A stretch of 64,000 bases of DNA from positions 2,057,380-2,121,379 of the forward strand of contig NZ_CP088017.1 in assembly GCF_021049285.1 (NCBI RefSeq), written 5' to 3'. A program made the translations under genes and the position numbers. Below, in pieces: positions 1-64,000 of this stretch. Below the pieces are notes generated by a model, which searched no databases, was not told the origin of the DNA, and saw only the letters and a list, made by a program, of their open reading frames with translations. The first letter of the stretch is position 1. The number at the start of each line of letters is the position of its first letter. Source of the stretch: Ruania halotolerans. GTDB taxonomy: Bacteria; Actinomycetota; Actinomycetes; Actinomycetales; Beutenbergiaceae.

Positions 1-1
1 G

Positions 2-931
2 ACCGTGGTCTGGGCTGCCCTGGTGGACTACGTTCCGGGGAACGTCGAGCATGACGTGATCATCGATCAGCGGCTTCCTCGCACAGTCGTGGGACTTGCG
101 GTCGGCGCCGCGCTGGGGGCGGCAGGGGTACTGATGCAGGGCCTGACCCGTAACCCATTGGCAGACCCGGGCCTGCTCGGAGTGAACGCAGGAGCCGCCT
201 TCGCTGTGGTACTCGCCATCACATTCCTGGGCGTGAACAGCCCGGTGGCATTCCTTCCCTTCGCTTTCCTCGGAGCAGCTGGTGCCGCGGTGCTGGTGTA
301 TCTGGTCAGTGCCGGTTCTCGCGACGGAGCCACGCCGGTCACGCTTGCCCTGGCCGGTACGGCAGTGACCGCCGGCGTGACGTCACTGATCATGCTGCTC
401 CTGCTGTCCAACCCGCAGACGGTCAATGCCTATCGATTCTGGTCGGTCGGATCCTTGGCCGGACGCGATGGCACCACGCAGTCGTCCATGCTGGGCTCGC
501 TGCTGCCCTTCCTGATCGCCGGCTTCGTCCTCGCCGCTGTGAGTACACGCTGGCTCAACCTGCTCGCACTCGGCACGGATGTCGCACGCGGCCTCGGCGT
601 CCGGGTGGGCACCTCTCGCGCGTTGTCCGTGGTGGCCGTGGTGCTACTCGCCGGCTCGGCAACCGCGCTTGCCGGACCGATCGTCTTCGTGGGCTTGGTG
701 GTCCCGCACGCGGTGCGGGCGGCCACGGGGCCGGATCATCGGTGGATGTTCGCCTATGCGCTCCCGGCCGGGGGCGCATTGCTGCTGGTGGCGGACGTGC
801 TCGGCCGTGCGCTGGTGCGCCCGGGAGAGCTCGAGGCGGGACTGGTGGTGGCCGCCGTCGGAGCGCCGGTGATGATCGCGATCGTGCGCCGAGCGAACCT
901 CGGCGGTGGGCGATCGGGGGGTGTGCAATGA
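2..931 (+). CDS. FecCD-family iron-siderophore ABC permease (5' end outside window)
   Basis: Membrane permease of a ferric-siderophore ABC importer (FecCD/BtuC family). The fragment has the family hallmark after the first helix: RLPR, then GxxLGAAGVLMQ and RNPLADPGLLGVNAGA (about residues 24-65). Near the C-terminus is the ATPase-coupling loop leading into AGPIVFVGLVVPH. Family members have about 340 residues and ten helices; only about 309 are present and the first helix is missing, so the true start lies upstream of base 1 and the GTG at 5 is internal. The stop overlaps the next permease start by four bases (ATGA), so the two are translationally coupled and probably form a heterodimer. Confidence 0.9.
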   Translation, partial: TVVWAALVDYVPGNVEHDVIIDQRLPRTVVGLAVGAALGAAGVLMQGLTRNPLADPGLLGVNAGAAFAVVLAITFLGVNSPVAFLPFAFLGAAGAAVLVYLVSAGSRDGATPVTLALAGTAVTAGVTSLIMLLLLSNPQTVNAYRFWSVGSLAGRDGTTQSSMLGSLLPFLIAGFVLAAVSTRWLNLLALGTDVARGLGVRVGTSRALSVVAVVLLAGSATALAGPIVFVGLVVPHAVRAATGPDHRWMFAYALPAGGALLLVADVLGRALVRPGELEAGLVVAAVGAPVMIAIVRRANLGGGRSGGVQ

Positions 932-1977
932 GCGAGCGGACCGGCCGGCCCGCAGATCTGGGCACCCTGGTGTTGCGCCGCGCCCGAGCGCGCCAGCGGC
1001 GTCGATACCGCGCCGTGATCGGATCGCTGACGGCGGCCGTCCTGGTGGCCGGATGGCTCACCCTGGCCTGGGGCACCGGGGCGGGTGAGGTAGTCGGTCA
1101 CCTTGGCGAACTGCTCGGCCTACCAGGCGCCGAGCGTTCCTTCGCCATTCGGCTGCGCTTGCCGCGCGCCGCCCTGAGCATTCTGGTGGGTATCGCCTTC
1201 GCGCTGGCGGGCGGCTTGTTCCAGTCGGTACTGCGCAACGCCCTCGCCAGCCCGGACATCCTCGGGGTAAACGCCGCCGCGTCCCTCGCGGGTGCCTGGG
1301 CGATCCTCGTGCTCGGAGTATCCGGCGCCCTGGTCTCCCTGGCAGCGTTCCTGGGTGCCGTGGCCGTGGCGGCGCTGATCGTGGTGCTCGCCTGGCGCGA
1401 CGGACTCTCCGGGCTGCGGTTCGTACTCATCGGCGTGGGGATGGCCTTCGTGGCCAACGCAGGGATCGGCTACCTGCTCACCCGGACCGAAGTCAACGAT
1501 GCGCGGTCTGCTCTGGTGTGGATGGTCGGTTCGATCGGCACGCCGGCATGGTCTGCCGTGGCCACCCTCGCGGTGGCGCTCATGGTGCTGGTGCCGCTCG
1601 CGGCGCTGGCTGTGTCCCGGCTTCGAGCGCTCGATCTGGGCGACGACACCGCCAGCGGGCTCGGTGTGCGAGCGAACCGGACCAGGGTACTGATTCTCGT
1701 CGTTGCAGTTGCCTTGGCCGCGGTGGCGACGGCCTTCGCCGGACCGATCGCCTTCGTGGCGTTCGTCAGTGCTCCGATTGCCCGCCGGATGCTGCCGGAG
1801 TCAGGTAGCGCCCTGGCGCCCGCGGCCCTGATCGGTGCCCTCGTGGTGCTGCTGGCCGGACTGGTGACCGACCAGCTCTTGGCGAGCTTCAACATCCCGG
1901 TCGGAATAGTCACCGGCGCCGTCGGTGCCCCGTATTTGTTGTGGCTGCTGGCCACGAGTGGAAGGACGCGCGGATGA
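928..1977 (+). CDS. FecCD-family iron-siderophore ABC permease, second subunit
   Basis: Second integral-membrane subunit of the siderophore importer, 349 residues, about the normal family length. It has a cytoplasmic N-terminal extension rich in Arg, then a first helix, then the family motif LRLPRAALSILVG...LAGGLFQSVLRN with LASPDILGVNAAA. The C-terminal half has AGPIAFVAFVSAPIARR, the region contacting the ATPase. The ATG at 928 is chosen because it overlaps the upstream stop (ATGA) and gives the normal N-terminus; an open frame continues further 5' but lies inside the first permease. The 3' end overlaps the ATPase start by four bases. The substrate siderophore cannot be told from sequence. 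Confidence 0.92.
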   Translation: MSERTGRPADLGTLVLRRARARQRRRYRAVIGSLTAAVLVAGWLTLAWGTGAGEVVGHLGELLGLPGAERSFAIRLRLPRAALSILVGIAFALAGGLFQSVLRNALASPDILGVNAAASLAGAWAILVLGVSGALVSLAAFLGAVAVAALIVVLAWRDGLSGLRFVLIGVGMAFVANAGIGYLLTRTEVNDARSALVWMVGSIGTPAWSAVATLAVALMVLVPLAALAVSRLRALDLGDDTASGLGVRANRTRVLILVVAVALAAVATAFAGPIAFVAFVSAPIARRMLPESGSALAPAALIGALVVLLAGLVTDQLLASFNIPVGIVTGAVGAPYLLWLLATSGRTRG

Positions 1978-2828
1978 GACCGACGAGCGGACGCAAGGTA
2001 GCCCATGAGTTGCGCGCGGAGTGCCTGACCCTCGCCTATGACGGGACGGCGGTGGTCTCCGAGCTCGATCTGGATGTGCCGTCCGGCCAGGTCACGGTGA
2101 TCGTGGGAGCGAACGGGTGCGGGAAGTCCACGTTGCTGCGAGGCGTGGCTCGATTGCTGCGCCCCACCGGCGGCGTTGTGACCATGGATGGGCGCGCCGT
2201 GCACGAGTTGCCCGCCAAACGCCTCGCCACCGTATTGGGCATCCTGCCTCAGGCGCCGATCGCCCCGGAGGGGATCACCGTGGCAGACCTGGTGGGCCGT
2301 GGCCGCTACCCGCACCAGGGGTGGTTCAGGCCATGGAGCGGTGGAGACGACGACGTGGTGGCCCAGGCCCTGCGCGTGACCTCCACGTTGGACCTGGCCG
2401 AGCGCCGGGTGGACACCCTCTCGGGCGGGCAGCGCCAGCGGGTGTGGATCGCGATGGCCCTGGCGCAGGACCCGGATGTGCTGCTCCTGGATGAACCGAC
2501 CACCTATCTCGATCTTGCCCACCAGGTGGATGTGCTGGACCTGGTGCACGCGCTCAACTCCGAACGCGGCACCACAGTGGTGATGGTGCTGCACGACCTC
2601 AACATGGCCGCTCGGTACGCCGATCATCTCGTGGTGATGCGTGCGGGTGGGGTACTCATCAGCGGTCCGCCTGCTGAGGTCGTCACCGAAGACGTGGTCC
2701 GTGATGCGTTCGGTGTGCAGTCGCAGGTGGTGGCCGATCCGGTGTGCGGCGCCCCGATGGTGGTGCCCGTCGGGCGCTTCCACGGAGCACGAGCTGTGGT
2801 GTCACCGGACATCGCCGTTTCCGTATAA
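1974..2828 (+). CDS. Iron-siderophore ABC transporter ATP-binding protein
   Basis: ATPase of the siderophore importer (FepC/FhuC type), 284 residues. Visible motifs are Walker A GANGCGKST (residues 45-53), Q-loop LPQAP (about 93), signature LSGGQRQR (149-156) and Walker B/D-loop LLLDEPTTYLD (170-180), followed by the switch histidine in VLHDLNMAARYAD. The ATG at 1974 overlaps the second permease stop (ATGA), giving an uninterrupted coupled operon permease-permease-ATPase. The TAA stop (2826-2828) lies inside the iron box that precedes the binding-protein gene. Confidence 0.95.
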   Translation: MRPTSGRKVAHELRAECLTLAYDGTAVVSELDLDVPSGQVTVIVGANGCGKSTLLRGVARLLRPTGGVVTMDGRAVHELPAKRLATVLGILPQAPIAPEGITVADLVGRGRYPHQGWFRPWSGGDDDVVAQALRVTSTLDLAERRVDTLSGGQRQRVWIAMALAQDPDVLLLDEPTTYLDLAHQVDVLDLVHALNSERGTTVVMVLHDLNMAARYADHLVVMRAGGVLISGPPAEVVTEDVVRDAFGVQSQVVADPVCGAPMVVPVGRFHGARAVVSPDIAVSV

Positions 2829-2844
2829 GGTTAGGCTTACCTGA
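2826..2844 (+). promoter_or_regulatory. DtxR/IdeR iron box
   Basis: The 19 bases TAAGGTTAGGCTTACCTGA match the DtxR/IdeR consensus TTAGGTTAGGCTAACCTAA at 16 of 19 positions. A possible -10 hexamer TATAAG (2824-2829) overlaps the left arm, so a bound repressor would block RNA polymerase. The box begins at the stop codon of the ATPase gene and lies about 80 bases before the binding-protein start. By analogy with DtxR regulons, the binding protein should be de-repressed under iron limitation from its own promoter. Confidence 0.85.
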
Positions 2845-2923
2845 ATCACTGCTGACGGATCGTCTGCTCGTGCCCAGTTGCGCGGGCGGCGTCGCAGGAT
2901 CCCTTTGTCTGAATGGAGTGCGT

Positions 2924-3946
2924 GTGTCCCGACGTCACAGCCTGACCGTCGCTGCCATCGCAGCGGCTCTTGCCCTGGCTGCCTGCAGCGGCGGGCAATC
3001 TGCCCCCGAGGAATCGAGCGATCGGGCGCCGGGCGCCGAGGGCGCCTGGGAGAGTGTCTCGATCGATCACGCATTCGGTTCCACGGAGATCGCCGAGGCA
3101 CCGCAGGATGTGGTCACCCTCGGGTGGGGCTCCACTGAGGCGGCCATCGCCCTTGGGGTCGTCCCCGTGGGCATTGAGGCCAAGTCCTACGCCGCTGACG
3201 ACGATGGCATGTTGCCGTGGGTGGCCGAGGCGTTAGCTGGTACAGAGTCGGCTCCAGCGATGATTCCCGAGATCATCGAAGAGCCCGCCTACGAAGAGAT
3301 CGACGCCCTTGAACCCGATCTGATCCTGGCGCCGTACTCCGGGATTACCGAAGAGCAGTACGAGTTGCTGACCGAGATCGCTCCGACCGTGGTGTACCCG
3401 GAGGAGGCCTGGACCACACCGTGGCGGGACGTCGTCACCATCGTCGGAGAATCGCTCGGGCTGGCCGATGAAGCCACGGCGCTCGTGGCAGACATCGACT
3501 CCCAGCTCACCGAGGCTGCCGCTGCGCACCCCGAGCTGGACGGGCTCACCGTTGCAGCGGTCTGGGATCTCGGCGGCACGTTCTACGTCTACAAGGGTGC
3601 GGACCCGCGCGTCGGCTTCCTGACCGATCTCGGCATGCAGAGCGCGCCGTCGGTTGAGGAGCTTGCCGTGGGCAACGAGACCTTCTTCTACACCCTGTCC
3701 TACGAGGAGACCTCACGGCTGGAGAGTGACCTGATCGTCATGTACGCCTCGAGCCAGGACGAGGTCGATGCGTTCCTGGCGCAGTCCTATGCACAGGCCA
3801 TTCCCGCGGTAGCATCGGGGGCGGTGGCGCCGGTGGTGGGTGACCCGCTCATCGCGGCGATGTCGCCGCCCACGGCACTGTCGGTGACGTGGGGGTTGGA
3901 GGACTACCTGCAGATCATCAGTGAGGCCGCCACACACGTGTCCTGA
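2924..3946 (+). CDS. Iron-siderophore ABC transporter substrate-binding lipoprotein
   Basis: Extracytoplasmic ferric-siderophore-binding lipoprotein (FecB/FepB class), 340 residues. The N-terminus is a lipoprotein signal peptide: basic VSRRHS, a hydrophobic stretch, then lipobox LAAC with the lipidated cysteine near residue 21. The mature part has the expected segments: a bilobal start around GWGSTEAAIALGVVPVG, the EIDALEPDLILAPYSGIT linker, and a C-terminal helix region. Start GTG 2924 is preferred because GGAG (2915-2918) sits five bases upstream; GTG 2918 is the alternative. It is separated from the ATPase gene by the iron box, so it is likely the most strongly iron-regulated gene of the group. 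A hairpin follows the stop. Confidence 0.92.
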   Translation: MSRRHSLTVAAIAAALALAACSGGQSAPEESSDRAPGAEGAWESVSIDHAFGSTEIAEAPQDVVTLGWGSTEAAIALGVVPVGIEAKSYAADDDGMLPWVAEALAGTESAPAMIPEIIEEPAYEEIDALEPDLILAPYSGITEEQYELLTEIAPTVVYPEEAWTTPWRDVVTIVGESLGLADEATALVADIDSQLTEAAAAHPELDGLTVAAVWDLGGTFYVYKGADPRVGFLTDLGMQSAPSVEELAVGNETFFYTLSYEETSRLESDLIVMYASSQDEVDAFLAQSYAQAIPAVASGAVAPVVGDPLIAAMSPPTALSVTWGLEDYLQIISEAATHVS

Positions 3947-3964
3947 CACGGTGGCGGAAGGCAG

Positions 3965-3994
3965 GTCCCGGCCGTTCGGGGGAGCGGTCGGGAC
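3965..3994 (+). terminator. Candidate terminator after the siderophore-binding protein gene
   Basis: Arms GTCCCGGCCG (3965-3974) and CGGTCGGGAC (3985-3994) pair over ten bases with one G-U, with a ten-base loop, followed by a short T-containing run (TTGCTGTCTGT). It lies 19 bases after the stop. The T-tract is weak, as is usual in actinobacteria. Confidence 0.5.
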
Positions 3995-4058
3995 TTGCTG
4001 TCTGTAAGTGTCGGCGTGCGGGTCGCGCGCGACCTATCGATATATCCCTGGAGGCCAG

Positions 4059-4910
4059 ATGTTCCCGCTCGGATCCGGCACCGTCCCCGACACCGCCGTG
4101 GATCTCGATCAGCGCCTGGCGGGAGGGCTGCAGCAGATCCTGCGGCCCGAGGCTGGCGAGATCGGCGTGCACAGCCGGCTCGGTGACGGCGACGCCGGCA
4201 CCACTGGCGCGGCGGCCCGACCAATCGCCCAGCTGGACCTCGACCTCACTGGCGTGCGAATCGGCGTGCGCGAGAAGGATGAGATCGCCGAACCAGCCGA
4301 GGAGAGTTCCCTCACCCGCGTGGACCGCCTCACCCTCCGTGGTGAACCGGTCACCGTCCAGGAGGTGCCGGTCACGGTCAGCGCCGAGGTCGAGAATCTC
4401 CCAGTGCGCTACCGCCGCCGCGAGGACGGCCAATGGTGGTTCGAAGCCGACGACCGCGCCGACGACCACCGAGCGGTCAGTGGCCGAGTCGAGGCATCGT
4501 CTCCGCTCGCCGACCTCGAAGGAGTGGTCTCCGCCCTGGCAAGCGAACGCCTCGCGGCCACGGGTTTCACCCTGACGGACCTACGACTGCGAGTGATCCG
4601 GGCGAGCAATCGGCGCGCTGAGATCGAGGTGGATGTCGCCCTGCGGCGCGGCATCCTGCGGGCCTCCGTTACCGGAACGGCCACCGCGTCGGTCGGTACG
4701 GACATGGTGGTCACACTCGCTGACCTCGAGGTTACCAGCACCAGCCCGTTGGTGAGCATGGCGCTGCCGGCCCTGCGTGGCCGCCTCGCCCGCTGGGAGG
4801 GGCACCAGGTCGATCTGGGCGCGTTCACCTTCGGTGGTGCAACCGTGCGGGACGTCGAGCTCATCGTGACGGAGACGACGGTCGGTGTTCGCGCCGAGAT
4901 CGGCGGCTGA
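4059..4910 (+). CDS. Protein of unknown function, possibly LmeA/DUF2993-like
   Basis: A 283-residue protein that I do not firmly recognise. There is no signal peptide or membrane segment, so it is probably cytoplasmic or peripheral. The sequence is rich in alternating hydrophobic beta-strand patterns; the last 100 residues (GILRASVTGTATASVG, then LADLEVTSTSPLVSMALPAL, then VDLGAFTFGGATVRDVELIV) vaguely recall the repeated beta layout of LmeA/DUF2993-type lipid-binding folds, but no diagnostic motif is present. Start ATG 4059 is supported by GGAGG (4050-4054) four bases upstream; an earlier in-frame start at 4008 would add 17 residues without a ribosome site. It stands alone between the siderophore operon and a convergent exporter gene. 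Confidence 0.6.
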   Translation: MFPLGSGTVPDTAVDLDQRLAGGLQQILRPEAGEIGVHSRLGDGDAGTTGAAARPIAQLDLDLTGVRIGVREKDEIAEPAEESSLTRVDRLTLRGEPVTVQEVPVTVSAEVENLPVRYRRREDGQWWFEADDRADDHRAVSGRVEASSPLADLEGVVSALASERLAATGFTLTDLRLRVIRASNRRAEIEVDVALRRGILRASVTGTATASVGTDMVVTLADLEVTSTSPLVSMALPALRGRLARWEGHQVDLGAFTFGGATVRDVELIVTETTVGVRAEIGG

Positions 4911-4924
4911 GCCACACACGATGC

Positions 4925-4968
4925 GGGTTCCGGGCCCACTGCCCGCACGGCCGGGAAGGCGTGAACCC
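4925..4968. terminator. Possible bidirectional terminator between convergent genes
   Basis: Arms GGGTTC (4925-4930) and GAACCC (4963-4968) enclose a GC-rich stretch that can itself fold (GGGCCCAC/GCCCG parts). It fills the 58-base gap between two convergent stops. The loop is large and there is no T-run, so this is only a candidate. Confidence 0.3.
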
Positions 4969-6456
4969 TCAGTGGGTGAGTACCTGCTCCTCCTGGGCGG
5001 GCTGCTCTGCTGAACGGATGAAGAACGAGGCCACAATCACCGTCAAGGAGATCACCGCGCCGCACATGAATGCGGCACGGGTACCGGCGGCCGTGGCATG
5101 AACCACGTCGGCCCCACCATCGGCTGCGGCCACCCGGTTGATCGTCAGGAGTACCACGAACAGCGCCGTGCCTGCGGCTCCGGCGAGCTGTTGCATTGCC
5201 CCGACGATGGCACTGCCATGGGAGTACAAGTGTGCGGGAATCGAGCCGAGGGACGTGGTGAACAGCGGGGTGAACAATAGGCCCAGGCCGAGGCTGAGGA
5301 GCACGTGTGCACCGAGCACCATCGAAGCGGGCGTTTCCGCGGTGAGCAGCGTGAGACTCCACAGCGCGGCGCTGACGACGATCGCCCCCGGTGTGACGAG
5401 CACGCGGGGCCCGAACCGGTCGTAGACACGTCCGGCGATCGGCCCGAGCAGGCCCATCGCCAAGCCCCCAGGAAGAAGGATGGCACCGATGGCGAGGGGT
5501 TCGAGCCCAAGGACGTTCTGCAGGTAGATGGGCAACAGGATGATCGTGCCGAACAGCGCCATCATCATGAGCAGCATCATCGTGAGTGCGACGGTGAACG
5601 TTCGTGAGGTGAAGACACGCAGGTCAAGTAGCGCGCGATCGCGGCGTTGCAACGCGATCTGACGTGTCACGAACAGGGCGAGCATCACCACGCCGATGGT
5701 GATCGGAACAGGCGCCGGGAGGAACGGTTCACTGTGCGCCGCTTCACCGAGAGTGCTCAGGCCGTAGATCAGACCACCGAATGCGAACGCGGAGAGCACG
5801 ATCGAGAACACGTCGAGCGGGACCGCCCGTGGCGTCGTCACGTTGGGGATCTTGCGCCCGCCGAGAACCAGCGCGGCCACCGCGATGGGCAGTACCACCC
5901 AGAAGATTCCCGACCACGGCATCACGGCGAGGATCGCCCCCGAGGCGGTCGGACCGACCGCGGGTGCGACGGCCATCACGATCGAGACGTTGCCCATCGT
6001 CTTGCCCCGTAGCGCCGGTGGCACCACGGTCATCAGCGTCGTCATCAGCAGTGGCAGCATCATGGCCGTCCCGCTGGCTTGGATGACGCGGCCCAGCACG
6101 AGCATCCCGAACCCGACGGAGACCGCAGCCGTGAGGGTTCCCGCGGTGAACAGGGCCATCGCCGTGAGGTAGATCGTGCGGGTGTGGAATCGTTGCAGGA
6201 GATACCCGGTCACCGGGATCACCACGGCCATGGTGAGCATGAATGCCGTCGAGAGCCATTGACCCGTGCTCTCGGTGACGCCCAGGTCGATCATGATGCT
6301 CGGAATGGCGACGCTCATGATGGTCTCGTTCAGAATGACCACGAATGAAGAGACGAGCAGCAGGCCGATCACGAGTTTGGTCTGCGGATCGAGCCGTTCC
6401 TGCCCGGTGGCTGGTGTGCCAGAGACCGTGTGCTCGGAGTAGCTGGAATCGGTCAC
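4969..6456 (-). CDS. DHA2-family (EmrB/QacA-type) MFS drug exporter
   Basis: Proton-coupled multidrug efflux permease of the DHA2 family; 495 residues with about 14 predicted helices. Visible marks are LNETIMSVAIPSI in helix 1, TGYLLQRFHTR in the helix 2-3 loop (motif A region), GRVIQASGTAMM, and the antiporter motif region APAVGPTASGAIL in helix 5. Start GTG 6456 is chosen because AAGGA lies seven bases upstream; the open frame extends 25 codons further into sequence without family character. It is a single-gene unit convergent with the preceding gene; no adjacent TetR/MarR regulator is seen. The substrate cannot be predicted. Confidence 0.9.
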   Translation of the reverse strand: MTDSSYSEHTVSGTPATGQERLDPQTKLVIGLLLVSSFVVILNETIMSVAIPSIMIDLGVTESTGQWLSTAFMLTMAVVIPVTGYLLQRFHTRTIYLTAMALFTAGTLTAAVSVGFGMLVLGRVIQASGTAMMLPLLMTTLMTVVPPALRGKTMGNVSIVMAVAPAVGPTASGAILAVMPWSGIFWVVLPIAVAALVLGGRKIPNVTTPRAVPLDVFSIVLSAFAFGGLIYGLSTLGEAAHSEPFLPAPVPITIGVVMLALFVTRQIALQRRDRALLDLRVFTSRTFTVALTMMLLMMMALFGTIILLPIYLQNVLGLEPLAIGAILLPGGLAMGLLGPIAGRVYDRFGPRVLVTPGAIVVSAALWSLTLLTAETPASMVLGAHVLLSLGLGLLFTPLFTTSLGSIPAHLYSHGSAIVGAMQQLAGAAGTALFVVLLTINRVAAADGGADVVHATAAGTRAAFMCGAVISLTVIVASFFIRSAEQPAQEEQVLTH

Positions 6457-6743
6457 GGCACAGTCCTTGAAGGTCGAAGCGGTCAGAGATGGGGCGGCGC
6501 GCGGCGAGTGGATCCGGGCTGTGGCAAGCACGGTGTACCCGACGACTCCAGTGCGCGCTCAAGGGCGCTGGTCGCACGGCGTGTCGATTCTGCAACGGGG
6601 CAAGGCGGGATGGCTAGTGAATACTCGTGGCCTTCGGGATCGAGCGGCAGTGGGTTCCCAGTTGCCCCCTCGCGGGTCAGTCCGTTGTGGTGCGATGCAA
6701 GAATGCCATCGAGCACCGACGGCTGGGGAGGTGAAGAGCTGCG

Positions 6744-7643
6744 ATGGACGAATTGCGGCGTGCGGCAAGCGAGATCTACGCCGTACCTCCTGAGGAGTTC
6801 GTGCGGACTCGGGATGTCGTCTCGAACCGGCTCGACGCGGTCGGGAATGCCGAGGCCGCCCGTCGAGTACGTGCACTGGTCAAACCGGTGCGAGCTGCGT
6901 GGGCCCTGAACGTGCTGACCCGGCGAATGCCCGAGCGCGTAGCGCAGCTGGTCGACCTGGGGCAGGCGCTACGCGAGGCGCACGAACAACGGGACGCTGC
7001 CGGACTGCGTGAGCTGACCGGACGTCGTCGCACGCTCGTGCCCAGCGTGGTACGCGAGCTGCGTGCCTTGTGCAGTGAGCTTGGTCCAGACCTCAGCGCC
7101 GCCACGTGCACCCAGGTCGAGGAAACGCTGAAAGGGGCGTTGGCCGACGAGAGCATCGAAGCGGCCGTCCTGTCCGGACTGCTGCTGCGGCCACTCGGCG
7201 CCGGTGGCACGAGCGTGACAGACCTGCGAGAAGCGACCGCGATACCGGGTGCCACCGGGGAACCGCCCGCGGCACATCGCCCGGGATCACCGTTGGTGGT
7301 GGTACCGGATGCCGAGAAGAGCCCACGAGCGAGCGCTGCCAGTGCGCAGGATCGACGGGCCGCTGCCGCGGAGGTGCTGGCGGCGCAGCGCCGCGTCGAG
7401 CGCCTGAACTCCGCCGCACAGCGCACGCAGCAAGCATTGGCGGCGGAACAGTCTGCGGCACGGCGCCTGCGGGCCGAAGCCGACGAGCTGCATCGCCGGG
7501 CGTTGGCGCTGGAGCACGATGCCGACCGAGCCGACCGGCACAGTCGCAGGGCCGACCGGGTTCATGCTGAAGCTGTTCGCTCGCTTGAGCAAGCACATGA
7601 GGCGCTTGAGGAAGCCCGACGAGCGCAGGCTGCGTTGGAGTGA
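6744..7643 (+). CDS. Conserved actinobacterial coiled-coil protein of unknown function
   Basis: A 299-residue soluble protein of a type I recall from related actinobacteria, without assigned function. The N-terminal half is mainly helical and has the stretch FVRTRD and KPVRAAWALNVLTRR typical of that group; a Pro/Gly-rich linker sits around residues 165-190. The C-terminal 100 residues are strongly Ala/Arg/Glu/Gln-rich with heptad-like spacing (AAEVLAAQRRVERLNSAAQR, then repeated ALAAEQSAARRLRAEADELH), predicting a long coiled coil. No signal peptide is present. A GGGGAGG ribosome site is 12 bases upstream of the ATG. The 287 bases before it contain nothing else I recognise. Confidence 0.7.
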   Translation: MDELRRAASEIYAVPPEEFVRTRDVVSNRLDAVGNAEAARRVRALVKPVRAAWALNVLTRRMPERVAQLVDLGQALREAHEQRDAAGLRELTGRRRTLVPSVVRELRALCSELGPDLSAATCTQVEETLKGALADESIEAAVLSGLLLRPLGAGGTSVTDLREATAIPGATGEPPAAHRPGSPLVVVPDAEKSPRASAASAQDRRAAAAEVLAAQRRVERLNSAAQRTQQALAAEQSAARRLRAEADELHRRALALEHDADRADRHSRRADRVHAEAVRSLEQAHEALEEARRAQAALE

Positions 7644-7756
7644 CGTCGATCCCGGCAGCGTGAGCCGGGGAGCCTGCCGATCGGAGGTCATCTCGCCATT
7701 CGAGACCGCAGAAGCAGCCGACCAGCACGATGATCCGGGCGGATAGCGTTCGCAGA

Positions 7757-8185
7757 ATGCCAGATCTCCTGATCCGATTCATCGCGGTGCTCGTGCTTCT
7801 CGCGGTGGCAACAGGTGGCTGGTTGGCGGTGCGGCACCGGCGCGGAAACCCTCGGACTGTCAGCGGCGCTCCCGGCGTCGATGCGATCGCCGCCGCCGTG
7901 ACGATACCGGCCGCCGCCCGTCAGGTGGTGGTGCAGTTCTCCGGTCCGCACTGTTCTGCGTGTGGTCCCAGCGCGCGGGTGTGGCGTTCGGTGGTCACCG
8001 AACCGGATGCCTTCCTGAGTGTGGACGTCACCGAGCACCTGGACCTCACGAGGACGTTCGGGGTGCTGAGCACGCCGACGTCCCTGGTGTTCGACGGCAA
8101 CGGTGAGTTGCGCACCCGGCTCACCGGGCCGCCGTCGCCCGCTCGCGCCCGCGAGGCGCTTGCGCTCGCCGGCTCCTTCCACTGA
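7757..8185 (+). CDS. Membrane-anchored thioredoxin-fold protein
   Basis: A 142-residue membrane-tethered thioredoxin-like protein. One hydrophobic helix (about residues 5-25) anchors it; the domain then has VVVQFSGPHCSACGPS with the redox CxxC at Cys66/Cys69, and TPTSLVFDGNG carrying the cis-proline expected of the fold. Start ATG 7757 is preferred because a -10-like TAGCGT (7744-7749) ends seven bases before it, suggesting leaderless translation; ATG 7730 would add nine residues. The following DUF4395 gene is 31 bases downstream. This thioredoxin/DUF4395 pairing recurs in actinobacteria and suggests a joint extracytoplasmic redox role, which is inference. Confidence 0.85.
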   Translation: MPDLLIRFIAVLVLLAVATGGWLAVRHRRGNPRTVSGAPGVDAIAAAVTIPAAARQVVVQFSGPHCSACGPSARVWRSVVTEPDAFLSVDVTEHLDLTRTFGVLSTPTSLVFDGNGELRTRLTGPPSPARAREALALAGSFH

Positions 8186-8216
8186 CTCGCCGGCTCCTTC
8201 TACTGAGAGGACGACT

Positions 8217-8666
8217 ATGGGACCCGCACCATCACCCTCCGGTATCGATCCCCGCGGCCCTCGCGTGGGCGCCGCCTTGACCAGTGCGCTATTGGTGCTG
8301 GCGATCGTGGTGGGCGGCAGTGGCGGCCTCATGGTCCTCGCTGTCGTCGTGGCATCGTTCCTGCTGGGCACCGTCGGGGGCGTGGGCCGCACGTGGCAGG
8401 GATTGCTCTACCGCGTGCTGATCCGGCCACGGCTCGTGGCTCCGCAGGAACTCGAGGATCCCCGTCCCCCGAGGTTCGCGCAGGGCATCGGTTTGGCGAT
8501 CACGGGAGTCGGGTTGATTCTGGGCCTGCTCGGCGTGACATGGGCGCTTCCGGTGTTCGCCGGCATCGCGCTCATTGCGGCGTTCCTGAATGCCGCGTTC
8601 GGCCTGTGCCTGGGCTGCGAGATGTACCTGCTGCTGCTTCGCGTGCGTTCACCACGCACGGCGTGA
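8217..8666 (+). CDS. DUF4395 membrane protein
   Basis: A 149-residue integral membrane protein with about four helices: two in the first 55 residues and two after residue 75. The hallmark of DUF4395 is the last helix motif NAAFGLCLGCEMYLLLLR, with paired cysteines and a Tyr. The gene follows the thioredoxin gene with GAGAGGA six bases before the ATG. The conserved CxxC-like pair in the membrane next to a thioredoxin partner suggests electron transfer, but no function is established from this sequence. Confidence 0.85.
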   Translation: MGPAPSPSGIDPRGPRVGAALTSALLVLAIVVGGSGGLMVLAVVVASFLLGTVGGVGRTWQGLLYRVLIRPRLVAPQELEDPRPPRFAQGIGLAITGVGLILGLLGVTWALPVFAGIALIAAFLNAAFGLCLGCEMYLLLLRVRSPRTA

Positions 8667-8687
8667 GCCGAACAGCGCGGATCCGGC

Positions 8688-8903
8688 CTATCGCCGTTGT
8701 CGGCGCGACCACCAGGTGGCCACGAAGGGCCATGAGAAGGCCACTGCTGCGCACAGGAGGATGCTGCCGGTCCAGCCCAGGTGAAGGCGGTGGGCCAGCA
8801 GGTTGATCAGCACAATCAACACGAGGGTGATGATCATCTGCTTCGTACCGAGCCGCCACAGGCGACGGTCCCGGTGCACGGGTGGCCGCCCCTGGGAGCT
8901 CAT
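8688..8903 (-). CDS. Small membrane protein, unknown function
   Basis: A 71-residue protein with a basic N-terminus and two adjacent helices (IITLVLIVLINLLAHRL and TGSILLCAAVAFSWPFVATW), ending in basic SRRQRR. No family recognised. Start ATG 8903 has GGAG nine bases upstream; a longer frame from 8924 is possible. It ends 21 bases from the convergent DUF4395 gene. Confidence 0.55.
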   Translation of the reverse strand: MSSQGRPPVHRDRRLWRLGTKQMIITLVLIVLINLLAHRLHLGWTGSILLCAAVAFSWPFVATWWSRRQRR

Positions 8904-9000
8904 CGACTGAACTCCGTGCGGCACTCGAAGGAGGGCAGCCCGAGCGCGTGATAGCCGCGAGCACGGTCCACCTGCGGCCGGGGTTCGCAGAGCCTGAAGA

Positions 9001-9588
9001 TCATGTGACCAACCTATTGCGTCGGAGCGTCCTGCGTCGCATTGCGACGATCACCACGACGGCAGCCACCACGAACACCAGTACCAGCACGGGAAGCAGG
9101 AGGGCCAGCGTGGTCAACGTGACGGCGGAGACGTCCTCCACGGTGGAGGCCACCGGTGCGCCGATTCCCGCAGTGGAAAGGTTGATGCCCGCACGGGCGC
9201 CCGCCTTGCCCAGGTGCGTGATGAGGGCCAGAATCACACCGCAAGCGAGGGGGACCACCGCCGCGCTGGTGAAGAACTCGCCCGGGTCGGTGGTCGCAGG
9301 CGTGATGGCGCCCGAACCGGCCGCGAACACGATACCGCCGGAGGTAGGGCGCACCACCGTCTGCAGGATGTCATTGACATGGTCCACTGCCGGCACCTTG
9401 TCTGCGACGACCTCGACGGCGAGTAGTACCCCGAGCACGATGAGGACCCAGCCGTTCGCCAGCCAGCCCCACGTGGCGGGCAACTCGACGAGCGAGGTGT
9501 ACCGCGCGAGAAGCCCCATCACCATCATGGGGATGTAGGCGTTCAGTCCTGCCGAGAGAGCCAGACCGCCGCCGGTCAGCAGTTCCAT
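9001..9588 (-). CDS. DUF4126 membrane protein
   Basis: A 195-residue membrane protein of the DUF4126 family. The N-terminal signature GGGLALSAGLNAYIPMMVMG and the segment VEVVADKVPAVDHVNDILQT, followed by RPTSGGIVFAAG, are typical of it. There are five to six hydrophobic segments, the last long one (LLLPVLVLVFVVAAVVVIVAM) near the C-terminus. It begins three bases after the stop of the thiamine-binding gene, so both are probably one transcript. Function unknown. Confidence 0.8.
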   Translation of the reverse strand: MELLTGGGLALSAGLNAYIPMMVMGLLARYTSLVELPATWGWLANGWVLIVLGVLLAVEVVADKVPAVDHVNDILQTVVRPTSGGIVFAAGSGAITPATTDPGEFFTSAAVVPLACGVILALITHLGKAGARAGINLSTAGIGAPVASTVEDVSAVTLTTLALLLPVLVLVFVVAAVVVIVAMRRRTLRRNRLVT

Positions 9589-9591
9589 CGT

Positions 9592-9933
9592 TCAGCCGTC
9601 GGTGTGCTCGGCGGAGTCGGAACGTTCGAGGGCGTCGGAACGTTCGGCCAGGGCCGCCTCGAGCCGGGCCACCTTGCCATCGAGTTCGCCCTGGTGGCCG
9701 GGCCGAATGTCGGCCTTCATCACCAGCGAAACACGGTGCCCGTGCGCAGAGACGGCGTCAGTGGCGCGCCGTACGACGTCAAAGACCTCATCCCATTCAC
9801 CCTCGATCGTGGTGAACATGGCATCGGTGCGGTGTGGCAGGCCGCTGGAGCGCACCACCGCGACGGCGTCCGCGACAGCGGTGGCCACGGACTCACCGTG
9901 CCCCATCGGCGCGACAGAGAATGCGAGCAGCAT
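9592..9933 (-). CDS. MTH1187/YkoF-type thiamine-binding protein
   Basis: Small cytoplasmic ferredoxin-like-fold protein of the MTH1187 (DUF77) family, members of which bind thiamine or related vitamins. It has 113 residues against the usual 95-100, the extra being a Glu/Ser/Asp-rich tail. Family marks are SVAPMG, SVATAVADAVAVVRSSGL, and the central HRTDAMFTTIEGEWDEVFDVV. The ATG at 9933 has GGAAGA about ten bases upstream. It precedes the DUF4126 gene with a three-base gap. The actual ligand is not shown by sequence. Confidence 0.8.
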   Translation of the reverse strand: MLLAFSVAPMGHGESVATAVADAVAVVRSSGLPHRTDAMFTTIEGEWDEVFDVVRRATDAVSAHGHRVSLVMKADIRPGHQGELDGKVARLEAALAERSDALERSDSAEHTDG

Positions 9934-10001
9934 GAGGTCAGTCTTCCAGATCCCTCACGGCCGTGGGACTCGGGCGGGCGGCATCGCATAGAGTCCGGTG
10001 T

Positions 10002-10610
10002 GTGAGCAGGATCCCCGGGGGCGAGAACCGGTCGGAACCGGTCGTCACCGACCGGATCTTCACCGTGCCGAATGTCATCTCGATGGTGCGGCTCTTGCTG
10101 GTCCCAGTGGTCGGCGTTCTGATCATGACGGGACACCTGATCCCGGCGTTCGTGGTGCTGGTTGGTGCCGGATTCAGCGATTGGCTCGACGGCGTGATCG
10201 CGCGACGGTTCAATCAGACATCCCGGCTTGGGCGCTTTCTCGACCCTTCAGCTGACCGCCTGTTCATTCTGGTGACGATCCTGGGACTGGCTGTTCAGCA
10301 GATCATTCCGTGGTGGGTGGTGATCGTGCTGCTGGCGCGTGAACTTGCCGTCGGTCTGTGCTTGCCCGCGATGGCGCGCCGTGGGTATCCCGGGTTCCCT
10401 GTGCATGTGGCGGGGAAAGCGGGCACCTTCGCGCTGATGTATGCCTTCCCGCTGTTGTTGCTGTCACACCTGAGCGGGCCGGTGGGCGAGACGGCGTGGG
10501 TGGTCGGTTGGGCAGCGGCGCTGTGGGGTGTCTTCCTCTATTGGGCCGCCGGGCTGCTCTATCTCAACCAGTTCCGTGAGGTGATGACGGGCAGGGCGAT
10601 GCCGGCATGA
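10002..10610 (+). CDS. CDP-alcohol phosphatidyltransferase (PgsA-like)
   Basis: Integral membrane phospholipid synthase transferring a CDP-linked phosphatidyl group to an alcohol acceptor. The catalytic signature is complete: D60-x2-D63-G-x2-A-R-x8-G-x3-D81-x3-D85 (DWLDGVIARR ... GRFLDPSAD). About six helices in 202 residues. Start GTG 10002 lies seven bases after the hexamer TAGAGT (9989-9994), suggesting a leaderless transcript; an upstream in-frame codon at 9963 is less likely. This is the first gene of the conserved actinobacterial cluster in which the mycobacterial counterpart is called pgsA2. Its stop overlaps the next start (ATGA). The acceptor (glycerol phosphate, phosphatidylglycerol or other) is unresolved. 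Confidence 0.88.
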   Translation: MSRIPGGENRSEPVVTDRIFTVPNVISMVRLLLVPVVGVLIMTGHLIPAFVVLVGAGFSDWLDGVIARRFNQTSRLGRFLDPSADRLFILVTILGLAVQQIIPWWVVIVLLARELAVGLCLPAMARRGYPGFPVHVAGKAGTFALMYAFPLLLLSHLSGPVGETAWVVGWAAALWGVFLYWAAGLLYLNQFREVMTGRAMPA

Positions 10611-11482
10611 CCCGGTATCCCGTGCCGCAGGGCACGTCCACGAGCACCCGGTTCGCCGCGACCGGTGGACGACGCCCCGATGCATCGATGACGCTGCTCA
10701 ACGAGGTGATGGAGCGGCCCCTGGACCTCGGGTACGCGGCCGCGAGTGATGCGCGCCGGCGTGGCGTGGCCACGCCCCAGACCCCGGTGCGGCGCAGCGT
10801 GACCTTCCTCCTCGCGGTGCTCCTCGGGGTGGTGGCGGTGTGGGCGGCGCGTGAGCTCCGTGCGCCGGTGGAGTTCGAGAATGCCTCTGACGTATTGGTC
10901 GAGGAGATCAGGGGTCGCACGGCGATCGGTGATCGGCTCGCTGAGCAGAACGAGGAGCTACGACAGGAGATCACCGAACTCCAGGCGGAGGCGATGGGTG
11001 AGGATGCGGAGGAGTTCCTTGCCGACTCCGCCCGTTTGGGCCTGTGGGCGGGCGCAACTGCGGTCCAGGGCACGGGCATCGTGATCACCGTTGAGGACTC
11101 GGTGCAGGCGCGCAACCAGGAGCCGGGCGCTGAGGACGGCAGGGTGCGGGATTCGGACCTGCAGTTCGTCGTCAACGGTCTCTGGGCGGCCGGGGCGGAG
11201 GCAATCGCCGTGAACGGCCATCGCCTCACTGGGCACACGGCCATTCGTACTGCTGGAGACGCCGTCCTGGTCGACCTGCAGCCGCTGGTCTCGCCGTATC
11301 GGATCGAGGTCATCGGTGACCCTGACGACCTGCGGACGGAGTTCGCCCGGACGCAGGCATCGGCGATGTTGAATCAACTGGCTGCCCGCCACTCCATTGC
11401 CTCGTCAATCGAGACGGCGGACAAGCTCGTGCTCCCTGCCGGCACCGCAGGCCAGCCTGACGTTGTGACGGAATCGTCATGA
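10607..11482 (+). CDS. DUF881 membrane-anchored protein (first copy)
   Basis: A 291-residue DUF881 protein: about 62 cytoplasmic residues, one helix (VTFLLAVLLGVVAVWAA), a coiled-coil stretch rich in Glu/Leu (LAEQNEELRQEITELQAEA), then the DUF881 domain with the family segments GTGIVITVEDS, DLQFVVNGLWAAGAEAIAVNGHRLT, and VSPYRIEVIGDP. The arrangement resembles sporulation protein SpoIIQ-linked and division-site DUF881 proteins, but its role is unknown. It is translationally coupled to the pgsA-like gene and followed by sbp. The Asn-Gly-Leu-Trp and Ala-Ile-Ala-Val-Asn motif are well conserved here. Confidence 0.88.
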   Translation: MTRYPVPQGTSTSTRFAATGGRRPDASMTLLNEVMERPLDLGYAAASDARRRGVATPQTPVRRSVTFLLAVLLGVVAVWAARELRAPVEFENASDVLVEEIRGRTAIGDRLAEQNEELRQEITELQAEAMGEDAEEFLADSARLGLWAGATAVQGTGIVITVEDSVQARNQEPGAEDGRVRDSDLQFVVNGLWAAGAEAIAVNGHRLTGHTAIRTAGDAVLVDLQPLVSPYRIEVIGDPDDLRTEFARTQASAMLNQLAARHSIASSIETADKLVLPAGTAGQPDVVTESS

Positions 11483-11546
11483 GAGGGGCGCACTGGGCTC
11501 GCCGCCGTCATGTCAGACTGAAAACCGACGGCGAAGGGAGGGTGCA

Positions 11547-11879
11547 ATGATCGCCGTGGCCGGGCTCGTGGTCGGCGTGGTGCTCGGGCTCATCCTGCAA
11601 CCCTCTGTTCCCGTGGAGCTCCAGCCCTACCTCCCCATCGCCGTGGTTGCCGCCCTCGACGCCCTGTTCGGCGCCGTCCGAGCGCGCTTGGAGGAGGTCT
11701 TCGACGAGCGGGTGTTCGTCACCTCCTTCGTGTTCAATGTGGTGATCGCCGCCTTCCTGGTCTTCCTCGGCGACCAGTTGGGAGTGGGCTCGCAGATGAG
11801 CACCGCCGTGGTGGTGGTGCTCGGAATCCGCATCTTCTCCAACGCTGCGTCGATCCGGCGCCACGTGTTCAAGGCATGA
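11547..11879 (+). CDS. sbp: Small basic protein Sbp (DUF1290)
   Basis: A 110-residue membrane protein of the DUF1290/small-basic-protein family, typically found between two DUF881 genes and near division genes. It has three to four helices: VAGLVVGVVLGLIL, LPIAVVAALDALFGAVRARLEE, VFVTSFVFNVVIAAFLVFLGDQLGVG, and VVVVLGIRIFSNAASIRRH. The strong site GGGAGGG lies seven bases before the ATG. The stop TGA (11877-11879) overlaps an ATG that starts the first of two mini-ORFs in a tandem repeat. Confidence 0.9.
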   Translation: MIAVAGLVVGVVLGLILQPSVPVELQPYLPIAVVAALDALFGAVRARLEEVFDERVFVTSFVFNVVIAAFLVFLGDQLGVGSQMSTAVVVVLGIRIFSNAASIRRHVFKA

Positions 11880-12051
11880 GCATGAGGAGCCCCCGCGTAG
11901 GTACGCCGAGGGACGAGGTGTGCCGGAGTGAGGCACCGCAGTGCGCATGCAGGAAGGGCAGCGCATGAGCATGAGGAGCCCCCGCGTAGGTACGCCGAGG
12001 GACGAGGTGTGCCGGAGTGAGGCACCGGAGTGCTTATGCGAAGAAGGCAGG
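11874..12051 (+). repeat. Two tandem 89-bp direct repeats between sbp and the second DUF881 gene
   Basis: Unit 1 (11874-11962) and unit 2 (11963-12051) are about 90 percent identical, with the first 65 bases identical and nine differences in the last 24. A third, partial copy starts at 12052 and matches for 19 bases (GCATGAGCATGAGGAGCCC) before diverging inside the DUF881 gene. The period is exactly 89 bases, so each unit shifts frame by one; each contains its own ATG, open frame and TGA overlapping the next ATG. No other copy was noticed in the window. Confidence 0.95.
11876..11968 (+). CDS. Mini-ORF 1 of the tandem repeat (30 residues)
   Basis: Short open frame spanning the first repeat unit, beginning MSMRSPRVGTPRDEVCRSEA and ending with a CxC-containing, basic tail (QCACRKGSA). 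Its ATG overlaps the sbp stop and its own TGA overlaps the ATG of mini-ORF 2, so ribosomes could pass along the chain by re-initiation. There is no separate strong ribosome site. Translation is not proven; it may be a spacer that preserves coupling rather than a functional peptide. Confidence 0.4.
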   Translation: MSMRSPRVGTPRDEVCRSEAPQCACRKGSA

Positions 12052-12057
12052 GCATGA
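11965..12057 (+). CDS. Mini-ORF 2 of the tandem repeat (30 residues)
   Basis: Second copy of the mini-ORF; identical to the first for 21 residues and then different (ECLCEEGRA, acidic rather than basic, with the cysteines of the CxC kept). Its ATG overlaps the TGA of mini-ORF 1 and its TGA overlaps the ATG of the second DUF881 gene. That the reading frame, both overlaps and the cysteines survive the nine substitutions is compatible with selection, but two copies are too few to test it. Confidence 0.4.
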   Translation: MSMRSPRVGTPRDEVCRSEAPECLCEEGRA

Positions 12058-12860
12058 GCATGAGGAGCCCGGAGTCAGGCTCGCACCGCGCCGAGCGGCC
12101 TGCCCGCGATGCGCCGCGGCAGCGGACGGCCGGCAGGGAGAAGCCCAGCGGTTCGACGATGAGCGTGTCCATAGACGGCGGCCGCCGTGGCTACACGATG
12201 CGAGCTCGGCTGCTGATCGGAGCGATGTGCGTGCTGCTCGGATTCGCGATCGTGGCGCAGGTGCGTGAGACGCAGGATGACCAGTTTGCGGGTCTGCGGC
12301 AGGACGATCTGGTGCGTCTGCTCGATGAAGTGACTCAACGCAATGAGCAACTCACCGAGGAGGCGGAGGAGCTTGCCCGCAACCGCGACGGACTCCTCTC
12401 AGGTTCGAATGACCGCGCCGTCCAGGAGGACCTTGCTGATCTCCTGGGTATTCTCTCCGGCACTGTCCCGGTCGAGGGCCCGGGTGTGGTCGTCCGGATC
12501 GACGATGAGGACGGCGACGTGAGTGCAGCGCTGATGGTGCACATGCTTCAGGAGATGCGCAACGCCGGTGCTGAGGCGATCGCAGTCTCCGACGAACGCT
12601 TGACGGTGTCCTCGGACTTCGTGGACACCGTGGACGGCATCACGGTCAACGGGACTCTGATCGAGTCGCCGTACGAGTGGCGGGTGATCGGCGATGCGGA
12701 CACGCTGAGCGTCGCCTTGGACATTCCGGGAGGCGCGTTCGCCAGGATGCGCACCGCCGGTGCTGAGGTCACGATGGCCGAGCGTGAGCTCGTTCAGATC
12801 ACCTCGGTGCGCGAGGCACCGGAGCCGGAGTACGCACAGCCGGTGGAAGCCGACGACTGA
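12054..12860 (+). CDS. DUF881 membrane-anchored protein (second copy)
   Basis: A 268-residue DUF881 protein with a 50-residue basic N-terminus, one helix (ARLLIGAMCVLLGFAIVAQV), a coiled coil (LLDEVTQRNEQLTEEAEELA), then the domain motifs GPGVVVRIDDEDGD, MLQEMRNAGAEAIAVSDERLT, and ESPYEWRVIGDADTL. Start ATG 12054 is the third member of the repeat-derived chain of overlapping ATGA junctions; its first seven residues (MSMRSPE) come from the partial third repeat. Re-initiation at ATG 12060 or further in is possible. It is the paralogue of the DUF881 protein upstream of sbp. Confidence 0.88.
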   Translation: MSMRSPESGSHRAERPARDAPRQRTAGREKPSGSTMSVSIDGGRRGYTMRARLLIGAMCVLLGFAIVAQVRETQDDQFAGLRQDDLVRLLDEVTQRNEQLTEEAEELARNRDGLLSGSNDRAVQEDLADLLGILSGTVPVEGPGVVVRIDDEDGDVSAALMVHMLQEMRNAGAEAIAVSDERLTVSSDFVDTVDGITVNGTLIESPYEWRVIGDADTLSVALDIPGGAFARMRTAGAEVTMAERELVQITSVREAPEPEYAQPVEADD

Positions 12861-12974
12861 CGTTTCCTCCGCCGTCATGGGCAACTAGAGTGGCCCAGGT
12901 AGAGTCTGCGCTCATAGTTCTTTCGCATTCGCCCGGCCGGGCGAGTGACGAACGTCCGGTACGGGAGGCACACA

Positions 12975-13484
12975 GTGACCGAGCAGGAACACGGACCGGC
13001 GGGCCACGAGCCGGCCGGCAACGGTCCGGGCCCGCACACCACGGCTGCCCTCGGCCGCGTGGTGCCACCGGACGTTGACGAACACGCTGCCGGCTCCATG
13101 GATGCCTCGGACCGCTCCGCTGTGGAGGCGCTTCCGCCATTCTCGGCGTTGCTCATCGTGCAGCACGGCCCGAACGCGGGAGCCCGGTTCCTGCTGGACG
13201 CTGACCGCGTGACCGCCGGCCGGGACACCGCTGCTGACATCTTCCTCGACGACGTCACGGTCTCGCGCAAGCACGCCGAGTTCCTGGCGGCCGACGGTGT
13301 CTTCACCGTGCGCGATGTGGGGAGTCTGAATGGCACGTACGTTAATCGCACTCGGATCGACGAGGCGGTTCTCCAGGCGGGGGATGAGGTGCAGATCGGC
13401 AAGTACCGGCTGACCTTCCACCCGAGCCCGCGCCGGAACACCGCGACCCAGAGTGACGCCGGGGCGGGTGACGTCAGCCAGTGA
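12975..13484 (+). CDS. garA: FHA-domain signalling protein, GarA/OdhI type
   Basis: A 169-residue soluble protein: a flexible N-terminal 60 residues and one FHA domain (about 63-155) with GRDTAADIFLDDVTVSRKHAEF (cut here: GRDT, then SRKHAEF) and DVGSLNGTYVN. FHA domains bind phosphothreonine. In mycobacteria and corynebacteria the homologue inhibits 2-oxoglutarate dehydrogenase until Ser/Thr kinases phosphorylate an ETTS motif. Here the N-terminus has no exact ETTS; HTTAALG around residues 21-27 is the nearest candidate. Start GTG 12975 has GGGAGG six bases upstream. Its stop overlaps the ftsR start (GTGA). gcvH, usually between the DUF881 gene and garA in mycobacteria, is absent. Confidence 0.85.
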   Translation: MTEQEHGPAGHEPAGNGPGPHTTAALGRVVPPDVDEHAAGSMDASDRSAVEALPPFSALLIVQHGPNAGARFLLDADRVTAGRDTAADIFLDDVTVSRKHAEFLAADGVFTVRDVGSLNGTYVNRTRIDEAVLQAGDEVQIGKYRLTFHPSPRRNTATQSDAGAGDVSQ

Positions 13485-14242
13485 ACGGCCTCGCCGCATC
13501 TGCACATGAGGACGGCGACGAACAGAGGTGGCCGTTCGGCGTTTCACGAACGCCAACGATGAACATCAGTGGGGCGCTCTCGGTCCTCAAACGGGAGTTT
13601 CCGGCGATCTCGGTGTCGAAGGTGCGCTTCCTCGAGGATCAAGGTCTGGTGAGCCCGCACCGCACGCCGTCCGGGTACCGCCGCTACTCGTTGGCCGATG
13701 TGGAACGTCTGCGGTTCGCCCTCGCTGCCCAGCGGGACTCGTTCCTGCCATGGAAGGTGATCCGGGAACGGCTGACCGAGCTCGATGCCGGGGGAGCGGA
13801 GCTTCCGGCCCCGGGCGCTCGAGTGGTCACCGAGGATGGTGAGTTGCTCGCGGCGCCGTCGGCTTCTGGCCGGTTGACCACGGACCAGGTGGCCGAGCAG
13901 GCGGGCTGTTCGGTCGAACGGGTGGTCGCGCTGGCCGGCGCTGGTCTGATCATCGCGGACGCGTCGCGGAAGTTCCCGGCGGGCGTCGTGGCGATCGTCC
14001 GGCTTGCCGATGAACTCGCGGAGTACGGGATTGACGATCGGCATCTGCGCACGCTGCGGTCTGCGGCAGATCGCCAACTCGACCTGGTTGAGCAGATCGT
14101 GGCGCCGGTGCGGTCCCAGCGCACTGGTCCTTCGGCCAGTGGGTCACGCGCGAAGGCGCACACGATGGCTGCTGATCTGGCTCGGTCGTTGACCGCCCTG
14201 CATACGGCCCTGTTGAAGTCAGGCATCGACCGATTGGAATGA
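13481..14242 (+). CDS. ftsR: MerR-family regulator FtsR-like
   Basis: A 253-residue MerR-family transcription factor. The winged helix-turn-helix is visible around residues 28-95: ISGALSVLKREFPAISVSKV, FLEDQGLVSPHRTPSGYRRY, and VERLRFALAAQRD. A second helical region (GRLTTDQVAEQAGCSVERVV) resembles another MerR-like helix pair, typical of the Rv1828/FtsR group, whose corynebacterial member controls ftsZ. GTG 13481 overlaps the garA stop. The conserved order garA-ftsR-bfn-merR supports orthology. Confidence 0.85.
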   Translation: MNGLAASAHEDGDEQRWPFGVSRTPTMNISGALSVLKREFPAISVSKVRFLEDQGLVSPHRTPSGYRRYSLADVERLRFALAAQRDSFLPWKVIRERLTELDAGGAELPAPGARVVTEDGELLAAPSASGRLTTDQVAEQAGCSVERVVALAGAGLIIADASRKFPAGVVAIVRLADELAEYGIDDRHLRTLRSAADRQLDLVEQIVAPVRSQRTGPSASGSRAKAHTMAADLARSLTALHTALLKSGIDRLE

Positions 14243-14309
14243 CCCGGCCATTTCCGACGGCGGTGCGCGGCGGATCGCATCCTGGCCGCCTGCAGCGTAG
14301 CGTGGCTGT

Positions 14310-14849
14310 GTGCGAAAGATGCGACTACTCGGAGTCCGGGTGCGGTTGAACGCCCCGGACCACGAGGTGCTCGTGATTCTGGACGAGGACTCCGGTGAGC
14401 GATCGCTCCCGATCGTGATCGGCCCGCATGAGGCGGTAGCGATCGCCACGGTGCAGGCCGGGATGCCGATGCCCCGGCCCGGGACGCACGACCTACTTGT
14501 CGCCTGCGTGGATGCTGCCGGTTCGAAGATTCGCCAGGTGGAGATCACCGAGCTGCGGGAAGGCACGTTCGTGGCCGAGGTCGTGCTCGAGAACGGCGCG
14601 CGCGTGGACTCGCGTGCATCCGACGCGATCGCTGTGGCATTGCGTGCGAGAGTCGAGGTGTGGTGCGCCGACGCAGTTCTCGACGATGCGGCTGTGGTGC
14701 TCGACGTCGATGAGGACGATCGCGAGCATGTGCACCTGGCGGGAACCTTGGCGGACGAAGAGGCCGATGCACGAGTGGCAGAGTTTCGCGAGTTTCTTGA
14801 CACGATCGATCCGGAGGACTTCTCCGACCAGGACGGCGCTGAGTCGTGA
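14310..14849 (+). CDS. Bifunctional nuclease domain protein (DUF151)
   Basis: A 179-residue protein with a DUF151/BFN domain (about residues 4-135): LNAPDHEVLVILDEDSGERS, LPIVIGPHEAVAIATVQAG, and RPGTHDLLVACVDAAG, then ENGARVDSRASDAIAVALR. The C-terminal 40 residues are acidic. Some members of this family have RNase/DNase activity; here that is family knowledge only. GTG 14310 begins six bases after TAGCGT (14298-14303), suggesting a leaderless transcript separate from ftsR; ATG 14319 is an alternative. Confidence 0.85.
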   Translation: MRKMRLLGVRVRLNAPDHEVLVILDEDSGERSLPIVIGPHEAVAIATVQAGMPMPRPGTHDLLVACVDAAGSKIRQVEITELREGTFVAEVVLENGARVDSRASDAIAVALRARVEVWCADAVLDDAAVVLDVDEDDREHVHLAGTLADEEADARVAEFREFLDTIDPEDFSDQDGAES

Positions 14850-14853
14850 CATA

Positions 14854-14880
14854 GTCTCAACCTTCACTTGAGGGTGAGAC
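14854..14880. promoter_or_regulatory. Inverted repeat, candidate MerR-family operator
   Basis: A dyad directly after the bfn stop: outer arms GTCTCA and TGAGAC (six bases, perfect) with CCT/AGG inside, and a nested perfect dyad CTCAA-N7-TTGAG. It lacks the GC-rich arms and T-run of a terminator, and nested short dyads with an even axis suit MerR-type operators. The next gene is a MerR regulator 150 bases downstream, so autoregulation or control by FtsR is plausible. Confidence 0.4.
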
Positions 14881-15029
14881 TCGCCCGTGCGACACGCCGA
14901 CACGCGAACACGTGCATGTCGTTGACCCGCACGTCTTGCACCTCTAACGTCATGGTGACGGGGTTGAGCACGACCTCGTAGGCACCGCGGAGTACAGTGG
15001 TGTGAGTCCGGTTTGAGAATGGAGAAGGC

Positions 15030-15611
15030 GTGAGCGGCATCGACGCACAGGCAGACGCCACCCCGGGTGTTCCGCAACGAGCCCAGGGCATGCTGTTCGG
15101 TGACACCCTGCCGGACCTGGACACCACCACGGGGTACCGCGGCCCGACCGCGTGCCGAGCCGCGGGGATCACCTACCGGCAACTCGATTACTGGGCTCGC
15201 ACGGGATTGGTGGAGCCGAGCGTCCGCCCGGCGACCGGGTCGGGGACCCACCGGCTGTACAGCTTCCGCGACATCCTGGTGATCAAAGTCATCAAGCGAC
15301 TCCTGGACACGGGGGTGTCGCTACAGCAGATTCGTTCGGCCGTTGAACACCTGCGCGAGCGCGGTGTGGACGATCTCGCCCAGATCACCTTGATGAGCGA
15401 CGGTGCGAGCGTCTACGAGTGCACCTCGGCAGATGAGGTGTTCGACCTGGTCCAGGGCGGTCAGGGAGTCTTCGGTATCGCCGTCGGGCGTGTATGGCGT
15501 GAGGTGGAGGGCACCCTCGCCGAGTTGCCCACGGAGAAGGCGGAGGATGACGCCGACGCCGCAGCCGACGACGAGTTGGCGAAACGACGGGCTGCCCGCA
15601 AGATCGGCTGA
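15030..15611 (+). CDS. MerR-family transcriptional regulator
   Basis: A 193-residue MerR regulator, counterpart of mycobacterial Rv1830 by position. The N-terminal 35 residues precede the helix-turn-helix: GPTACRAAGITYRQLDYWAR, TGLVEPSVRPATGSGTHRLY, and FRDILVIKVIKRLLDTGVSL. The C-terminal half has a small beta-rich segment (GASVYECTSADEVFDLVQGG) followed by an acidic/basic tail. GGAG lies six bases upstream of GTG 15030. Target genes are not evident, although the dyad at 14854-14880 is a candidate. Confidence 0.85.
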   Translation: MSGIDAQADATPGVPQRAQGMLFGDTLPDLDTTTGYRGPTACRAAGITYRQLDYWARTGLVEPSVRPATGSGTHRLYSFRDILVIKVIKRLLDTGVSLQQIRSAVEHLRERGVDDLAQITLMSDGASVYECTSADEVFDLVQGGQGVFGIAVGRVWREVEGTLAELPTEKAEDDADAAADDELAKRRAARKIG

Positions 15612-15633
15612 GTTCGTCGCTTCGTTTCCCTCC

Positions 15634-16413
15634 TCAGCCGCTCTCTGATGGAGGTCGACGCGCCTCGATGAGGAAGCGCGTCGAGTGGCTGACGAACGCA
15701 CCCTCGCGTCGGATCTGTTCATCGACGGCCCGGAGTTGACTGCGATAGGTGGTCGATGTGAAGTCCGGCACCGTCCAGAGCACCTTGCGCAGGAAGTGCA
15801 CCACGGAGGCGATGTCGAAGAACTCGACACGGCAGCGTGCGGTGCGCAGGTCAACGACATCGAGCCCGACGTGAGCGGCTGCCTGCGCGGCATCCTGCGG
15901 TCTTCTGCCGACGGGCGTGGTGTCCTCGCCCATCATTGCTCGAGTCAGTTCGATGTTGGTCGCGTGACCGACCTGCTGGGAGAGGAAAGTCCCACCTGGA
16001 CTGAGCACGCGAGCCACCTCAGACCACGGTGTGATCACCGGCAGGCGGGCGGTGACCAGATCGAAGGAAGCGTCGGCGAAAGGGAGAGGGCCGTCGTCGG
16101 GAGCGTGCACCACGTCGGCGCCCAGCGGCGCCAGCCGTGCACGCGCCACGTCGAGGTTCGGTGCCCAGGCCTCGGTGGCAGCAAGGCGCGGCGGGGGAGC
16201 GGCGATCTCAGCGAGGACCTCACCGCCCCCGGTCTGAAGGTCCAGCCCCGCCGAGGCGGTCGCCATGCGATCGCTCAGCATCTGCGCATACCGCCACGGT
16301 GGGCGCTCTTCAGTGGCTCGTCCTTCGAACCAGGAGAAGTCCCACCCGTCCAGGGCAACGGCGTCTCCCTCGGCGACGAGCTGGTCGAAAGTGGCTGAGG
16401 TGCTCGATGACAT
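15634..16413 (-). CDS. SAM-dependent class I methyltransferase
   Basis: A 259-residue methyltransferase-fold protein. It starts with FDQLVAEGDAVALDGWDFSW and FEGRATEERPPW, typical of an actinobacterial subgroup. The SAM region is LDLQTGGGEVL (motif I), followed by PNLDVARARL (motif II) and LPFADASFDLVTARLPV (motif IV-like). Motif I departs from GxGxG as TGGGE, normal for this subgroup. The substrate is unknown. Start ATG 16413 fits the homologous N-terminus; ATG 16455 would add 14 residues. It is divergent from the YciO-type gene with 68 bases between. Confidence 0.8.
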   Translation of the reverse strand: MSSSTSATFDQLVAEGDAVALDGWDFSWFEGRATEERPPWRYAQMLSDRMATASAGLDLQTGGGEVLAEIAAPPPRLAATEAWAPNLDVARARLAPLGADVVHAPDDGPLPFADASFDLVTARLPVITPWSEVARVLSPGGTFLSQQVGHATNIELTRAMMGEDTTPVGRRPQDAAQAAAHVGLDVVDLRTARCRVEFFDIASVVHFLRKVLWTVPDFTSTTYRSQLRAVDEQIRREGAFVSHSTRFLIEARRPPSESG

Positions 16414-16481
16414 GCGCCAAGACTGCCGCGCGTGCCCCGTTTCGGGCGAGAGCATTTGCTGATCCGTGCTTAGGGTGGAGT

Positions 16482-17102
16482 ATGGCGCGATACTTCGATG
16501 TGCACCCCGTGAACCCGCAGCCCCGGTCCATCCGCCAAACGGCGGAGATCATTCGTGATGGCGGCCTCGTCGCCTATCCGACGGACTCCTGTTACGCCCT
16601 CGGTGCACAACTCGGCAACCAGCAGGCCAAGGATAGGATCCTGTCCTTGCGCAAGCTCGACGATCGGCACCACTTCACCCTCGTGTGTGCGGACTTCGCT
16701 CAGCTCGGACAGTTCGTGCATGTGGACAATGCGGTATTCCGTGCCGTGAAGGCTGCGACTCCTGGCAGCTACACATTCATCCTGCCGGCCACCAAGGAAG
16801 TTCCGCGGCGGCTGCTACACCCGAAGAAGAAGACCGTCGGAGTTCGGATCCCGGACCATCCGGTGGTGCACGCCTTGTTGGCCGAGCTCAACGAGCCGCT
16901 GCTCTCCAGCACCCTGCTGCTGCCGGACCGCGAGGAACCGATGACGGATGGGTGGGAGATCAAGGAGGAACTCGATCACCTGGTCGATGCGGTGATCGAT
17001 GCGGGGGAGTGCGGAGAACAGCCGACCACGGTGGTGGACCTGTCCGAAGGAGTGGCAGAGGTGGTGCGTTACGGCGCAGGTGACCCGACGCCGTTCGAGT
17101 AG
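16482..17102 (+). CDS. L-threonylcarbamoyladenylate synthase family protein (YciO type)
   Basis: A 206-residue protein with the Sua5/YciO/YrdC fold, the same length as E. coli YciO. Seen are GGLVAYPTDSCYALGAQ, RILSLRKLDDRHHFTLVCAD, PGSYTFILPATKEVPRR, and VGVRIPDHPV. The KxR of true TsaC (KxRxxxRP) appears as LRKLDDRHH, as in the YciO branch, so the role in t6A synthesis is uncertain. TAGGGT (16471-16476) ends five bases before the ATG, suggesting leaderless expression. The 234 bases after the stop contain no gene I recognise. Confidence 0.85.
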   Translation: MARYFDVHPVNPQPRSIRQTAEIIRDGGLVAYPTDSCYALGAQLGNQQAKDRILSLRKLDDRHHFTLVCADFAQLGQFVHVDNAVFRAVKAATPGSYTFILPATKEVPRRLLHPKKKTVGVRIPDHPVVHALLAELNEPLLSSTLLLPDREEPMTDGWEIKEELDHLVDAVIDAGECGEQPTTVVDLSEGVAEVVRYGAGDPTPFE

Positions 17103-17336
17103 CCCACCACCGGGTGGTCCTCCTCCGCTCTGGTATCGGTCGAGGGCCTGCTCGGCGACAGTCTCCAGGCAGGCCCCGTGTGCCGGGCAAGGCCGGCGCT
17201 CACCTGCACAAGGAGCTGCCCGAGAGTGACGTCCTGACGATCGCCCCACCAGGGAACGACGCCCGGCGCGTCCTCATCGCGCGAGCCAATCGTCGTGTTC
17301 GCCGGGCCGCTGCGGGCTGCTGTTGGCGCTGCGGCG

Positions 17337-18500
17337 TCAGCCGGCAGGGGATTCACCCGAGCCGGCGAGGGGGAGCCGCACTTCGAACCTGCTTCCCGCG
17401 CCGACGTTGGCCACACTGACCTCGCCGCGGTGCGCCCGGACGATGCCGCGGACGATGGCCAGGCCCAGGCCGGCGCCGGTGGAGCGGCCCCATACCGATG
17501 GCGGCGTTCGGGAGTCGGTACCGCGCCAGCCGGTTCGGAAAATCTCGGAGAAGTCCTCCTCTGCGATGCCACCACCGGCGTCGAGCACACTCAGGACCGC
17601 GTTGCCGTGGGAATCACTGGCAGTCTCGAGGCACACCTCAGTGCCTGTGGGGGAGTGCTGGATGGCGTTCATCAGGAGGTTCTCCACCACCCGGGTCAGT
17701 TCGCGTGGATCGCCCAGGATCACCGGTCCGGGGCCGCCGAGTGCACGGAGCCGCACGTCCCGTGCCTCGGCGATGGGGCGTAGATCTGCGACGGCATCGG
17801 AGACCAGATCGTACAGCGAGACCTCTTCGGGACTCAGGGTGAATGTGCCTGACTCGAGTGTGGAGAGTTCGAACAGGTCGTCGACCATGCTGGAGAGGTG
17901 ATCGACCTGGGAGCGCATCTGCCGGTGGTATCGGGAGGGGTCGGCAGCCATCCCGTCCTCAAGGGCTTCAGCCATCACCCGCAGCCCGGCCAGTGGCGTG
18001 CGCAGGTCGTGGGAGATCCAGGCGAACAGCTCTCGGCGGGAGGCATCCGCCGAGGCGAGTTCGGCACGGGCTTCGTCGAGGCGGCGGCTCGTCGTGGCAA
18101 GGTCGTCGGCGAGCCGGGCCATTTCGGAGTGGTCACGTGGGTGGCCGGCGTGCTCGACGCGCTCCCCGGCCCCGATCGCTCGCGCCATCCGGCGTAGCTC
18201 GGCTGCCTCCCTGGCGAACAGGCGGCTCAGTACCAGGGCGAGGCCGAACGAGCTCAACGCTGCTGTCGTGGCAACGTAGAGCAGCACGGTGAGATCGTGT
18301 TCGGAGATGTACATACCCTGAGCGATTGCGACCATGGCGGCCACGACGGCAAGCATGCCGGTGGCGGCCACCACGACGATCCGCACTCCCATGGTGGCGC
18401 TTCGGGTCAGGTGCAGGGCGAGTAAGCCGAGCAGCCCGGCACCGAGGGCGCAGGCGAGCGAGACAGCGATGATGACCGCAAGGTCACCTGCCGGGATCAT
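17337..18500 (-). CDS. Sensor histidine kinase (HAMP-less membrane type, OmpR-system partner)
   Basis: A 387-residue membrane histidine kinase. Three hydrophobic segments occupy residues 6-31, 39-62 and 70-96, with no large extracellular loop. A HAMP-like linker follows, then HisKA with the phospho-acceptor His164 in ISHDLRTPLAGLR, and the ATPase domain with N-box ENLLMNAIQHS, G1 LDAGGGI and G2 STGAGLGLAIVRGI. Short external loops suggest sensing in the membrane or cytoplasm. ATG 18500 overlaps the regulator stop (ATGA), so kinase follows regulator in one operon. The stimulus is unknown. Confidence 0.9.
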   Translation of the reverse strand: MIPAGDLAVIIAVSLACALGAGLLGLLALHLTRSATMGVRIVVVAATGMLAVVAAMVAIAQGMYISEHDLTVLLYVATTAALSSFGLALVLSRLFAREAAELRRMARAIGAGERVEHAGHPRDHSEMARLADDLATTSRRLDEARAELASADASRRELFAWISHDLRTPLAGLRVMAEALEDGMAADPSRYHRQMRSQVDHLSSMVDDLFELSTLESGTFTLSPEEVSLYDLVSDAVADLRPIAEARDVRLRALGGPGPVILGDPRELTRVVENLLMNAIQHSPTGTEVCLETASDSHGNAVLSVLDAGGGIAEEDFSEIFRTGWRGTDSRTPPSVWGRSTGAGLGLAIVRGIVRAHRGEVSVANVGAGSRFEVRLPLAGSGESPAG

Positions 18501-19210
18501 GCGTCCGGCTCCACATCGAGCCGATACCCCACGCCCCACACGGTGGCCAGCGTGGTCGGGTTGGCGGGATCGTCCTCGATCTTCTCTCGCAGACGGCGGA
18601 CGGTCACCGTGATTGTGGACAGGTCGCCGAAGTCCCAGCCCCAGACGGCGCGCAGCAGGGCGTCGCGGCTGAATGCCTGCCGGGGGTGCTTGAGCAGGAA
18701 GGCGAGGAGGTCGAACTCCCGCGTGGACAGGGCGAGTGCGGTACCGCGCTTCTTGGCGATCCGGGCGGCTGCATCCAGGTGGAACTCGCCCAGGTCGAAC
18801 GGCGCCTCGGGTGTGGTCTCGTCGATCGTGCGGCGCAGGATGGAACGGACGCGGAGCGCCAGTTCCCGTGGTGAGAATGGTTTGGTCAGGTAGTCGTCTG
18901 CTCCCGCCTCGAGGCCGTCGATCCGGTTGTCGGTAGAGCCCAAGGCCGTCAGCATGAGCACCGGAGTGTGGTGCTCGGCGCGGATTCGGCGGCACACCTC
19001 GAGGCCGTCGATCCCAGGCAGCATCCGGTCGAGGACCACCAGATCTGGTTCTCGCTTCTGCACGGCGCGGATCGCCGCGATCCCGTCGGTGGCTTGGCTG
19101 ACGAGATATCCGGCCGACTCGAGGTAGGTCGTGGCCACCTCAAGCACAGTCGGGTCGTCCTCGACCACCAGCACTCGGCGGTCGGTCAAGGCGTCATCGG
19201 GATCGGACAC
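18497..19210 (-). CDS. OmpR/PhoB-family response regulator
   Basis: A 237-residue regulator: receiver domain (about residues 12-125) with acidic pocket ED18-19, phospho-acceptor Asp61 in LVVLDRMLPGIDGLE, and Lys in YLTKPFSPREL. The C-terminal winged helix domain has LSTREFDLLAFLLKHPRQAF and the recognition region VRRLREKIEDDPANP with GVGYRL. It is upstream of, and overlaps by four bases, its cognate kinase gene. Start ATG 19210 gives the normal length. Confidence 0.92.
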   Translation of the reverse strand: MSDPDDALTDRRVLVVEDDPTVLEVATTYLESAGYLVSQATDGIAAIRAVQKREPDLVVLDRMLPGIDGLEVCRRIRAEHHTPVLMLTALGSTDNRIDGLEAGADDYLTKPFSPRELALRVRSILRRTIDETTPEAPFDLGEFHLDAAARIAKKRGTALALSTREFDLLAFLLKHPRQAFSRDALLRAVWGWDFGDLSTITVTVRRLREKIEDDPANPTTLATVWGVGYRLDVEPDA

Positions 19211-19301
19211 CTTCGCAGGATAGGCGGCCCGTGCCTGTGGGGCTCCCCGGGTGGTGGCATCCGACGCTACTGTCCGTGGTTTGTCACCACCTCACCACCG
19301 C

Positions 19302-19335
19302 CCGAACATCACGTGGTTCGGCGGGGGAATTCCCC
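19302..19335. promoter_or_regulatory. Pair of palindromes between two two-component operons
   Basis: Two dyads lie back to back: CCGAAC (19302-19307) with GTTCGG (19316-19321), an eight-base loop; and a perfect 12-base palindrome GGGGAATTCCCC (19324-19335). They lie upstream of the OmpR-type operon and downstream of the NarL-type one. They could be operator sites or a terminator of the NarL-type operon; there is no T-run. Confidence 0.35.
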
Positions 19336-19370
19336 GTGTCGAGCTGCCTTCGGGCGCGGCAGGTGGGGGC

Positions 19371-20003
19371 TCATGTCCGGGGCAGGAGCCCGTGGGTCCA
19401 TGCGATCACGACGGCGTTGGTCCGGTCGCGTGCGCCAAGCTTGCCGATCAGGTGCGCGACGTGTGTGCGTACGGTCTCCACACCGAGTATCAGGTGTGCG
19501 GCGATTTCGGCATTCGTCAGCCCTTCGGCGACCAGGGCGAGCACCTCGAGTTCCCGGTCGGTCAGCCGGGGTCCTCGCCAGGTCGCCCCTGAACGTGTCG
19601 TCAGTAGCATGCGAACCTGGTCCGGGAAGACCAGGCTCTGCCCATCGGCGACGGTGCGGACCGCGTTGACGACCTGGTCAGCGGTGCTGCGCTTCAACAA
19701 GAATCCCGCCGCTCCGGCGTGCAGGGCAGCTTCGACGTAGTCGTCGTGGCCGAACGTCGTCAACACCAGTACTTTCGGTGGATCTGCCTTGCGCAGCAGC
19801 AGTTCTGTGGCCCGGAGACCATCGATCCCGGGCATTCGCACGTCCATCACCACGACGTCGGGCTGAGTACGCCCAACGATCTCGATGGCTTCGGCACCGT
19901 CTCCTGCCTCGCCGACGACTTCGAGGTCGGGTTCGGCTTCCAGGATCATCCGGATGCCTTGGCGGATCAGTGGCTCATCGTCGACGAGGAGGACGGTGAT
20001 CAT
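19371..20003 (-). CDS. NarL/LuxR-family response regulator
   Basis: A 210-residue regulator: receiver with DDE8-10, Asp54 in VVMDVRMPGIDGL, Thr/Lys switch residues in VLTTFGHDDYVEAAL and FLLKRS; then the LuxR-type helix-turn-helix LTDRELEVLALVAEGLTNAE, IAAHLILGVETVRTHVAHLI. ATG 20003 overlaps the kinase stop by four bases. The trio membrane protein-kinase-regulator is transcribed together from about 22.4 kb downward. The regulated genes are not evident nearby. Confidence 0.92.
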   Translation of the reverse strand: MITVLLVDDEPLIRQGIRMILEAEPDLEVVGEAGDGAEAIEIVGRTQPDVVVMDVRMPGIDGLRATELLLRKADPPKVLVLTTFGHDDYVEAALHAGAAGFLLKRSTADQVVNAVRTVADGQSLVFPDQVRMLLTTRSGATWRGPRLTDRELEVLALVAEGLTNAEIAAHLILGVETVRTHVAHLIGKLGARDRTNAVVIAWTHGLLPRT

Positions 20004-21277
20004 GTCTGCTCCGATCGTGGCCGCGAGTCTGCCGGCACGGGAATCGTGGCGACCACGTGCCACTCTCGGTCAGCTCCCGCAGGGGCCGTGCCCGCCGTGG
20101 CAGATCCGCTCGGCACCGGGCCGGCCGTCACCGTACCCTCCAGGACGGCGGCACGCTCTTGCATGCCGGCTATCCCGCGGGTAGAGCGGCTGGTGCGAGG
20201 TTGACGGCCCCCAGTCGGCAGCGCATTCGTGACGCGCAGCTCGAGGACATCGGCGGTCTGGTCGATGGTGACGGTGACTGGGGCGTCACCGCCGTGGCGG
20301 TGGGCATTGGTCAGCGCCTCGGCAAGGATGTTCAGTGCGGTGTTCCACACGAGTTGAGGGACGCCCGAGTGCGTGTCGCGGAGGTCGACAGTCAGGCCGG
20401 CCGCGCGGTGCCGTTCCACGAGGTGAACCAGGTCGTCTGTTGACGGTGCCCGGACGGTACCCCGTACGGGTGGCGCATCGGGATTGCGCAGCAGTCCGAG
20501 CAGGTGGTCCAACTCGTCCTGGGCACCGCGGGAGGTCTGCTCGATGACTGCTAGGGCGGCATCGATTCGGTCGGGCTGGGAGATCACGACCCGCTGTGCG
20601 GCAGCGGCCTGGATGCTGATGATCGAGAGGGCGTGACCGATTCCATCGTGAAGCTCCCGAGCGAGGGCGGTGTGGCGGCGTTCCTCGGCGAGCCGAGTCT
20701 CGGCGAGTGCGAGCCGGTCGGCCGCCGTTGGGCCGAGCAGGAGAGGAGCCAGGCGGACGGCAGCCCATCCGCATCCGAGTGGGCCGGCGATCGCGGCGCC
20801 GAGAAGGCCGATGCCGATCAGTGCCGACAGCCAGATGGGATACTCCCAGCCGAGTGTGGCGAGCTGCGTCTCGTTCCCGAACGCAGTCCAGGTTGCGGTG
20901 AGCACGGCGCCAGGCAGGAGGCCGAACACACAGAATCCACTGATCAGGCCCGCTGCGGTCTGGAGCACCGTCCATAGAGCGGTGCCCGCCCGATGACGCG
21001 CACGCATCGGCTCCGGGACCACGAGTGGAGCCGGCACCCTGAGCAACGTGAGGGCCGCCGTCACCTGGATCTCCCTGACCCCGGGCAAAAGGCCAACGAC
21101 GGCGGCCACGAGCAACGCCCCGACTGCGCCACCGAGCACGGTGGGCCGTGCGAGGCCGACCGCCGTCGAATCCTGCACGGCGATGCCGGCGACCGTACCG
21201 GTCAGGAGCGCGGCGGCGAGGCCGATCGCGGCGCCGAGCATCAACCAGGCGCCGCGCAGCAGGAAGGTCCGGATCAC
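20000..21277 (-). CDS. NarL-type sensor histidine kinase (HisKA_3)
   Basis: A 425-residue kinase. The N-terminal 180 residues carry four to five hydrophobic segments (residues 8-36, 45-66, 108-130, 148-180). HisKA_3 dimerisation domain has ARELHDGIGHALSIISIQ with His210; the ATPase domain has LNILAEALTNAHRHG and STRGIAGMQERA. A Gly/Ala/Pro-rich insert sits near the C-terminus. GTG 21277 overlaps the stop of the upstream membrane protein (GTGA), favouring this over earlier starts in the same frame. Confidence 0.9.
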   Translation of the reverse strand: MIRTFLLRGAWLMLGAAIGLAAALLTGTVAGIAVQDSTAVGLARPTVLGGAVGALLVAAVVGLLPGVREIQVTAALTLLRVPAPLVVPEPMRARHRAGTALWTVLQTAAGLISGFCVFGLLPGAVLTATWTAFGNETQLATLGWEYPIWLSALIGIGLLGAAIAGPLGCGWAAVRLAPLLLGPTAADRLALAETRLAEERRHTALARELHDGIGHALSIISIQAAAAQRVVISQPDRIDAALAVIEQTSRGAQDELDHLLGLLRNPDAPPVRGTVRAPSTDDLVHLVERHRAAGLTVDLRDTHSGVPQLVWNTALNILAEALTNAHRHGGDAPVTVTIDQTADVLELRVTNALPTGGRQPRTSRSTRGIAGMQERAAVLEGTVTAGPVPSGSATAGTAPAGADREWHVVATIPVPADSRPRSEQT

Positions 21278-22413
21278 GGGACCATTCTTGCGGTCGGCAC
21301 GGTGAGGCTGTGGGGAGCGCCCGGCGTGGCGCCGGGTTCTTTCGGCTGGTGTTCGGCGGACACGGCGCGGTGTCCGGCGTATCCCCAGACGGCGAGGGCC
21401 AACATCGGACCCCAGAACCAGACCGGCAGGATCCAGAAGTAGGCGTCGAGCGGTCCCGCCAGCGCAACCCAGCCCACTGCCGCCAGACAGACCAGTCCCG
21501 CCACGATGCCGCCGGGGACGATGGCGAACGCGGGCGGGACGATGCGCCCTCCGACCCGTGGCATCCACTCCGGGAATCGCTCACCCCACGGCCGGATCAG
21601 GCCAATCGTCAGGACCGAGCCCATCCAGGCACCGAGGGAGAGCAGCATCCCCCATGCGGTGATCGACGGGTCGCCGCTGGGGTGCGCGCCGATCGGCCAG
21701 GGAGTGAGCCAGCTGAGTCGGATCACGGCATAGGGGAGAGGGCCGAGGGCTGCCAGCACCGTGACCGGTACGCGGAATCGTACGACGAAGGCTGTGGCCG
21801 CCCGGCCCGGGGTGCTTGATCGTGCCGCGAGTGCCGCGGAGGCGACCCAGAGGCCAGTGGCCGTGAGGGTGAGGACGATGATCCAGAGAATCCCGGCACG
21901 CTCGAGCAGGGCACCGCCAGCGCTCGATACCCCACCCACGAGTGGCTCGCGGACGATGACCGCGGCGGCCACGCCGACGATCAGCAGTCCGCCGAGCGGT
22001 GCCCGGGCCCGCGGGATCCGGATCATTGCGACGATCGCCACGACCAGGGCGACGAACGGGAGTGCCAGTGCCACCAGGTAACCGGCCATCGAGAGACCGG
22101 TGAGGCCAGCGGTCGCGGTTGCCATCCCGACGGCGACTACTGGTGCGGTCGCCCGGGCGGCGCCGTCGCGATGGGGGACTATTGCGCCGATGGCCGCGAC
22201 GATCGCGCCGGTCAGGGCGAGTGCGGTGAGCAACGCAGTGTAGGCAGGCAGCGACATCGCCTGACTGAGCAGGGATAGTTGGCCGTCGGCGTACGGATTC
22301 AGGTGCGGTTGGGCGAGCCAGAACAGACAGTGCCCCAGGAGGACTGTCGACGCGAGCGCTGTCACGCCGATGAGGCGGCGGGGGAGTCGTGCGGAGCTGG
22401 TCGGAGTGTTCAT
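21274..22413 (-). CDS. Polytopic membrane protein upstream of a two-component system
   Basis: A 379-residue integral membrane protein with about ten predicted helices and no family I recognise. Hydrophobic segments start at LIGVTALASTVLLGHCLFWL and continue to FWGPMLALAVWGYAGH near the end; the C-terminus is Pro/Ala-rich and cytoplasmic. ATG 22413 is chosen because the preceding in-frame residues look non-coding. The stop overlaps the kinase start, so it is co-expressed with the kinase/regulator pair and may be an accessory sensor; that is inference. Confidence 0.75.
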   Translation of the reverse strand: MNTPTSSARLPRRLIGVTALASTVLLGHCLFWLAQPHLNPYADGQLSLLSQAMSLPAYTALLTALALTGAIVAAIGAIVPHRDGAARATAPVVAVGMATATAGLTGLSMAGYLVALALPFVALVVAIVAMIRIPRARAPLGGLLIVGVAAAVIVREPLVGGVSSAGGALLERAGILWIIVLTLTATGLWVASAALAARSSTPGRAATAFVVRFRVPVTVLAALGPLPYAVIRLSWLTPWPIGAHPSGDPSITAWGMLLSLGAWMGSVLTIGLIRPWGERFPEWMPRVGGRIVPPAFAIVPGGIVAGLVCLAAVGWVALAGPLDAYFWILPVWFWGPMLALAVWGYAGHRAVSAEHQPKEPGATPGAPHSLTVPTARMVP

Positions 22414-22694
22414 GGATCCAGAATCGTCGTCGAGCTCAGACCCCGGGTCCCCCACCTGGGTGATCGTTGGCGGCAGGAGAGCCCCGCCTGGGTGAGCCGG
22501 CTGTGTCGAAAGCCCTCGGAACGCTGCGCCTGCTGTGGCTCCGTCCGTCAACGCTGCCGTTCGAAGAGATCCGGGACGGCGTGAAACATCCATGCGATGT
22601 CAGACCTGGATGTGAGGATCGGGGCGTGGTTCGTTCGGCGAGGCGGCGGTGGTGACTCGCATGACGGTGGAGAGCTGGGTTGCTCGTGCAGCTA
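22414..22694. other. Intergenic region with no recognised gene
   Basis: No credible coding frame or RNA gene is seen in this stretch between the divergent membrane-protein and HNH genes. Promoters of both must lie here; only the HNH-side promoter (22695-22714) is recognisable. Confidence 0.5.
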
Positions 22695-22714
22695 TCGAAC
22701 AGATGTGCTATGCT
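22695..22714 (+). promoter_or_regulatory. LexA-like (SOS) box overlapping a -10 element
   Basis: TCGAAC-AGAT-GTGCTA matches the actinobacterial LexA box TCGAAC-N4-GTTCGA at ten of twelve positions (left arm perfect). TATGCT (22709-22714) is a likely -10 directly after it, 23 bases before the HNH start. DUF222/HNH (13E12-type) genes in mycobacteria are known members of the SOS regulon, which supports this reading. Confidence 0.55.
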
Positions 22715-22737
22715 GATGCAACTGGAAGGGGTTCTTG

Positions 22738-24171
22738 ATGGCGCAGACGACGCACTCGCGGGGGAGTGTGGTGGCGCGCGTCGAGGCCTTGGTTGCCGAG
22801 GCTCGTGAGCTGGCTGCGTTGGACCTGCTGGGTGAGGTCGATTCGGTAGAACTGCCCAGGCTGGTCAACGCGGTGGAGGAGTTGGGCAGGGTTCAGGGGG
22901 CGTTGTCGGTGAACGTGGCCCGGGCGATGGAGGCTGATGGCGGGTGGGCGTTGTCTGGAGCACGTACCTTTGCCTCGTGGTGGGCAACACGCACGGGTCA
23001 CCATCAGGTGGCTGCGCGGCGTGAGGTGAAGCTCGCGCGAGATGTGCGCGACCATCTGCCTGGCGCGGGTGTGGCATTGAGTGCGGGGGAGATCAGTGGT
23101 GATCATCTGCAGGCACTGTCATCGCATGCGACGCGTACGGAGCGGCTGCGGGAGCAGTTGCGTGATGAGCAGATGGGGGAGGAGTTCCTGCTGACGCATG
23201 CGAGAGCGATGGATGCGACATCGTTCTCCAAGGTGGTGCGGGCGTGGGCGGTGGCGGCGGACCCTGAGGCCGCGGATCGCGATTGGGTGGAGGACTCGGT
23301 GGCTGAGCACATGTTCCTGTCGAAGACGATGGGTGGATGGGCGTTCCGCGGCTGGTTGGGTGATGCCAGCGGGGTCGCCTTGGACGAGGTGTTGACCGCG
23401 CGCATGGGTATTCCAGCGGCCGGGGATGAACGGCTGCCCTCGCAACGTCGGGCGGCAGCATTGTTGGACGTGGCTCGTCAGGTGTTGGATTCGGGGGAGT
23501 TGCTACCGGGGGCGCGAGTGCGTCCCCATGTGGCGGTGACGGTGCCGTTTGAGACGTTGGAGCGGTTGATCGAGGCCAGTGATCCGGCCCAGCAGGAGGG
23601 GGTGCCGGTGCCGAGCCTGGATCCCGGCCCACGCACCGGCCCTGCAGGTGTGGTGCGGGATACCCTCGATGGAGTTCTCCATGATGAGGTCGAGGTTGAG
23701 AGCGATCCGCTGGAGGGTGCGGTGATCAGCACCAGCATTGATCCCGAGGTGATGCGTGGTGCGGAGCCGGCCACGTTGGCTGATGAGACGCCTATTCCGC
23801 CGGCGTTGTTGGCGCGATTGGTGTGTGAGGGGGAGTTCCACCGGGTGATCTTCGGTCCCGAGTCGGAGATCCTCGATGCGGGCAGAGCACGCCGGTTGTT
23901 CTCCCCGGGTCAAGCACGGGCGGTGATCGCCAGGGACAGGCACTGCCAGTATCCGGGCTGCCATGCACCACCGGGCAGGGGCGAGATCCACCACTCGGTG
24001 TGGTGGTACGAACACCACGGCAACACTGATGTCAAGGATGGGGTGCTGTTGTGCTGGCATCACCATGACTGGGTCCATCAGATGAGCATCACCATCGAAC
24101 GCCGTGGTGGGCGGTGGCGATTCATCAAACCCAGCGGCCTTGAAGTCTCTGCCCAAACCCAGGCGGCCTAA
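22738..24171 (+). CDS. DUF222 / HNH endonuclease domain protein (13E12 family)
   Basis: A 477-residue protein: N-terminal helical DUF222 region (residues about 30-330, with GEISGDHLQALSSHATRTER and similar) and a C-terminal HNH domain. The HNH region has CQYPGCHAPPGRGEIHHSVW, then NTDVKDGVLLCWHHHDWVHQ, giving the zinc-type cysteines and catalytic histidines. Such genes are abundant in actinobacterial genomes, often as dispersed copies; function is unclear, with DNA damage links. GGAAGGGG lies seven bases upstream of ATG 22738. A LexA-like box precedes it. Synonymous-site composition seems more G/T-rich (many GTG, TTG, GGG) than neighbours, which fits a mobile-like family. Confidence 0.88.
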   Translation: MAQTTHSRGSVVARVEALVAEARELAALDLLGEVDSVELPRLVNAVEELGRVQGALSVNVARAMEADGGWALSGARTFASWWATRTGHHQVAARREVKLARDVRDHLPGAGVALSAGEISGDHLQALSSHATRTERLREQLRDEQMGEEFLLTHARAMDATSFSKVVRAWAVAADPEAADRDWVEDSVAEHMFLSKTMGGWAFRGWLGDASGVALDEVLTARMGIPAAGDERLPSQRRAAALLDVARQVLDSGELLPGARVRPHVAVTVPFETLERLIEASDPAQQEGVPVPSLDPGPRTGPAGVVRDTLDGVLHDEVEVESDPLEGAVISTSIDPEVMRGAEPATLADETPIPPALLARLVCEGEFHRVIFGPESEILDAGRARRLFSPGQARAVIARDRHCQYPGCHAPPGRGEIHHSVWWYEHHGNTDVKDGVLLCWHHHDWVHQMSITIERRGGRWRFIKPSGLEVSAQTQAA

Positions 24172-24182
24172 GCCACCTGGCA

Positions 24183-24821
24183 CTAGAGACCGTAGTCATC
24201 GCGAACAGTAGAGTCCCAGCGCCAGTACTGGCCCCGTGTTTGCGGCGTACGCCCGGTGGCGGCGAGCAAGTCGTCCCAGGGGTCCGCGGTCCGCCGTACG
24301 CCGGGGAACAGTCGGTTGAGCGCGCGTGCGGCAATCTCTTGGTCTATCGAGAAGTCGGCGTTCTGCGCGGTCATGATGTCCCAGCCGTGCAGCGCCCCTT
24401 CGACGATGCCCATGGCCGCGAAGCCGGATGCGTCCGAAAGTCCGCTCGGGTGCCAACCGCGCCGATTCGACGGTGCCGTTGCTGTCACGGCTACCAGCAG
24501 TCCACCGAGGGCGTCCACGCATTCGGTGATGAGCAGGCTGCCGCCATCGGGTTCCGGCCAGAACATCATCGGCAGACTTCCTTCCCGTCGTGGTGGCCCT
24601 TCGTCCAGGCGGAGGTATTCATTCATGGGGGGAGTGGAGCCGGAGAGCTGGAGCGCGTAGGCACCGAAGTCGTCCAAGAGGTGAGCCGCAGTGTCGCGGC
24701 AGTCCCAGTCGAGCCCGTGGGCCGGCCTGTCCCAGGCGTCGTCGGGGATGGTGGCGAAAGCGTCCATGAGGTCGTTGACGACGGTACGCAGGTTGGCCGA
24801 GGTCGGCACAGGTGCAGTCAT
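24183..24821 (-). CDS. MDMPI/DinB-like maleylpyruvate isomerase N-terminal domain protein
   Basis: A 212-residue protein of the mycothiol-dependent maleylpyruvate isomerase/DinB-like superfamily. Seen: LRTVVNDLMDAFATIPDDAW, LDWDCRDTAAHLLDDFGAYA with the early metal-ligand His, and GIVEGALHGWDIMTAQ with the second His region, followed by DQEIAARALNRLF. Members use a metal-bound mycothiol or other thiol; the reaction here is unknown. It is convergent with the HNH gene (11 bases between stops). Confidence 0.75.
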   Translation of the reverse strand: MTAPVPTSANLRTVVNDLMDAFATIPDDAWDRPAHGLDWDCRDTAAHLLDDFGAYALQLSGSTPPMNEYLRLDEGPPRREGSLPMMFWPEPDGGSLLITECVDALGGLLVAVTATAPSNRRGWHPSGLSDASGFAAMGIVEGALHGWDIMTAQNADFSIDQEIAARALNRLFPGVRRTADPWDDLLAATGRTPQTRGQYWRWDSTVRDDYGL

Positions 24822-25398
24822 GGCTCACGAACCTACGGCCTCGGCGGAGTGGAAGGAACGGATTTCTGGTCCAGGGCCCCGAGCGTTGCGGCGATGAGCC
24901 CGAATCTCACGAGATACCCGCGACCTCGAGCGCGGCAAGGCGTTCCGGGTCGGACAACGCGTCGATCGCCACGATCGTGCCGTCGACGACGGTGGTGGCC
25001 TGCCGAATGCGCCGCATGTGTGACGGCGTCGATCGGGCCGTCGCCAATCGTGAGCGTGTCGCTCGAGAAGAGCCCCGTGCACGGCATTACGTTCGCCGGT
25101 GTCTAGAAGCCGAGGCAGAGCCGCTTCGACTGCAGCACGACAGACATCCCGATGTTCCGGATGTCAGCCGCGGCAAAGTTCGGTGAGCGGGCGGGATGGC
25201 TATGGTCTGTTTCGTGGCTCTCGGCTACAAGCGGGGCGGGGCCGTGGTAGGCCCAGCCACGTTGATCCCTCTGATCGCAGTACTCAGATGGCTACTGAAA
25301 GCCCTGCGTATCAACGCTCGTTGTCCTTCGGAGCAAGGAGCGGAGTCGTCGCGGGGTCAAGGGTGACGTGCGCTCGGTGCCTCGTGTAGACATGGGCT
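24822..25398. other. Non-coding or decayed region between the MDMPI-like and NUDIX genes
   Basis: No intact gene is seen in 577 bases. The minus-strand part holds a short remnant resembling the end of an ECF sigma factor (24907-25017). The remainder has only short frames without family character or ribosome sites. Confidence 0.5.
24907..25017 (-). pseudogene. Remnant of an ECF (SigJ/ECF41-like) sigma factor C-terminus
   Basis: A 36-codon minus-strand frame ends with VVDGTIVAIDALSDPERLAA before LEVAGIS and a stop. The pattern GxIVAIDxLxDPERLAxL is the usual last segment of SigJ/ECF41-type sigma factors with a SnoaL-like tail. Nothing upstream in any frame continues the family, so the rest of the gene has been lost. 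The identification rests on this one segment. Confidence 0.4.
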
Positions 25399-25809
25399 GT
25401 GGCCAGTTCAGCGACGACCCCGGGCGGCGCCATGGTCGCCGTCTTTAGCGACTCGCCAGCGGGCCGGCGATTCCTGCTGCTTCACAACAGTGAGTTCCCG
25501 GTCGGCGAGGCCGGTGACTGGGCGTGGGGCTTCCCGTCTGGGTGCCGTGAGCCGGGGGAATGCATCGATGCAACGGCGGCCCGCGAACTGGACGAGGAGA
25601 CCGGGATCTCTGGTGACCTCACGCCGGTCCGCACGCATGACGTCGCTTGGGCCATCTACTACCTGCAGGTCCCATGGGGAACCTCTATCAACCTCGCGCC
25701 GGGCGAACACAACGCGTACGAGTGGGTTGACCGGGACGACGCGCTGAGCCGACTCAAGCCGGAGATGCTCGGCGATAGCTTCCAGCTAGTTCTGAAGAGC
25801 ATTGGCTAG
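25399..25809 (+). CDS. NUDIX hydrolase
   Basis: A 136-residue hydrolase of nucleoside-diphosphate-linked substrates. The Nudix box is complete from G48 to I70: GCREPGE, seven residues, then REL-DEETGI (GX5EX7REUXEEXGU). GTG 25399 begins six bases after TAGACA (25387-25392), suggesting a leaderless transcript. Single-gene unit; the substrate cannot be inferred. Confidence 0.88.
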   Translation: MASSATTPGGAMVAVFSDSPAGRRFLLLHNSEFPVGEAGDWAWGFPSGCREPGECIDATAARELDEETGISGDLTPVRTHDVAWAIYYLQVPWGTSINLAPGEHNAYEWVDRDDALSRLKPEMLGDSFQLVLKSIG

Positions 25810-25897
25810 CCCTGACAGCGCATGTAGCACTCGGTCTGCTGCGTGTCCAAGATCGCGGGGGACCATGACTCAAACAACCCGCGACCTGGAGAATGAC

Positions 25898-25911
25898 ATA
25901 ATGTACATTAT
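25898..25911. promoter_or_regulatory. Perfect 14-bp AT-rich palindrome with TGTACA core
   Basis: ATAATGTACATTAT is a perfect palindrome in a very GC-rich surrounding. TGTACA-centred palindromes are recognised by YefM/Phd-type antitoxins in other bacteria. No antitoxin or toxin gene is seen near it; the following frame is only 14 codons. It may be an orphan operator of a lost module or a regulator site for the flanking genes. Confidence 0.4.
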
Positions 25912-25965
25912 CGGCGATACGTTGGACGTGCCGCAACCGGGATGATCGCGGGTCGTAGCTGCTCA

Positions 25966-26412
25966 TCACTCTCTTTGAAGAAGCTGCCGGGAGGGCGCGA
26001 ATCCCAGGCGCTCGTAGACGGGCACAGCCAACCTCCCAGAATGAACGGTCACCCGACTGGCCCCGAGGTGCAACGCGTGCTCCGATGCGGCTTCTACGAG
26101 GGCCGAACCGATGCGCTTTCCGCGATGCTCCGGCACCACGAACACGCTTTGGATATCTGCGGAGCGGCGATTTAGCACACCTGGCCTCGGCACCCGTGGA
26201 AGGAGCGCCACCCATGCCATGCCGACGACCTCGGACTCGCCAAGTCGAGCGAGGAACGCACGATGCGAGCCGTCGTGAACTGCCCACCACCCGGCAAGAT
26301 CAACCGCGAAGGACTCAACGGTCTGCATGGCCTGTTCGTGTGGCGGAGCATGCAACCAGAGCAGGCTAGCCAAGTCCCCGAGGTCCGACCGGTCTGCAAG
26401 GCGGATCTCCAT
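25966..26412 (-). CDS. GNAT-family N-acetyltransferase
   Basis: A 148-residue acetyltransferase. It opens with IRLADRSDLGDLASLLWLHA, and has the acetyl-CoA motif VFVVPEHRGKRIGSALVEAA (motif A, R/Q-x-x-G-x-G/A as RGKRIGS), ending with AVPVYERLGFAPS. Substrate unknown. It is divergent from the chorismate-mutase gene (91 bases between starts). An unusual TGTACA palindrome lies 55 bases after its stop. Confidence 0.85.
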   Translation of the reverse strand: MEIRLADRSDLGDLASLLWLHAPPHEQAMQTVESFAVDLAGWWAVHDGSHRAFLARLGESEVVGMAWVALLPRVPRPGVLNRRSADIQSVFVVPEHRGKRIGSALVEAASEHALHLGASRVTVHSGRLAVPVYERLGFAPSRQLLQRE

Positions 26413-26503
26413 GGAGCCAGTTTAGGGATGGTTGTCCGGGTCGCCGCCACCTGACTCCAGTGACTCGCCGGTGGCGGTAGGCGCCGACGACTACGGTGGG
26501 CCA

Positions 26504-26788
26504 ATGACCGCCGCAGACCCTTCACTCGCAACTGTCCGAGCCGAGATCGACACGCTGGACAGCCAGATCATTGATCGGATTGCGAAGCGGCAAGTCCAAG
26601 TCATTCGAGCAGGCGTACTGAAGCGCGGTCAGGCGGTTGAAACGGTGCATGCGCCAACGCGCGTAGAGGAAGTGATCGACAAGGTCCGGACACAGGCGGA
26701 ATTTACTGGGGCCTCACCCGATGTCGTCGAGGCGGCATACCGAGCCATGATTGGCGCCTTCATCGCACTAGAGGTCGACGTCCATTAG
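26504..26788 (+). CDS. AroQ-class chorismate mutase domain protein
   Basis: A 94-residue all-helical protein of chorismate mutase type II/isochorismate-pyruvate lyase type. It has VRAEIDTLDSQIIDRIAKRQ (helix 1 with the conserved Arg and Asp), AGVLKRG and HAPTRVEEVIDKVRTQA (helix 2), and VVEAAYRAMIGAFIALEVD (helix 3). Chorismate mutase converts chorismate to prephenate; which activity applies here is not certain. TACGGT (26492-26497) ends six bases before ATG 26504, suggesting leaderless expression. Confidence 0.82.
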   Translation: MTAADPSLATVRAEIDTLDSQIIDRIAKRQVQVIRAGVLKRGQAVETVHAPTRVEEVIDKVRTQAEFTGASPDVVEAAYRAMIGAFIALEVDVH

Positions 26789-26924
26789 GGATAGCAGGCC
26801 GTCGAACCGGAACATCGTGACCGAGTTGAACGTCGGTTCCCTCAACTTCCGGCGCGCATCGGTGACGAGACGATGAACGCGGAGTAACGTGACGGTTCCC
26901 TGAGCTTCGACATGGGAGCTGATG

Positions 26925-27473
26925 ATGACGGTGGACGAGCGTGTCCTGACACCGACACCGGTGGCTTGGGACCGAGCGACAGAACGCGACACAGTCGTGG
27001 CTTCGAGCGTGCGCGACATGATGCCTTCCGTCATTGGTGGCGCGGCCATCATCGCCATGGATTCGATGTTCAGTCCTGCCACTGCAGTGCACCAGTGGGT
27101 ACTGGTCGCCTATTCGGTGATGCTCTGGGTGCTCGTTCCCACGATCGCAGCCGCCGCTGTGGTGGCCGGAGTCTCGGCCCATCGGAAAGTGGTCATGACT
27201 CCCCTGCACTCTGCGCTCCTGTTCGGTGCGGCAGCAGCTCTGTGGATGACGTTCGGCGTCAGCAATGTCGAAGGATCGGTCTACGGCGTCGTCCTTGGCG
27301 CTGGTGCGATCGTGGCTGGCATGGTGTTCCGCCGAGGAGAGGACAGGCGCAGCGCAACCGGGCATGCGGCGATCGTGGTCGTTGCGGCGGCTATGTTGCT
27401 CAAGGTGGCCGTGCCAACGATCTCCTCGGCACTGCGGGAGGCGCTGACAGCGCTGGGAATGCTCGTCATGTGA
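26925..27473 (+). CDS. Small polytopic membrane protein, unknown function
   Basis: A 182-residue protein with five hydrophobic segments (about 34-50, 60-84, 93-110, 115-133, 148-180), probably in the cytoplasmic membrane. No family recognised. GGGAG (26914-26918) lies six bases before ATG 26925; ATG 26922 is immediately before it. It stands alone. Confidence 0.6.
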   Translation: MTVDERVLTPTPVAWDRATERDTVVASSVRDMMPSVIGGAAIIAMDSMFSPATAVHQWVLVAYSVMLWVLVPTIAAAAVVAGVSAHRKVVMTPLHSALLFGAAAALWMTFGVSNVEGSVYGVVLGAGAIVAGMVFRRGEDRRSATGHAAIVVVAAAMLLKVAVPTISSALREALTALGMLVM

Positions 27474-27666
27474 CCACCAGGGTCGCAGGCTTGTACCCGG
27501 CTGGTCGTCGATGCGGACTGAGACCTCCTCTCGCCAGCGTGCGATCGCCACCATCGATCCGTGACCACCGGGATCCTTGCCCATCGCGTGGACGGTAGCG
27601 ACTACTGCGCTGCTGCAGGGACTCGATCTGGCGTGGACGCTCCGACTCCCGTGCGATGCTTCGATC

Positions 27667-28017
27667 ATGGTTCGTCTTGGGAAGTTCGACGCTGCCGAAT
27701 CCCCCGATGTTCAGATCGACGCGCTGCTAACGGACCTGGAGTATGCCGTCGCCATCCTGGAACGCGCTGGCGGCCCCGACGGGTGGATACGGTGGCTCAA
27801 GTCCGATCACGACCGGATCTGTGCACGTGACATCTACGGGCTCGATCATCTCCTGAGCGCCTTCGGTGGAATGGGCAGCTTCAACGACGTGGTCCTTCAC
27901 TCGATGAATGGAAACCGTGGGTCTGACGAAGAGCTGGTACTTGCCAATGAGCACCTGAGGATCGTGCGAAGCAGAATCTGGGACCGTGCGAAGGTGCTGC
28001 TACGCGAGTACGGCTGA
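27667..28017 (+). CDS. DUF6966-like conserved hypothetical protein
   Basis: A 116-residue soluble protein. The region WIRWLKSDHDRICARDIYGL and LLSAFGGMGSFNDVVLHSMN matches what I recall of DUF6966, small proteins often found singly or near polymorphic-toxin immunity genes. No signal peptide. ATG 27667 follows a GATGCT hexamer by six bases; the open frame extends upstream without coding character. No toxin gene is adjacent. Confidence 0.6.
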   Translation: MVRLGKFDAAESPDVQIDALLTDLEYAVAILERAGGPDGWIRWLKSDHDRICARDIYGLDHLLSAFGGMGSFNDVVLHSMNGNRGSDEELVLANEHLRIVRSRIWDRAKVLLREYG

Positions 28018-28034
28018 ACCCGTGTGCTTGGCCG

Positions 28035-28550
28035 TCAACTCCACCGACTCGTGAGGTCCATACCCAGGACAGTCCGGGCACCGTCGTGCCCCGGATCGAT
28101 GTCGTCGACGTGCACCATCCCGATCTTCTCCGCCACGCGACGTGACGCATGGTTCTCCGGGTGGATGATCGCAACCAGCTCCCCCGCTCCCAGCGCCTCC
28201 CGTGCGAAGTCGCGGCAGGCGGCCGCCGCCTCGCTGGCATAGCCCAAGCCCTGGTGCGCGCTACGCACGTGATAACCGACCTCGAGTGTGGCGACACCGT
28301 TGACGCGTTGCCACGTCAGTCCGCAGTCGCCGACGAACTCGCCCTCGAGGGTTTCCAGGACCCAGAAGCCGTAGCCGTACTCAGCGTAGTTGCGTTGGTT
28401 CCAGTCGATCCACACAGACGCTTCCGTCCGAGATTTCGGCGCCGAGTAGAACGCCATGACGGTGGGGTCCCCGGGAAGGTCCGCCATCTCGTCGAGGCCG
28501 TCGGGGGTCATCTCCCGGAAGCGCAGGCGCCTGGTGGGCGCAGGGAGCAT
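28035..28550 (-). CDS. GNAT N-acetyltransferase (RimJ/RimL-like)
   Basis: A 171-residue acetyltransferase of the RimJ/RimL type: RRLRFREMTPDGLDEMADL, GDCGLTWQRVNGVATLEVGY, HVRSAHQGLGYASEAAAACR (acetyl-CoA motif QGLGYA), and HPENHASRRVAEKIGMVHV. Substrate unknown. It follows the ArsR/VOC pair with only six bases between, so it may be the third gene of that operon. Confidence 0.88.
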   Translation of the reverse strand: MLPAPTRRLRFREMTPDGLDEMADLPGDPTVMAFYSAPKSRTEASVWIDWNQRNYAEYGYGFWVLETLEGEFVGDCGLTWQRVNGVATLEVGYHVRSAHQGLGYASEAAAACRDFAREALGAGELVAIIHPENHASRRVAEKIGMVHVDDIDPGHDGARTVLGMDLTSRWS

Positions 28551-28556
28551 GCTCTG

Positions 28557-28949
28557 CTACTCCGGCTTCATTGCGATGATCTGGATGAGGTTCCCACAGG
28601 TGTCGTCGAACACCGCGATCGTCCCAGTGCCAATGTCAGTCGGCTGCTGCGTGAATGTCACGCCCTGCTCCGTCAGCCTCGCATGCTCGGCTTCCACGTC
28701 ATCGACCGTGAGCTGCAGCAACGGGATCCCATCGGTGGCCATGGCCTCGCGGTACTCCTTCACCGCCGGATGCCGGGCGGGCTCCAGCAGCAACTCAGGA
28801 CCGTCGGGCTGCTCAGGTGAGGTCATTGTGAGCCAGAAGTCATCGCCCACGGGCACCTCATGCCTCTTGGTGAACCCGAGCACGTTCGTGTAGAAGTCGA
28901 GCGCAGCCACCTGGTCGTCGACGAAGATGGTGGCGAGCATGATCCTCAC
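28557..28949 (-). CDS. VOC-family (glyoxalase/bleomycin resistance-like) protein
   Basis: A 130-residue VOC protein: two beta-alpha-beta-beta-beta modules, ALDFYTNVLGFTKRHEVPVG in the first, and DVEAEHARLTEQGVTFTQQP, CGNLIQIIAM in the second. Metal ligand positions include Gln/His and the terminal Glu-like site (NLIQI), so metal binding may be altered. GTG 28949 overlaps the ArsR stop (GTGA); the pair is therefore co-regulated. Confidence 0.85.
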   Translation of the reverse strand: MRIMLATIFVDDQVAALDFYTNVLGFTKRHEVPVGDDFWLTMTSPEQPDGPELLLEPARHPAVKEYREAMATDGIPLLQLTVDDVEAEHARLTEQGVTFTQQPTDIGTGTIAVFDDTCGNLIQIIAMKPE

Positions 28950-29227
28950 GGGTCAGTCCTTTCGGTCGGCCACCGTCGCGCTATCTCGGTGAGTGGCTCC
29001 GGAGTGAAGTAGTGGAACTTGGACCGGCCGCGTCGCTCGGTGGTCACCAAGCCCGCATCCTCCAAGACGCCCAGGTGCTGGGATACGGCTTGGCGGGTCA
29101 GAGTCAGACCATGTCGCATCGTCAACGTCGCGCACAGCTCGAAGAGCGTCTTCCCATCGCCCGCCGCGATCTCATCGAGCAAGATCCGCCTGGTCTCGTC
29201 AGCGAGAGCCTTGTAGACATCGGCCAC
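28946..29227 (-). CDS. ArsR-family transcriptional regulator
   Basis: A 93-residue winged-helix repressor: VYKALADETRRILLDEIAAG, LTRQAVSQHLGVLEDAGLVT (recognition helix), RRGRSKFHYFTPEPL. No metal-binding cysteine motif (ELCVCDL type) is present, so it probably senses something other than metal. GTG 29227 begins six bases after the -10 TATCGT of a strong TTGACA promoter, so the long frame upstream of it is not coding. It controls itself and the VOC gene, by inference. Confidence 0.85.
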   Translation of the reverse strand: MADVYKALADETRRILLDEIAAGDGKTLFELCATLTMRHGLTLTRQAVSQHLGVLEDAGLVTTERRGRSKFHYFTPEPLTEIARRWPTERTDP

Positions 29228-29233
29228 ACGGAC

Positions 29234-29263
29234 ACGATAGGCAAGTTTTGAGTTGCATGTCAA
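29234..29263 (-). promoter_or_regulatory. Consensus promoter with dyad upstream of arsR
   Basis: On the minus strand TTGACA (29263-29258) and TATCGT (29239-29234) are 18 bases apart. The spacer holds an imperfect dyad GCAA-N8-TTGC (29256-29241), well placed for an autoregulating ArsR repressor. The GTG start is six bases beyond the -10, so the transcript is predicted to be leaderless. Confidence 0.6.
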
Positions 29264-29326
29264 CAGGTCTCCACTCCCCCAGAAATCTGGATGCGTTGCG
29301 CCTCCCAACAGTGCGACAGTGGCCGC

Positions 29327-29854
29327 ATGCCCGAACCGCGGATCGCGCCGACCTTGCTCTCTGCACTCAGTTCGCCTGAGCGTGTGATGGCTTTCGCCAG
29401 CATCCTTGCCGGTGGCGATCAGCCGCCCGGCCCGACTCATCGCAAGGCGGCCGAGCGGTTGCGCGCCGCCGGGATCGACCCCACCGGAACGCCCGATGCC
29501 ATCGCCGCTACGTTCGCGGCAGCGCTCGAGGAGGTGCGCACGGAGATGTCAGGTCGGCACCATCTAGTCGGCCAAGCAAGAGCACCGGAGGAACTGGCCT
29601 TCCGGCACGGCCGCCTCGTGGAAGTACCGAGCAACAGCGACCAGCTCCGCGCCCTTTTGGATTGGCTCGCCCACGACTACCTGCGCTCGGCTACCTACGA
29701 GGAACGCACCCTCAAGGTCACACTGACGCAGGTCGCCGACGATCACGCCCTGCTCCGACGCCACCTCGTGGACTTCGGCTACTTCACCCGCGATCCGCAC
29801 ACGGCGGTCTACGTGCGGGTGGCGCCGGCGTCGTCACCCGCCACCAGTGCCTGA
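29327..29854 (+). CDS. DUF2087-domain protein
   Basis: A 175-residue protein. The C-terminal 60 residues are a DUF2087 domain: YEERTLKVTLTQVADDHALL, RRHLVDFGYFTRDPHTAVYV. The N-terminal part is helical (LLSALSSPERVMAFASILAG) and may be a winged-helix-like domain, as in ArsR-DUF2087 fusions. GACAGT (29315-29320) ends six bases before ATG 29327. Its last 46 bases overlap the convergent hydrolase gene. Confidence 0.75.
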   Translation: MPEPRIAPTLLSALSSPERVMAFASILAGGDQPPGPTHRKAAERLRAAGIDPTGTPDAIAATFAAALEEVRTEMSGRHHLVGQARAPEELAFRHGRLVEVPSNSDQLRALLDWLAHDYLRSATYEERTLKVTLTQVADDHALLRRHLVDFGYFTRDPHTAVYVRVAPASSPATSA

Positions 29855-30546
29855 CCGACTGCGTCACGCCAGATGTCGGGGTGAGTGTGCCAGAAGTCGT
29901 GCGGCACGTCCGGCAGTGTCACCAACGTGGCCCGCGGCACCAGCGCCGCGATCTGGTGCAGTGGCCAGGGCGGTCGGATGTCGTCACCGGCCGCCATGAT
30001 GGTCATCGGCACCGTCGAATCAGCCAGCCGCCGCCACAGGTCGGGCTCGTGGATCCACTCCGTGAACGATGTGTTCAGGGAACGCCACACGTCCACGTCG
30101 TAGGGAATCTCGGGGGACGGCTGGTCATGCTTCCGGGCTTCATAGAGCGCCGACCAGGTGCGGTCCTTGTGGAACCCGTGCCCAGCGATACCTACGACGC
30201 GACGCACGGACTCGGGATGGTCCAGCGCGTACCGGATCGCCAGGTCACTCCCCCATGAGTGCCCGACGACGTCCCAAGCCGTCAATCCTAGAGTCGTACG
30301 GATGGTCTCCAGGTCAGCGACCGCCTGCGTCATATCGTGTGCCTCTCCTCCGGACGCGCCCACGCCCCGTGGATCGGGGCACCAGCCGCGGACCCCATCG
30401 GGCACCAACGCGGGATCGGCCAGGTAGTTCACGCATCCTGGCCCACCCGAGAGCATCAGTGCCTCACGCCCGGCTCCCGCGGCGACTACGCGCAGCGCGA
30501 CGCCATCAGGTGTCAGTACCGTTCGGTGTTCACGATTGGCACTCAT
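29809..30546 (-). CDS. Alpha/beta hydrolase (proline iminopeptidase-like)
   Basis: A 245-residue hydrolase. The N-terminal strand region has LSGGPGCVNYL (HGGPG-like oxyanion motif with Ser in place of His) and WCPDPRGVGASGG; the nucleophile elbow is GHSWGS (Ser about residue 97), the acid lies in MAAGDDIRPP and the histidine in DVPHDFWHTHPD. This layout is close to the proline iminopeptidase/S33 group; substrate unknown. Tail-to-tail overlap of 46 bases with the DUF2087 gene, and its start overlaps the DUF4037 stop by 17 bases. Confidence 0.85.
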   Translation of the reverse strand: MSANREHRTVLTPDGVALRVVAAGAGREALMLSGGPGCVNYLADPALVPDGVRGWCPDPRGVGASGGEAHDMTQAVADLETIRTTLGLTAWDVVGHSWGSDLAIRYALDHPESVRRVVGIAGHGFHKDRTWSALYEARKHDQPSPEIPYDVDVWRSLNTSFTEWIHEPDLWRRLADSTVPMTIMAAGDDIRPPWPLHQIAALVPRATLVTLPDVPHDFWHTHPDIWRDAVGQALVAGDDAGATRT

Positions 30547-31570
30547 CGGTTCCCCTCCCCACTGCGTGCGTACGCTGCACCGGATCCACCAGCACAGCGA
30601 CGTTCTCGGTCATCTGCTCCACGCTCCCGCGCCCCCGCGGGAGCGATCGCGCCGCGGGATCGCCGATATCAGCGAGCAGAGCGGCGGCGATCTCCTCCCG
30701 CGGCACCAAGTACTGCCGGTCCCAGAAGTCCATCGTCGCTGGTGCTTGCGCGGGCAGCCCGACCGTCTCCTGAGCCGCCAACAACAAGTCCAGGGCGCGA
30801 GCGAGATGGGCCTGCCGTTCGCGCCACTCCCCCGCCCGCAGTACCGCCGTCAGGTGGTCGTGGATTCCGCCGACCCCTGGTAGCTCGCGGAACATGGTCC
30901 CCCGCCACTTGGGATAAGGCATCCAGCGCCGATGCAGGGTGAACCCGAGGTGCATCGCCACATCCACCAACCGCGCCGCAATCACCCGCGAGCCGAGGTC
31001 GTCGCCGACATCGCCTGCCCGGCTCATCAGTGGCATCTCCTCCTCGATCCGGATCCAATCCGTCGCCACGACGTATCGCCACACATCACCCGGATACCAC
31101 TCCAGGGCCTCGCGAATCTGCGCGATCTCGCCTGTCTCGTCATGGAACACCGGACCGGCCACCACCTCCAGCACCGCCTGGCCGGTCACCGACAGCCACT
31201 CGTCCACTGACAGCCCGGCCCTGGGATCGAACCCCAACCGATCAATGGCGAATCGCGACGGGCTGGACACCTCCACGTGATGGACGGCCTCGGGATGCCC
31301 GGAGAGCGCGAACCGCGTCGGCAGGCCCAGGAACATCCCCGGCAACATCTCGGCCAGGTGCGCATCCACATCGGCGACCAACGTCTCATCCACCAGTAAC
31401 GTCAGCCGCAGGCCCCAGTCATGATCGCGTGACATGGCGTCGTCCAAGCCGAGCACGTCGGATCCGCTCCCGAGCCTGCCTGCGGCATGCGGCAGTCCTG
31501 GCCACCGCTCAAGCAGCAGCGGACGCACGATCTCCTCGTAGTAGCGCCGCGCCAGGGAGCGCCCGTTCAT
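30530..31570 (-). CDS. DUF4037 nucleotidyltransferase-like protein
   Basis: A 346-residue protein with DUF4037 features: GRLGSGSDVLGLDDAMSRDH and DWGLRLTLLVDET near the N-terminus (nucleotidyltransferase-like GSGSD ... DHDWG motif), and DEWLSVTGQAVLEVVAGPVF, RLVDVAMHLGFTLHRRWMPY, YPKWRGTMF in the C-terminal domain. The catalytic function is unknown; the fold suggests transfer of a nucleotide to a small molecule or protein. It is the first gene of a two-gene unit with the hydrolase. Confidence 0.8.
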   Translation of the reverse strand: MNGRSLARRYYEEIVRPLLLERWPGLPHAAGRLGSGSDVLGLDDAMSRDHDWGLRLTLLVDETLVADVDAHLAEMLPGMFLGLPTRFALSGHPEAVHHVEVSSPSRFAIDRLGFDPRAGLSVDEWLSVTGQAVLEVVAGPVFHDETGEIAQIREALEWYPGDVWRYVVATDWIRIEEEMPLMSRAGDVGDDLGSRVIAARLVDVAMHLGFTLHRRWMPYPKWRGTMFRELPGVGGIHDHLTAVLRAGEWRERQAHLARALDLLLAAQETVGLPAQAPATMDFWDRQYLVPREEIAAALLADIGDPAARSLPRGRGSVEQMTENVAVLVDPVQRTHAVGRGTDECQS

Positions 31571-31962
31571 CCGCGCGGTCTCGATCGTGGGAGCCGGAGC
31601 GTGACGTTCATGGCTCGTACGCTATCGGGCGTCGTCGTGACGGTCTCGTGGATTCTCTGGCGCCCCGACTCGGCCTCGAGGTACGCCGCCGCCACCCACG
31701 CGTAGTGTGCGAGGGATGAGCACTGCCGCGTCAGACTTAGGCACCGCCGTGCGGGAGTGGGCCCGGACATCGCACCGCGGATTGGCGCCTTCGGTGCGGC
31801 GGAACTAGAGCGGGTACTCGGTCCAGCCATCGTCCAACGCGCGCTGGTCCATCGCGCCACACTTCCTCTACAGGTGGCTGCTGCGGCTGTGATCGTCGGC
31901 AATCGGGCACTGCGCGACCACGCCCTTCGGAACTTCTCCGCTCGCGCCGAGGCGGGGACCCT
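31571..31962. other. Region without an intact gene
   Basis: 392 bases between the starts/stops of flanking minus-strand genes. A 30-codon plus-strand frame (31716-31808) reads MSTAASDLGTAVREWARTSH, resembling the start of MmyB-type XRE regulators (LGxxVREWR), then stops; no continuation was found. Otherwise nothing recognisable. Confidence 0.4.
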
Positions 31963-32964
31963 CTACGATCCGGGAGGCCGGACGCCACCGGACGCACGTC
32001 CCAACCGTGCAGCCACGTCGGCGGCACGATCGCCCAGATCAGGTGGCTCCAGCACCGTGAACTCATGACCGAGGAGCGCCACGTGCAGCAGCACGAAGTC
32101 CAGGTCGTCCGACCCGGCGCGCACCTCGCAGCGCTCGCCCGGCCGTTCGATCACGACGGCGGCACTCGCCGGGATCTGCCGCCGCACGGTCTCCGCCGGT
32201 GCCTCCACGAGGAACCGCGCCTGACGCCGGTACACCCGGCTGGTCACGCCGTCCTGGACGTAGGCGGCGGCATCGGGTGCCTCCCGCGGTGTGAACCGCC
32301 ATGTCCGGGCCGCCACGTCGGTCATTCGGTCCACCCGGAAGGTCCGCCAGTCGGACCGATCCAGGTCGTATGCGAACAGGTACCAACGCCGATCTGAGGT
32401 GACCAGCCGGTACGGCTCCACCCGTCGCGTAGCCCGTGCGCTATCGCTCGCACCTGCCCTAGGCGGGTACTCGAAGGCCACCTCCACGTGATCGCGGCAC
32501 GCTCGGGCCAGCACCATCAACACTGCCGGATCGACCGGTGATCGCCCACCGGTGAAGGACTCCACGGCACGACTCAGCGCCTGCACCTCCTGCCGGAGCC
32601 GGGTCGGCAGCACCCGGTCAAGCTTCGTCAACGCCCCGAGCGCGGAATCGTCGGTGCCGGTCACGCCGGCACCGGCACCCGCGAGCAGCGAGACGGCGAT
32701 CGCGATCGCCTCCGCATCGTCAAGCATCAGCGGCGGCAACTCCTGACCCGGTTGCAACCGGTATCCCCCACCGACCCCCTGGGCCGCCTCCACCCGGTAC
32801 CCGAGCTCACGCAAGCGCTCGACGTCGCGCCGGACCGTGCGCGTCGTGACGCTCAACCGCTTCGCCAACTCCGGGCCCGTCCATACCTGCCGCTGCTGTA
32901 GCAGACCGAGCAGGCTGAGCACTCGCTCCGTAGTCCCTCGCTCCTCAGCGCTTGCGACCTCCAT
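31963..32964 (-). CDS. WYL-domain transcriptional regulator (YafY type)
   Basis: A 333-residue regulator: N-terminal HTH_11 domain (TTERVLSLLGLLQQRQVWTG, LAKRLSVTTRTVRRDVERLR, GYRVEAAQGVGGGYRLQPG), a central WYL domain (VEPYRLVTSDRRWYLFAYDL, TFRVDRM) and a WCX C-terminal part. WYL domains sense small ligands or nucleic acid. ATG 32964 is chosen for the normal N-terminus. It is divergent from the DinB gene with 63 bases between, in which a 25-bp palindrome lies. Confidence 0.88.
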   Translation of the reverse strand: MEVASAEERGTTERVLSLLGLLQQRQVWTGPELAKRLSVTTRTVRRDVERLRELGYRVEAAQGVGGGYRLQPGQELPPLMLDDAEAIAIAVSLLAGAGAGVTGTDDSALGALTKLDRVLPTRLRQEVQALSRAVESFTGGRSPVDPAVLMVLARACRDHVEVAFEYPPRAGASDSARATRRVEPYRLVTSDRRWYLFAYDLDRSDWRTFRVDRMTDVAARTWRFTPREAPDAAAYVQDGVTSRVYRRQARFLVEAPAETVRRQIPASAAVVIERPGERCEVRAGSDDLDFVLLHVALLGHEFTVLEPPDLGDRAADVAARLGRASGGVRPPGS

Positions 32965-32984
32965 ACCGGAGCATCTTGCCAGAC

Positions 32985-33009
32985 ATAGCGGACCCAACCT
33001 GTCCGCGAT
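32985..33009. promoter_or_regulatory. Palindrome in the WYL/DinB divergent promoter region
   Basis: Arms ATAGCGGAC (32985-32993) and GTCCGCGAT (33001-33009) are complementary at eight of nine positions around a seven-base centre. It is placed between the two divergent starts and is the best candidate operator for the WYL regulator. Confidence 0.5.
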
Positions 33010-33027
33010 ACATCCCAGACTGTTCCC

Positions 33028-33603
33028 ATGAGATCAAACGAGCTGGACTGGAACCACCATCTCCGCGAGCAGATCGAATGGCACTGGGCGCATCACCTGC
33101 AGCCCCGCCTCGCCGACCTCACCGACGACGAGTACTTCTGGTCTCCCGTTCCGGATGCATGGAGCGTCCGGCCCCGCGGAACCTCGACCGCGCCGGTACA
33201 GGGGGGCGTGGGTGACTTCACCATCGACTTCGCGTTCCCCGAGCCCACACCGGCACCATTGACCACCATCGCGTGGCGGCTCGGGCACGTGATCGTCGGC
33301 GTCCTCGCAGCCCGGAACGCCGCACATTTCGGGGCCCCGCCTGCCTCCTACGAGTCCTGGGAGTACGCAGGCACAGGCGCGGCAGCCTTCGATCAGCTAC
33401 AGACCCAGCTGGATACCTGGCTGACCGGGGTGCGCAGCCTCAGCGCCGACGACCTCACAGTGCCCGTGGGCGACAAGGAGCCCTTCCCGGAGCTACCCAT
33501 GGCAGACCTGATCCTGCATATCCACCGCGAGTTGATCCATCACCTGTCCGAGGTCTGCCTGATGCGCGACCTGTACCGCCACACCCAGGGAGCACCCCAA
33601 TGA
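33028..33603 (+). CDS. DinB-superfamily protein
   Basis: A 191-residue four-helix-bundle protein of the DinB/YfiT type. It has DWNHHLREQIEWHWAHHLQP, the substrate segment LTDDEYFWSPVPDAWSVRP, and metal-ligand histidines in WRLGHVIVGVLAARN and LILHIHRELIHHLSEVCLMR. Members are metal-dependent thiol transferases or unknown. Divergent WYL regulators are often paired with DinB/VOC genes; regulation of this pair by it is inference. The stop overlaps the VOC start (ATGA). Confidence 0.85.
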   Translation: MRSNELDWNHHLREQIEWHWAHHLQPRLADLTDDEYFWSPVPDAWSVRPRGTSTAPVQGGVGDFTIDFAFPEPTPAPLTTIAWRLGHVIVGVLAARNAAHFGAPPASYESWEYAGTGAAAFDQLQTQLDTWLTGVRSLSADDLTVPVGDKEPFPELPMADLILHIHRELIHHLSEVCLMRDLYRHTQGAPQ

Positions 33604-34064
33604 GCCGCGAGTTTCAAGTGACCTTCGACGCCCACGACCCCGTGGCGCTCTCCTACTTCTGGCGCGAGGCATTGGCGGGGTACGTCCACCCCGCTCCCCC
33701 GGGCCGGGAGATTCCCGAGGGCACCGACCCGTTCAGCGTGTGGAATGAGTTCCTCGCCGAAATCGGCGTCCCCGAGTCCGAACGTCGTAGTAGCTCCGCG
33801 CTTGAGGACGCCGAGGGCAACGGGCCGCGCATCTTCTTCCAGCAGGTGCCTGAGGACAAGATCGCGAAGAACCGGATCCACCTCGACCTGCGTACCGCCC
33901 CCGGCCTCGAGGGCGACGAGCGGATGGCGGCACTGGAGGCAGAATGTGAGCGACTGGTCACGCACGGTGCTACGCGAGTGGAGCGGTTCGAGCCGGACCC
34001 GCCAATGAGCGGCGGATTCATCGTCATGACCGACCCGGAAGGTAACGAGTTCTGCCTCGACTGA
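33600..34064 (+). CDS. VOC-family protein
   Basis: A 154-residue VOC protein of the large actinobacterial subgroup: FQVTFDAHDPVALSYFWREA, GPRIFFQQVPEDKIAKNRIH, LDLRTAP, and GGFIVMTDPEGNEFCLD at the end. The final acidic residue position is kept (NEFCLD). The function is unknown; this subgroup is commonly called glyoxalase-like. ATGA overlap with the DinB gene. Confidence 0.85.
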   Translation: MSREFQVTFDAHDPVALSYFWREALAGYVHPAPPGREIPEGTDPFSVWNEFLAEIGVPESERRSSSALEDAEGNGPRIFFQQVPEDKIAKNRIHLDLRTAPGLEGDERMAALEAECERLVTHGATRVERFEPDPPMSGGFIVMTDPEGNEFCLD

Positions 34065-34071
34065 ACGAGAA

Positions 34072-34542
34072 TCACGGCCCCCAGCGCACCGCGTCGCTGC
34101 AGAAGGACGTCCCGACGGCGTCCCCCTCCAGACATGCGCCGTCCACCAGTTCGCGCTCCCCCAGCGCCTCGTCGAGCACGACCGTCATCGGCACTGCCGG
34201 ATTCCCTTGACAGTTCGCTGCGTCGAGTTCGAGCGGCTCCACGTCCACGGTCACCACCACCCGGTCGTCCTCGTAGGCCACCTGCGCCGGAAGTGGCTCG
34301 CCTGTGAACCCGGAGGCACAGTCCAGTCGGATGACCCCGATTGTCAGCACCCGATCCGGTGGATCGACGGCACCGGGGTCGGTGAGTTCCCACACCGCAG
34401 CGTCGCCGGAGCTGCTGCCACCCCCTGCCGCGGTGCTGGTGCCAGCACATCCGGACAGGACGAGCAAACCGATGGCTCCTAGTGCCCCAAGAGGCGCGCC
34501 ATGCTCGCCTCCTCGCGCAGGACGTCGCACCGTTGTCATCAC
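34072..34542 (-). CDS. Putative lipoprotein, unknown function
   Basis: A 156-residue secreted lipoprotein: basic N-terminus (RRPARGG), hydrophobic GAIGLLVLSGC with the lipobox cysteine near residue 32, then a Gly/Ser linker. The mature domain is beta-rich and has cysteine pairs (DCASG, ANCQG, ACLEG, FCSDA) that could form disulfides. No family recognised. GTG 34542 has AGGAGAGAGG eight bases upstream. A 13-base palindrome GTTCCGGCGGAAC (34572-34584) lies upstream. Confidence 0.7.
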   Translation of the reverse strand: MMTTVRRPARGGEHGAPLGALGAIGLLVLSGCAGTSTAAGGGSSSGDAAVWELTDPGAVDPPDRVLTIGVIRLDCASGFTGEPLPAQVAYEDDRVVVTVDVEPLELDAANCQGNPAVPMTVVLDEALGERELVDGACLEGDAVGTSFCSDAVRWGP

Positions 34543-34620
34543 GTTGACCGCCTCTCTCCTAGACGATCTATGTTCCGGCGGAACCGATCGTTACGCCGTC
34601 GAGGCGATCGAGGTGTGGAA

Positions 34621-37020
34621 TCAGGTGCTCGCGGCGGCCACATACTCCGCGAGGTGCTGCGCAGTCAGCGTCTCCTTGCCGGCCACCAACTCGGCCGGCG
34701 TGCCTTCGAAGACCACGCGGCCGCCGTCGTGCCCTGCGCCCGGACCCAGATCGATGATCCAGTCCGCATGCGCCATCACGGCCTGGTGGTGCTCGATCAC
34801 GATCACCGACTTGCCCGAATCCACCAGGCGGTCCAGCAGGCCCAGCAATTGCTCGACGTCGGCCAGGTGCAACCCGGTGGTCGGCTCATCGAGGATGTAC
34901 GTGGTGCCGCTCTTGGCGCCCATATGGGTCGCAAGCTTGAGCCGCTGCCGCTCTCCCCCGCTCAGGGTCGTCAACGGCTGCCCCACCTTGAGGTACCCGA
35001 GCCCGACGTCAGCCATCCGCTGCAAGATCGTGTGGGCCGCGGCCACCTTGGCGGCGTCGGAGCGGAAGAACTCCTCCGCCTGCGCCACGGACATCTCCAG
35101 CACCTCACTGATGTCCTTGCCGCCATCGGCCTTCGCCCCACCGAGGGTGTACTCCAGCACCGCGGCCTGGAACCGCTTGCCCTCGCACTCTTCGCATGGC
35201 GATTCCACTGTGTCCATGAAGCCCAACTCGGTGTAGATCACCCCGGCGCCCTTGCACGCCGGGCAGGCGCCCTCGGAGTTGGCGGAGAACAACGCGGGCT
35301 TGACGCCGTTGGCCTTGGCGAACGCCTTCCGGATCGGATCCAACAGTCCGGTGTAGGTGGCCGGGTTGGATCGCCGGGATCCCTTGATGGCGCCTTGGTC
35401 GATCGCCACCACGCCATCGAGCGGCGCCACGGACCCGTGGATCAAGGAGCTCTTTCCGGACCCGGCCACACCAGTGACCACCACCAGCACGCCTGTCGGG
35501 ATGTCCACGTCTACGCCCTGCAGGTTGTGTGAGGCAGCACCGCGCACCTCGATCACACCGGACGGCGATCGCACTTCGTCCTTGACGTGTACCCGATCAT
35601 CGAGGTGGGTCCCCGTGAGAGTGCCACTCTTGCGCAGGCCCTCGATGGACCCTTCGAAGACGATCTGGCCACCCTCACTGCCAGCTCGCGGCCCAATATC
35701 GACCACATGGTCGGCGATCGCGATGGCCTCCGGCTTGTGCTCGACCACGAGCACGGTGTTGCCCTTGTCCCGCAGCCGCACCAATAGGTCATTCATCCGA
35801 GCGATGTCGTGCGGGTGCAAGCCGATCGTTGGCTCGTCGAACACATAGGTGACATCCGTCAGGGAGGAGCCGAGGTGCCGGATCATCTTGGTTCGCTGCG
35901 CCTCACCACCGGAGAGCGTTCCGGCAGGACGGTCGAGAGAGAGGTAACCGAGCCCGATCTCCACGAACGAGTCCAGCAAGGCACCGAGACTGCCGAGCAG
36001 GGGTGCCGCTGATGGTTTGTCGAGATGTCCGATCCACGCGGCAAGATCGGTGATCTGCATCGCGCACGCCTCGGCGATGTTCACCCCATCGATCCTGGAG
36101 GACCGGGCGGTCTCGTTCAGTCGCGTGCCGTCACAGTCCGGGCAGATTCCGAACACGATGGCCCGCTCCACAAAGGCCCGGATGTGTGGCTGCATCGCCT
36201 CCACGTCCTTGGCGAGCATCGACTTCTGAATCTTCGGGATCAGCCCCTCGTAGGTCACGTTGATGCCGTCGACCTTGATCTTCGTCGGCGGCTTGTACAG
36301 GAGCGCGTCGCGCTCCTTCGTGGTGAAATCCTTGATCGGCTTGTCCGGATCGAAGAAGCCACAGCCGCGGAAGATCCGCCCGTACCAGCCGTCCATGGTG
36401 TATCCAGGGATGGTCAGTGCGCTGTCGTTGAGCGATTTGGTCTCGTCGTAGAGCTGACTCAGGTCGAAGTCGCTCACCGAGCCGCGCCCTTCGCACCGCG
36501 CACACATCCCGCCCTGGATGGCGAAGTCGCGGCGCTCTCTGATCTTCTCTCCACCGCGCTCGATCTCCACCGCTCCGGCGCCGCTGAGTGAGGCCACATT
36601 GAAGCTGAATGCCTGCGCTGACCCGATGTGTGGATCCCCCAGCCGGGAGAACAGGATCCGCAACATCGCGTTCGCGTCCGTGGCGGTGCCGACCGTCGAG
36701 CGCGGGTTGGCCCCCATCCGCTCCTGATCCACGATGATCGCGGTGGTGAGTCCGTCGAGCAGGTCCACCTCCGGCCGGTTCAACGTGGGCATGAACCCCT
36801 GCACGAACGCGCTGTACGTCTCGTTGATCATCCGCTGCGATTCGGCCGCGATGGTGCCGAACACGAGTGAACTCTTGCCCGAGCCGGACACACCGGTGAA
36901 CACGGTGAGGCGACGCTTCGGTATCTCGACGGAAATGTCCTGGAGATTGTTCACCCGGGCGCCCTGCACCCGGATCAGATCATGGGTGTCGGCCGGGTGC
37001 GGCTGGGCAGAAGTGGCCAT
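34621..37020 (-). CDS. UvrA2-type excinuclease ABC subunit A-like ATPase
   Basis: A 799-residue tandem ABC ATPase of the UvrA family. First module: Walker A GVSGSGKSS (43-51), zinc motif CARCEGRG, CPDCDGTR, signature LSGGEAQR and DEPTIGLHPHD. Second: Walker A GVAGSGKSS (about 510), CPACKGAG and CEECEGKRF, signature LSGGERQR, DEPTTGLHLAD. It is about 150 residues shorter than canonical UvrA and lacks most of the UvrB-binding insert, matching class II UvrA2/DrrC-type proteins linked to drug or damage tolerance. No uvrB or uvrC is nearby. A GAGGAG ribosome site is upstream of ATG 37020. Confidence 0.9.
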   Translation of the reverse strand: MATSAQPHPADTHDLIRVQGARVNNLQDISVEIPKRRLTVFTGVSGSGKSSLVFGTIAAESQRMINETYSAFVQGFMPTLNRPEVDLLDGLTTAIIVDQERMGANPRSTVGTATDANAMLRILFSRLGDPHIGSAQAFSFNVASLSGAGAVEIERGGEKIRERRDFAIQGGMCARCEGRGSVSDFDLSQLYDETKSLNDSALTIPGYTMDGWYGRIFRGCGFFDPDKPIKDFTTKERDALLYKPPTKIKVDGINVTYEGLIPKIQKSMLAKDVEAMQPHIRAFVERAIVFGICPDCDGTRLNETARSSRIDGVNIAEACAMQITDLAAWIGHLDKPSAAPLLGSLGALLDSFVEIGLGYLSLDRPAGTLSGGEAQRTKMIRHLGSSLTDVTYVFDEPTIGLHPHDIARMNDLLVRLRDKGNTVLVVEHKPEAIAIADHVVDIGPRAGSEGGQIVFEGSIEGLRKSGTLTGTHLDDRVHVKDEVRSPSGVIEVRGAASHNLQGVDVDIPTGVLVVVTGVAGSGKSSLIHGSVAPLDGVVAIDQGAIKGSRRSNPATYTGLLDPIRKAFAKANGVKPALFSANSEGACPACKGAGVIYTELGFMDTVESPCEECEGKRFQAAVLEYTLGGAKADGGKDISEVLEMSVAQAEEFFRSDAAKVAAAHTILQRMADVGLGYLKVGQPLTTLSGGERQRLKLATHMGAKSGTTYILDEPTTGLHLADVEQLLGLLDRLVDSGKSVIVIEHHQAVMAHADWIIDLGPGAGHDGGRVVFEGTPAELVAGKETLTAQHLAEYVAAAST

Positions 37021-37113
37021 CGGTGCGGTGTGCTCCTCGGTGAGTGCTGGACCCCGCGTGTGCAGGGAGGGGGTGCAAGTCCATGTGTACCGGACCGTGG
37101 GGACATTCGGGTC

Positions 37114-37572
37114 TCAGACGCTCCAGGAGCCGTCGCGCATGAGTGTGCGCCCGATAGTCTCGTCGGCCTCGCGCCACGCCTGGATCCGCGTGGGGCGCAG
37201 CACCAGGTAGACGTATCCCTCGCTCCCTCGAGGGTCCCAGTCGGCCTGTGCTGCGTAGACATCCGCAAGTGTGGGATCGCTACCGACGTCCGCCGTCCGC
37301 GTGAGCTCGAGGTCGATCATCACCACGTCCCGGGTGGGGCCGATCCCCACCCGGGCATGCGCAGAGGCGAGCAGATTGCGGGCGGTGCGGGAGCCGCCGT
37401 CGACGGCGATGATCACCTGATCGCCCGCCCAGACGATCGACAACGGCACCAGGTAGGGGTCGCCGTCTGGCGAGGCCGTGGCGACCCACCCGTCCAGTGC
37501 TGGAGTCTTCAGCGCGGCGAGAACGTCCGCCTTGCGCTGGGCGCCCGACCGGGGCCCCCGCTCGCGGCTCAC
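37114..37572 (-). CDS. Pyridoxamine 5'-phosphate oxidase-family protein
   Basis: A 152-residue split-barrel flavin-binding fold protein: GWVATASPDGDPYLVPLSIV, GSRTARNLLASAHARVGIGP, and VYLVLRPTRIQAWREADE. This branch includes F420- or FMN-dependent oxidoreductases as well as unknown proteins; the cofactor is not clear. GTG 37572 overlaps the VOC stop (GTGA), so the two are co-translated. Confidence 0.85.
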   Translation of the reverse strand: MSRERGPRSGAQRKADVLAALKTPALDGWVATASPDGDPYLVPLSIVWAGDQVIIAVDGGSRTARNLLASAHARVGIGPTRDVVMIDLELTRTADVGSDPTLADVYAAQADWDPRGSEGYVYLVLRPTRIQAWREADETIGRTLMRDGSWSV

Positions 37573-37979
37573 GCGCGCTGGTTGATGCGCAACAGGTTCC
37601 CTGAGGGATCCCTGAATGCGCAGTCGCGGACTCCGTACGGCTGGTCGGTGGGCTCCTGCAGCACGTCCGCACCGCTGGCTTGCAGCTTCTCGAACAATCC
37701 GTCCAGGTCGTCCGTAGCGAGAGTGAGTGCGGCGAAACTGCCTTTGGCGATCAGCTCGAGGATGGTGGCGCGCTCATCCTCGGTGATGCCTGGATCCGCG
37801 GCTGGCGGGGTGAGCACGATCGAGGTCTCCGGCTGATTCGGCGGACCGACAGTGATCCATCGCATGCCATCGAAGCCGACGTCCTGGCGGACCTCGAATC
37901 CGAGGGTGTCGCGATAGAAACCGAGGGCGGCCTCGGCGTCGGTGTGCGGGAGGAACGTGTAGTGAATCGTGATGTCCAT
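37569..37979 (-). CDS. VOC-family protein
   Basis: A 136-residue VOC protein: HTDAEAALGFYRDTLGFEVR in the first module, TLATDDLDGLFEKLQASGAD and VRDCAFRDPSGNLLRINQ in the second. Start ATG 37979 gives the typical MDITIHYTF N-terminus. It is upstream of and coupled to the PPOX gene and downstream of the AraC regulator gene on the same strand's opposite side (AraC start at 38440, same strand). Confidence 0.85.
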   Translation of the reverse strand: MDITIHYTFLPHTDAEAALGFYRDTLGFEVRQDVGFDGMRWITVGPPNQPETSIVLTPPAADPGITEDERATILELIAKGSFAALTLATDDLDGLFEKLQASGADVLQEPTDQPYGVRDCAFRDPSGNLLRINQRA

Positions 37980-38002
37980 GGCAGTCACACTAGGTGGAAC
38001 GT

Positions 38003-38440
38003 TCAGCGTGGCGCTTCTTGATTCCTGATCGGTCTGGCCACCTGCTTGACGATGCACGTGGGCAGGTCCACGGCGCCCTCACCGTCGGCGGCCCGGCGGC
38101 GATAGACGCTCGGTGGCATCCCCACCAACTCGGTGAATCTGGTACTGAATGTGCCCATCGAAGAACTCCCGACGGCGAAGCACACCTCGGTCACGGAGAG
38201 GTCGCCCCGCCTCAACAGCGCCATTGCCCGCTCGATCCGGCGCGTCATCAAGTACGAGTACGGGGACTCCCCGAACGCCTGCTTGAACTCGCGGCTCAGG
38301 TGCCCGGCCGACATGTGCACACCGGCCGCCAGGGCCGGCACGTCCAGTGGTTCGGCATACTCGCGGTCAATCCGGTCCCGCACGGTGCGCAGGAGCCGCA
38401 GGTCACGCAGGCGTTGCTCGACCGCAATGTCACCGTTCAC
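38003..38440 (-). CDS. AraC-family transcriptional regulator (HTH only)
   Basis: A 145-residue protein that is essentially the AraC DNA-binding domain: LRTVRDRIDREYAEPLDVPA, LAAGVHMSAGHLSREFKQAF (first helix-turn-helix), YLMTRRIERAMALLRRGDLS, and VTEVCFAVGSSSMGTFSTRF (second). No sensing domain. It ends 23 bases before the VOC gene start and so may be the first gene of AraC-VOC-PPOX, a common regulatory unit. Confidence 0.88.
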   Translation of the reverse strand: MNGDIAVEQRLRDLRLLRTVRDRIDREYAEPLDVPALAAGVHMSAGHLSREFKQAFGESPYSYLMTRRIERAMALLRRGDLSVTEVCFAVGSSSMGTFSTRFTELVGMPPSVYRRRAADGEGAVDLPTCIVKQVARPIRNQEAPR

Positions 38441-38521
38441 CCGACGATCGTGCCACGGCCGTGACGATCGCCGGCACGCAGCATGCGCTCCCCGACTAGC
38501 TCAGCGGCGTCGATCGCACGT

Positions 38522-38559
38522 ACCCTAGCGCTGCTATGCTGCACCCTAGCGGTTCTATG
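38522..38559 (+). promoter_or_regulatory. Two 17-bp direct repeats with a 21-bp period upstream of padR
   Basis: ACCCTAGCGCTGCTATG (38522-38538) and ACCCTAGCGGTTCTATG (38543-38559) agree at 15 of 17 bases and are 21 bases apart, two helical turns. Each contains TAGC-N3-(G/T)CTA, near-palindromic, and a -10-like TATG(C/T)(T/A). They directly precede the PadR start and are candidate autoregulatory PadR operators. Confidence 0.5.
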
Positions 38560-38572
38560 TATGGGAGGCGTC

Positions 38573-38962
38573 ATGGTCGGCACGTCCGCGGTTCACATCG
38601 ACAAGGATCTGGTGGCGGCTTCTGCCACTTCGCTGGTTCTGGGGATCCTCGCCCGGGAGGAGTCCTACGGCTACGCGATCCTCAAGCGTGTGCGCGAGTT
38701 GTCCGACGATCAGATGCAGTGGACCGACGGGATGCTCTACCCGCTACTGCACCGACTGGAACGGAACGCCCTGGTGACGGCGCAGTGGAGCGTTTCCGCT
38801 GAGGGACGCCGCCGGAAGCGGTATGCGATCACGCCACTGGGCCGCGAGGTCCTGGCCGAGCGGCAACGGCAGTGGGAGGTGGTCGCGGATGCGCTAGCCC
38901 AGGTCTGGCGCAGCGTTGAGGGCGGCCCAGCACGCCGCGGCGTCCCGGCTGGCGGTGCGTGA
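38573..38962 (+). CDS. PadR-family transcriptional regulator
   Basis: A 129-residue PadR regulator: LVLGILAREESYGYAILKRV, TDGMLYPLLHRLERNALVTA (winged helix with the GxLYPxLxRLE signature), RRKRYAITPLGREVLAERQR. GGGAGG lies four bases before ATG 38573; upstream in-frame residues are not PadR-like. The stop overlaps the start of the membrane protein that follows. PadR-HAAS gene pairs are common, with the PadR repressing the operon. Confidence 0.88.
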   Translation: MVGTSAVHIDKDLVAASATSLVLGILAREESYGYAILKRVRELSDDQMQWTDGMLYPLLHRLERNALVTAQWSVSAEGRRRKRYAITPLGREVLAERQRQWEVVADALAQVWRSVEGGPARRGVPAGGA

Positions 38963-40317
38963 TGGAGAGCCGGCACCCTGAGAACACTCTGAACACGCAC
39001 ATCGACATCTGGCGCGGACATCTGCTGCGCCGCCAAGCGATTGCTGCCGACGACGTGGACGAGATGGAGGACCACCTGCGTTCGCAGGTGAACGATCTCG
39101 TTCAGGCGGGCCTCACCGAGGACGAGGCGTTCCTGATCGCTGTGAAACGGATCGGCAACCTCGATGCCGTCTCGGCCGAGTTCGCCCGGGAGCACTCCGA
39201 GCGACTCTGGAAGCAGCTGGTCCTGGCCCCGGATGCGGACGGTGGTGCGGGGTGGCTCCCGCGGGAACTGGTCGTGGCGATGGTCCTCGGTGCCGGCGCC
39301 GGGCTGACAACTGTGGCTGGTGTGGCGTTGATCGACGACCCCTCAGTCATCGCGCGAAACGTTGGCCTGTTCACCGCCCCGTTCCTGATTGCCTACCTGG
39401 CGTGGAAGCGGCGATTGGGTGTGCTCACGATCGCACTGATCGCTGGTGTGTTCGCCGTCCTCGCCCTGGTGCTCAACCTGTATCCCTTCGAGCCCGGGGG
39501 CGACACCGTGATTCTGGCCGCGTTGCACACTCCGGTGGTGCTCTGGTCCCTCGTCGGGATCGCCTACATCGGAGGGAAGTGGGGCAGCCATTCTCGCCGC
39601 ATGGACTTGGTGCGGTTCACCGGTGAGTGGGCCATCTACCTCAGCCTCCTAGCGCTCGGGGGCGGGGTGCTGATCGGTCTCACGTTCGCCGTGCTCTCCT
39701 TGGTGGGAGCCGACCTCGAACCGGTACTGGAGAGCTGGATCCTCCCTCTCGCGGTTCCGGGAGCCGTACTGATCGCGGCGTGGCTCGTGGAGGCCAAACA
39801 GGACGTTGTGGAGAACATCGCACCGGTACTCACCCGCGTCTTCACTCCGTTGACCCTGGTGCTTGTCATGGTGACCCTTGCGGTGCTGCTGGCCGCCGGG
39901 GACCTTGCCGAGGTCGACCGTGAGCTGCTCATCCTGATGGACGCGATCCTCGTGCTCGTTCTTGCGCTGTTGTTGTACTCCCTCTCTGCCCGGGACCCGC
40001 TGGCTCGCCCGGGATTCTTCGATGCGCTCCTGCTGGCACTGGTCGGGGCGGCTGTGGTGGTGGATCTGGTTGCTTTGGTGGCCATGTTCACCCGGATCGC
40101 GGACTTCGGACTCAGCGCGAACAAGGTCGTTGCGCTGGGGCTGAACCTTCTCTTGCTGGTGCATCTGTCTGGGGCGGCGTGGTTCGCTCTCGGCATTCTG
40201 CGCCGGCGGCGACCGTTCGCCGCCCAGGCGGCCTGGCAGACGCGCTACCTGCCGCTGTACGGGATGTGGGCGGCGGCGGTGATCGCCGCAACGGGGCCGG
40301 TCTTCTCCTTCGCCTGA
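38962..40317 (+). CDS. HAAS-domain/permease-prefix membrane protein
   Basis: A 451-residue protein: N-terminal HAAS/permease-prefix domain (about residues 8-85; [40 protein letters not shown]) followed by about ten hydrophobic helices without permease motifs. HAAS domains accompany PadR regulators, as here. ATG 38962 follows the PadR stop in a TGATG junction; GTG 38959 is an alternative. Function unknown; a sensory or regulatory membrane role is inferred from the pairing. Confidence 0.75.
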
Positions 40318-40463
40318 GCCTCGCGACGGCCGGGATCCTGTCACGACGACGGTCAGCAGATAGGAGCACGATCTGTTCACCCGAGCGGGCCGGAGTACCC
40401 GATGTCAGTGCGTCGAACTACTGTCGAAATCACCCAATGTCAGAACTGAAAGGGCCGCGACAG

Positions 40464-40901
40464 ATGCCAATGAGCCAGAACGTCCACTTCCTCACCCTCG
40501 CCACTCCCGATCTGGATGCCGCCCGCCGTTTCTATGTGGACGGCCTCGGCTGGAACGCGCTGCTTGACGTACCCGAGGAAATCCTGTTCTTTCAGATCGC
40601 GCCGGGGCTCCTGCTCGGTCTGTTCGACGCCGAGAAGTTCGATCAGGATCTGCAGCGTGGCAGCACCGTCCGCGAGGCGTCCGGCGTGACACTGGCGCAC
40701 AACGTCGACAGCGAGGACGCCGTCCGCAGCACAGTCGCGACGATGCGCGCAGCCGGTGGTGAGGTGCTCACCGAGCCGGCGCCGGGCGAGTTCGGAGGCA
40801 TCTTCCACGCGCACGTCGCCGATCCGAACGGAGTGATCTGGGAGATCGCGCACAACCCCGGCTGGTCCGTAGAGGCGGACGGCACCGTCCGTTTAGGCTG
40901 A
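40464..40901 (+). CDS. VOC-family protein
   Basis: A 145-residue VOC protein: [60 protein letters not shown], and [20 protein letters not shown]. Conserved metal-type residues are His in the first strand, Glu in WEIAHNP. ATG 40464 with AAAGGG upstream is chosen over ATG 40437. It is followed by a strong hairpin. Confidence 0.82.
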
Positions 40902-40909
40902 ACGCCGCA

Positions 40910-40944
40910 CAGGTGGCCGTCCCGTCCGGCGGGAGGGCCACCTG
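40910..40944. terminator. Hairpin terminator between convergent VOC and lyase genes
   Basis: Arms CAGGTGGCC (40910-40918) and GGCCACCTG (40936-40944) pair perfectly; the interior CCCG/CGGG extends the stem. It sits between the convergent VOC and PcRGLX/YetA-type genes, so it probably works for both, although a T-run is absent on either side. Confidence 0.65.
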
Positions 40945-40971
40945 CGGCCTGGCAAGCGCAAGCCCGTCCGT

Positions 40972-43707
40972 TTAGTCCAGGCTGTCCCCGATCAGCGCCA
41001 TACATTGAATCGCCGTCAGGCCATACAGTGCGTTGGCGTTCGTGCTGAGGTCCGCCTCGTCCACGGTCTTGAGCACCCGCGGGGGCTCAACGATGACCGA
41101 ACCGAAATCATGGTCCTGCGGGTAGCCGGCATGACCACGCCGGAACTCCTCCCATGCTCGCTCCGCGAGTTCCGGATCGTCCAGCGCGACCGCTGCGTAC
41201 GCAGTGGCCCGGGCGTAGGACTGCCGGAGGTTCAGGTTGCCCCAATGCTCACCGGTGGCCTCGGCTTGCTCCTTCCGGCTGGCGTTGTACAGGCGGCAGA
41301 ATTCCACCCACTTCTCCTTGACCTCCGGTTCATCCACCAGCTCGAGGAACTCCGTCATCAACTCAATGAGGCCGAACACCGCACTCAATGAACCGACTTG
41401 CACCTTCCCCGGTTCGCCGCCGTGAAACTCGGCAGTCTCCAGATTGTAGAGACCGCCCTGCTGCGCCCAGCCGTTCGGCAGAGCCGCAATCGAGCGAGCG
41501 CTCGCCAGTAGTCGTTCCCGCGCCACCGGGTCACCATCGCGTTCCCACTCGGTCAGCCATGCCCCGGCGATCGCACCCCAGTCCGTGGTCTTGCTGAGTG
41601 GCAGAGCGGCCGGGTCCGGGTCGTACGGCCCCGTCGACCCGTCCACCTTGCGGCCGGCGTTGAGCACCAGGTAGGTCCGGTCGGAGTCGACGAGTTCGTG
41701 CAGCAGGTCACCGGTACGCTCATCGGCCGTGAGGAAGTAGTAGAACCGGCGGTAGTTCGCGTTCGAGATCCGCACCTGTTTGGCGCTATCACCCCAGTGC
41801 ATCACGTTGTGCCGGGTGCCGAGACCTTTCCACTGGCCGAGGTGATAGACGTCGACCTCCCCGGTGTGCCGGGTCATCGCCTCCGCGAACCGAAAGGCAT
41901 TCGCGTCCCCGGTGCGCAGGTAGTGGTACCAGAGCCAGGAATCAGTGGAGAGCTCGGAGTTGTCCCACGCGTACCCGCCGATGTCGTACCGCCACACGTG
42001 CCGATCGGCGTCGTAGGAGTGCATCACATCGCCGTAGTCCCAGAACCCGTACCAGGACCGCTGGTCTACCTGCTGCCGGTGGAAGGTGTGGATCGCGTCC
42101 AGGCGGTCCTCGATCTCGGCACGCGCCGGGGTAGACCGATCGACCGGTGTCCACGATCCGAAGACGCCGGCACCGTGCACCTGTTCTGGCGAGGTCACCA
42201 GCAGTGGCGGCGCCGCGTTCGCGCGGCTGAGCTCGACCAGCCGCTCCGCTGGCGGTGTCGCCGCGAGTGCCCAGAACGTCAGCTCGCTGGTGCGGGCCAC
42301 ACCGTACGGAGTGCCGAAACCCGGTTCGTAATCCTCGTAGGTGATGTTCAGACCCTCGAGCTGCTCCTCATAGGTGTCCTGCCCCAGACCGTCGTGGTAG
42401 AAGCGCACATCCATCGCAGAGGCACGCGGTGACCACATCCATACTGTGGCGCGGGCGGTGTCGGTGTCGGCCCCGTCCACCTCCAGCTCGGTGGGGTGCA
42501 ACTGCCAGAAGTTTCGCAGCCCGAAGGCGAGACCACCGCCGGGGCTGCCGACGTACCCGAGGCCACCGGCCCGACTGCCTGAATCCACGGTCAGCCAGGA
42601 ATGCCCGACCGAGGTGCGCTTGCTGATCTGGTACCCGTGAGCAGTGAGCTGGCTGATGCTGTAGCTACCGAACGCCGGGATCAGGTGCAGACGGCTGGTC
42701 ACGCGCTGATCCCACGTACTCGTGTCCGGGGTGGCTTCACCGGCCACCTGCGCCGCCTTGGCCTCGGCACCAGGATCACGGCGCAACCCGGTGATCGGAC
42801 GCACCGCCTCGGCCAGCACACCACCCTCGGCGCTGGTGAACCTCACGTGCCGGTCGTGCAGGTCCGCGTGCATGGGCACGGAGAACTCCACCCCGAGTCC
42901 ATTGATGAAATGCTGGTTCTCGTCTCCGTCGTAGAAGAAGGTGTGCACCAGGCGGATCCCGTCGGATCCGGCGAAGAGAGCGAACCTCAGCACGAACGGC
43001 AGCCATCCGTTCGCGCCCCGGCCATGGGTGCCCTCCACCTTGATCACCGCGCGGATCGGCCCATCCTGCTCCACCGTGACAGCGTCCACCATCCCGCGGA
43101 ACGACTCGTGCGAGATCTGCTCTGCGCGGTCAGTGTCCGGGACATTCTGCCGGGACGCCACCAACCGACCGTCGCTGGCGATGGTCCGGCCGTCCCGGGT
43201 GATCTGGCGGATCACCTTGTCACCGGCCTTGGCGAAGTCCACGACGATCACGCCGGTATCCACGCGAACCCGGCCGCCGTTCTCACTCACCCGCAGTGCG
43301 GTCTCCGGAGTAGCCGGCTCCCCGCGTTCCAATCGGTACCCATCGGTGAGCGGGCTCGCATCGCTGACGGCGTGAGCGCTCCACTTCAGCGACCCGTCGG
43401 GCCACCAAGCGGTACCCCAACTCTGCACGGGGACGACAGTGCCGTCATCGGTGTGCAGGGCGAACGCCTGATCTCCGGGAACACTCCCGCGCGCCCACGG
43501 AACGCCCCAGGTCACGCCAGCCGCAAGAACCTCCGGGATGTCCTGCTCGAGCCAGCGCAGGTCCACCGGACCAGCAGGTTCGGTGGGTTCGCGCGGGGCC
43601 GCGGGTCCACGGGGAGCCGCAATGGCTGGAACTGCTGCCCCGAGGGCAACACCGGCACTGGCGACGGCGGACGAGGCAAGCATCGTGCGGCGACTGATCT
43701 GAACCAC
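40972..43707 (-). CDS. PcRGLX/YetA-family exo-rhamnogalacturonan lyase-like protein (Tat-exported)
   Basis: A 911-residue secreted protein. Tat signal: SRRTMLASSAVASAGVALGA (twin Arg at residues 6-7), then a Pro/Ala-rich junction. Region 2 (about 40-250) has WGVPWARGSVPGDQAF and WGTAWWPDGSLKWSAHAVSD, the mark of the PcRGLX/YetA N-terminal RIFT-barrel domain; a central beta domain follows, and the C-terminal third is an alpha/alpha toroid (YHYLRTGDANAFRFAEAMTR, HWGDSAKQVRISNANYRRFY, GEHWGNLNLRQSYARATAYA). The Penicillium founder is a rhamnogalacturonan exolyase (PL26). GGAAGGAG precedes GTG 43707. No transporter or pectin genes are nearby. Confidence 0.82.
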   Translation of the reverse strand: MVQISRRTMLASSAVASAGVALGAAVPAIAAPRGPAAPREPTEPAGPVDLRWLEQDIPEVLAAGVTWGVPWARGSVPGDQAFALHTDDGTVVPVQSWGTAWWPDGSLKWSAHAVSDASPLTDGYRLERGEPATPETALRVSENGGRVRVDTGVIVVDFAKAGDKVIRQITRDGRTIASDGRLVASRQNVPDTDRAEQISHESFRGMVDAVTVEQDGPIRAVIKVEGTHGRGANGWLPFVLRFALFAGSDGIRLVHTFFYDGDENQHFINGLGVEFSVPMHADLHDRHVRFTSAEGGVLAEAVRPITGLRRDPGAEAKAAQVAGEATPDTSTWDQRVTSRLHLIPAFGSYSISQLTAHGYQISKRTSVGHSWLTVDSGSRAGGLGYVGSPGGGLAFGLRNFWQLHPTELEVDGADTDTARATVWMWSPRASAMDVRFYHDGLGQDTYEEQLEGLNITYEDYEPGFGTPYGVARTSELTFWALAATPPAERLVELSRANAAPPLLVTSPEQVHGAGVFGSWTPVDRSTPARAEIEDRLDAIHTFHRQQVDQRSWYGFWDYGDVMHSYDADRHVWRYDIGGYAWDNSELSTDSWLWYHYLRTGDANAFRFAEAMTRHTGEVDVYHLGQWKGLGTRHNVMHWGDSAKQVRISNANYRRFYYFLTADERTGDLLHELVDSDRTYLVLNAGRKVDGSTGPYDPDPAALPLSKTTDWGAIAGAWLTEWERDGDPVARERLLASARSIAALPNGWAQQGGLYNLETAEFHGGEPGKVQVGSLSAVFGLIELMTEFLELVDEPEVKEKWVEFCRLYNASRKEQAEATGEHWGNLNLRQSYARATAYAAVALDDPELAERAWEEFRRGHAGYPQDHDFGSVIVEPPRVLKTVDEADLSTNANALYGLTAIQCMALIGDSLD

Positions 43708-43829
43708 GGTGTTCTTCTCCTTCCGGCCGGAGCCGCACGCCATCATTAGCGCGGCGGTCAGGCCTCGATGACTGACCCGCCTATGCTCATCAGCCCACCG
43801 ATGTCGTGACCACGAACGGACAATTTCGA

Positions 43830-44594
43830 TCAATGGCGTCGCCTGGCCATGACGACCAGGTTCTCCCCTCGCGGCGAGGGACGGAGTTCTACCGTCCATC
43901 CCGTCTCACGAAACGCCCGTTGCGCCGCCTGTCGCTGCTCCTCAGCGATCTCGGTGAGTAGCAGGCCGTCCGAGGAGAGCCAGTGATCGGCCTGTCCCGC
44001 GAGGCGCCTTTGGATGCTCAGGCCGTCTGTCCCGCCATCGAGCGCGATCACAGGCTCGTACTCCCGTGCCTCACGCGGCATGGTGGCGAGACCGGCAGTC
44101 GGAACATAGGGCGTATTGGCAACCACCAGATCGAGTCGGCCACGATCGCGCGGAGGCAGCGCCTCCAGCAGATCACCGGTGTAGACCGGGATGGAGTCGA
44201 GGTTGTCCGCGGCACACGCAGTGGCCCTCGGGTCGAGGTCCGCGGCTCGGATCATCAGATCAGGCCGCCGCACATGAAGCGCAGCTGCGATGGCTCCGAT
44301 CCCGCAGCACACATCTGCCACCTGGGCACCATGTGGCGCCACCTCGGCGGCAACCTCGACCAGATGGGTGGTGCGGGTCCGCGGCACGAAAACGCCAGGT
44401 GCGGTGTATAGCCGCAGACCATCGAACTCAACCCACCCCAGAACTGTCTCGAGCGGTTCGCCGTCCAGACGACGGCGGACCAGGACCTCGCGCTCCGGCC
44501 CCGCTGCTGCGGCGTTGTTCAGGAGCGCCGCCTCGGCTTCGGCGAACACGCATCCTGCGGCCCGGAGCCGGGCCACCAGCGGATCTTCAAGCAC
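43830..44594 (-). CDS. Putative protein N5-glutamine methyltransferase (PrmC-related)
   Basis: A 254-residue methyltransferase of the PrmC/HemK-like group. N-terminal helical part LEDPLVARLRAAGCVFAEAE, linker, VFVPRTRTTHLVEVAAEVAP, SAM motif I VADVCCGIGAIAAALHV and the catalytic loop NTPYVPT. True PrmC has NPPY; NTPY is the form in this related subfamily, so modification of release factors is uncertain. It follows the aldo/keto reductase gene start with one base between them. Confidence 0.82.
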   Translation of the reverse strand: MLEDPLVARLRAAGCVFAEAEAALLNNAAAAGPEREVLVRRRLDGEPLETVLGWVEFDGLRLYTAPGVFVPRTRTTHLVEVAAEVAPHGAQVADVCCGIGAIAAALHVRRPDLMIRAADLDPRATACAADNLDSIPVYTGDLLEALPPRDRGRLDLVVANTPYVPTAGLATMPREAREYEPVIALDGGTDGLSIQRRLAGQADHWLSSDGLLLTEIAEEQRQAAQRAFRETGWTVELRPSPRGENLVVMARRRH

Positions 44595-44595
44595 G

Positions 44596-45531
44596 TCAAG
44601 CCGGCGCTATCTCGTCCAGTTCATCGAGATCGACCGGGGTGGGTTCCCAGTACACGGCAGCCACATTCGCCTGCACCTGTTCCGGCCGGGACGCTCCGGC
44701 GATCACTGAGGCCACCGCGGGCTGCGCTGCGAGCCAGCCGATGGCCACCTGAAGCATGCTCATCCCGCGGTCAGCGGCGAACGCCTCCAAGGCTTCGATT
44801 CGATCGAAGTCCGCCGCCGCGATTCGCTCTGGACGCCGTGCCAGCCGAGTCCCCGCCGGTGCGCCTTCCCCGCGACGGTACTTCCCGGTCAACAGGCCCG
44901 AGGCGATCGGGTAATAGGGCAAGAGCCCCGCCCCTAGGTGATTGAGGGCGGGCACCAACTCGCGTTCGACACCGCGATTGAGCAGGTTGTACTCATTCTG
45001 TGCCGAAACCATCGGGGTGCCCCCATCGGCACGTGCCGTCCAGTCGGCGTCCACCACCTGCCAGCCCGCGAAGTTCGACGAGCCGAGGTACCGCACCTTG
45101 CCCTCGACCACCAGTTCGTGCATGGCAGCGAGGGTCTCCTCGATCGGCGTGTGCGGATCGGGAGTGTGCATCTGATAAAGGTCGATGTAGTCGGTACGCA
45201 GACGGCGCAACGAGCCCTCCACGGCCTTGCGGATGTACCGGCGCGAACCGCGCACGCCCCAGTCCGGACCGTTCAGACCCCCGGTGTCCATTCCGAACTT
45301 GGTGGCGATCACTACCTCGTCCCGATGACCGGCCAGGGCCTCGCCGAGCAGCTCTTCACTGCGGCCCTTGGAGTAGACATCGGCAGTGTCGAAGAGGGTC
45401 ACTCCGGCGTCCAATGCGGCGCCCACGAGGCCAGGAACGTGCTCTGCCGCTACGGTTGCCCCTAAGGTGTTACATCCAAGTCCGACGGCGGAAACCGTCA
45501 GGCCCGAGGCGCCGAGCTGGCGATACGACAT
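44596..45531 (-). CDS. Aldo/keto reductase
   Basis: A 311-residue NADPH-dependent aldo/keto reductase (TIM barrel). Motifs: LGLGCNTLG-like N-terminal region (AVGLGCNTLG), DTADVYSKGRSEELLGEALA with catalytic Asp/Tyr (D55, Y60 type), IATKFGMDTGG with Lys, YIDLYQMHTPDP with His, and SVIAGASRPEQV for cofactor binding. Substrate unknown. ATG 45531 is chosen for the normal MSYRQLGASGLTVS N-terminus; the open frame extends 40 codons upstream. Confidence 0.9.
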   Translation of the reverse strand: MSYRQLGASGLTVSAVGLGCNTLGATVAAEHVPGLVGAALDAGVTLFDTADVYSKGRSEELLGEALAGHRDEVVIATKFGMDTGGLNGPDWGVRGSRRYIRKAVEGSLRRLRTDYIDLYQMHTPDPHTPIEETLAAMHELVVEGKVRYLGSSNFAGWQVVDADWTARADGGTPMVSAQNEYNLLNRGVERELVPALNHLGAGLLPYYPIASGLLTGKYRRGEGAPAGTRLARRPERIAAADFDRIEALEAFAADRGMSMLQVAIGWLAAQPAVASVIAGASRPEQVQANVAAVYWEPTPVDLDELDEIAPA

Positions 45532-45604
45532 GGTGTACGTGTCCACGCAGACCATTTCACCACGTTCTCCGTGCGCGAACTTCACATCACCTTCACGTGC
45601 GACC

Positions 45605-45630
45605 GGAACAGGACGCACGCCTCGGCCGTT
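45605..45630 (+). promoter_or_regulatory. SigR/SigH-type promoter before rbpA
   Basis: GGAAC (45605-45609) and GTT (45628-45630) are separated by exactly 18 bases, matching the SigR/SigH consensus GGAAY-N18-GTT. It lies 42 bases before the rbpA start. In Streptomyces rbpA is a known SigR target, which agrees. Thiol-oxidative stress control is therefore predicted. Confidence 0.65.
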
Positions 45631-45672
45631 GGACTTACTGGAGACGACCACAAGTCACAAGGAGGAGTCGCG

Positions 45673-46020
45673 ATGGCTGATCGAGCATTACGCGGCACGA
45701 GGATCGGCGCGAACAGCATGGAGACGGAGGCGAACGTCGAGTTCGCCCCGCGTATCGAGGCGGTCTACGACTGCCCGGACGGTCGGGTGATCGTCATCCC
45801 GTTCTCCGCGGAGGCTGAGATTCCACCGGTATGGGAGGCGCCCGGAGGTGGCGAGGCGCTGCTGCGCGATGCCGATCGGCCCGAACCCAAGCCCGGCAAA
45901 CATGTCCGCACCCACTGGGACATGTTGCTTGAGCGGCGCACGGTCGCCGAACTGGAGGATCTGCTGACCGAACGCTTGCAGTTGTTGCGCAGCGGTCAGC
46001 TGCGGCGCCGCAGTGCCTGA
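45673..46020 (+). CDS. rbpA: RNA polymerase-binding protein RbpA
   Basis: A 115-residue actinobacterial RNA polymerase-binding protein that strengthens housekeeping sigma-factor function. It starts with MADRALRGTRIGANSMETEA, has FAPRIEAVYDCPDGRVIVIP, FSAEAEIPPVWEAPGGGEAL in the core, and the C-terminal sigma-binding helix TVAELEDLLTERLQLLRSGQ. The WECxxCG cysteines of Streptomyces RbpA are replaced by WEAPGGG, so zinc is probably not bound (as in M. tuberculosis). GGAGGAG (45661-45667) precedes ATG 45673. Its last 25 bases overlap the convergent ppm gene, and a hairpin follows. Confidence 0.95.
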   Translation: MADRALRGTRIGANSMETEANVEFAPRIEAVYDCPDGRVIVIPFSAEAEIPPVWEAPGGGEALLRDADRPEPKPGKHVRTHWDMLLERRTVAELEDLLTERLQLLRSGQLRRRSA

Positions 46021-46760
46021 GTAGCACGCCCCCACCACTGACGCCACTGCCTGGAGCGCCTTTCGGCGCCCCAGGCAGTGGTGCGCCAGAGGGCCTCCAC
46101 GACGATCGCACGGCTCATCTTCGAGGTGCCCTCGAGTCGTTCAGTGAAGGTGATCGGCACCTCGGTAATCGTCCCGCCCAGTTCGCGGACCCGCCGGGTC
46201 ATGTCCACCTGGAAGCAGTACCCCTGCGAATTCACCTCCGTGAGCTTGATGCGCCGAAGGATGGCTGCGGTGAACACCCGGAAGCCGGCCGTTGCGTCGT
46301 GGACCCCGAGCCCGATCGCCGCGTTCGCATAGGCGTTGGCGCCGCGGCTCAGGTACTGCCGATACCAGGGCCAGTTGACGGTGCGGCCCCCCGGTATCCA
46401 TCTCGAACCGATGGCCAGCTCTGCGCCTGAGGCCACGGCGGTTAATAGTCGAGGCAGATCCTCCGGATGATGGGACCCGTCGGCGTCCATCTCCACCACG
46501 AGGTCGTAGTCACGATCAAGGGCCCAGGTGAACCCGGCCACATAGGCGCGCCCCAGACCCGCTTTCTGCGGCCGGTGGAGCACATGGACGGCCGGGTCGG
46601 CAAGAGACCGCTCCGCCGCCCACCGCCCAGTGCCGTCCGGACTACCGTCGTCCACCACGAGCACGTCGGCCCCCGGTGCCGCCCTGCGGGTGCGGGTCAG
46701 GGTGTCCGGGAGCGAATGCCGCTCGTTGTACGTGGGAATGATCACCAACGTCCGCGTCAC
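45996..46760 (-). CDS. ppm1: Polyprenol monophosphomannose synthase (Ppm/DPM1 type)
   Basis: A 254-residue GT2 glycosyltransferase that makes polyprenyl-phosphate-mannose. It has VIIPTYNERHSLPDTLTRTR, VDDGSPDGTGRWAAERSL, GLGRAYVAGFTWALDRDYDL, VVEMDADGSHHPEDLPRLLT (DxD), GSRWIPGGRTVNWPWYRQYL, and EVPITFTERLEGTSKMS. It lacks the fused Lnt domain of mycobacterial Ppm1; the lnt gene is separate and directly upstream. GTG 46760 overlaps the lnt stop (GTGA). The C-terminal coding region contains a strong hairpin (46044-46081). Confidence 0.92.
   Translation of the reverse strand: MTRTLVIIPTYNERHSLPDTLTRTRRAAPGADVLVVDDGSPDGTGRWAAERSLADPAVHVLHRPQKAGLGRAYVAGFTWALDRDYDLVVEMDADGSHHPEDLPRLLTAVASGAELAIGSRWIPGGRTVNWPWYRQYLSRGANAYANAAIGLGVHDATAGFRVFTAAILRRIKLTEVNSQGYCFQVDMTRRVRELGGTITEVPITFTERLEGTSKMSRAIVVEALWRTTAWGAERRSRQWRQWWGRATQALRRRS
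46044..46081. terminator. Strong hairpin downstream of rbpA, inside the ppm coding sequence
   Basis: CCACTGCCTGG-A-GCGCC (46044-46060), loop TTTC, then GGCGC-C-CCAGGCAGTGG (46065-46081): 16 of 17 pairs with one A-C mismatch. It lies 23 bases after the rbpA stop and would terminate rbpA transcription; on the other strand it encodes residues WGAERRSRQW of Ppm. This is the most stable hairpin noticed in the window. Confidence 0.75.
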
Positions 46761-48391
46761 TGGCCGCTCCGGCGGCGCCCGGTGACCAGCCCGAGGGTGA
46801 AGGCACACGCCACCAGCACCGTGGCCAGGATGATCGGCCAGTCCCCCAGCCGGTCCGCCACGGTGAGTGAACTGCGCAACGGCAGCTCCGCCGTCAACGT
46901 GTCATGGGTGAAGAGCTCCGTACGTTCAAGCACCGTCCCGTCGGCGGCGATCACGCCGCTGACTCCTACGGTGGAGATCTGTACAGTCGCGCGCCCATGC
47001 TCCACGGCGCGCAGTTGCGACATGGCGAGTTGCTGCTCACTCTCGGCGGTGTATCCGAACGAGGCGTTGTTGGTGGGTACGAAGAGCACCTCTGCCCCGC
47101 CCTGAACTGCTTCGCGGATCACTGCGTCGTAGGCCACCTCGAAGCAGATCACCGTCGCCACCTGCACCGTGCGCTCCAGACGCGGCAGGTCGACCGGCAC
47201 CACGGCGATCTCGGTGCCTGGAGCGATGTCCGTGCGTACGAGATCCACCGCCGAGGAGAAGATCCGCGCGAAATCCCGGATCGGGATGTACTCGGCGAAA
47301 GCCGCCGGGATTTGCTTGGCGTAAGAGAAGACGGCGCCCTCACCCACTTCCCAGAGCACCATGTCGTTGAATCGGGCGTCGTTACCGTCTGCGTCTAGTC
47401 CATAGGAGTCGGTGCCGAACAGGATCGGCGTGCCGATCGCGGAGGCGGCATCATCGAGCATCGCGGCGGCATCGGCATCCTCGCGGGGGTTGATGTCGGT
47501 GGCGTTCTCCGGCCACAAGACCAGGTCCAGCGTGCCGGTACCGACCTCCTCGCTCAGTTCGAGGGTGCCGTTCACATGGTTGGTGAGCACCTCGCGTGCG
47601 TTCGCGAACGCGCCAAGGCCCGGTTCGGAGACATTTCCCTGGACCGCGCCCAGCCGCAGAGTCCCGGTTTGGGCCGCCGTCGGTGTTGGGATTACCAGCC
47701 CCACGGCAAGTATTGCCGCCACGCCAGCCCCGGCCCCGATGATGACGCCCCTACTCGCTGGGCAGGATGCATCCGGCGACGCTCGACGGCGCATCAGCAG
47801 TCCGATCACGGCAGCCGCCAACCAGAAACCGCACAGCGCCGTCACGAAGGAGACCGCAGGAGCCCCCGCGATCGCAGCGAACGGCAGAAGGGGACCGTCG
47901 ACCTGGGAGAAGGCGAGCCGTCCCCATGGGAAGCCCCCGAATGGCCATACCTGCCGCAGTTGTTCGGCCACCACCCAGACCACGGCGAAGACGACACCGG
48001 GCAGGAGCAGGCGGCCACGCAGCCATGCAGCCCGTCGAGACCACGTCCACACCGCTGCACCTGCCGCGATGACGCCCGCTTCGGCCACGCTCAACGCCAG
48101 CCATGGGATCACCCCGACCGCCGCATTGGCCCACCAGATATGCGGGAGGAAGAAGGCCAGGCCCCAGACCCACGCCACGAGCGCGTTCCACCGCGCGGAA
48201 TCACGGCGCAGCGCCACGACGAGCACGGCCATGCCGACGATCGCCAGCGGCCACCAGGATCGCTGCGGGAAGGCTGTATCGGTGAGCAGACCCCCCAGGG
48301 CCGCCGCGAGCAGCGTCAGGGCCCGGGCCGGCACGAGCATGCGCGCTGGCGACGGAGGGTTCGGGGCCGCAGTAGCGACGGTGGCGGACAC
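46757..48391 (-). CDS. lnt: Apolipoprotein N-acyltransferase
   Basis: A 544-residue membrane enzyme that N-acylates the lipid-modified cysteine of lipoproteins. The N-terminal half has about seven helices (with HIWWANAAVGVIPW, WVVAEQLRQVWPFGGFPWGR); the C-terminal half is a nitrilase-like domain with the catalytic triad Glu in LWPENATDIN, Lys in YAKQIPAAFAEYIP and Cys in ATVICFEVAYDAV. The final segment is a last helix. GTG 48391 is preferred; Met 17 codons in is an alternative. It overlaps ppm by four bases; the two functions are fused in mycobacterial Ppm1. Confidence 0.92.
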   Translation of the reverse strand: MSATVATAAPNPPSPARMLVPARALTLLAAALGGLLTDTAFPQRSWWPLAIVGMAVLVVALRRDSARWNALVAWVWGLAFFLPHIWWANAAVGVIPWLALSVAEAGVIAAGAAVWTWSRRAAWLRGRLLLPGVVFAVVWVVAEQLRQVWPFGGFPWGRLAFSQVDGPLLPFAAIAGAPAVSFVTALCGFWLAAAVIGLLMRRRASPDASCPASRGVIIGAGAGVAAILAVGLVIPTPTAAQTGTLRLGAVQGNVSEPGLGAFANAREVLTNHVNGTLELSEEVGTGTLDLVLWPENATDINPREDADAAAMLDDAASAIGTPILFGTDSYGLDADGNDARFNDMVLWEVGEGAVFSYAKQIPAAFAEYIPIRDFARIFSSAVDLVRTDIAPGTEIAVVPVDLPRLERTVQVATVICFEVAYDAVIREAVQGGAEVLFVPTNNASFGYTAESEQQLAMSQLRAVEHGRATVQISTVGVSGVIAADGTVLERTELFTHDTLTAELPLRSSLTVADRLGDWPIILATVLVACAFTLGLVTGRRRSGQ

Positions 48392-48894
48392 CCCTGCAGG
48401 ATACGTCCCGGGCAGTCCTGATGCGGACCGGCGAGACGGGGTACCCGACAACGCAGCTGGGTGCGCCGTCGGGCCCCGAGACCCCACCGACCGGCTCGCG
48501 CATCCTTCGGTCCGGAACCCCTGCTCGGTCAGCCCCGTTTTCTACTGAATGCGCGAGCCTGGTCGGTGACTGCACCCCTGTTTCAAGGAGCAGTACGGAA
48601 CGTGAACATACCCTCGTCACTCGCTCACGCCAAGGGGATGAACGCGCAGGTCACGGGCGTATGCGCAGGTCAGAGGCACCAAGACTGATTGCAAGAATCT
48701 GCCATCAGTCGGCGTGTCGCAACGTGCGTCGGTGGCAGATCGTGGTCGGTGTGATCGGTACGGGTTCCGGCCCGCTATCCTCGGCAGTCACAACAGTCCC
48801 ACCACGCCCAGGAAACGCTGATCGGGACGTGCCTGGATGTCCGCGATCGCCTGAGATACTTGCTGTTCTGCAGAGGACGAGCGTAGGAGGCCAG
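48392..48894. other. Intergenic region without an evident gene
   Basis: 503 bases between the divergent lnt and DeoR-type genes. One 29-codon frame (48602-48688) with AAGGAG 12 bases upstream is seen, but has no family character. The lnt and deoR promoters must lie here; I could not place them with confidence. Confidence 0.4.
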
Positions 48895-49692
48895 GTGCTG
48901 GCAGCAGAGCGGCGTGCGCGCGTGCTCGACGCCGTCCTCGCCCGCGGTGCGGTCACTGTGACCGATCTGTCCGACGCTCTCGACGTGAGCCCCATGACTA
49001 TCCGTCGCGATCTCGATTCGCTCGCGCGTGCCGGCCACCTGGACAAAGTGCACGGCGGTGCCACCACGCGGCGTAGCGCCAGCGCTGAAGAGGTCGGTTT
49101 CGACCACAAGGCGGGCCGCGAACGCGCAGAGAAGGAGGCGATCGCCGAGCTGGCAGCGAACCTCGTTGCGCCGGGTATGGCCATCGGCCTGTCCGCGGGG
49201 ACGACGACCTGGGCGCTGGCGCATCGGTTGCGGCGAATCCCCCGCCTCACGGTGGTGACCAACTCGCTGCGGATTGCCGATCTGCTCCATGGGCCACCAC
49301 GACCCGGTGAGGTTGCTCCAGCCGAGGTGATCCTCACCGGGGGCGTACGGACCGCCTCAGACGCCCTCGTGGGCCCGGTGGCCGTGTCCTCATTGGAGCG
49401 GCTGCATTGCGACATCGTCTTCCTGGGCGTGCACGGAATGGACGCGCGGGCCGGGCTCACCACCCCGAACCTGCTGGAGGCTCAGACGGACAGGGCGCTG
49501 GTGGCCGCCGGACGGTCCGCCGTCGTGGTGGCCGACCACACGAAATGGGGCACCGTCGGCCTGACGACTATTCTGCCGCTGACAGAGATCGATCACCTCA
49601 TCACCGATGACGGCCTGCCGCCAGAAGCGGTGAGCGCGTTGCGTGAAGCTGTCGCTGACCTGCGGGTGGCTCCACCGAGCGCGAAAGACTGA
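48895..49692 (+). CDS. DeoR-family transcriptional regulator
   Basis: A 265-residue DeoR regulator. HTH: VLAAERRARVLDAVLARGAV, VTDLSDALDVSPMTIRRDLD, LDKVHGGATTRRSAS; C-terminal sugar-phosphate-binding domain: LSAGTTTWALAHRL, VVTNSLRIADLL, LTGGVRTASDALVGPVAV, FLGVHGMDARAGLTTPNLLE, VVADHTKWGTVGL. GTAGGAGG lies four bases before GTG 48895. No sugar operon is adjacent; helY is convergent right after, so the regulated genes are elsewhere. Confidence 0.9.
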   Translation: MLAAERRARVLDAVLARGAVTVTDLSDALDVSPMTIRRDLDSLARAGHLDKVHGGATTRRSASAEEVGFDHKAGRERAEKEAIAELAANLVAPGMAIGLSAGTTTWALAHRLRRIPRLTVVTNSLRIADLLHGPPRPGEVAPAEVILTGGVRTASDALVGPVAVSSLERLHCDIVFLGVHGMDARAGLTTPNLLEAQTDRALVAAGRSAVVVADHTKWGTVGLTTILPLTEIDHLITDDGLPPEAVSALREAVADLRVAPPSAKD

Positions 49693-49698
49693 TGGTCC

Positions 49699-52491
49699 TC
49701 AGATCGTGCCGTGAGCAACGATCCCGCGCCGTACGGCGGCGATGGCCTCGCGAGCGGTGTCGCGCAGCCGCGGCGTCGGAGCGGCGATCGCTACGTGGTC
49801 CAGCAGATCAAGCACCTGGCGAGTCCACCGCACGAAGTCTCCTGCGGCCAGGTCTCCGGCGTCCAAGACGGCAGATAGAGAACCCCCACGTGCCCAGGCG
49901 TACATCGGGCGCACCAACCCGAGGTCCACAGGGTCGGCACCGCTGAGGCGGTGCTCCCGCTCGAGTTGCTCCAGGCGGTGGGATGTACGCGTCGTCTCGC
50001 GCACTGCCACGGCCAGGGTCCCGTCTGGCGGCCCCGGTGGCGTCGGAGGGACCGCAGGATCATCACCGCGAGACTGGTACAGCACCACGGAGGCGACCGC
50101 TGCGAGCCCGGCGGCGTCGAGGTCGGCCCATGCCCCCGAGCGCAGGCATTCGGCCAGCACGAGGTCCTTCTCGCAGTACAGCCGGCGCAACCACTGCCCC
50201 TGCTCGGTCACGCGGGCGTCGTCACCGTCCCCTTCAAGATATCCGAGCGAGGCAAGTACCCGGCACACCTTGTCGAAGTCCCGGGCGATCGAGGCGGTTC
50301 GTCCCTCGATACGTCGGAGGAGGTCCCGATGCTCCGACTCGAGGGTGGACCTGCGCTTCGCCCAACGAGCGTGCTCCTCCCGATCGGCGCAGCCGTGGCA
50401 GGCGTGGTGACGAAGCGCCTCGCGCAGCTCGACCAGAGTGCCGTCCGTGGCGGCGGCTGAGGGAGGTTTGGCACGGGACGGGGCGTCGTCGGCCTGCGCA
50501 CCCAGGGCGTTACGCATCGTGGACGCGAGATCGCGCCGCTCAGCGGGACGCCGGGCGTTGAAGTGCTTGGGAATGCGCACCCGGGTCACCGCCTCGGTGC
50601 CGTAGGGCAGATCCGCCGGCGGCATCCGCACCAGCCGCGGCTCGGCAGTGAGCAGGCTCAGTGGCGGTCCGTCCAGCCCCGCAGGCGTGGGATTCTCCAA
50701 CACCACGGCGAATCCGGCGCGCCGCCCACTGGGGATCTGCACGACATCGCCCCGCCGCAAGCCGGCCAGCAGGTGGTCGGTCGCCTCCCGGGCACTCCGG
50801 GAGCGGCTGCGGGAGAGTTCCCGCTCCCGGTGGCTGATGGCGTCGCGGATCTGCAGGTACTCCTCGATATCACCCAGGTGGCATGTCATCGCCTCGGTAT
50901 AGCCATCCAGTGCTTCACTCATCGAGCGGGCTTTCCGGGCCAGTCCCACCACACTGCGGTCGGCCTGGAACTGGGCGAACGATGTTTCCAGGGTCTCCCG
51001 AGCGCGGCTCCAGCCGGTGGTGGCGATCAGGTTCACTGCCATGTTGTACGTCGGTGTGAAGCTGGAGCGCAGCGGGTACGTGCGCCGGCTGGCCAGCCCT
51101 GCGACCGCCACCGGGTCTACCCCAGAGGCGTAGAGCACGACGGCGTGCCCCTCCACGTCGATACCGCGGCGCCCGGCGCGTCCGGTCAGCTGGGTGTACT
51201 CCCCCGATGTGACCTCGGCGTGTCCGCGGCCATCCCATTTGGTGAGCTTCTCCAGCACCACCGACCGGGCTGGCATGTTGATACCGAGGGCCAGGGTCTC
51301 GGTGGCGAAGACGACCTTGACCAGACCCGCCGCGAAGAGCGCTTCCACTGTCTCCTTGAACACCGGAAGCAGGCCGGCATGGTGAGCTGCCACGCCGGCG
51401 AGCAGCGCTTCCCGCCAGGCCCAGAAATCCAGCACATGAAGGTCCTCGGGGGGCAGGTTGGCGCATCGGCGCTCCACTTCGGCGTCGATCTGCGCGCGTT
51501 CGGCCGGGGAGGTCAGGGCGATCCCGGAGCGCGCCACCTGCTGCACGGCAGCCTCACAGCCGGCCCGGGAGAAGATGAACACGATGGCCGGAAGCAACCC
51601 GGCGCGGTCCAGCTGATCCACTACGAGGAACCGCGGCGGAACCCGCACCTGCTGCTGGCGGGCGTTGCCGTAGCGGGACCGTCCTCGTCCGTTGCGCCGC
51701 CCGCCCCGGCCCCCGCTCCCCCGCGAGGGTCCCGACCGTTCCGCCGCACGGATTGCCTCGACGAGGTCAGGGCTGATCGGCGGATTGATGCCCGGGTCGG
51801 TCGGATCCACGTCCGAGCCGTACAGGTCGAGCAGGTCGCGGCCGACCATCATGTGCTGCCACAGCGGCACGGGCCGCCGTTCGGAGACGACCACCGAGGT
51901 GTCTCCCCGGACCTCAGTGAGCCACTGGCCGAACTCCTCCGCATTGGAGACCGTTGCCGAGAGGGAGACCACCTGGACATCACGCGCGAGGTGCAGGATC
52001 ACCTCCTCCCACACGGGGCCACGGAACCGATCGGCCAGGTAATGCACCTCGTCCATGACGACGAAACCGAGTCCCCGAAGTGCCGGAGCATCGTTGTAGA
52101 GCATGTTCCGCAGCACCTCTGTGGTCATCACCACCACCGAGGCGTCGCCATTGATCGTGGTGTCGCCGGTGAGCAGTCCGACGGCGTCGGCGCCGTGCAC
52201 CCGGCGCAGGTCCTGGAACTTCTGGTTGCTCAGGGCCTTGATCGGGGTCGTGTAGAAGGCCTTACGCCCCTGCTCCAGGGCAAGCGCGACGGCGAACTCT
52301 CCCACAATGGTCTTTCCGGCGCCCGTCGGGGCGGCCACCAGCACGCCGTGGCCGTCCTGCACGGCGCGGCAGCCCTGCTCCTGGAAGTCGTCGAGAGCGA
52401 AGTCCTGGCGCCGGCGGAACCGGCTCAGGGGTGTGTCCTCCTCGGTCTGTCTGCGGCGGAAGGCGGTATAACGTTCGGCCGGGCTGGACAT
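49699..52491 (-). CDS. helY: DEAD/DEAH-box RNA helicase HelY (Ski2/Mtr4-like)
   Basis: A 930-residue superfamily 2 helicase. Motif I AAPTGAGKT (about 53-61), Ia TTPIKALSNQKF, Ib TGDTTING, II DEVHYL, III SATVSNAEEFGQWL, IV region VFIFSRAGCEAAV, V TETLALGINMPARSVV, VI QLTGRAGRRGID. A Gly/Arg-rich insert (GRGGRRNGRGRSRYG) sits at about 268. The C-terminal half has the DSHCT-like domain. It is downstream of tatC-dgk; the order pafB-pafC-tatA-tatC-helY is conserved in actinobacteria. Confidence 0.93.
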   Translation of the reverse strand: MSSPAERYTAFRRRQTEEDTPLSRFRRRQDFALDDFQEQGCRAVQDGHGVLVAAPTGAGKTIVGEFAVALALEQGRKAFYTTPIKALSNQKFQDLRRVHGADAVGLLTGDTTINGDASVVVMTTEVLRNMLYNDAPALRGLGFVVMDEVHYLADRFRGPVWEEVILHLARDVQVVSLSATVSNAEEFGQWLTEVRGDTSVVVSERRPVPLWQHMMVGRDLLDLYGSDVDPTDPGINPPISPDLVEAIRAAERSGPSRGSGGRGGRRNGRGRSRYGNARQQQVRVPPRFLVVDQLDRAGLLPAIVFIFSRAGCEAAVQQVARSGIALTSPAERAQIDAEVERRCANLPPEDLHVLDFWAWREALLAGVAAHHAGLLPVFKETVEALFAAGLVKVVFATETLALGINMPARSVVLEKLTKWDGRGHAEVTSGEYTQLTGRAGRRGIDVEGHAVVLYASGVDPVAVAGLASRRTYPLRSSFTPTYNMAVNLIATTGWSRARETLETSFAQFQADRSVVGLARKARSMSEALDGYTEAMTCHLGDIEEYLQIRDAISHRERELSRSRSRSAREATDHLLAGLRRGDVVQIPSGRRAGFAVVLENPTPAGLDGPPLSLLTAEPRLVRMPPADLPYGTEAVTRVRIPKHFNARRPAERRDLASTMRNALGAQADDAPSRAKPPSAAATDGTLVELREALRHHACHGCADREEHARWAKRRSTLESEHRDLLRRIEGRTASIARDFDKVCRVLASLGYLEGDGDDARVTEQGQWLRRLYCEKDLVLAECLRSGAWADLDAAGLAAVASVVLYQSRGDDPAVPPTPPGPPDGTLAVAVRETTRTSHRLEQLEREHRLSGADPVDLGLVRPMYAWARGGSLSAVLDAGDLAAGDFVRWTRQVLDLLDHVAIAAPTPRLRDTAREAIAAVRRGIVAHGTI

Positions 52492-52500
52492 GGATCCAGG

Positions 52501-53454
52501 CTACGCGTTGCCGAGGATCTGCAGGGCACCGGGCCGCAGACGGGCCCGGATGGGCAGTCGGCCCAACAATTCACCATCGGCGTAGACCGGGGGCGGCGGC
52601 CGGCTACCGGGCAGGGCCTCGAGGATCACCTCGCGCGCCCGGATCACATCCACCCGGGCCGATCCGAGGTGAGCGCCGGAGTAGACCCGCGGGAACAGGC
52701 GCAGGAGCGCCGCCCGCCCCATCGCGTGCCCGATCACGACGTCGATGAGCCCGTCATCCATGCGGGCTTCTGGTGCGATGCGCATGCCGCCGCCGAAGGA
52801 CGTCCCGTTCGCGAGAGCCACGAGTGTGGCGGGCAGTTCCCGCACGATTCCGTCGATCGTGATGCGGTAGCCGTACGGGCGAAACGCAGCAAGCTCGGCG
52901 AGTACGCCGCGCACGTAGCGTCCACCGCCACGGGGCCACCGGTAGGTGTTCGCCCGGTGGTTCACGGCGGCATCGAATCCGGCCGAGAGCACGCATGCGG
53001 TCCACTCCAGAGCCGTCACGTCCTTCTCGGGAAGGCCGCCATCGTCGCCCTGGCCGGGCTGATGGACCTGTGTGGCGATCACGTCCAGACGCCGCGGCGC
53101 ACGCGTCAGTCCGGCCAGGACGTCTGCCACCGCGCGGGGCACATCATGGACAGCGAGTCCGAGGTTGCGGGCGAGGTCGTTTCCGCTGCCCACCGGCACG
53201 ATCCCGAGCGGCACTGTGGTGCCGGCGACGGCATTGACGCCGAGATGAGCCATCCCGTCGCCACCGACGCTCACGAGGGCATCGATCTCCCAGAGTGCCG
53301 CGCGGGCCCGCGCCAGGGCATCCGCGGCGCTCGCGCCGGACAGATCGAGGATCTCGTGTTCGCTCCGTCCGAGCGCGGCGAGGGCATCGCGGCCCAGGAG
53401 GGCACCGCGCCCATGCCCGGCAGCAGGATTGACCAGGACGCCCAGTCTGCTCAC
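52501..53454 (-). CDS. Diacylglycerol kinase / lipid kinase family protein
   Basis: A 317-residue lipid kinase with the DAGK catalytic fold. It has VLVNPAAGHGRGALLGRDAL, VGGDGMAHLGVNAVAG (GGDG motif), LGIVPVGSGNDLARNLGL, and NGTSFGGGMRIAPEARMDDG, LIDVVIGHAM. The substrate is probably diacylglycerol or a similar lipid. GTG 53454 starts eight bases after the tatC stop, so the gene is within the tatA-tatC-helY operon. Confidence 0.88.
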   Translation of the reverse strand: MSRLGVLVNPAAGHGRGALLGRDALAALGRSEHEILDLSGASAADALARARAALWEIDALVSVGGDGMAHLGVNAVAGTTVPLGIVPVGSGNDLARNLGLAVHDVPRAVADVLAGLTRAPRRLDVIATQVHQPGQGDDGGLPEKDVTALEWTACVLSAGFDAAVNHRANTYRWPRGGGRYVRGVLAELAAFRPYGYRITIDGIVRELPATLVALANGTSFGGGMRIAPEARMDDGLIDVVIGHAMGRAALLRLFPRVYSGAHLGSARVDVIRAREVILEALPGSRPPPPVYADGELLGRLPIRARLRPGALQILGNA

Positions 53455-53461
53455 CGGACGG

Positions 53462-54331
53462 TCACGAATCGTCAGTGTCGCTGGAGCCGGTCGTGGCTGC
53501 TGATCCTGCGGGGGAACTGCCTGTGGATCCGTCCTCGCGTAGTGCCGCGTTGAGCTCGGCGTCCTCGATGGCCGCCTTCTTCGCCCGACGGCGGTCGTTC
53601 AACATACTCACGCCGACGGCGAGGAAGTAGAGCGCGACGATCGGCAATGACATGAGTACGAAGGTGACTGGATCGGCTGTGGGGGTGGCCAGCGCGGCGA
53701 GGACGAAGATGATGATGACGGCCCAGCGCCATCCCTTCAGCCAGGTGATGCCCTTGACGAGGCCGAGGAGGTTGAGCGCCACCAGCACCATCGGCAGCAG
53801 GAACGCGAAGCCGAAGATGAGCAGGAACTGCACCACGAACTTCAGGTAGACAGTGGCGTCGATGAACAGGGAGGACTGCGTGCCCTCCGGGATGAACTGC
53901 GTGAGCAAGAAGAAGGTGTTCGGCAGCGCGATCCAGGCCATCGCCACTCCGCCTGCGAACAGCGGGACGCCGGTGACCAGGAAGGCGACCGCGGAGCGGC
54001 GCTCCTTCGTCGTCAGCCCCGGTGCGAGGAACGCCCAGAGCTGGTACATCCACCACGGGCTGGAGGCGAGTACGCCGAGGAAGGCAGCGACCCGCAGTTG
54101 GACATCGAAAGATGAAGCGATGGTGCTGAAGTTGAGGCTGGCGTCAATATCCTGTTCGGCTGCCAGCTGCGCCACCGGCTCCTGCAGGAGTTGGAAGATC
54201 GGCTCGTACAGGAACCAGCCCCCGATGGTGCCGACGACAAGACCGGCAGTGGCGAGCAGCAGCCGCTTGCGCAACTCTCGCAGATGCTCCCCGAGGGGCA
54301 TCCGCCCCTCAGGGTTTGACCGTGAGACCAC
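53462..54331 (-). CDS. tatC: Sec-independent protein translocase TatC
   Basis: A 289-residue six-helix membrane protein, the core receptor of the Tat pathway that exports folded twin-arginine proteins (e.g. the PcRGLX/YetA-type product at 41-44 kb). N-terminal MPLGEHLRELRKRLL, first helix GLVVGTIGGWFLYEPIF, and the loop VYLKFVVQFLLIFGFAFLLP, LVALNLLGLVKGI, WRWAVIIIFVLAALATP, PVTFVLMSLPIVALYFLAVG. The C-terminal tail (40 residues) is charged and low complexity. GTG 54331 lies six bases after the tatA stop. Confidence 0.95.
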   Translation of the reverse strand: MVSRSNPEGRMPLGEHLRELRKRLLLATAGLVVGTIGGWFLYEPIFQLLQEPVAQLAAEQDIDASLNFSTIASSFDVQLRVAAFLGVLASSPWWMYQLWAFLAPGLTTKERRSAVAFLVTGVPLFAGGVAMAWIALPNTFFLLTQFIPEGTQSSLFIDATVYLKFVVQFLLIFGFAFLLPMVLVALNLLGLVKGITWLKGWRWAVIIIFVLAALATPTADPVTFVLMSLPIVALYFLAVGVSMLNDRRRAKKAAIEDAELNAALREDGSTGSSPAGSAATTGSSDTDDS

Positions 54332-54337
54332 GTGGGG

Positions 54338-54622
54338 TCAGGACGTAGTGGTCTCGTCGCGGCGCTGGTCGGCGGTCTGCGACGGTGATGTGGGCGTGCC
54401 CGTGGACTCGGTGGTGCCGGTCGTGCTGGCTCCGCCATCGGAGCGCCGGGTGGTCGAGTCGTCCACCGAGATGTCGGTGTCCTCCTGCAACTCCTTGATC
54501 TCCTTCTTGAAGACCTTGAGCGACTTGCCGACGTTCCCGGCGATGTCCGGCAGACGGCTGGCCCCGAACAGCAGCAGCACGAGGCCGACGATCACGATCC
54601 AAAACACAGGATTCTTGAGCAT
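54338..54622 (-). CDS. tatA: Sec-independent protein translocase TatA
   Basis: A 94-residue pore-forming Tat component: one N-terminal helix (VFWIVIVGLVLLLFG), the FGASRLPDIAGNVGKSLK hinge and amphipathic helix, then a Thr/Ser/Asp-rich tail. It precedes tatC as in most actinobacteria. ATG 54622. Confidence 0.93.
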   Translation of the reverse strand: MLKNPVFWIVIVGLVLLLFGASRLPDIAGNVGKSLKVFKKEIKELQEDTDISVDDSTTRRSDGGASTTGTTESTGTPTSPSQTADQRRDETTTS

Positions 54623-54669
54623 GGTGGTTCCTTCGTCGGAATGGTCGTAGCGGTCGGTGGTCTAACAGG

Positions 54670-54999
54670 TCACAGGGGCATGCCGATCGCCCGCCACCTA
54701 TCCAGGGTACGCGATCGTCGTTCGCGGACGCGCTCGGCACGCGCGGCCACGTTTGCTGCGCGGGCGTGGCGCCATTCCTCACGCTGGCTCGCCGTGGCGG
54801 CAAGGTGCGGGCTGAACGTGCGTGAACGCGCCTGGGCCTCCAGTTCGGCGACCGCGTCGTTGAGTCGCTCCATCACCTCGGCACTGTGGCGGGCCTGCTC
54901 CATGAGGGCCTTAAAGCCTCGCCACAGGTGGCGTGCGATCAGGAACAGCACAGCGCATGCGCCGAGTACGAGGACTGTCCACACCGCCAACCAGATCAT
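54670..54999 (-). CDS. Small membrane protein with charged helical tail, unknown function
   Basis: A 109-residue protein with one N-terminal helix (WLAVWTVLVLGACAVLFLIA) and a long charged helical tail that may form a coiled coil (LMEQARHSAEVMERLNDAVA, ELEAQARSRTF). It sits between pafC (nine bases away) and tatA, and is likely part of the same transcript. No family recognised. Confidence 0.6.
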   Translation of the reverse strand: MIWLAVWTVLVLGACAVLFLIARHLWRGFKALMEQARHSAEVMERLNDAVAELEAQARSRTFSPHLAATASQREEWRHARAANVAARAERVRERRSRTLDRWRAIGMPL

Positions 55000-55008
55000 G
55001 AGTTCAGC

Positions 55009-56049
55009 CTAGGGCACATCGGCGTGATCCGGGCGTGCTGAGTCCGAGTACCGGGTTGCGGCCTCGTCCTCCAGCAGACCTGCCGCGGCGTAGGCATCCA
55101 GAGCGGTACGAGCACGTGCGCTGAGCCCGAGTGCCACGTCCGCTGGTTCTACGGCCTGCACGTCTGGGCCGAGCCCGAATACCAGGTTGTGCAGCCACGC
55201 GAGGTCCACGACGTCAAGCTCGACCGCGAATCGTCCGTCGTCGAGATCCGTCACCGCAGTCACGGGGTACTGCTCGGCAACCCAGCGGGCCCGCGAGGAC
55301 AGCACCAGCCGCACCTGCCAGCAGGCTGCAGCAAGCTCCGGTTCAGCCGACTCCGGTAGCGCGATGTCCGGATGGTCAGCGACCGGAGCCTCGAGCATCC
55401 TGGCTTCCAGCATCCGATCGAGCCGGAACTGGCGCACGTCGGCGGCGCGGTGACACCAGGCCATCAGGAACCAGCGGTGGGAGTCGGTGAGCAACTGCAG
55501 GGGGTCCACGGTCCGTTCGCTGACCGTGTCCGCAGCCGAGACGTATCTCAGGTGCACCTGCCGCCTCTCCCGCAGTGCCGCACGGATCATGCTCAGGTGT
55601 GCCGAGACATCGGCACCAGAGGAGTCCGCGACCCGCACATCCACTGAGGTGGACGTCTCGGCCGCGGCACCAGCGGCCTGGGCGAGCTTGTCCGCCGTGC
55701 TGGACAGCACCGCATCGTCGGTCAATCCAGGGGTTGCCTGGAGTGTGCGGAGGGCGGTCAGCAGAGCCAATGCCTCCTGTGGTCCCAACCGGAGCGGCCG
55801 GTCCATACCGCGTGAATCGGTCAGCGTCAGCAGGTTGCGTTCGTGATCATCGGCCGCGAAGTCGATGAGATCGTCGTGCATGTAGCCGGGCGTGCCGGAG
55901 ACCCAAAGCGTGTCGACGTCCATGAGTACCTGGCCCGCACTGACGCCGAAGTGCTCGGCCACCTGCTCCACCGGCACGCCCCGGTTGTTCTCGAGATAGG
56001 CGATCAGGGCGAGCATGCGCACCACCCGATCACCGGCCGTCTCCGCCAT
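55009..56049 (-). CDS. pafC: WYL-domain regulator PafC
   Basis: A 346-residue WYL regulator: helix-turn-helix VVRMLALIAYLENNRGVPVE, VAEHFGVSAGQVLMDVDTLW, then the WYL domain (VHLRYVSAADTVSERTVDPL, LLTDSHRWFLMAWCHRAADV, RQFRLDRML) and a C-terminal WCX region. PafB/PafC form the activator of the RecA-independent DNA damage response in actinobacteria. ATG 56049 overlaps the pafB stop in a TGATG junction; TTG 56052 is possible. Confidence 0.88.
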   Translation of the reverse strand: MAETAGDRVVRMLALIAYLENNRGVPVEQVAEHFGVSAGQVLMDVDTLWVSGTPGYMHDDLIDFAADDHERNLLTLTDSRGMDRPLRLGPQEALALLTALRTLQATPGLTDDAVLSSTADKLAQAAGAAAETSTSVDVRVADSSGADVSAHLSMIRAALRERRQVHLRYVSAADTVSERTVDPLQLLTDSHRWFLMAWCHRAADVRQFRLDRMLEARMLEAPVADHPDIALPESAEPELAAACWQVRLVLSSRARWVAEQYPVTAVTDLDDGRFAVELDVVDLAWLHNLVFGLGPDVQAVEPADVALGLSARARTALDAYAAAGLLEDEAATRYSDSARPDHADVP

Positions 56050-57005
56050 CAAATCTCTCCCCAGCTCTGCGCTGCGCGTAACCGTCGCAGCACCGCACTG
56101 CGCAACTCGGCAGGCTCCAGCACCAGGACATGCTCACCGTAGCCTGCGATCTCCTCGGCCAACCGGCCCACCTCGGTGACCTCGAGGCGCACCACATCGC
56201 GATCAGCGGGTGCGCCGAGATGGTTGGCCGGCTCGGACCGCGCACGCAAGGCGGAGGCCCGCTCAGGGGTGAGGGCGAGGACCACTTCCGTGGTGGGCAC
56301 CGGTTGTGGCTCGATGGTCTGCGGGATCTGCACCTGGCCAGGCGTGCCCACCCGGTGCACCGTTCCGATGATCCGGGAGAGTCGATAGGAACGCTGTGCC
56401 TGCCGGAGACGATCGAAACCGATCAGGTACCAGCCGCGATCTCTGGCGACCAGACGCCACGGTTCCACCGTCCGCTCCCCCGTGGCGCCGGTGTTTGCCG
56501 CGCGATAGGTGAACTGCACCGCGATTCGATCGGTGATCGCATCCAACAGGTCGCCGAATGCCGCGTCCGGACCGCGCACCCGTAGAGCCAGCCCGGTGTG
56601 CTCGGCCGGATCGCTGAGGTCACTCACCGCTCGCAGCTTCGTCAGTCCCCGTTGAGACTGCGTGGCGAAAGAGGAGTCCTGCCAGACCTGCGCCGCGAGC
56701 GAGAGGACACCCACCTCGGCTGGGGTGAAGTTCACCGGGGGTAGGGAGTACTCAGTCATATCGATGCGGTAGCCGACATCATCCTCATGAGCTGAGTCGG
56801 TGAGCGTGACGATCGGAATACCAAGTCCGCGCAACTGGTCCTTGTCGCGTTCGAACATCCGGTCGAAGGACTCGTCGGAGACGGCATCGGCGTAGCCGTT
56901 CACCTGCCGGCGAATGTCACTCTTGGTCATCCTGTGACGTGTGTGACTCAGGGCGATCACCAGGTCGAGCAGACGCTCGGCGGCCGGCACACGCTCACTC
57001 TTCAT
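56049..57005 (-). CDS. pafB: WYL-domain regulator PafB
   Basis: A 318-residue WYL regulator paired with PafC: AAERLLDLVIALSHTRHRMT (helix-turn-helix), VDEW-lacking linker, then ITDRIAVQFTYRAANTGATG, ERTVEPWRLVARDRGWYLIG and FDRLRQAQRSYRLSRIIG (WYL). ATG 57005 begins eight bases after TAGCGT (57019-57014), suggesting a leaderless transcript. The long reading frame upstream of it is antisense to DUF3866 and not coding. It heads the operon pafB-pafC-...-tatA-tatC-dgk-helY. Confidence 0.88.
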   Translation of the reverse strand: MKSERVPAAERLLDLVIALSHTRHRMTKSDIRRQVNGYADAVSDESFDRMFERDKDQLRGLGIPIVTLTDSAHEDDVGYRIDMTEYSLPPVNFTPAEVGVLSLAAQVWQDSSFATQSQRGLTKLRAVSDLSDPAEHTGLALRVRGPDAAFGDLLDAITDRIAVQFTYRAANTGATGERTVEPWRLVARDRGWYLIGFDRLRQAQRSYRLSRIIGTVHRVGTPGQVQIPQTIEPQPVPTTEVVLALTPERASALRARSEPANHLGAPADRDVVRLEVTEVGRLAEEIAGYGEHVLVLEPAELRSAVLRRLRAAQSWGEI

Positions 57006-57038
57006 GGGAGAACACGCTACCCGCGATAGATTGCCGTG

Positions 57039-58184
57039 GTGATGACGTGGCGGGACGGCGTGGTGCACGCCGTGGGGAACCGGTGGCCCGGTGCAGTGGA
57101 GATCGAGGTCCGGCTCACCGTCAGCAGCGGGCACGAGCCCGCCCGCGGCGAGATGGTGCGGGCCTTGGCCTATCCGGAGCTCGTCGGTGAACCCGAGCCG
57201 GGCGACCGGGTTCTGGTGTCCACCACGGCGCTTTCGCGAGACCTCGGCACCGGCGGGTACGCCTTTGTGGTGGCCCGGCCGGACACCTTGCCCGATGACC
57301 CGCCTGCGGGACCGGGTCACATCATGAAGGCCCGGTACACCCCGCTCCAGACGATGGTGCTCGGCGTGGACGAACAGGAGTCCCCGGCCCACGAGGTACT
57401 GCGGGATGCCGACGACATCGCCGGTATGCCCGTGGTGATCGCAGACCTGCACTCGGCCCTGCCGGCGATCCTGGCCGGGGCGCGCTATGAGGCGTCGCGG
57501 CTCGGGCGCCCGGTTCCGTCGGTGGCATACCTGATGACCGACGGCGGCGCCTTGCCGGCGTGGTTCTCCCGCACGGTTGCCGTGCTTCGTGAGGTCGGCT
57601 GGCTGCAGGCCACGATCACAGTCGGCCAGGCGTTCGGTGGCGATCTGGAGGCGGTGACGGTGCACTCCGGACTCCTCGCCGCGCATCTGGTCACTCATGC
57701 GGACTTCGTCGTGGTCGCCCAGGGCCCGGGCAATCTCGGCACGGGGACCCGATGGGGGTTCTCGGGCGTGGCCGCGGGTGAGGCGGTGAACGCCGCTGCC
57801 ACGTTGGGAGGCCGCCCGGTCGCCAGCCTGCGAGTCTCGGGTGCCGATCCGCGGGAGCGGCACCGTGGGATCTCCCATCACAGCATGACGGCGTACGGGC
57901 GAGTAGCGTTATGCCCTGCTGATATCGCCGTCCCGGTTCTTGCGGGTGAGCTCACCGACCTCGGTGCGCAGGTGCAGCGCCAGGCCGGCGCACTGGCGAG
58001 TCGGCACCGCTTGGTGCCAGTGCCCACCGGTGGGCTTCTGGACGCGTTAGCACAGGCCCCGGTGCGGTTGTCCACCATGGGTCGCGGCCTTGCGGACGAC
58101 CCCGGCTCGTTCCTAGCGGCCGCTGTCGCCGGCGTCCATGCCGCCCGGCTCGTGGCGGGCCACCAGGGCGGCGAGCCGTCGTGA
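57039..58184 (+). CDS. DUF3866 protein
   Basis: A 381-residue soluble protein of the actinobacterial DUF3866 family, function unknown. Segments include GHIMKARYTPLQTMVLGVDE, DLHSALPAILAGARYEASRL, and VAQGPGNLGTGTRWGFSGVA, FADDPG-like SFLAAAVAG at the end. Adjacent to pafB in most genomes, divergently transcribed. TAGATT (57027-57032) lies six bases before GTG 57039, suggesting leaderless expression (GTG 57036 also possible). The last 72 bases overlap the convergent PH-domain gene. Confidence 0.85.
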   Translation: MMTWRDGVVHAVGNRWPGAVEIEVRLTVSSGHEPARGEMVRALAYPELVGEPEPGDRVLVSTTALSRDLGTGGYAFVVARPDTLPDDPPAGPGHIMKARYTPLQTMVLGVDEQESPAHEVLRDADDIAGMPVVIADLHSALPAILAGARYEASRLGRPVPSVAYLMTDGGALPAWFSRTVAVLREVGWLQATITVGQAFGGDLEAVTVHSGLLAAHLVTHADFVVVAQGPGNLGTGTRWGFSGVAAGEAVNAAATLGGRPVASLRVSGADPRERHRGISHHSMTAYGRVALCPADIAVPVLAGELTDLGAQVQRQAGALASRHRLVPVPTGGLLDALAQAPVRLSTMGRGLADDPGSFLAAAVAGVHAARLVAGHQGGEPS

Positions 58185-58565
58185 TTCCTTCCGGGCCCGT
58201 TCGCCGTCCACCCGCTGGATCGCCATCACGGCCAGCACGCTACCGTCGCTGAGATCGAGCGATACCCAGTCCCGTTCGCCGAAGCGCACGCCGACGATCT
58301 GCGCCCAGTCGACTCTTCTGCTCGAGACCACATTGCGGACGAAGAGTCCGCGCGCATCGGGGATCGCGGCAAGACTGGCGAGCCGCACCAGCAGCACTGA
58401 GATCAACGCTACGAGGAGGCCGGCACCCACATGCGTGGCAGGGTCGGCGAGGTCGCGCGTGGCCAGCACGAAGACCATCCACCCGCCGCCTAACCACCCG
58501 ATCACCCCGAAGCTGACCAGGCGCGTGGCGCGTGGCCGGAACGGTGCGTACGGGCCGGCAGTCAT
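58113..58565 (-). CDS. PH-domain membrane protein
   Basis: A 150-residue protein with two helices (LVSFGVIGWLGGGWMVFVLA, AGLLVALISVLLVRLASLAA) and a C-terminal bacterial PH-like domain (LFVRNVVSSRRVDWAQIVGV, RFGERDWVSLDLSDG). In many actinobacteria this gene follows ribH or hisG. It begins seven bases after the hisG stop, and overlaps the convergent DUF3866 gene by 72 bases. Confidence 0.75.
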   Translation of the reverse strand: MTAGPYAPFRPRATRLVSFGVIGWLGGGWMVFVLATRDLADPATHVGAGLLVALISVLLVRLASLAAIPDARGLFVRNVVSSRRVDWAQIVGVRFGERDWVSLDLSDGSVLAVMAIQRVDGERARKESRRLAALVARHEPGGMDAGDSGR

Positions 58566-58572
58566 CGGCGGT

Positions 58573-59418
58573 TCAGAGCCGGCTCGCGTGTATCCCGGTC
58601 ACGATGATCGCGCGGGCACCGAGCTCGTACAGCTGATCCATGATCGGATTGGTTTGGCTACGCGGCACCATGGCGCGCACGGCCTTCCACCCCGTGTCGT
58701 GCAGCGGCGAGACTGTCGGTGACTCCAGCCCCGGGGTGACGGCGACGCAGGCGTCCACGTGCTCCACCGGGCAGTCGTAATCCATCAGCACGTACTTGCG
58801 CGCGACCAGTACGCCGTTCAGGCGGCGATCCAGGGTCTCCAACCCGGGCTTCACCTCGGCATTGCTGGGTCGGATCAACACGGCCTCGGACTGCAGGATC
58901 GGCTCACCGAATACGTGCAACCCGGCTGCGCGGAGTGTGCCGCCGGTCTCCACCACGTCGGCCACCAGATCGGAGACCCCGAGCCGCACCGTCGACTCGA
59001 TCGCCCCGTCGAGACGCACCACGTGCGCCTCGATTCCCCGTTCGGCGAGGTAATTGCCGACGAGGTGGGCATAGCTGGTGGCCACCCGCTTACCGTCGAT
59101 GTCGGCCAGGGACGTCACGCTCTCCGGCGGGCCAGCGAACCGGAAGGTGGACGCAGCGAAGTCGAGCGCGCGATGCTCGATGGCGTCCACTCCGGAGTCG
59201 AGCAGCAGATCGCGACCGGTGATGCCGGCGTCGACCACACCTTCTCCGACATACACGGCGATGTCACGAGGGCGCAGGAAGAAGAACTCGACGCCATTCT
59301 CGGGGTCCGGCAGCACCAGCTCGCGGCCGTCGCGGCGCTGCCGGTAACCCGCTTCGCGCAGCATCTGGCTCGCAGGCTCGGAAAGGGAACCCTTGTTGGG
59401 CACAGCAATACGGAGCAC
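58573..59418 (-). CDS. hisG: ATP phosphoribosyltransferase
   Basis: First enzyme of histidine synthesis: ATP + PRPP to N1-(5-phosphoribosyl)-ATP. 281 residues, the long form with a C-terminal ACT-like regulatory domain ([39 protein letters not shown]). Catalytic part: [40 protein letters not shown], and [20 protein letters not shown] (PRPP loop). GTG 59418 has GAAGGA six bases upstream; the preceding frame is not coding. hisE is 43 bases upstream. Confidence 0.95.
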
Positions 59419-59461
59419 GGGGGTCCTTCGGGTCGTGATGTGGGGTGGGGGAAGAGGCACC

Positions 59462-59725
59462 TCACAGGTGCGTGTAGACGTCCTCGAGAGTAAGTCCGCG
59501 GGCGATCATCATCACCTGCAGGTGATAGAGCAGTTGGGAGATCTCCTCGGCGGCCTCGGCATCGCTTTGATACTCCGCAGCCATCCACACCTCGGCGGCC
59601 TCTTCGACGATCTTCTTGCCGATCGTATGCACACCGGCGTCCAGCTCGGCCACGGTGCCCGAGCCGGCCGGGCGGGTCTGTGCCTTGTGCTGAAGTTCAG
59701 CGAAGAGGTCGTCGAAGGTCTTCAC
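59462..59725 (-). CDS. hisE: Phosphoribosyl-ATP diphosphatase
   Basis: Second step of histidine synthesis: hydrolyses phosphoribosyl-ATP to phosphoribosyl-AMP. 87 residues, MazG-like all-helical fold with [15 protein letters not shown] and [17 protein letters not shown] (EExxE ... ExxD-type metal motif). GTG 59725 starts 11 bases after the ribY-type stop, so hisE-hisG are probably co-transcribed with the vitamin transporter under the FMN riboswitch. Confidence 0.95.
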
Positions 59726-59736
59726 GTGGCAAGAGC

Positions 59737-60780
59737 CTACTCGTCATCGGTGAAGGCATCGTTATACGCCTCATCTGCTGGGACGGTCGTCTCGGTCAGT
59801 CCCGCCTCGGCGAGGAAGGCCGACATCTCCCGCCATGGTCCGGTGTGGGAGCCCCAGCCCGGCCCCGGCTCCCCGTACAGCGGAACGGTCGCCTCCATCG
59901 TGGCGCGCATGATCGCCTCCTGCTCAGCGTCCACGGTGCCGGGGATCTCCTCGATCGCAGCGTGCACACCGAGTGAGGGGTCGGCCACGATATCGGCCAC
60001 GGCACGTTCCACAGCGCTGACGACACCGCGTAGTGCCTCTGTCTCGGTGGTGGTCAGGTCCTCGGTGGTGCCCAGGCCGATCCCGACCAATGGCACGTCC
60101 CCGATCGGGACTGCGCGCACATCCAGGCCGGTGGCGGCGAATTGGGGGATGTCGTTGTTCTGATAGCCCATCACGGCGTCCACGTGACCTTCACTGAGGG
60201 CCGACTGTTGCGTGAAGCCGATGTGCTCGATCGTGACGTCCGCTTCGGTCAGGTCCGCCTGCGCCAGCATGGCGAGCAGGCCGAAATACGTCTCTCCGAA
60301 CGGCCCGGGGACGCCGACGGTACGCCCAGCCAGATCGGCCGGCGATTCGATCTCGGAATCCGTGGGAACAATCAGCGCAACCGGGTACGAGGTGTACAGG
60401 GTGGCGATACTGACCACGGGGACGCCCTGGTCGCGCGCCTGCATCATCTCGTCCCCGCCGGCGACGACCACCTGTTCGGTGCCATCAGTCAGCGCTCCGA
60501 ACAGGTCTTCGGACTCCCCGTGGTGACGCAACGTCACATCCACACCGGCCTCATCGAAGTACCCTTCCTGCTCAGCGCGATAGAACGGCGCGAACTGCAC
60601 GTTCGGTACGTAGGTGAGCCCGATGGTGAGCGAGGGTGCCTGACCGGCGGATGCACCGCCGTCGGACGTTTCCGGCTCCTCAGTGGCCGGGGCGGTGCAC
60701 CCGGCGAGGGCAGTGGCAAAGGTGACGCAGGCTGCGGCGAGCAGCGTGCGCCGTCGTGGGTGATGCGGGGAGGTCACCAT
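59737..60780 (-). CDS. ribY: Vitamin ABC transporter substrate-binding lipoprotein (NMT1/THI5-like, predicted RibY)
   Basis: A 347-residue lipoprotein of the NMT1/THI5-like ABC binding-protein family. Signal peptide with RRR, hydrophobic stretch and lipobox LAGC (Cys28). The mature domain has [80 protein letters not shown] and [11 protein letters not shown]. Thiamine-precursor, pyrimidine and riboflavin binding proteins share this fold; the FMN riboswitch upstream selects riboflavin (RibXY type). It overlaps the permease stop by seven bases. The ligand is inferred, not shown. Confidence 0.8.
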
Positions 60781-61577
60781 CGGACTCTTCTCTCCAGGGC
60801 TCGTACGAGCAGGTAGAACCCGACCGCGCAGGCGGCCAGGACGATCAGGGTGGCGAACATGCCGGTGGTGTCGGACCGGTCACGGTAGATGGAAAGCAGC
60901 AGCCCCAGGCCCTGTCCGCCCATCACGAACTCCCCCACGACGGCGCCGGTAATGGAGAGCACGAAGCCGTTGCGTACACCGGCGAGCACCGAGGGCATCG
61001 CCAAGGGGGCCTCGATGTGCAGCAGCATTCGCCATCGTCCGGCGCCGTCGAGTTGGGCGGCGCCGAGAATGTCCTCATCCAATCCGGCCAGGCCCAGGGC
61101 CGTGTTCACGACGATCGGGAAGAACACCAGGAGCGCGCACAAGAGCGCGACCGGGAGCAAACCGTACCCGAACCAGAGCACGATCAAGGGAGCGAGCGCA
61201 ACGGCTGGGATGGCCTGGGTGGCGGCGAGATAGGGACCGAGCGCGGCAGACGCGGCTCGTGAGCGGGCGATCAGGTAGCCGAGCGGCAGGGCCACCACCA
61301 GGGCGATCAGACAGCCGAGCAGGCTCTCGGTCAGCGTGGTGCCGGCGTAGGTGAGGATGTCGCCGTCGCGAAACTCGGCGATCAGTCGCTGCAGCAAGGC
61401 AGTGGGCGCGGGCAGCACGCGGGAGCTCGTGACGCCGGCGATGAGTTCCCAGAGGAGGAGACCTGCGGCGCCCAGAACCACCGGAGCAACCACCGATGTG
61501 CCGACCAGGTCTGCGGCATCGGCCGCGCGCGGGGTGCGCGCACGCATCGCAGACGGGCTGCGGCGGAGCCTGGACAT
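60774..61577 (-). CDS. ribX: ABC transporter permease for vitamin uptake (predicted RibX)
   Basis: A 267-residue binding-protein-dependent permease, six helices, BPD_transp_1 type. The EAA loop is GAAQLDGAGRWRMLLHIEAP, with preceding VALAPLIVLWFGYGLLPVAL; related to ThiX/SsuC-type permeases. ATG 61577 with GGGGAGAGGA nine bases upstream is chosen; the frame extends upstream into the riboswitch. No ATPase gene lies in this operon, as reported for RibXY-type systems; a shared ATPase would be encoded elsewhere. Confidence 0.82.
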   Translation of the reverse strand: MSRLRRSPSAMRARTPRAADAADLVGTSVVAPVVLGAAGLLLWELIAGVTSSRVLPAPTALLQRLIAEFRDGDILTYAGTTLTESLLGCLIALVVALPLGYLIARSRAASAALGPYLAATQAIPAVALAPLIVLWFGYGLLPVALLCALLVFFPIVVNTALGLAGLDEDILGAAQLDGAGRWRMLLHIEAPLAMPSVLAGVRNGFVLSITGAVVGEFVMGGQGLGLLLSIYRDRSDTTGMFATLIVLAACAVGFYLLVRALERRVRW

Positions 61578-61592
61578 CGGCTGCGATCCTCT

Positions 61593-61665
61593 CCCCAGGT
61601 ACTCCCGGGGTCGGACCGACGGGCACCGCGCCACGTCGATCCTCGGCGTCACCGATTGCGGTGAC
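61593..61665 (-). promoter_or_regulatory. Expression-platform region of the FMN riboswitch
   Basis: Two hairpins lie between the aptamer and the ribX start. The first, GTCACCG-CAAT-CGGTGAC (61665-61648), has seven perfect pairs. The second, CCCCGG...CCTGGGG (61610-61593), pairs bases of the ribX ribosome-binding site GGGGAG. No T-run follows either, so control looks translational: ligand-induced folding would expose or hide the ribosome site. Confidence 0.55.
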
Positions 61666-61670
61666 CCCGC

Positions 61671-61792
61671 GTGCTTCCTCCCATCCGGACTTTCACCGTC
61701 GGTCCTGGAGTTTCACCAGGTCAACCGGCCGCCGAAGCGGCCGGGTCGCGGACTGTCACCGCCGGTTCGGACTTTCACCGACCCCGGAGCAC
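61671..61792 (-). promoter_or_regulatory. FMN riboswitch (RFN element)
   Basis: On the minus strand the conserved RFN blocks appear in order: GGGGTCGGTGAAAGTCCGAA, ACCGGCGGTGACAGTCCGCG, the variable hairpin CCGGCCGCTTCGGCGGCCGG, TTGACCTGGTGAAACTCCAG, GACCGACGGTGAAAGTCCGG, and ATGGGAGGAAGC. P1 closes with GTGCT (61792-61788) and AGCAC (61675-61671). This is a complete FMN aptamer. It lies after rpe and directly before ribX. Confidence 0.97.
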
Positions 61793-61867
61793 GTTGGACT
61801 CTGGCGCCATTCTGTCATATGCGTCCGTGCCCGGTGACGAGCACCGCTGCGCGGCCACCGGCGCACA

Positions 61868-62575
61868 TCAGCTGGTGTACGCGCTGGTGGCGGCGGCACG
61901 CAGAGCGGTGATCTCGGCGTTCGGATCCTCGGCCGAGTACACGGCCGAACCCGCCACGAACATGTTCGCCCCGGCGGCGGCGGCGGTGCCGATGGTGTCC
62001 CGGGAGATCCCGCCGTCCACCTGCACCCAGATGTCCCCGCCGCGGGCGGTGATTGCGCTGCGGGTGCGGCGGATCTTCGGCAGTGTGCCTGTGATGAACG
62101 ACTGGCCGCCGAAGCCTGGCTCGACGGTCATCACGAGCACCATGTCGAACTCGTCGAGAAGGTCGAGGTATCCCTCGATCGGCGTGGCGGGACGAAGTGC
62201 GAGTCCTGCTCGTGCGCCCTTGGCGCGAAGCTCGCGAGCGAGGCGCACGGGCGCGTTCGAGGCTTCGGCGTGGAACGTCACCGATGCTGCTCCGGCCTCG
62301 GCGTAGCCGGGCGCCCACACGTCGGGTGCCTCGATCATCAGGTGGACGTCGGCAGGTACCGAGGTGGTAGCGAGCACGCGTTCGACCACGGGCAGCCCGA
62401 AGGTGATGTTCGGAACGAAGTGGTTATCCATGACGTCCAGGTGCACGAAGTCAGCGGCGCCGATCCGCCCGATCTCGTCGGTCAGGTTGGCCAGGTCTGC
62501 GTTCAGCACGCTCGGGGAGATCAGGATCGGCACGGCCGGATCGTCCGGTGTGGCAGGGGCTGGCTCTGTCGTCAT
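61868..62575 (-). CDS. rpe: Ribulose-phosphate 3-epimerase
   Basis: Interconverts ribulose 5-phosphate and xylulose 5-phosphate (pentose phosphate pathway), 235 residues, TIM barrel. Signatures: [79 protein letters not shown], and [16 protein letters not shown] 62575 is chosen for a normal N-terminus with a 15-residue Pro-rich lead. It lies between rsmB and the riboswitch, as in the conserved rsmB-rpe-rib locus. Confidence 0.95.
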
Positions 62576-62625
62576 GGGCGCCAGCCTAGCTTTCTCGCGG
62601 TGCGGGCAGATCGGCGGGCGGGGCG

Positions 62626-64000
62626 TCAGCGCCGGATCAGGGCGAGGAACATCGCGTCGGTACCGTGCCGGTGCGGCCACAGCTGCAGGTATGGGCCGTC
62701 CTGGTGATACTGGCCAGTCAGTGGCGTCGGGCTCACCTGAGAAGCCACCTCGACGGCGTCCAGCACCTGCGCATGTTCGGTGCGCTTAAGCACGTCCTCG
62801 ACCACCATCCGGGTCTCGGCCACGTGTGGCGAGCAGGTCACGTAGGCCACCACTCCCCCGGGCCGGGTCGCCGCCAGGGCCGCGGTGAGCAGCTCCCGCT
62901 GCAGCGGGCCCAGGGTGGCCAGATCCGTGGGGGTGCGGCGCCAGCGGGCCTCGGGGCGGCGGCGCAGCGCCCCCAGACCGGTACACGGGACGTCGACGAG
63001 GACCCGATCGAAGCCGCCAGCGGGTCCGGCGCGGCCGGCGTGTTCGGGTCCGACCTCGCGTCCGTCACCGGTGCGGACCTCGAGTCCGGGGAGCACCTCG
63101 CGCAGTGCTGCCGTTGATTGCTCGACCAGACGCGCGCGGTGCGCGGAGATCTCGTTCGCCAGCAGGCGGCCTCCGGGAGCCCGTTCGGCGAGCAGGGCGC
63201 CGAACAGGGCCGCCTTGCCGCCCGGTCCGGCGCACAGGTCGAGCCAGCTGGAGTCCGAGCCGTCCAGGGGTGCAGCGGCGGCTGCGAGGGTGACGAGTTG
63301 GCTGCCTTCGTCTTGTACCCCGGCGCGGGAGTTGCGGACTGCATCGAGCGCGGCGGGATCGCCGTGGGCCAGGAGGCGTGCAGTGCGCGTCCATTGGCCA
63401 GGTGCCGCATCCGGGACATCCTCATCGGTGGACAGCCCGGGGCGGAGCACCACGGTGACGGCGGGCGCGGTGTTGTCCGCCTCGAGGAGTGCCGGAAGGT
63501 CCTCGGCGCCCTGGGATGTCTCGGTCAGCGCATGGCGCAGTGCTCGCACGATCCAGGCGGGGTGAGAGGAGGTGAGCGCGAGTCGCTCGGTCTCATCCGT
63601 GATCTCGCTGCCGATGATCTCGAGCCACTCCTCGAGCGGGCGCTGGGTGACTTGGCGCAGGATCGCATTCACGAACTGGGCGGCGCCGGCTCCGACAGTG
63701 GAACGGGCGAGACCGACCGTGGCGGAGACGGCTGCGTGATCCGGCACGCGCATCGCAAGCACCTGATGTGCCCCGAGCCGGAGCACGTCCAGGACCGGCG
63801 GATCGAGCTGCGCGAGCGGACGGGAGGAGACAGTCGCGATCACAGCGTCGTATCGGTCGCGATAGCGCAGGGTGCCGTAGGCGAGCTCGGTGGCGAATGC
63901 GGCGTCCCGGCCACGGACACCACGCTGGCGGAGCATCGGCGGCAACGTCAGGTTGGCGTAGGCATCCGAGTCGGCCACGGTGCGCAGCGTGTCGAACGCC
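62626..64000 (-). CDS. rsmB: 16S rRNA (cytosine-967-C5)-methyltransferase, 5' end outside window
   Basis: C-terminal portion (about 457 residues) of RsmB/Fmu, which methylates C967 of 16S rRNA. N-terminal NusB-like domain: [56 protein letters not shown]. Methyltransferase: [20 protein letters not shown] (motif I), [38 protein letters not shown] (motif IV with Cys), [15 protein letters not shown] (motif VI catalytic Cys). The frame stays open to the window end, reading [13 protein letters not shown] before it, so the start is beyond base 64000. rpe is 50 bases downstream. Confidence 0.95.

Follow-up and report, generated by a model that had tools for sequence, protein, structure and literature searches.

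A RibXY-type importer operon with an FMN riboswitch in the riboflavin biosynthesis slot between rpe and hisE in Ruania halotolerans and its family

Several other families in the order carry the riboflavin biosynthesis operon between rpe and hisE; in Ruania halotolerans, this place is occupied by a RibXY-type importer operon. This substitution in situ is real, extends over the whole family (Beutenbergiaceae) and is common to the sister family. It represents a natural case of a lineage passing from the making of a vitamin to its import, where the cargo was swapped and the neighbours were kept; in many genomes the position of the riboswitch stayed as well. The complete account, in which a flavin importer under a feedback riboswitch took over the slot and synthesis became dispensable, with rib operons that are partly not vertically inherited, is regarded as quite probable.

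The slot and its cargo

The window analysed here is a stretch of 64,000 nt of R. halotolerans (NZ_CP088017.1, assembly GCF_021049285.1, positions 2,057,380-2,121,379 of the forward strand). The relevant features are the following:

62626-63999, minus strand: rsmB, outer flank, cut by the window end (PF01189 and PF01029 over cut-off)
61868-62575, minus strand: rpe, ribulose-phosphate 3-epimerase, upstream flank of the slot, start ATG (TIGR01163, 249.8 bits, over cut-off)
61668-61795, minus strand: FMN riboswitch aptamer (RFN element), complete, model positions 1-138 (RF00050, 98.1 bits, E 1.7e-21)
61644-61669, minus strand: hairpin immediately 3' of aptamer stem P1 (fold and alignment of 12 leaders)
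61593-61610, minus strand: predicted hairpin sequestering the Shine-Dalgarno sequence, CCCCGGG...CCTGGGG (fold and alignment of 12 leaders)
60774-61577, minus strand: ribX, ABC permease (PF00528, 114.4 bits)
59737-60780, minus strand: ribY, NMT1-type substrate-binding lipoprotein (PF09084, 140.9 bits)
59462-59725, minus strand: hisE, downstream flank of the slot (NF001610, 161.4 bits, over cut-off)
58573-59460, minus strand: hisG (TIGR00070, 177.8 bits, over cut-off)
58113-58565, minus strand: gene with a bPH_6 (PH) domain (PF10756, 51.7 bits)

All elements named in a preliminary description, from rsmB-rpe and a full FMN aptamer through the permease, the NMT1-type lipoprotein and hisE-hisG to the PH gene, were thus recovered on the minus strand. 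The search with RF00050 that it proposed gave a complete aptamer well over the gathering score (98.1 vs 66.2 bits), situated 72 nt downstream of rpe and directly before ribX. Assignment of the operon to the RibXY type is supported by the protein families, the gene order and the preceding riboswitch. The PF00528 permease and the PF09084 binding protein are encoded together with an overlap of 7 nt. In the profile search no NCBIfam model matched ribX or ribY over its cut-off, and for rsmB the NCBIfam RsmB models matched, yet under their cut-offs. The AlphaFold model of the ribY product has a pLDDT of 84.8. For ribX the ATG at 61577 is preferred as start, the alignments of several relatives beginning near it, and a GTG at 61652 is possible; the start of hisG is more likely at 59418, as the TIGR00070 match begins at residue 16. 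Besides the overlap of ribX and ribY, a gap of 11 nt separates ribY from hisE and one of 7 nt hisG from the PH gene. The tight packing from ribX through hisG fits a single transcript, and ribX-ribY are probably co-transcribed with hisE-hisG.

Of the 24 family genomes, 23 show the order rpe-ribX-ribY-hisE-hisG, and the contig of the remaining one begins at RibY. Such recurrence shows that the gene order is not due to chance. Both RibY and an FMN aptamer are present in all 24 genomes. In the sister family, rpe-ribX-ribY was found at 14 of 18 loci. The same slot with the same flanks carries ribD-ribE-ribBA-ribH in other families of the order: at 20 of the 45 loci fetched, the rib genes are immediately preceded by rpe and immediately followed by hisE, these 20 loci spanning seven families and the other 25 falling outside this count. 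The slot cargo is uptake in Ruania and synthesis in these families. As in Ruania, the aptamer follows shortly after rpe (16-229 nt) in the nine measured loci of the 20; FMN matches, counted regardless of place, were obtained in eight of the remaining ones and none in three (family f10). Within the family of Ruania itself, 6 of the 15 loci measured have 678-4121 nt between rpe and the aptamer, so that tight spacing of rpe and riboswitch is not universal. The comparison with relatives bears out two proposals of the preliminary description, namely that the synthesis genes lie between rpe and hisE elsewhere and that they were substituted in situ with the flanks kept.

Riboflavin synthesis genes and their history

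The further proposal that R. halotolerans may have lost riboflavin synthesis did not hold. A genome search identified ribD, ribE, ribBA and ribH at C1:611,231-615,012, all four with Pfam matches over cut-off. In this single-contig genome the operon is located 1.5 Mb from the ribXY slot and has its own, second FMN riboswitch. Riboflavin auxotrophy of R. halotolerans is thereby ruled out. The idea survives for other members of the family: RibH and RibBA were detected in the same 14 of 24 genomes, and protein searches found neither of them in the other 10, which are likely riboflavin auxotrophs judging from their gene content. Each of these 10 genomes yielded one FMN aptamer, which is located at ribXY. 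A prediction of auxotrophy that can be checked on plates is thus available for a set of actinobacteria. RibY (E<=1e-30) was present in 52 of 297 genomes examined in the order, and RibH was absent from 29 of these vs 38 of the 245 without RibY; the latter 38 genomes indicate that synthesis is also lost without RibY.

In the tree of the flank genes RsmB, Rpe, HisE and HisG, a branch with SH-aLRT 98 has both families on the same side. A single clade for the rib operons of both families was rejected by the AU test with p 2e-67 when a doubtful MAG was left out and with p 3e-12 when this MAG and one more row were included. The rib operons of Ruania's family and Georgenia are thus not one clade though their flanks group, meaning that at least one of them was not inherited vertically. 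The first concatenated tree of RibD, RibE, RibBA and RibH, made by FastTree, was superseded by later trees. For the AU tests of f1 and of f1 with f3, the groups were given beforehand as families; all further groupings were chosen after seeing a tree. Rejected were Ruania with Georgenia (p 0.0014) and Occultella plus the genus g8 with Georgenia (p 4e-8), and left standing were one origin for the operons of Ruania, Occultella and g8 (p 0.237), the Ruania operon inside the native clade of the order (p 0.75), Occultella plus g8 inside that clade (p 0.073) and the grouping of the two g8 genomes G013 and G014 (p 0.334). Between these two congeners, flanks and RibXY are 82-91% identical and RibD, RibE, RibBA and RibH 53-64%; in a third genome of the genus, G012, RibH and RibBA were not found. 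The rib loci of Ruania, Occultella, the g8 species and Georgenia have no neighbour in common at the corresponding place.

Among 396 sampled genomes from the phylum, the best matches of Ruania RibBA came from family f20 (58-61% identity), which we take to be probably Streptomyces; two rows from the same order, among the matches listed, reached 55 and 58%. A donor of the f20 type may be considered for the Ruania operon, but the tree test does not reject a place inside the native clade.

Displacement would offer another history, in which the insertion of ribXY moved the native rib operon out and vertical inheritance with later losses followed, the conflict between trees arising from uneven rates. 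This agrees with two Georgenia loci (L069, L080) in which about 3.5 kb separates ribY from a rib operon situated immediately past DUF3866, and with the native placement of the Ruania operon, which the AU test did not reject. The exclusion of Ruania, and of Occultella plus g8, from Georgenia, the differing insertion sites and the divergent Rib proteins of two congeners with closely alike flanks make displacement unlikely. An ancient duplication of the rib operon with differential loss, instead of horizontal gain, could account for distant operon types within one family, and a reference title in PMC4418817 mentions two rib clusters in one genome of Streptomyces davawensis. RibH, however, is present as one copy in each of the 14 positive genomes of the family and, across the order, in 224 of the 230 genomes that have it, leaving duplication very improbable.

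In the preferred reading, the ribXY operon would have taken the slot held by ribD-ribE-ribBA-ribH before the family of Ruania, and probably the sister family, diversified. Riboflavin synthesis would then have become dispensable, and many descendants would have been left without its genes; others, Ruania included, carry FMN-regulated rib operons at other loci, at least part of which did not descend vertically. The order of rib loss and regain is what we infer from these distributions. An apparent loss and re-acquisition of rib operons at scattered sites, extending down to the single genus g8, where one species lacks the operon and two bear distant ones, would make prototrophy a turnover trait over fixed uptake. 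The stronger version, with in situ replacement by the importer already in the ancestor of the two families and repeated loss and re-acquisition afterwards, is given close to an even chance. The case opens a test of whether synthesis can return through gene transfer once uptake is fixed. As to whether the riboswitch was kept in place or arrived with ribXY, a tree of 60 aptamers had 5 of 56 branches supported and joined long branches.

The leader and the transported substrate

Folding of the leader suggests translational control. The hairpin predicted to cover the Shine-Dalgarno sequence has four pairs that are invariant in 12 of 12 leaders and thus without backing from covariation, the fifth being G-C in 9 and G-U in 3; it also appears in the free fold. 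In the hairpin next to P1, some pairs changed on both sides between species. With plentiful FMN, the aptamer would close, the hairpin would cover the ribX Shine-Dalgarno sequence and translation of the importer would stop; with low FMN, the leader would refold and the importer would be made. Direction and level of this regulation are read from predicted folding. Transcription termination, which would shut off hisE-hisG as well, might be argued from several strong hairpins 3' of the aptamer. It appears rather improbable, since no run of at least three T occurs from the aptamer to the ribX start and the last hairpin covers the Shine-Dalgarno sequence. Under translational control, hisE-hisG would be left unaffected although the mRNA is shared.

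The substrate of RibXY in Ruania is very probably a flavin, judging from the genomic evidence. The solved structures nearest to RibY are HMP/thiamin-binding proteins (22 and 19% identity) or Thi5, and a flavin-bound RibY was not among the solved-structure matches. The model belongs to the same fold family as ThiY of the ThiXYZ importer and matches best to 3ix1 (TM 0.84 by target length, 22% identity). Unlike ThiXYZ, the Ruania locus displays an FMN instead of a TPP riboswitch, RF00050 being the only Rfam match at gathering scores within the window, the neighbours are rpe and his genes, and no ATPase gene adjoins. Transport of a thiamine precursor or of some other heteroaromatic compound, the riboswitch being a leftover of the old rib leader, would agree with these structural relatives, with homologues in other phyla that carry TPP, ykkC or T-box elements (as far as described in PMC4418817) and with several Streptomyces homologues devoid of an FMN aptamer (4 of the 6 loci scanned, out of 10 found, had none above cut-off). 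This is nevertheless held to be very unlikely: the aptamer is kept throughout the family, it is the sole one found in the 10 genomes without RibH and RibBA, and other families have it ahead of ribXY at places other than the slot (G033, G202 and G094; absent in G053).

Relation to known RibXY systems

RibXY under FMN riboswitches, also in Actinobacteria, is already published. According to the parts of PMC4418817 consulted, RibXY of Chloroflexus aurantiacus rescues an E. coli riboflavin auxotroph, orthology of RibY was set at 38% identity over 80%, and Actinobacteria with RibXY include some that have the biosynthesis pathway and some that do not (Table 2). The C. aurantiacus system (Caur_0816-0817) and its actinobacterial orthologues resemble that of Ruania in the FMN riboswitch, in the permease with an NMT1/COG0715-type protein and in the lack of an ATPase gene in the operon, as far as the consulted parts of PMC4418817 and PMC3766115 go. 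A location in the native rib slot, packed with hisE-hisG, is not described in those parts of the published accounts. Slot swap and operon turnover were not found in the literature searched, mostly outside subscription journals.

At the Streptomyces ribXY locus L079, no ATPase was seen by eye among the ORFs listed nearby. Of the other two scanned Streptomyces loci, one has an aptamer before ribY and the second has one on the opposite strand only; of two ribXY loci in family f16, one has an aptamer. A comparison of RibY with plasmids matched 268 records, all below 60% identity, the best being a Streptomyces plasmid with 46%.

The ribXY locus of Ruania halotolerans

The preliminary description reported an FMN riboswitch ahead of a putative flavin importer encoded by ribX (ABC permease) and ribY (NMT1-type lipoprotein). 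Its gene order and complete aptamer were borne out by gene calls, domain matches and an Rfam scan of the 64 kb, in which the FMN aptamer (RF00050) was the sole match at gathering scores. The stretch corresponds to 2,057,380-2,121,379 of the single contig.

58,113-64,000, minus strand: rsmB, rpe, FMN aptamer, ABC permease, NMT1-domain lipoprotein, hisE, hisG and bPH_6 gene
61,795-61,668, minus strand: complete FMN aptamer, 98.1 bits (gathering score 66.2)
61,593-61,610, minus strand: hairpin CCCCGGG...CCTGGGG over the ribX Shine-Dalgarno sequence, predicted fold

The ribX and ribY genes overlap by 7 nt, while gaps of 11 and 7 nt separate ribY from hisE and hisG from the PH gene. Among named relatives, the closest RibY proteins were those of Ruania (71-75% identity), Occultella (69-70%) and Georgenia (52-60%).

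Twelve leaders (8 Ruania, 4 Occultella) were aligned. Four pairs of the Shine-Dalgarno hairpin were invariant, which is conservation and not covariation, and the fifth was G-C in nine leaders and G-U in three. In the hairpin adjoining P1, some double changes preserve pairs. FMN binding would close the aptamer and the downstream hairpin would mask the ribX Shine-Dalgarno sequence; such control at translation would leave hisE and hisG expressed from the same mRNA. As the unconstrained fold contains the Shine-Dalgarno hairpin as well, no alternative (ON) fold of the ribX leader was identified.

Occupancy of the slot between rpe and hisE

Genes of 45 RibH loci from 15 families, fetched out of the 210 RibH-positive genomes of the order sample outside the family of R. 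halotolerans (f1) and its sister family (f3, including Georgenia), were mapped by tblastn. In 20 of them (families f5, f6, f9, f10, f13, f14 and f16) rpe lay immediately before the rib genes and hisE immediately after; for the other 25, the rib genes were sited elsewhere or one neighbour alone was detected. The aptamer lay 16-229 nt after rpe in the nine slot loci measured (72 nt at the R. halotolerans ribXY locus). An FMN match was present, its place unchecked, in eight more and absent in three, all from f10.

The same slot holds ribXY across f1. RibY and the aptamer were found in 24/24 genomes and the order rpe-ribX-ribY-hisE-hisG in 23, the contig of the 24th starting at RibY. In f3, 18 RibY loci were fetched from the 25 genomes with RibY, and 14 showed rpe-ribX-ribY, followed by hisE-hisG in 11 and by no nearby hisE/hisG match in three. 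In the remaining four (L268, L269, L270 and L277, all of genus g27), ribXY adjoins inverted hisG-hisE, and rpe was absent from the fetched stretch. In a tree built from RsmB, Rpe, HisE and HisG, a branch with SH-aLRT 98 separated f1 and f3 from the rest, and f1 was supported within this group at 92.

Aptamer spacing in f1 was 31-276 nt after rpe in nine of the 15 ribXY loci measured and 678-4121 nt in six. At three loci (G012, G013 and G284; L122, L123 and L276), 3.1-4.3 kb of other sequence separates rpe from the aptamer, so the slot takes further insertions. A tree of 60 FMN aptamers, with 5/56 branches supported, was too weak to tell whether the riboswitch was kept or arrived with ribXY. 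In genome G005 (C1:1,309,880-1,310,784, L118), two separate open frames each hold part of the RibY match, so this gene may be disrupted or the contig misassembled at this point.

Riboflavin synthesis genes and the putative substrate

The suggested loss of riboflavin synthesis does not hold for R. halotolerans. Its genome (single contig, 4.27 Mb, completeness 100) contains:

C1:611,231-615,012: ribD, ribE, ribBA and ribH, four adjacent open genes, each with the expected Pfam domains over cut-off
611,023-611,153: second FMN aptamer, 94.9 bits, immediately upstream of the rib operon

On account of these genes and their aptamer, the strain should be a riboflavin prototroph.

RibH and RibBA (PF00885, PF00926) were detected in the same 14/24 f1 genomes and missed in the same 10; in control genomes both searches gave matches in 14/14. 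Nine of these ten are 95-100% complete; in G018, a fragmented 92% assembly, the operon may simply have been missed. In each of the ten a single FMN aptamer was detected, located at ribXY. Across 297 genomes of the order, RibY (E<=1e-30) occurred in 52 (23 f1, 25 f3, 4 others). RibH was absent from 29/52 genomes with RibY versus 38/245 without, as counted from the rows listed; its loss is therefore commoner with RibY, yet occurs without it too.

Five f1 genomes carry a lone riboflavin-synthase-like gene with two Lum_binding domains, away from ribD/BA/H:

G001, C1:2,026,530-2,027,063 (L313)
G012, C11 (L314)
G018, C313 (L315)
G016, C11 (L316)
G021, C2 (L317)

The first three belong to the ten genomes without RibH/RibBA, and no ribD, ribBA or ribH match lies beside the gene. 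In G016 and G021 it may complete the pathway, since no ribE match was present within their rib operons. Common neighbours of the gene were shared by G016, G018 and G021 only.

The RibY model (pLDDT 84.8) has a periplasmic binding-protein fold. Its nearest structures were an HMP-binding protein (22% identity) and a thiamin-binding protein (19%), as expected for a system that PMC3766115 describes as a ThiXYZ homologue without ATPase. We infer a flavin as substrate from the riboswitch in all f1 genomes and the slot position, from the presence of RibY in all ten genomes without RibH/RibBA, and from the published finding that RibXY of C. aurantiacus rescues riboflavin-auxotrophic E. coli (PMC4418817). 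Against a flavin counts the absence of an aptamer above cut-off at 4/6 scanned Streptomyces RibXY loci (ten found); FMN control is therefore not universal in this protein family. In L085, a Streptomyces rubellomurinus contig, the minus strand beside plus-strand ribXY carries an FMN riboswitch together with a match to ribBA; ribXY itself had no aptamer of its own above cut-off.

Origin of the present rib operons

ORFs of four reference loci were searched against 19 rib loci. No common neighbour occurred at a corresponding place among Ruania, Occultella, Georgenia and both g8 species. A single weak match of 39% links G014 with Occultella G009, at a different relative place. Within Occultella (L132, L134, L136, L138), G008 and G011 have matching neighbours around the rib operon. 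The neighbours in G009 and G010 did not match these in the same position, even though G008 and G009 share 80-88% identity in their Rib proteins.

In the RibE+RibBA+RibH tree (62 rows, 776 columns; AU tests), forcing all 14 f1 and f3 rows into one clade cost 307 log-likelihood units (p 3e-12). With the doubtful MAG G003 left out, Ruania+Occultella/g8+Georgenia (p 2e-67), Ruania+Georgenia (p 0.0014) and Occultella/g8+Georgenia (p 4e-8) were rejected. Speaking against a bolder claim, Ruania+Occultella/g8 (p 0.237) and Ruania inside the native clade of the order (p 0.75) were not rejected; the latter placement gave p 0.073 for Occultella/g8. Values for G013+G014 and Occultella+g8 were 0.334 and 0.43. 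Pairwise distances go further: G013 and G014 share 82-91% identity in RsmB, Rpe, HisE, HisG, RibX and RibY versus 53-64% in the four Rib proteins. It can safely be stated from these sequences that the f1 and f3 operons have at least two origins, and repeated gain within f1 is likely.

A flavin-importer operon under an FMN riboswitch quite probably took over the rib slot before f1, and probably f3, diversified, synthesis then becoming dispensable. Somewhat short of an even chance, we tentatively propose that it replaced the rib operon in situ in the f1+f3 ancestor, rib operons having since been lost and re-acquired several times at scattered loci. Confidence in both readings is slightly reduced by the broader range of aptamer spacing and by the 38 genomes that lack RibH and RibY alike. 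That Actinobacteria have RibXY with an FMN riboswitch, both alongside the biosynthetic pathway and in its absence, is already published (PMC4418817, section 15 and Table 2). In the literature searched, no description was found of the in-slot exchange or of the mixed origin of the remaining operons; the new part is a well-supported comparative fact on a known kind of system.

At L069 (Georgenia sp. EYE_87), ribXY has an FMN aptamer (5635-5760), and immediately past DUF3866 stands a complete rib operon that has a separate one (11099-11233). This arrangement, possibly an intermediate of local rib-operon displacement, recurs in the same gene order at L080.
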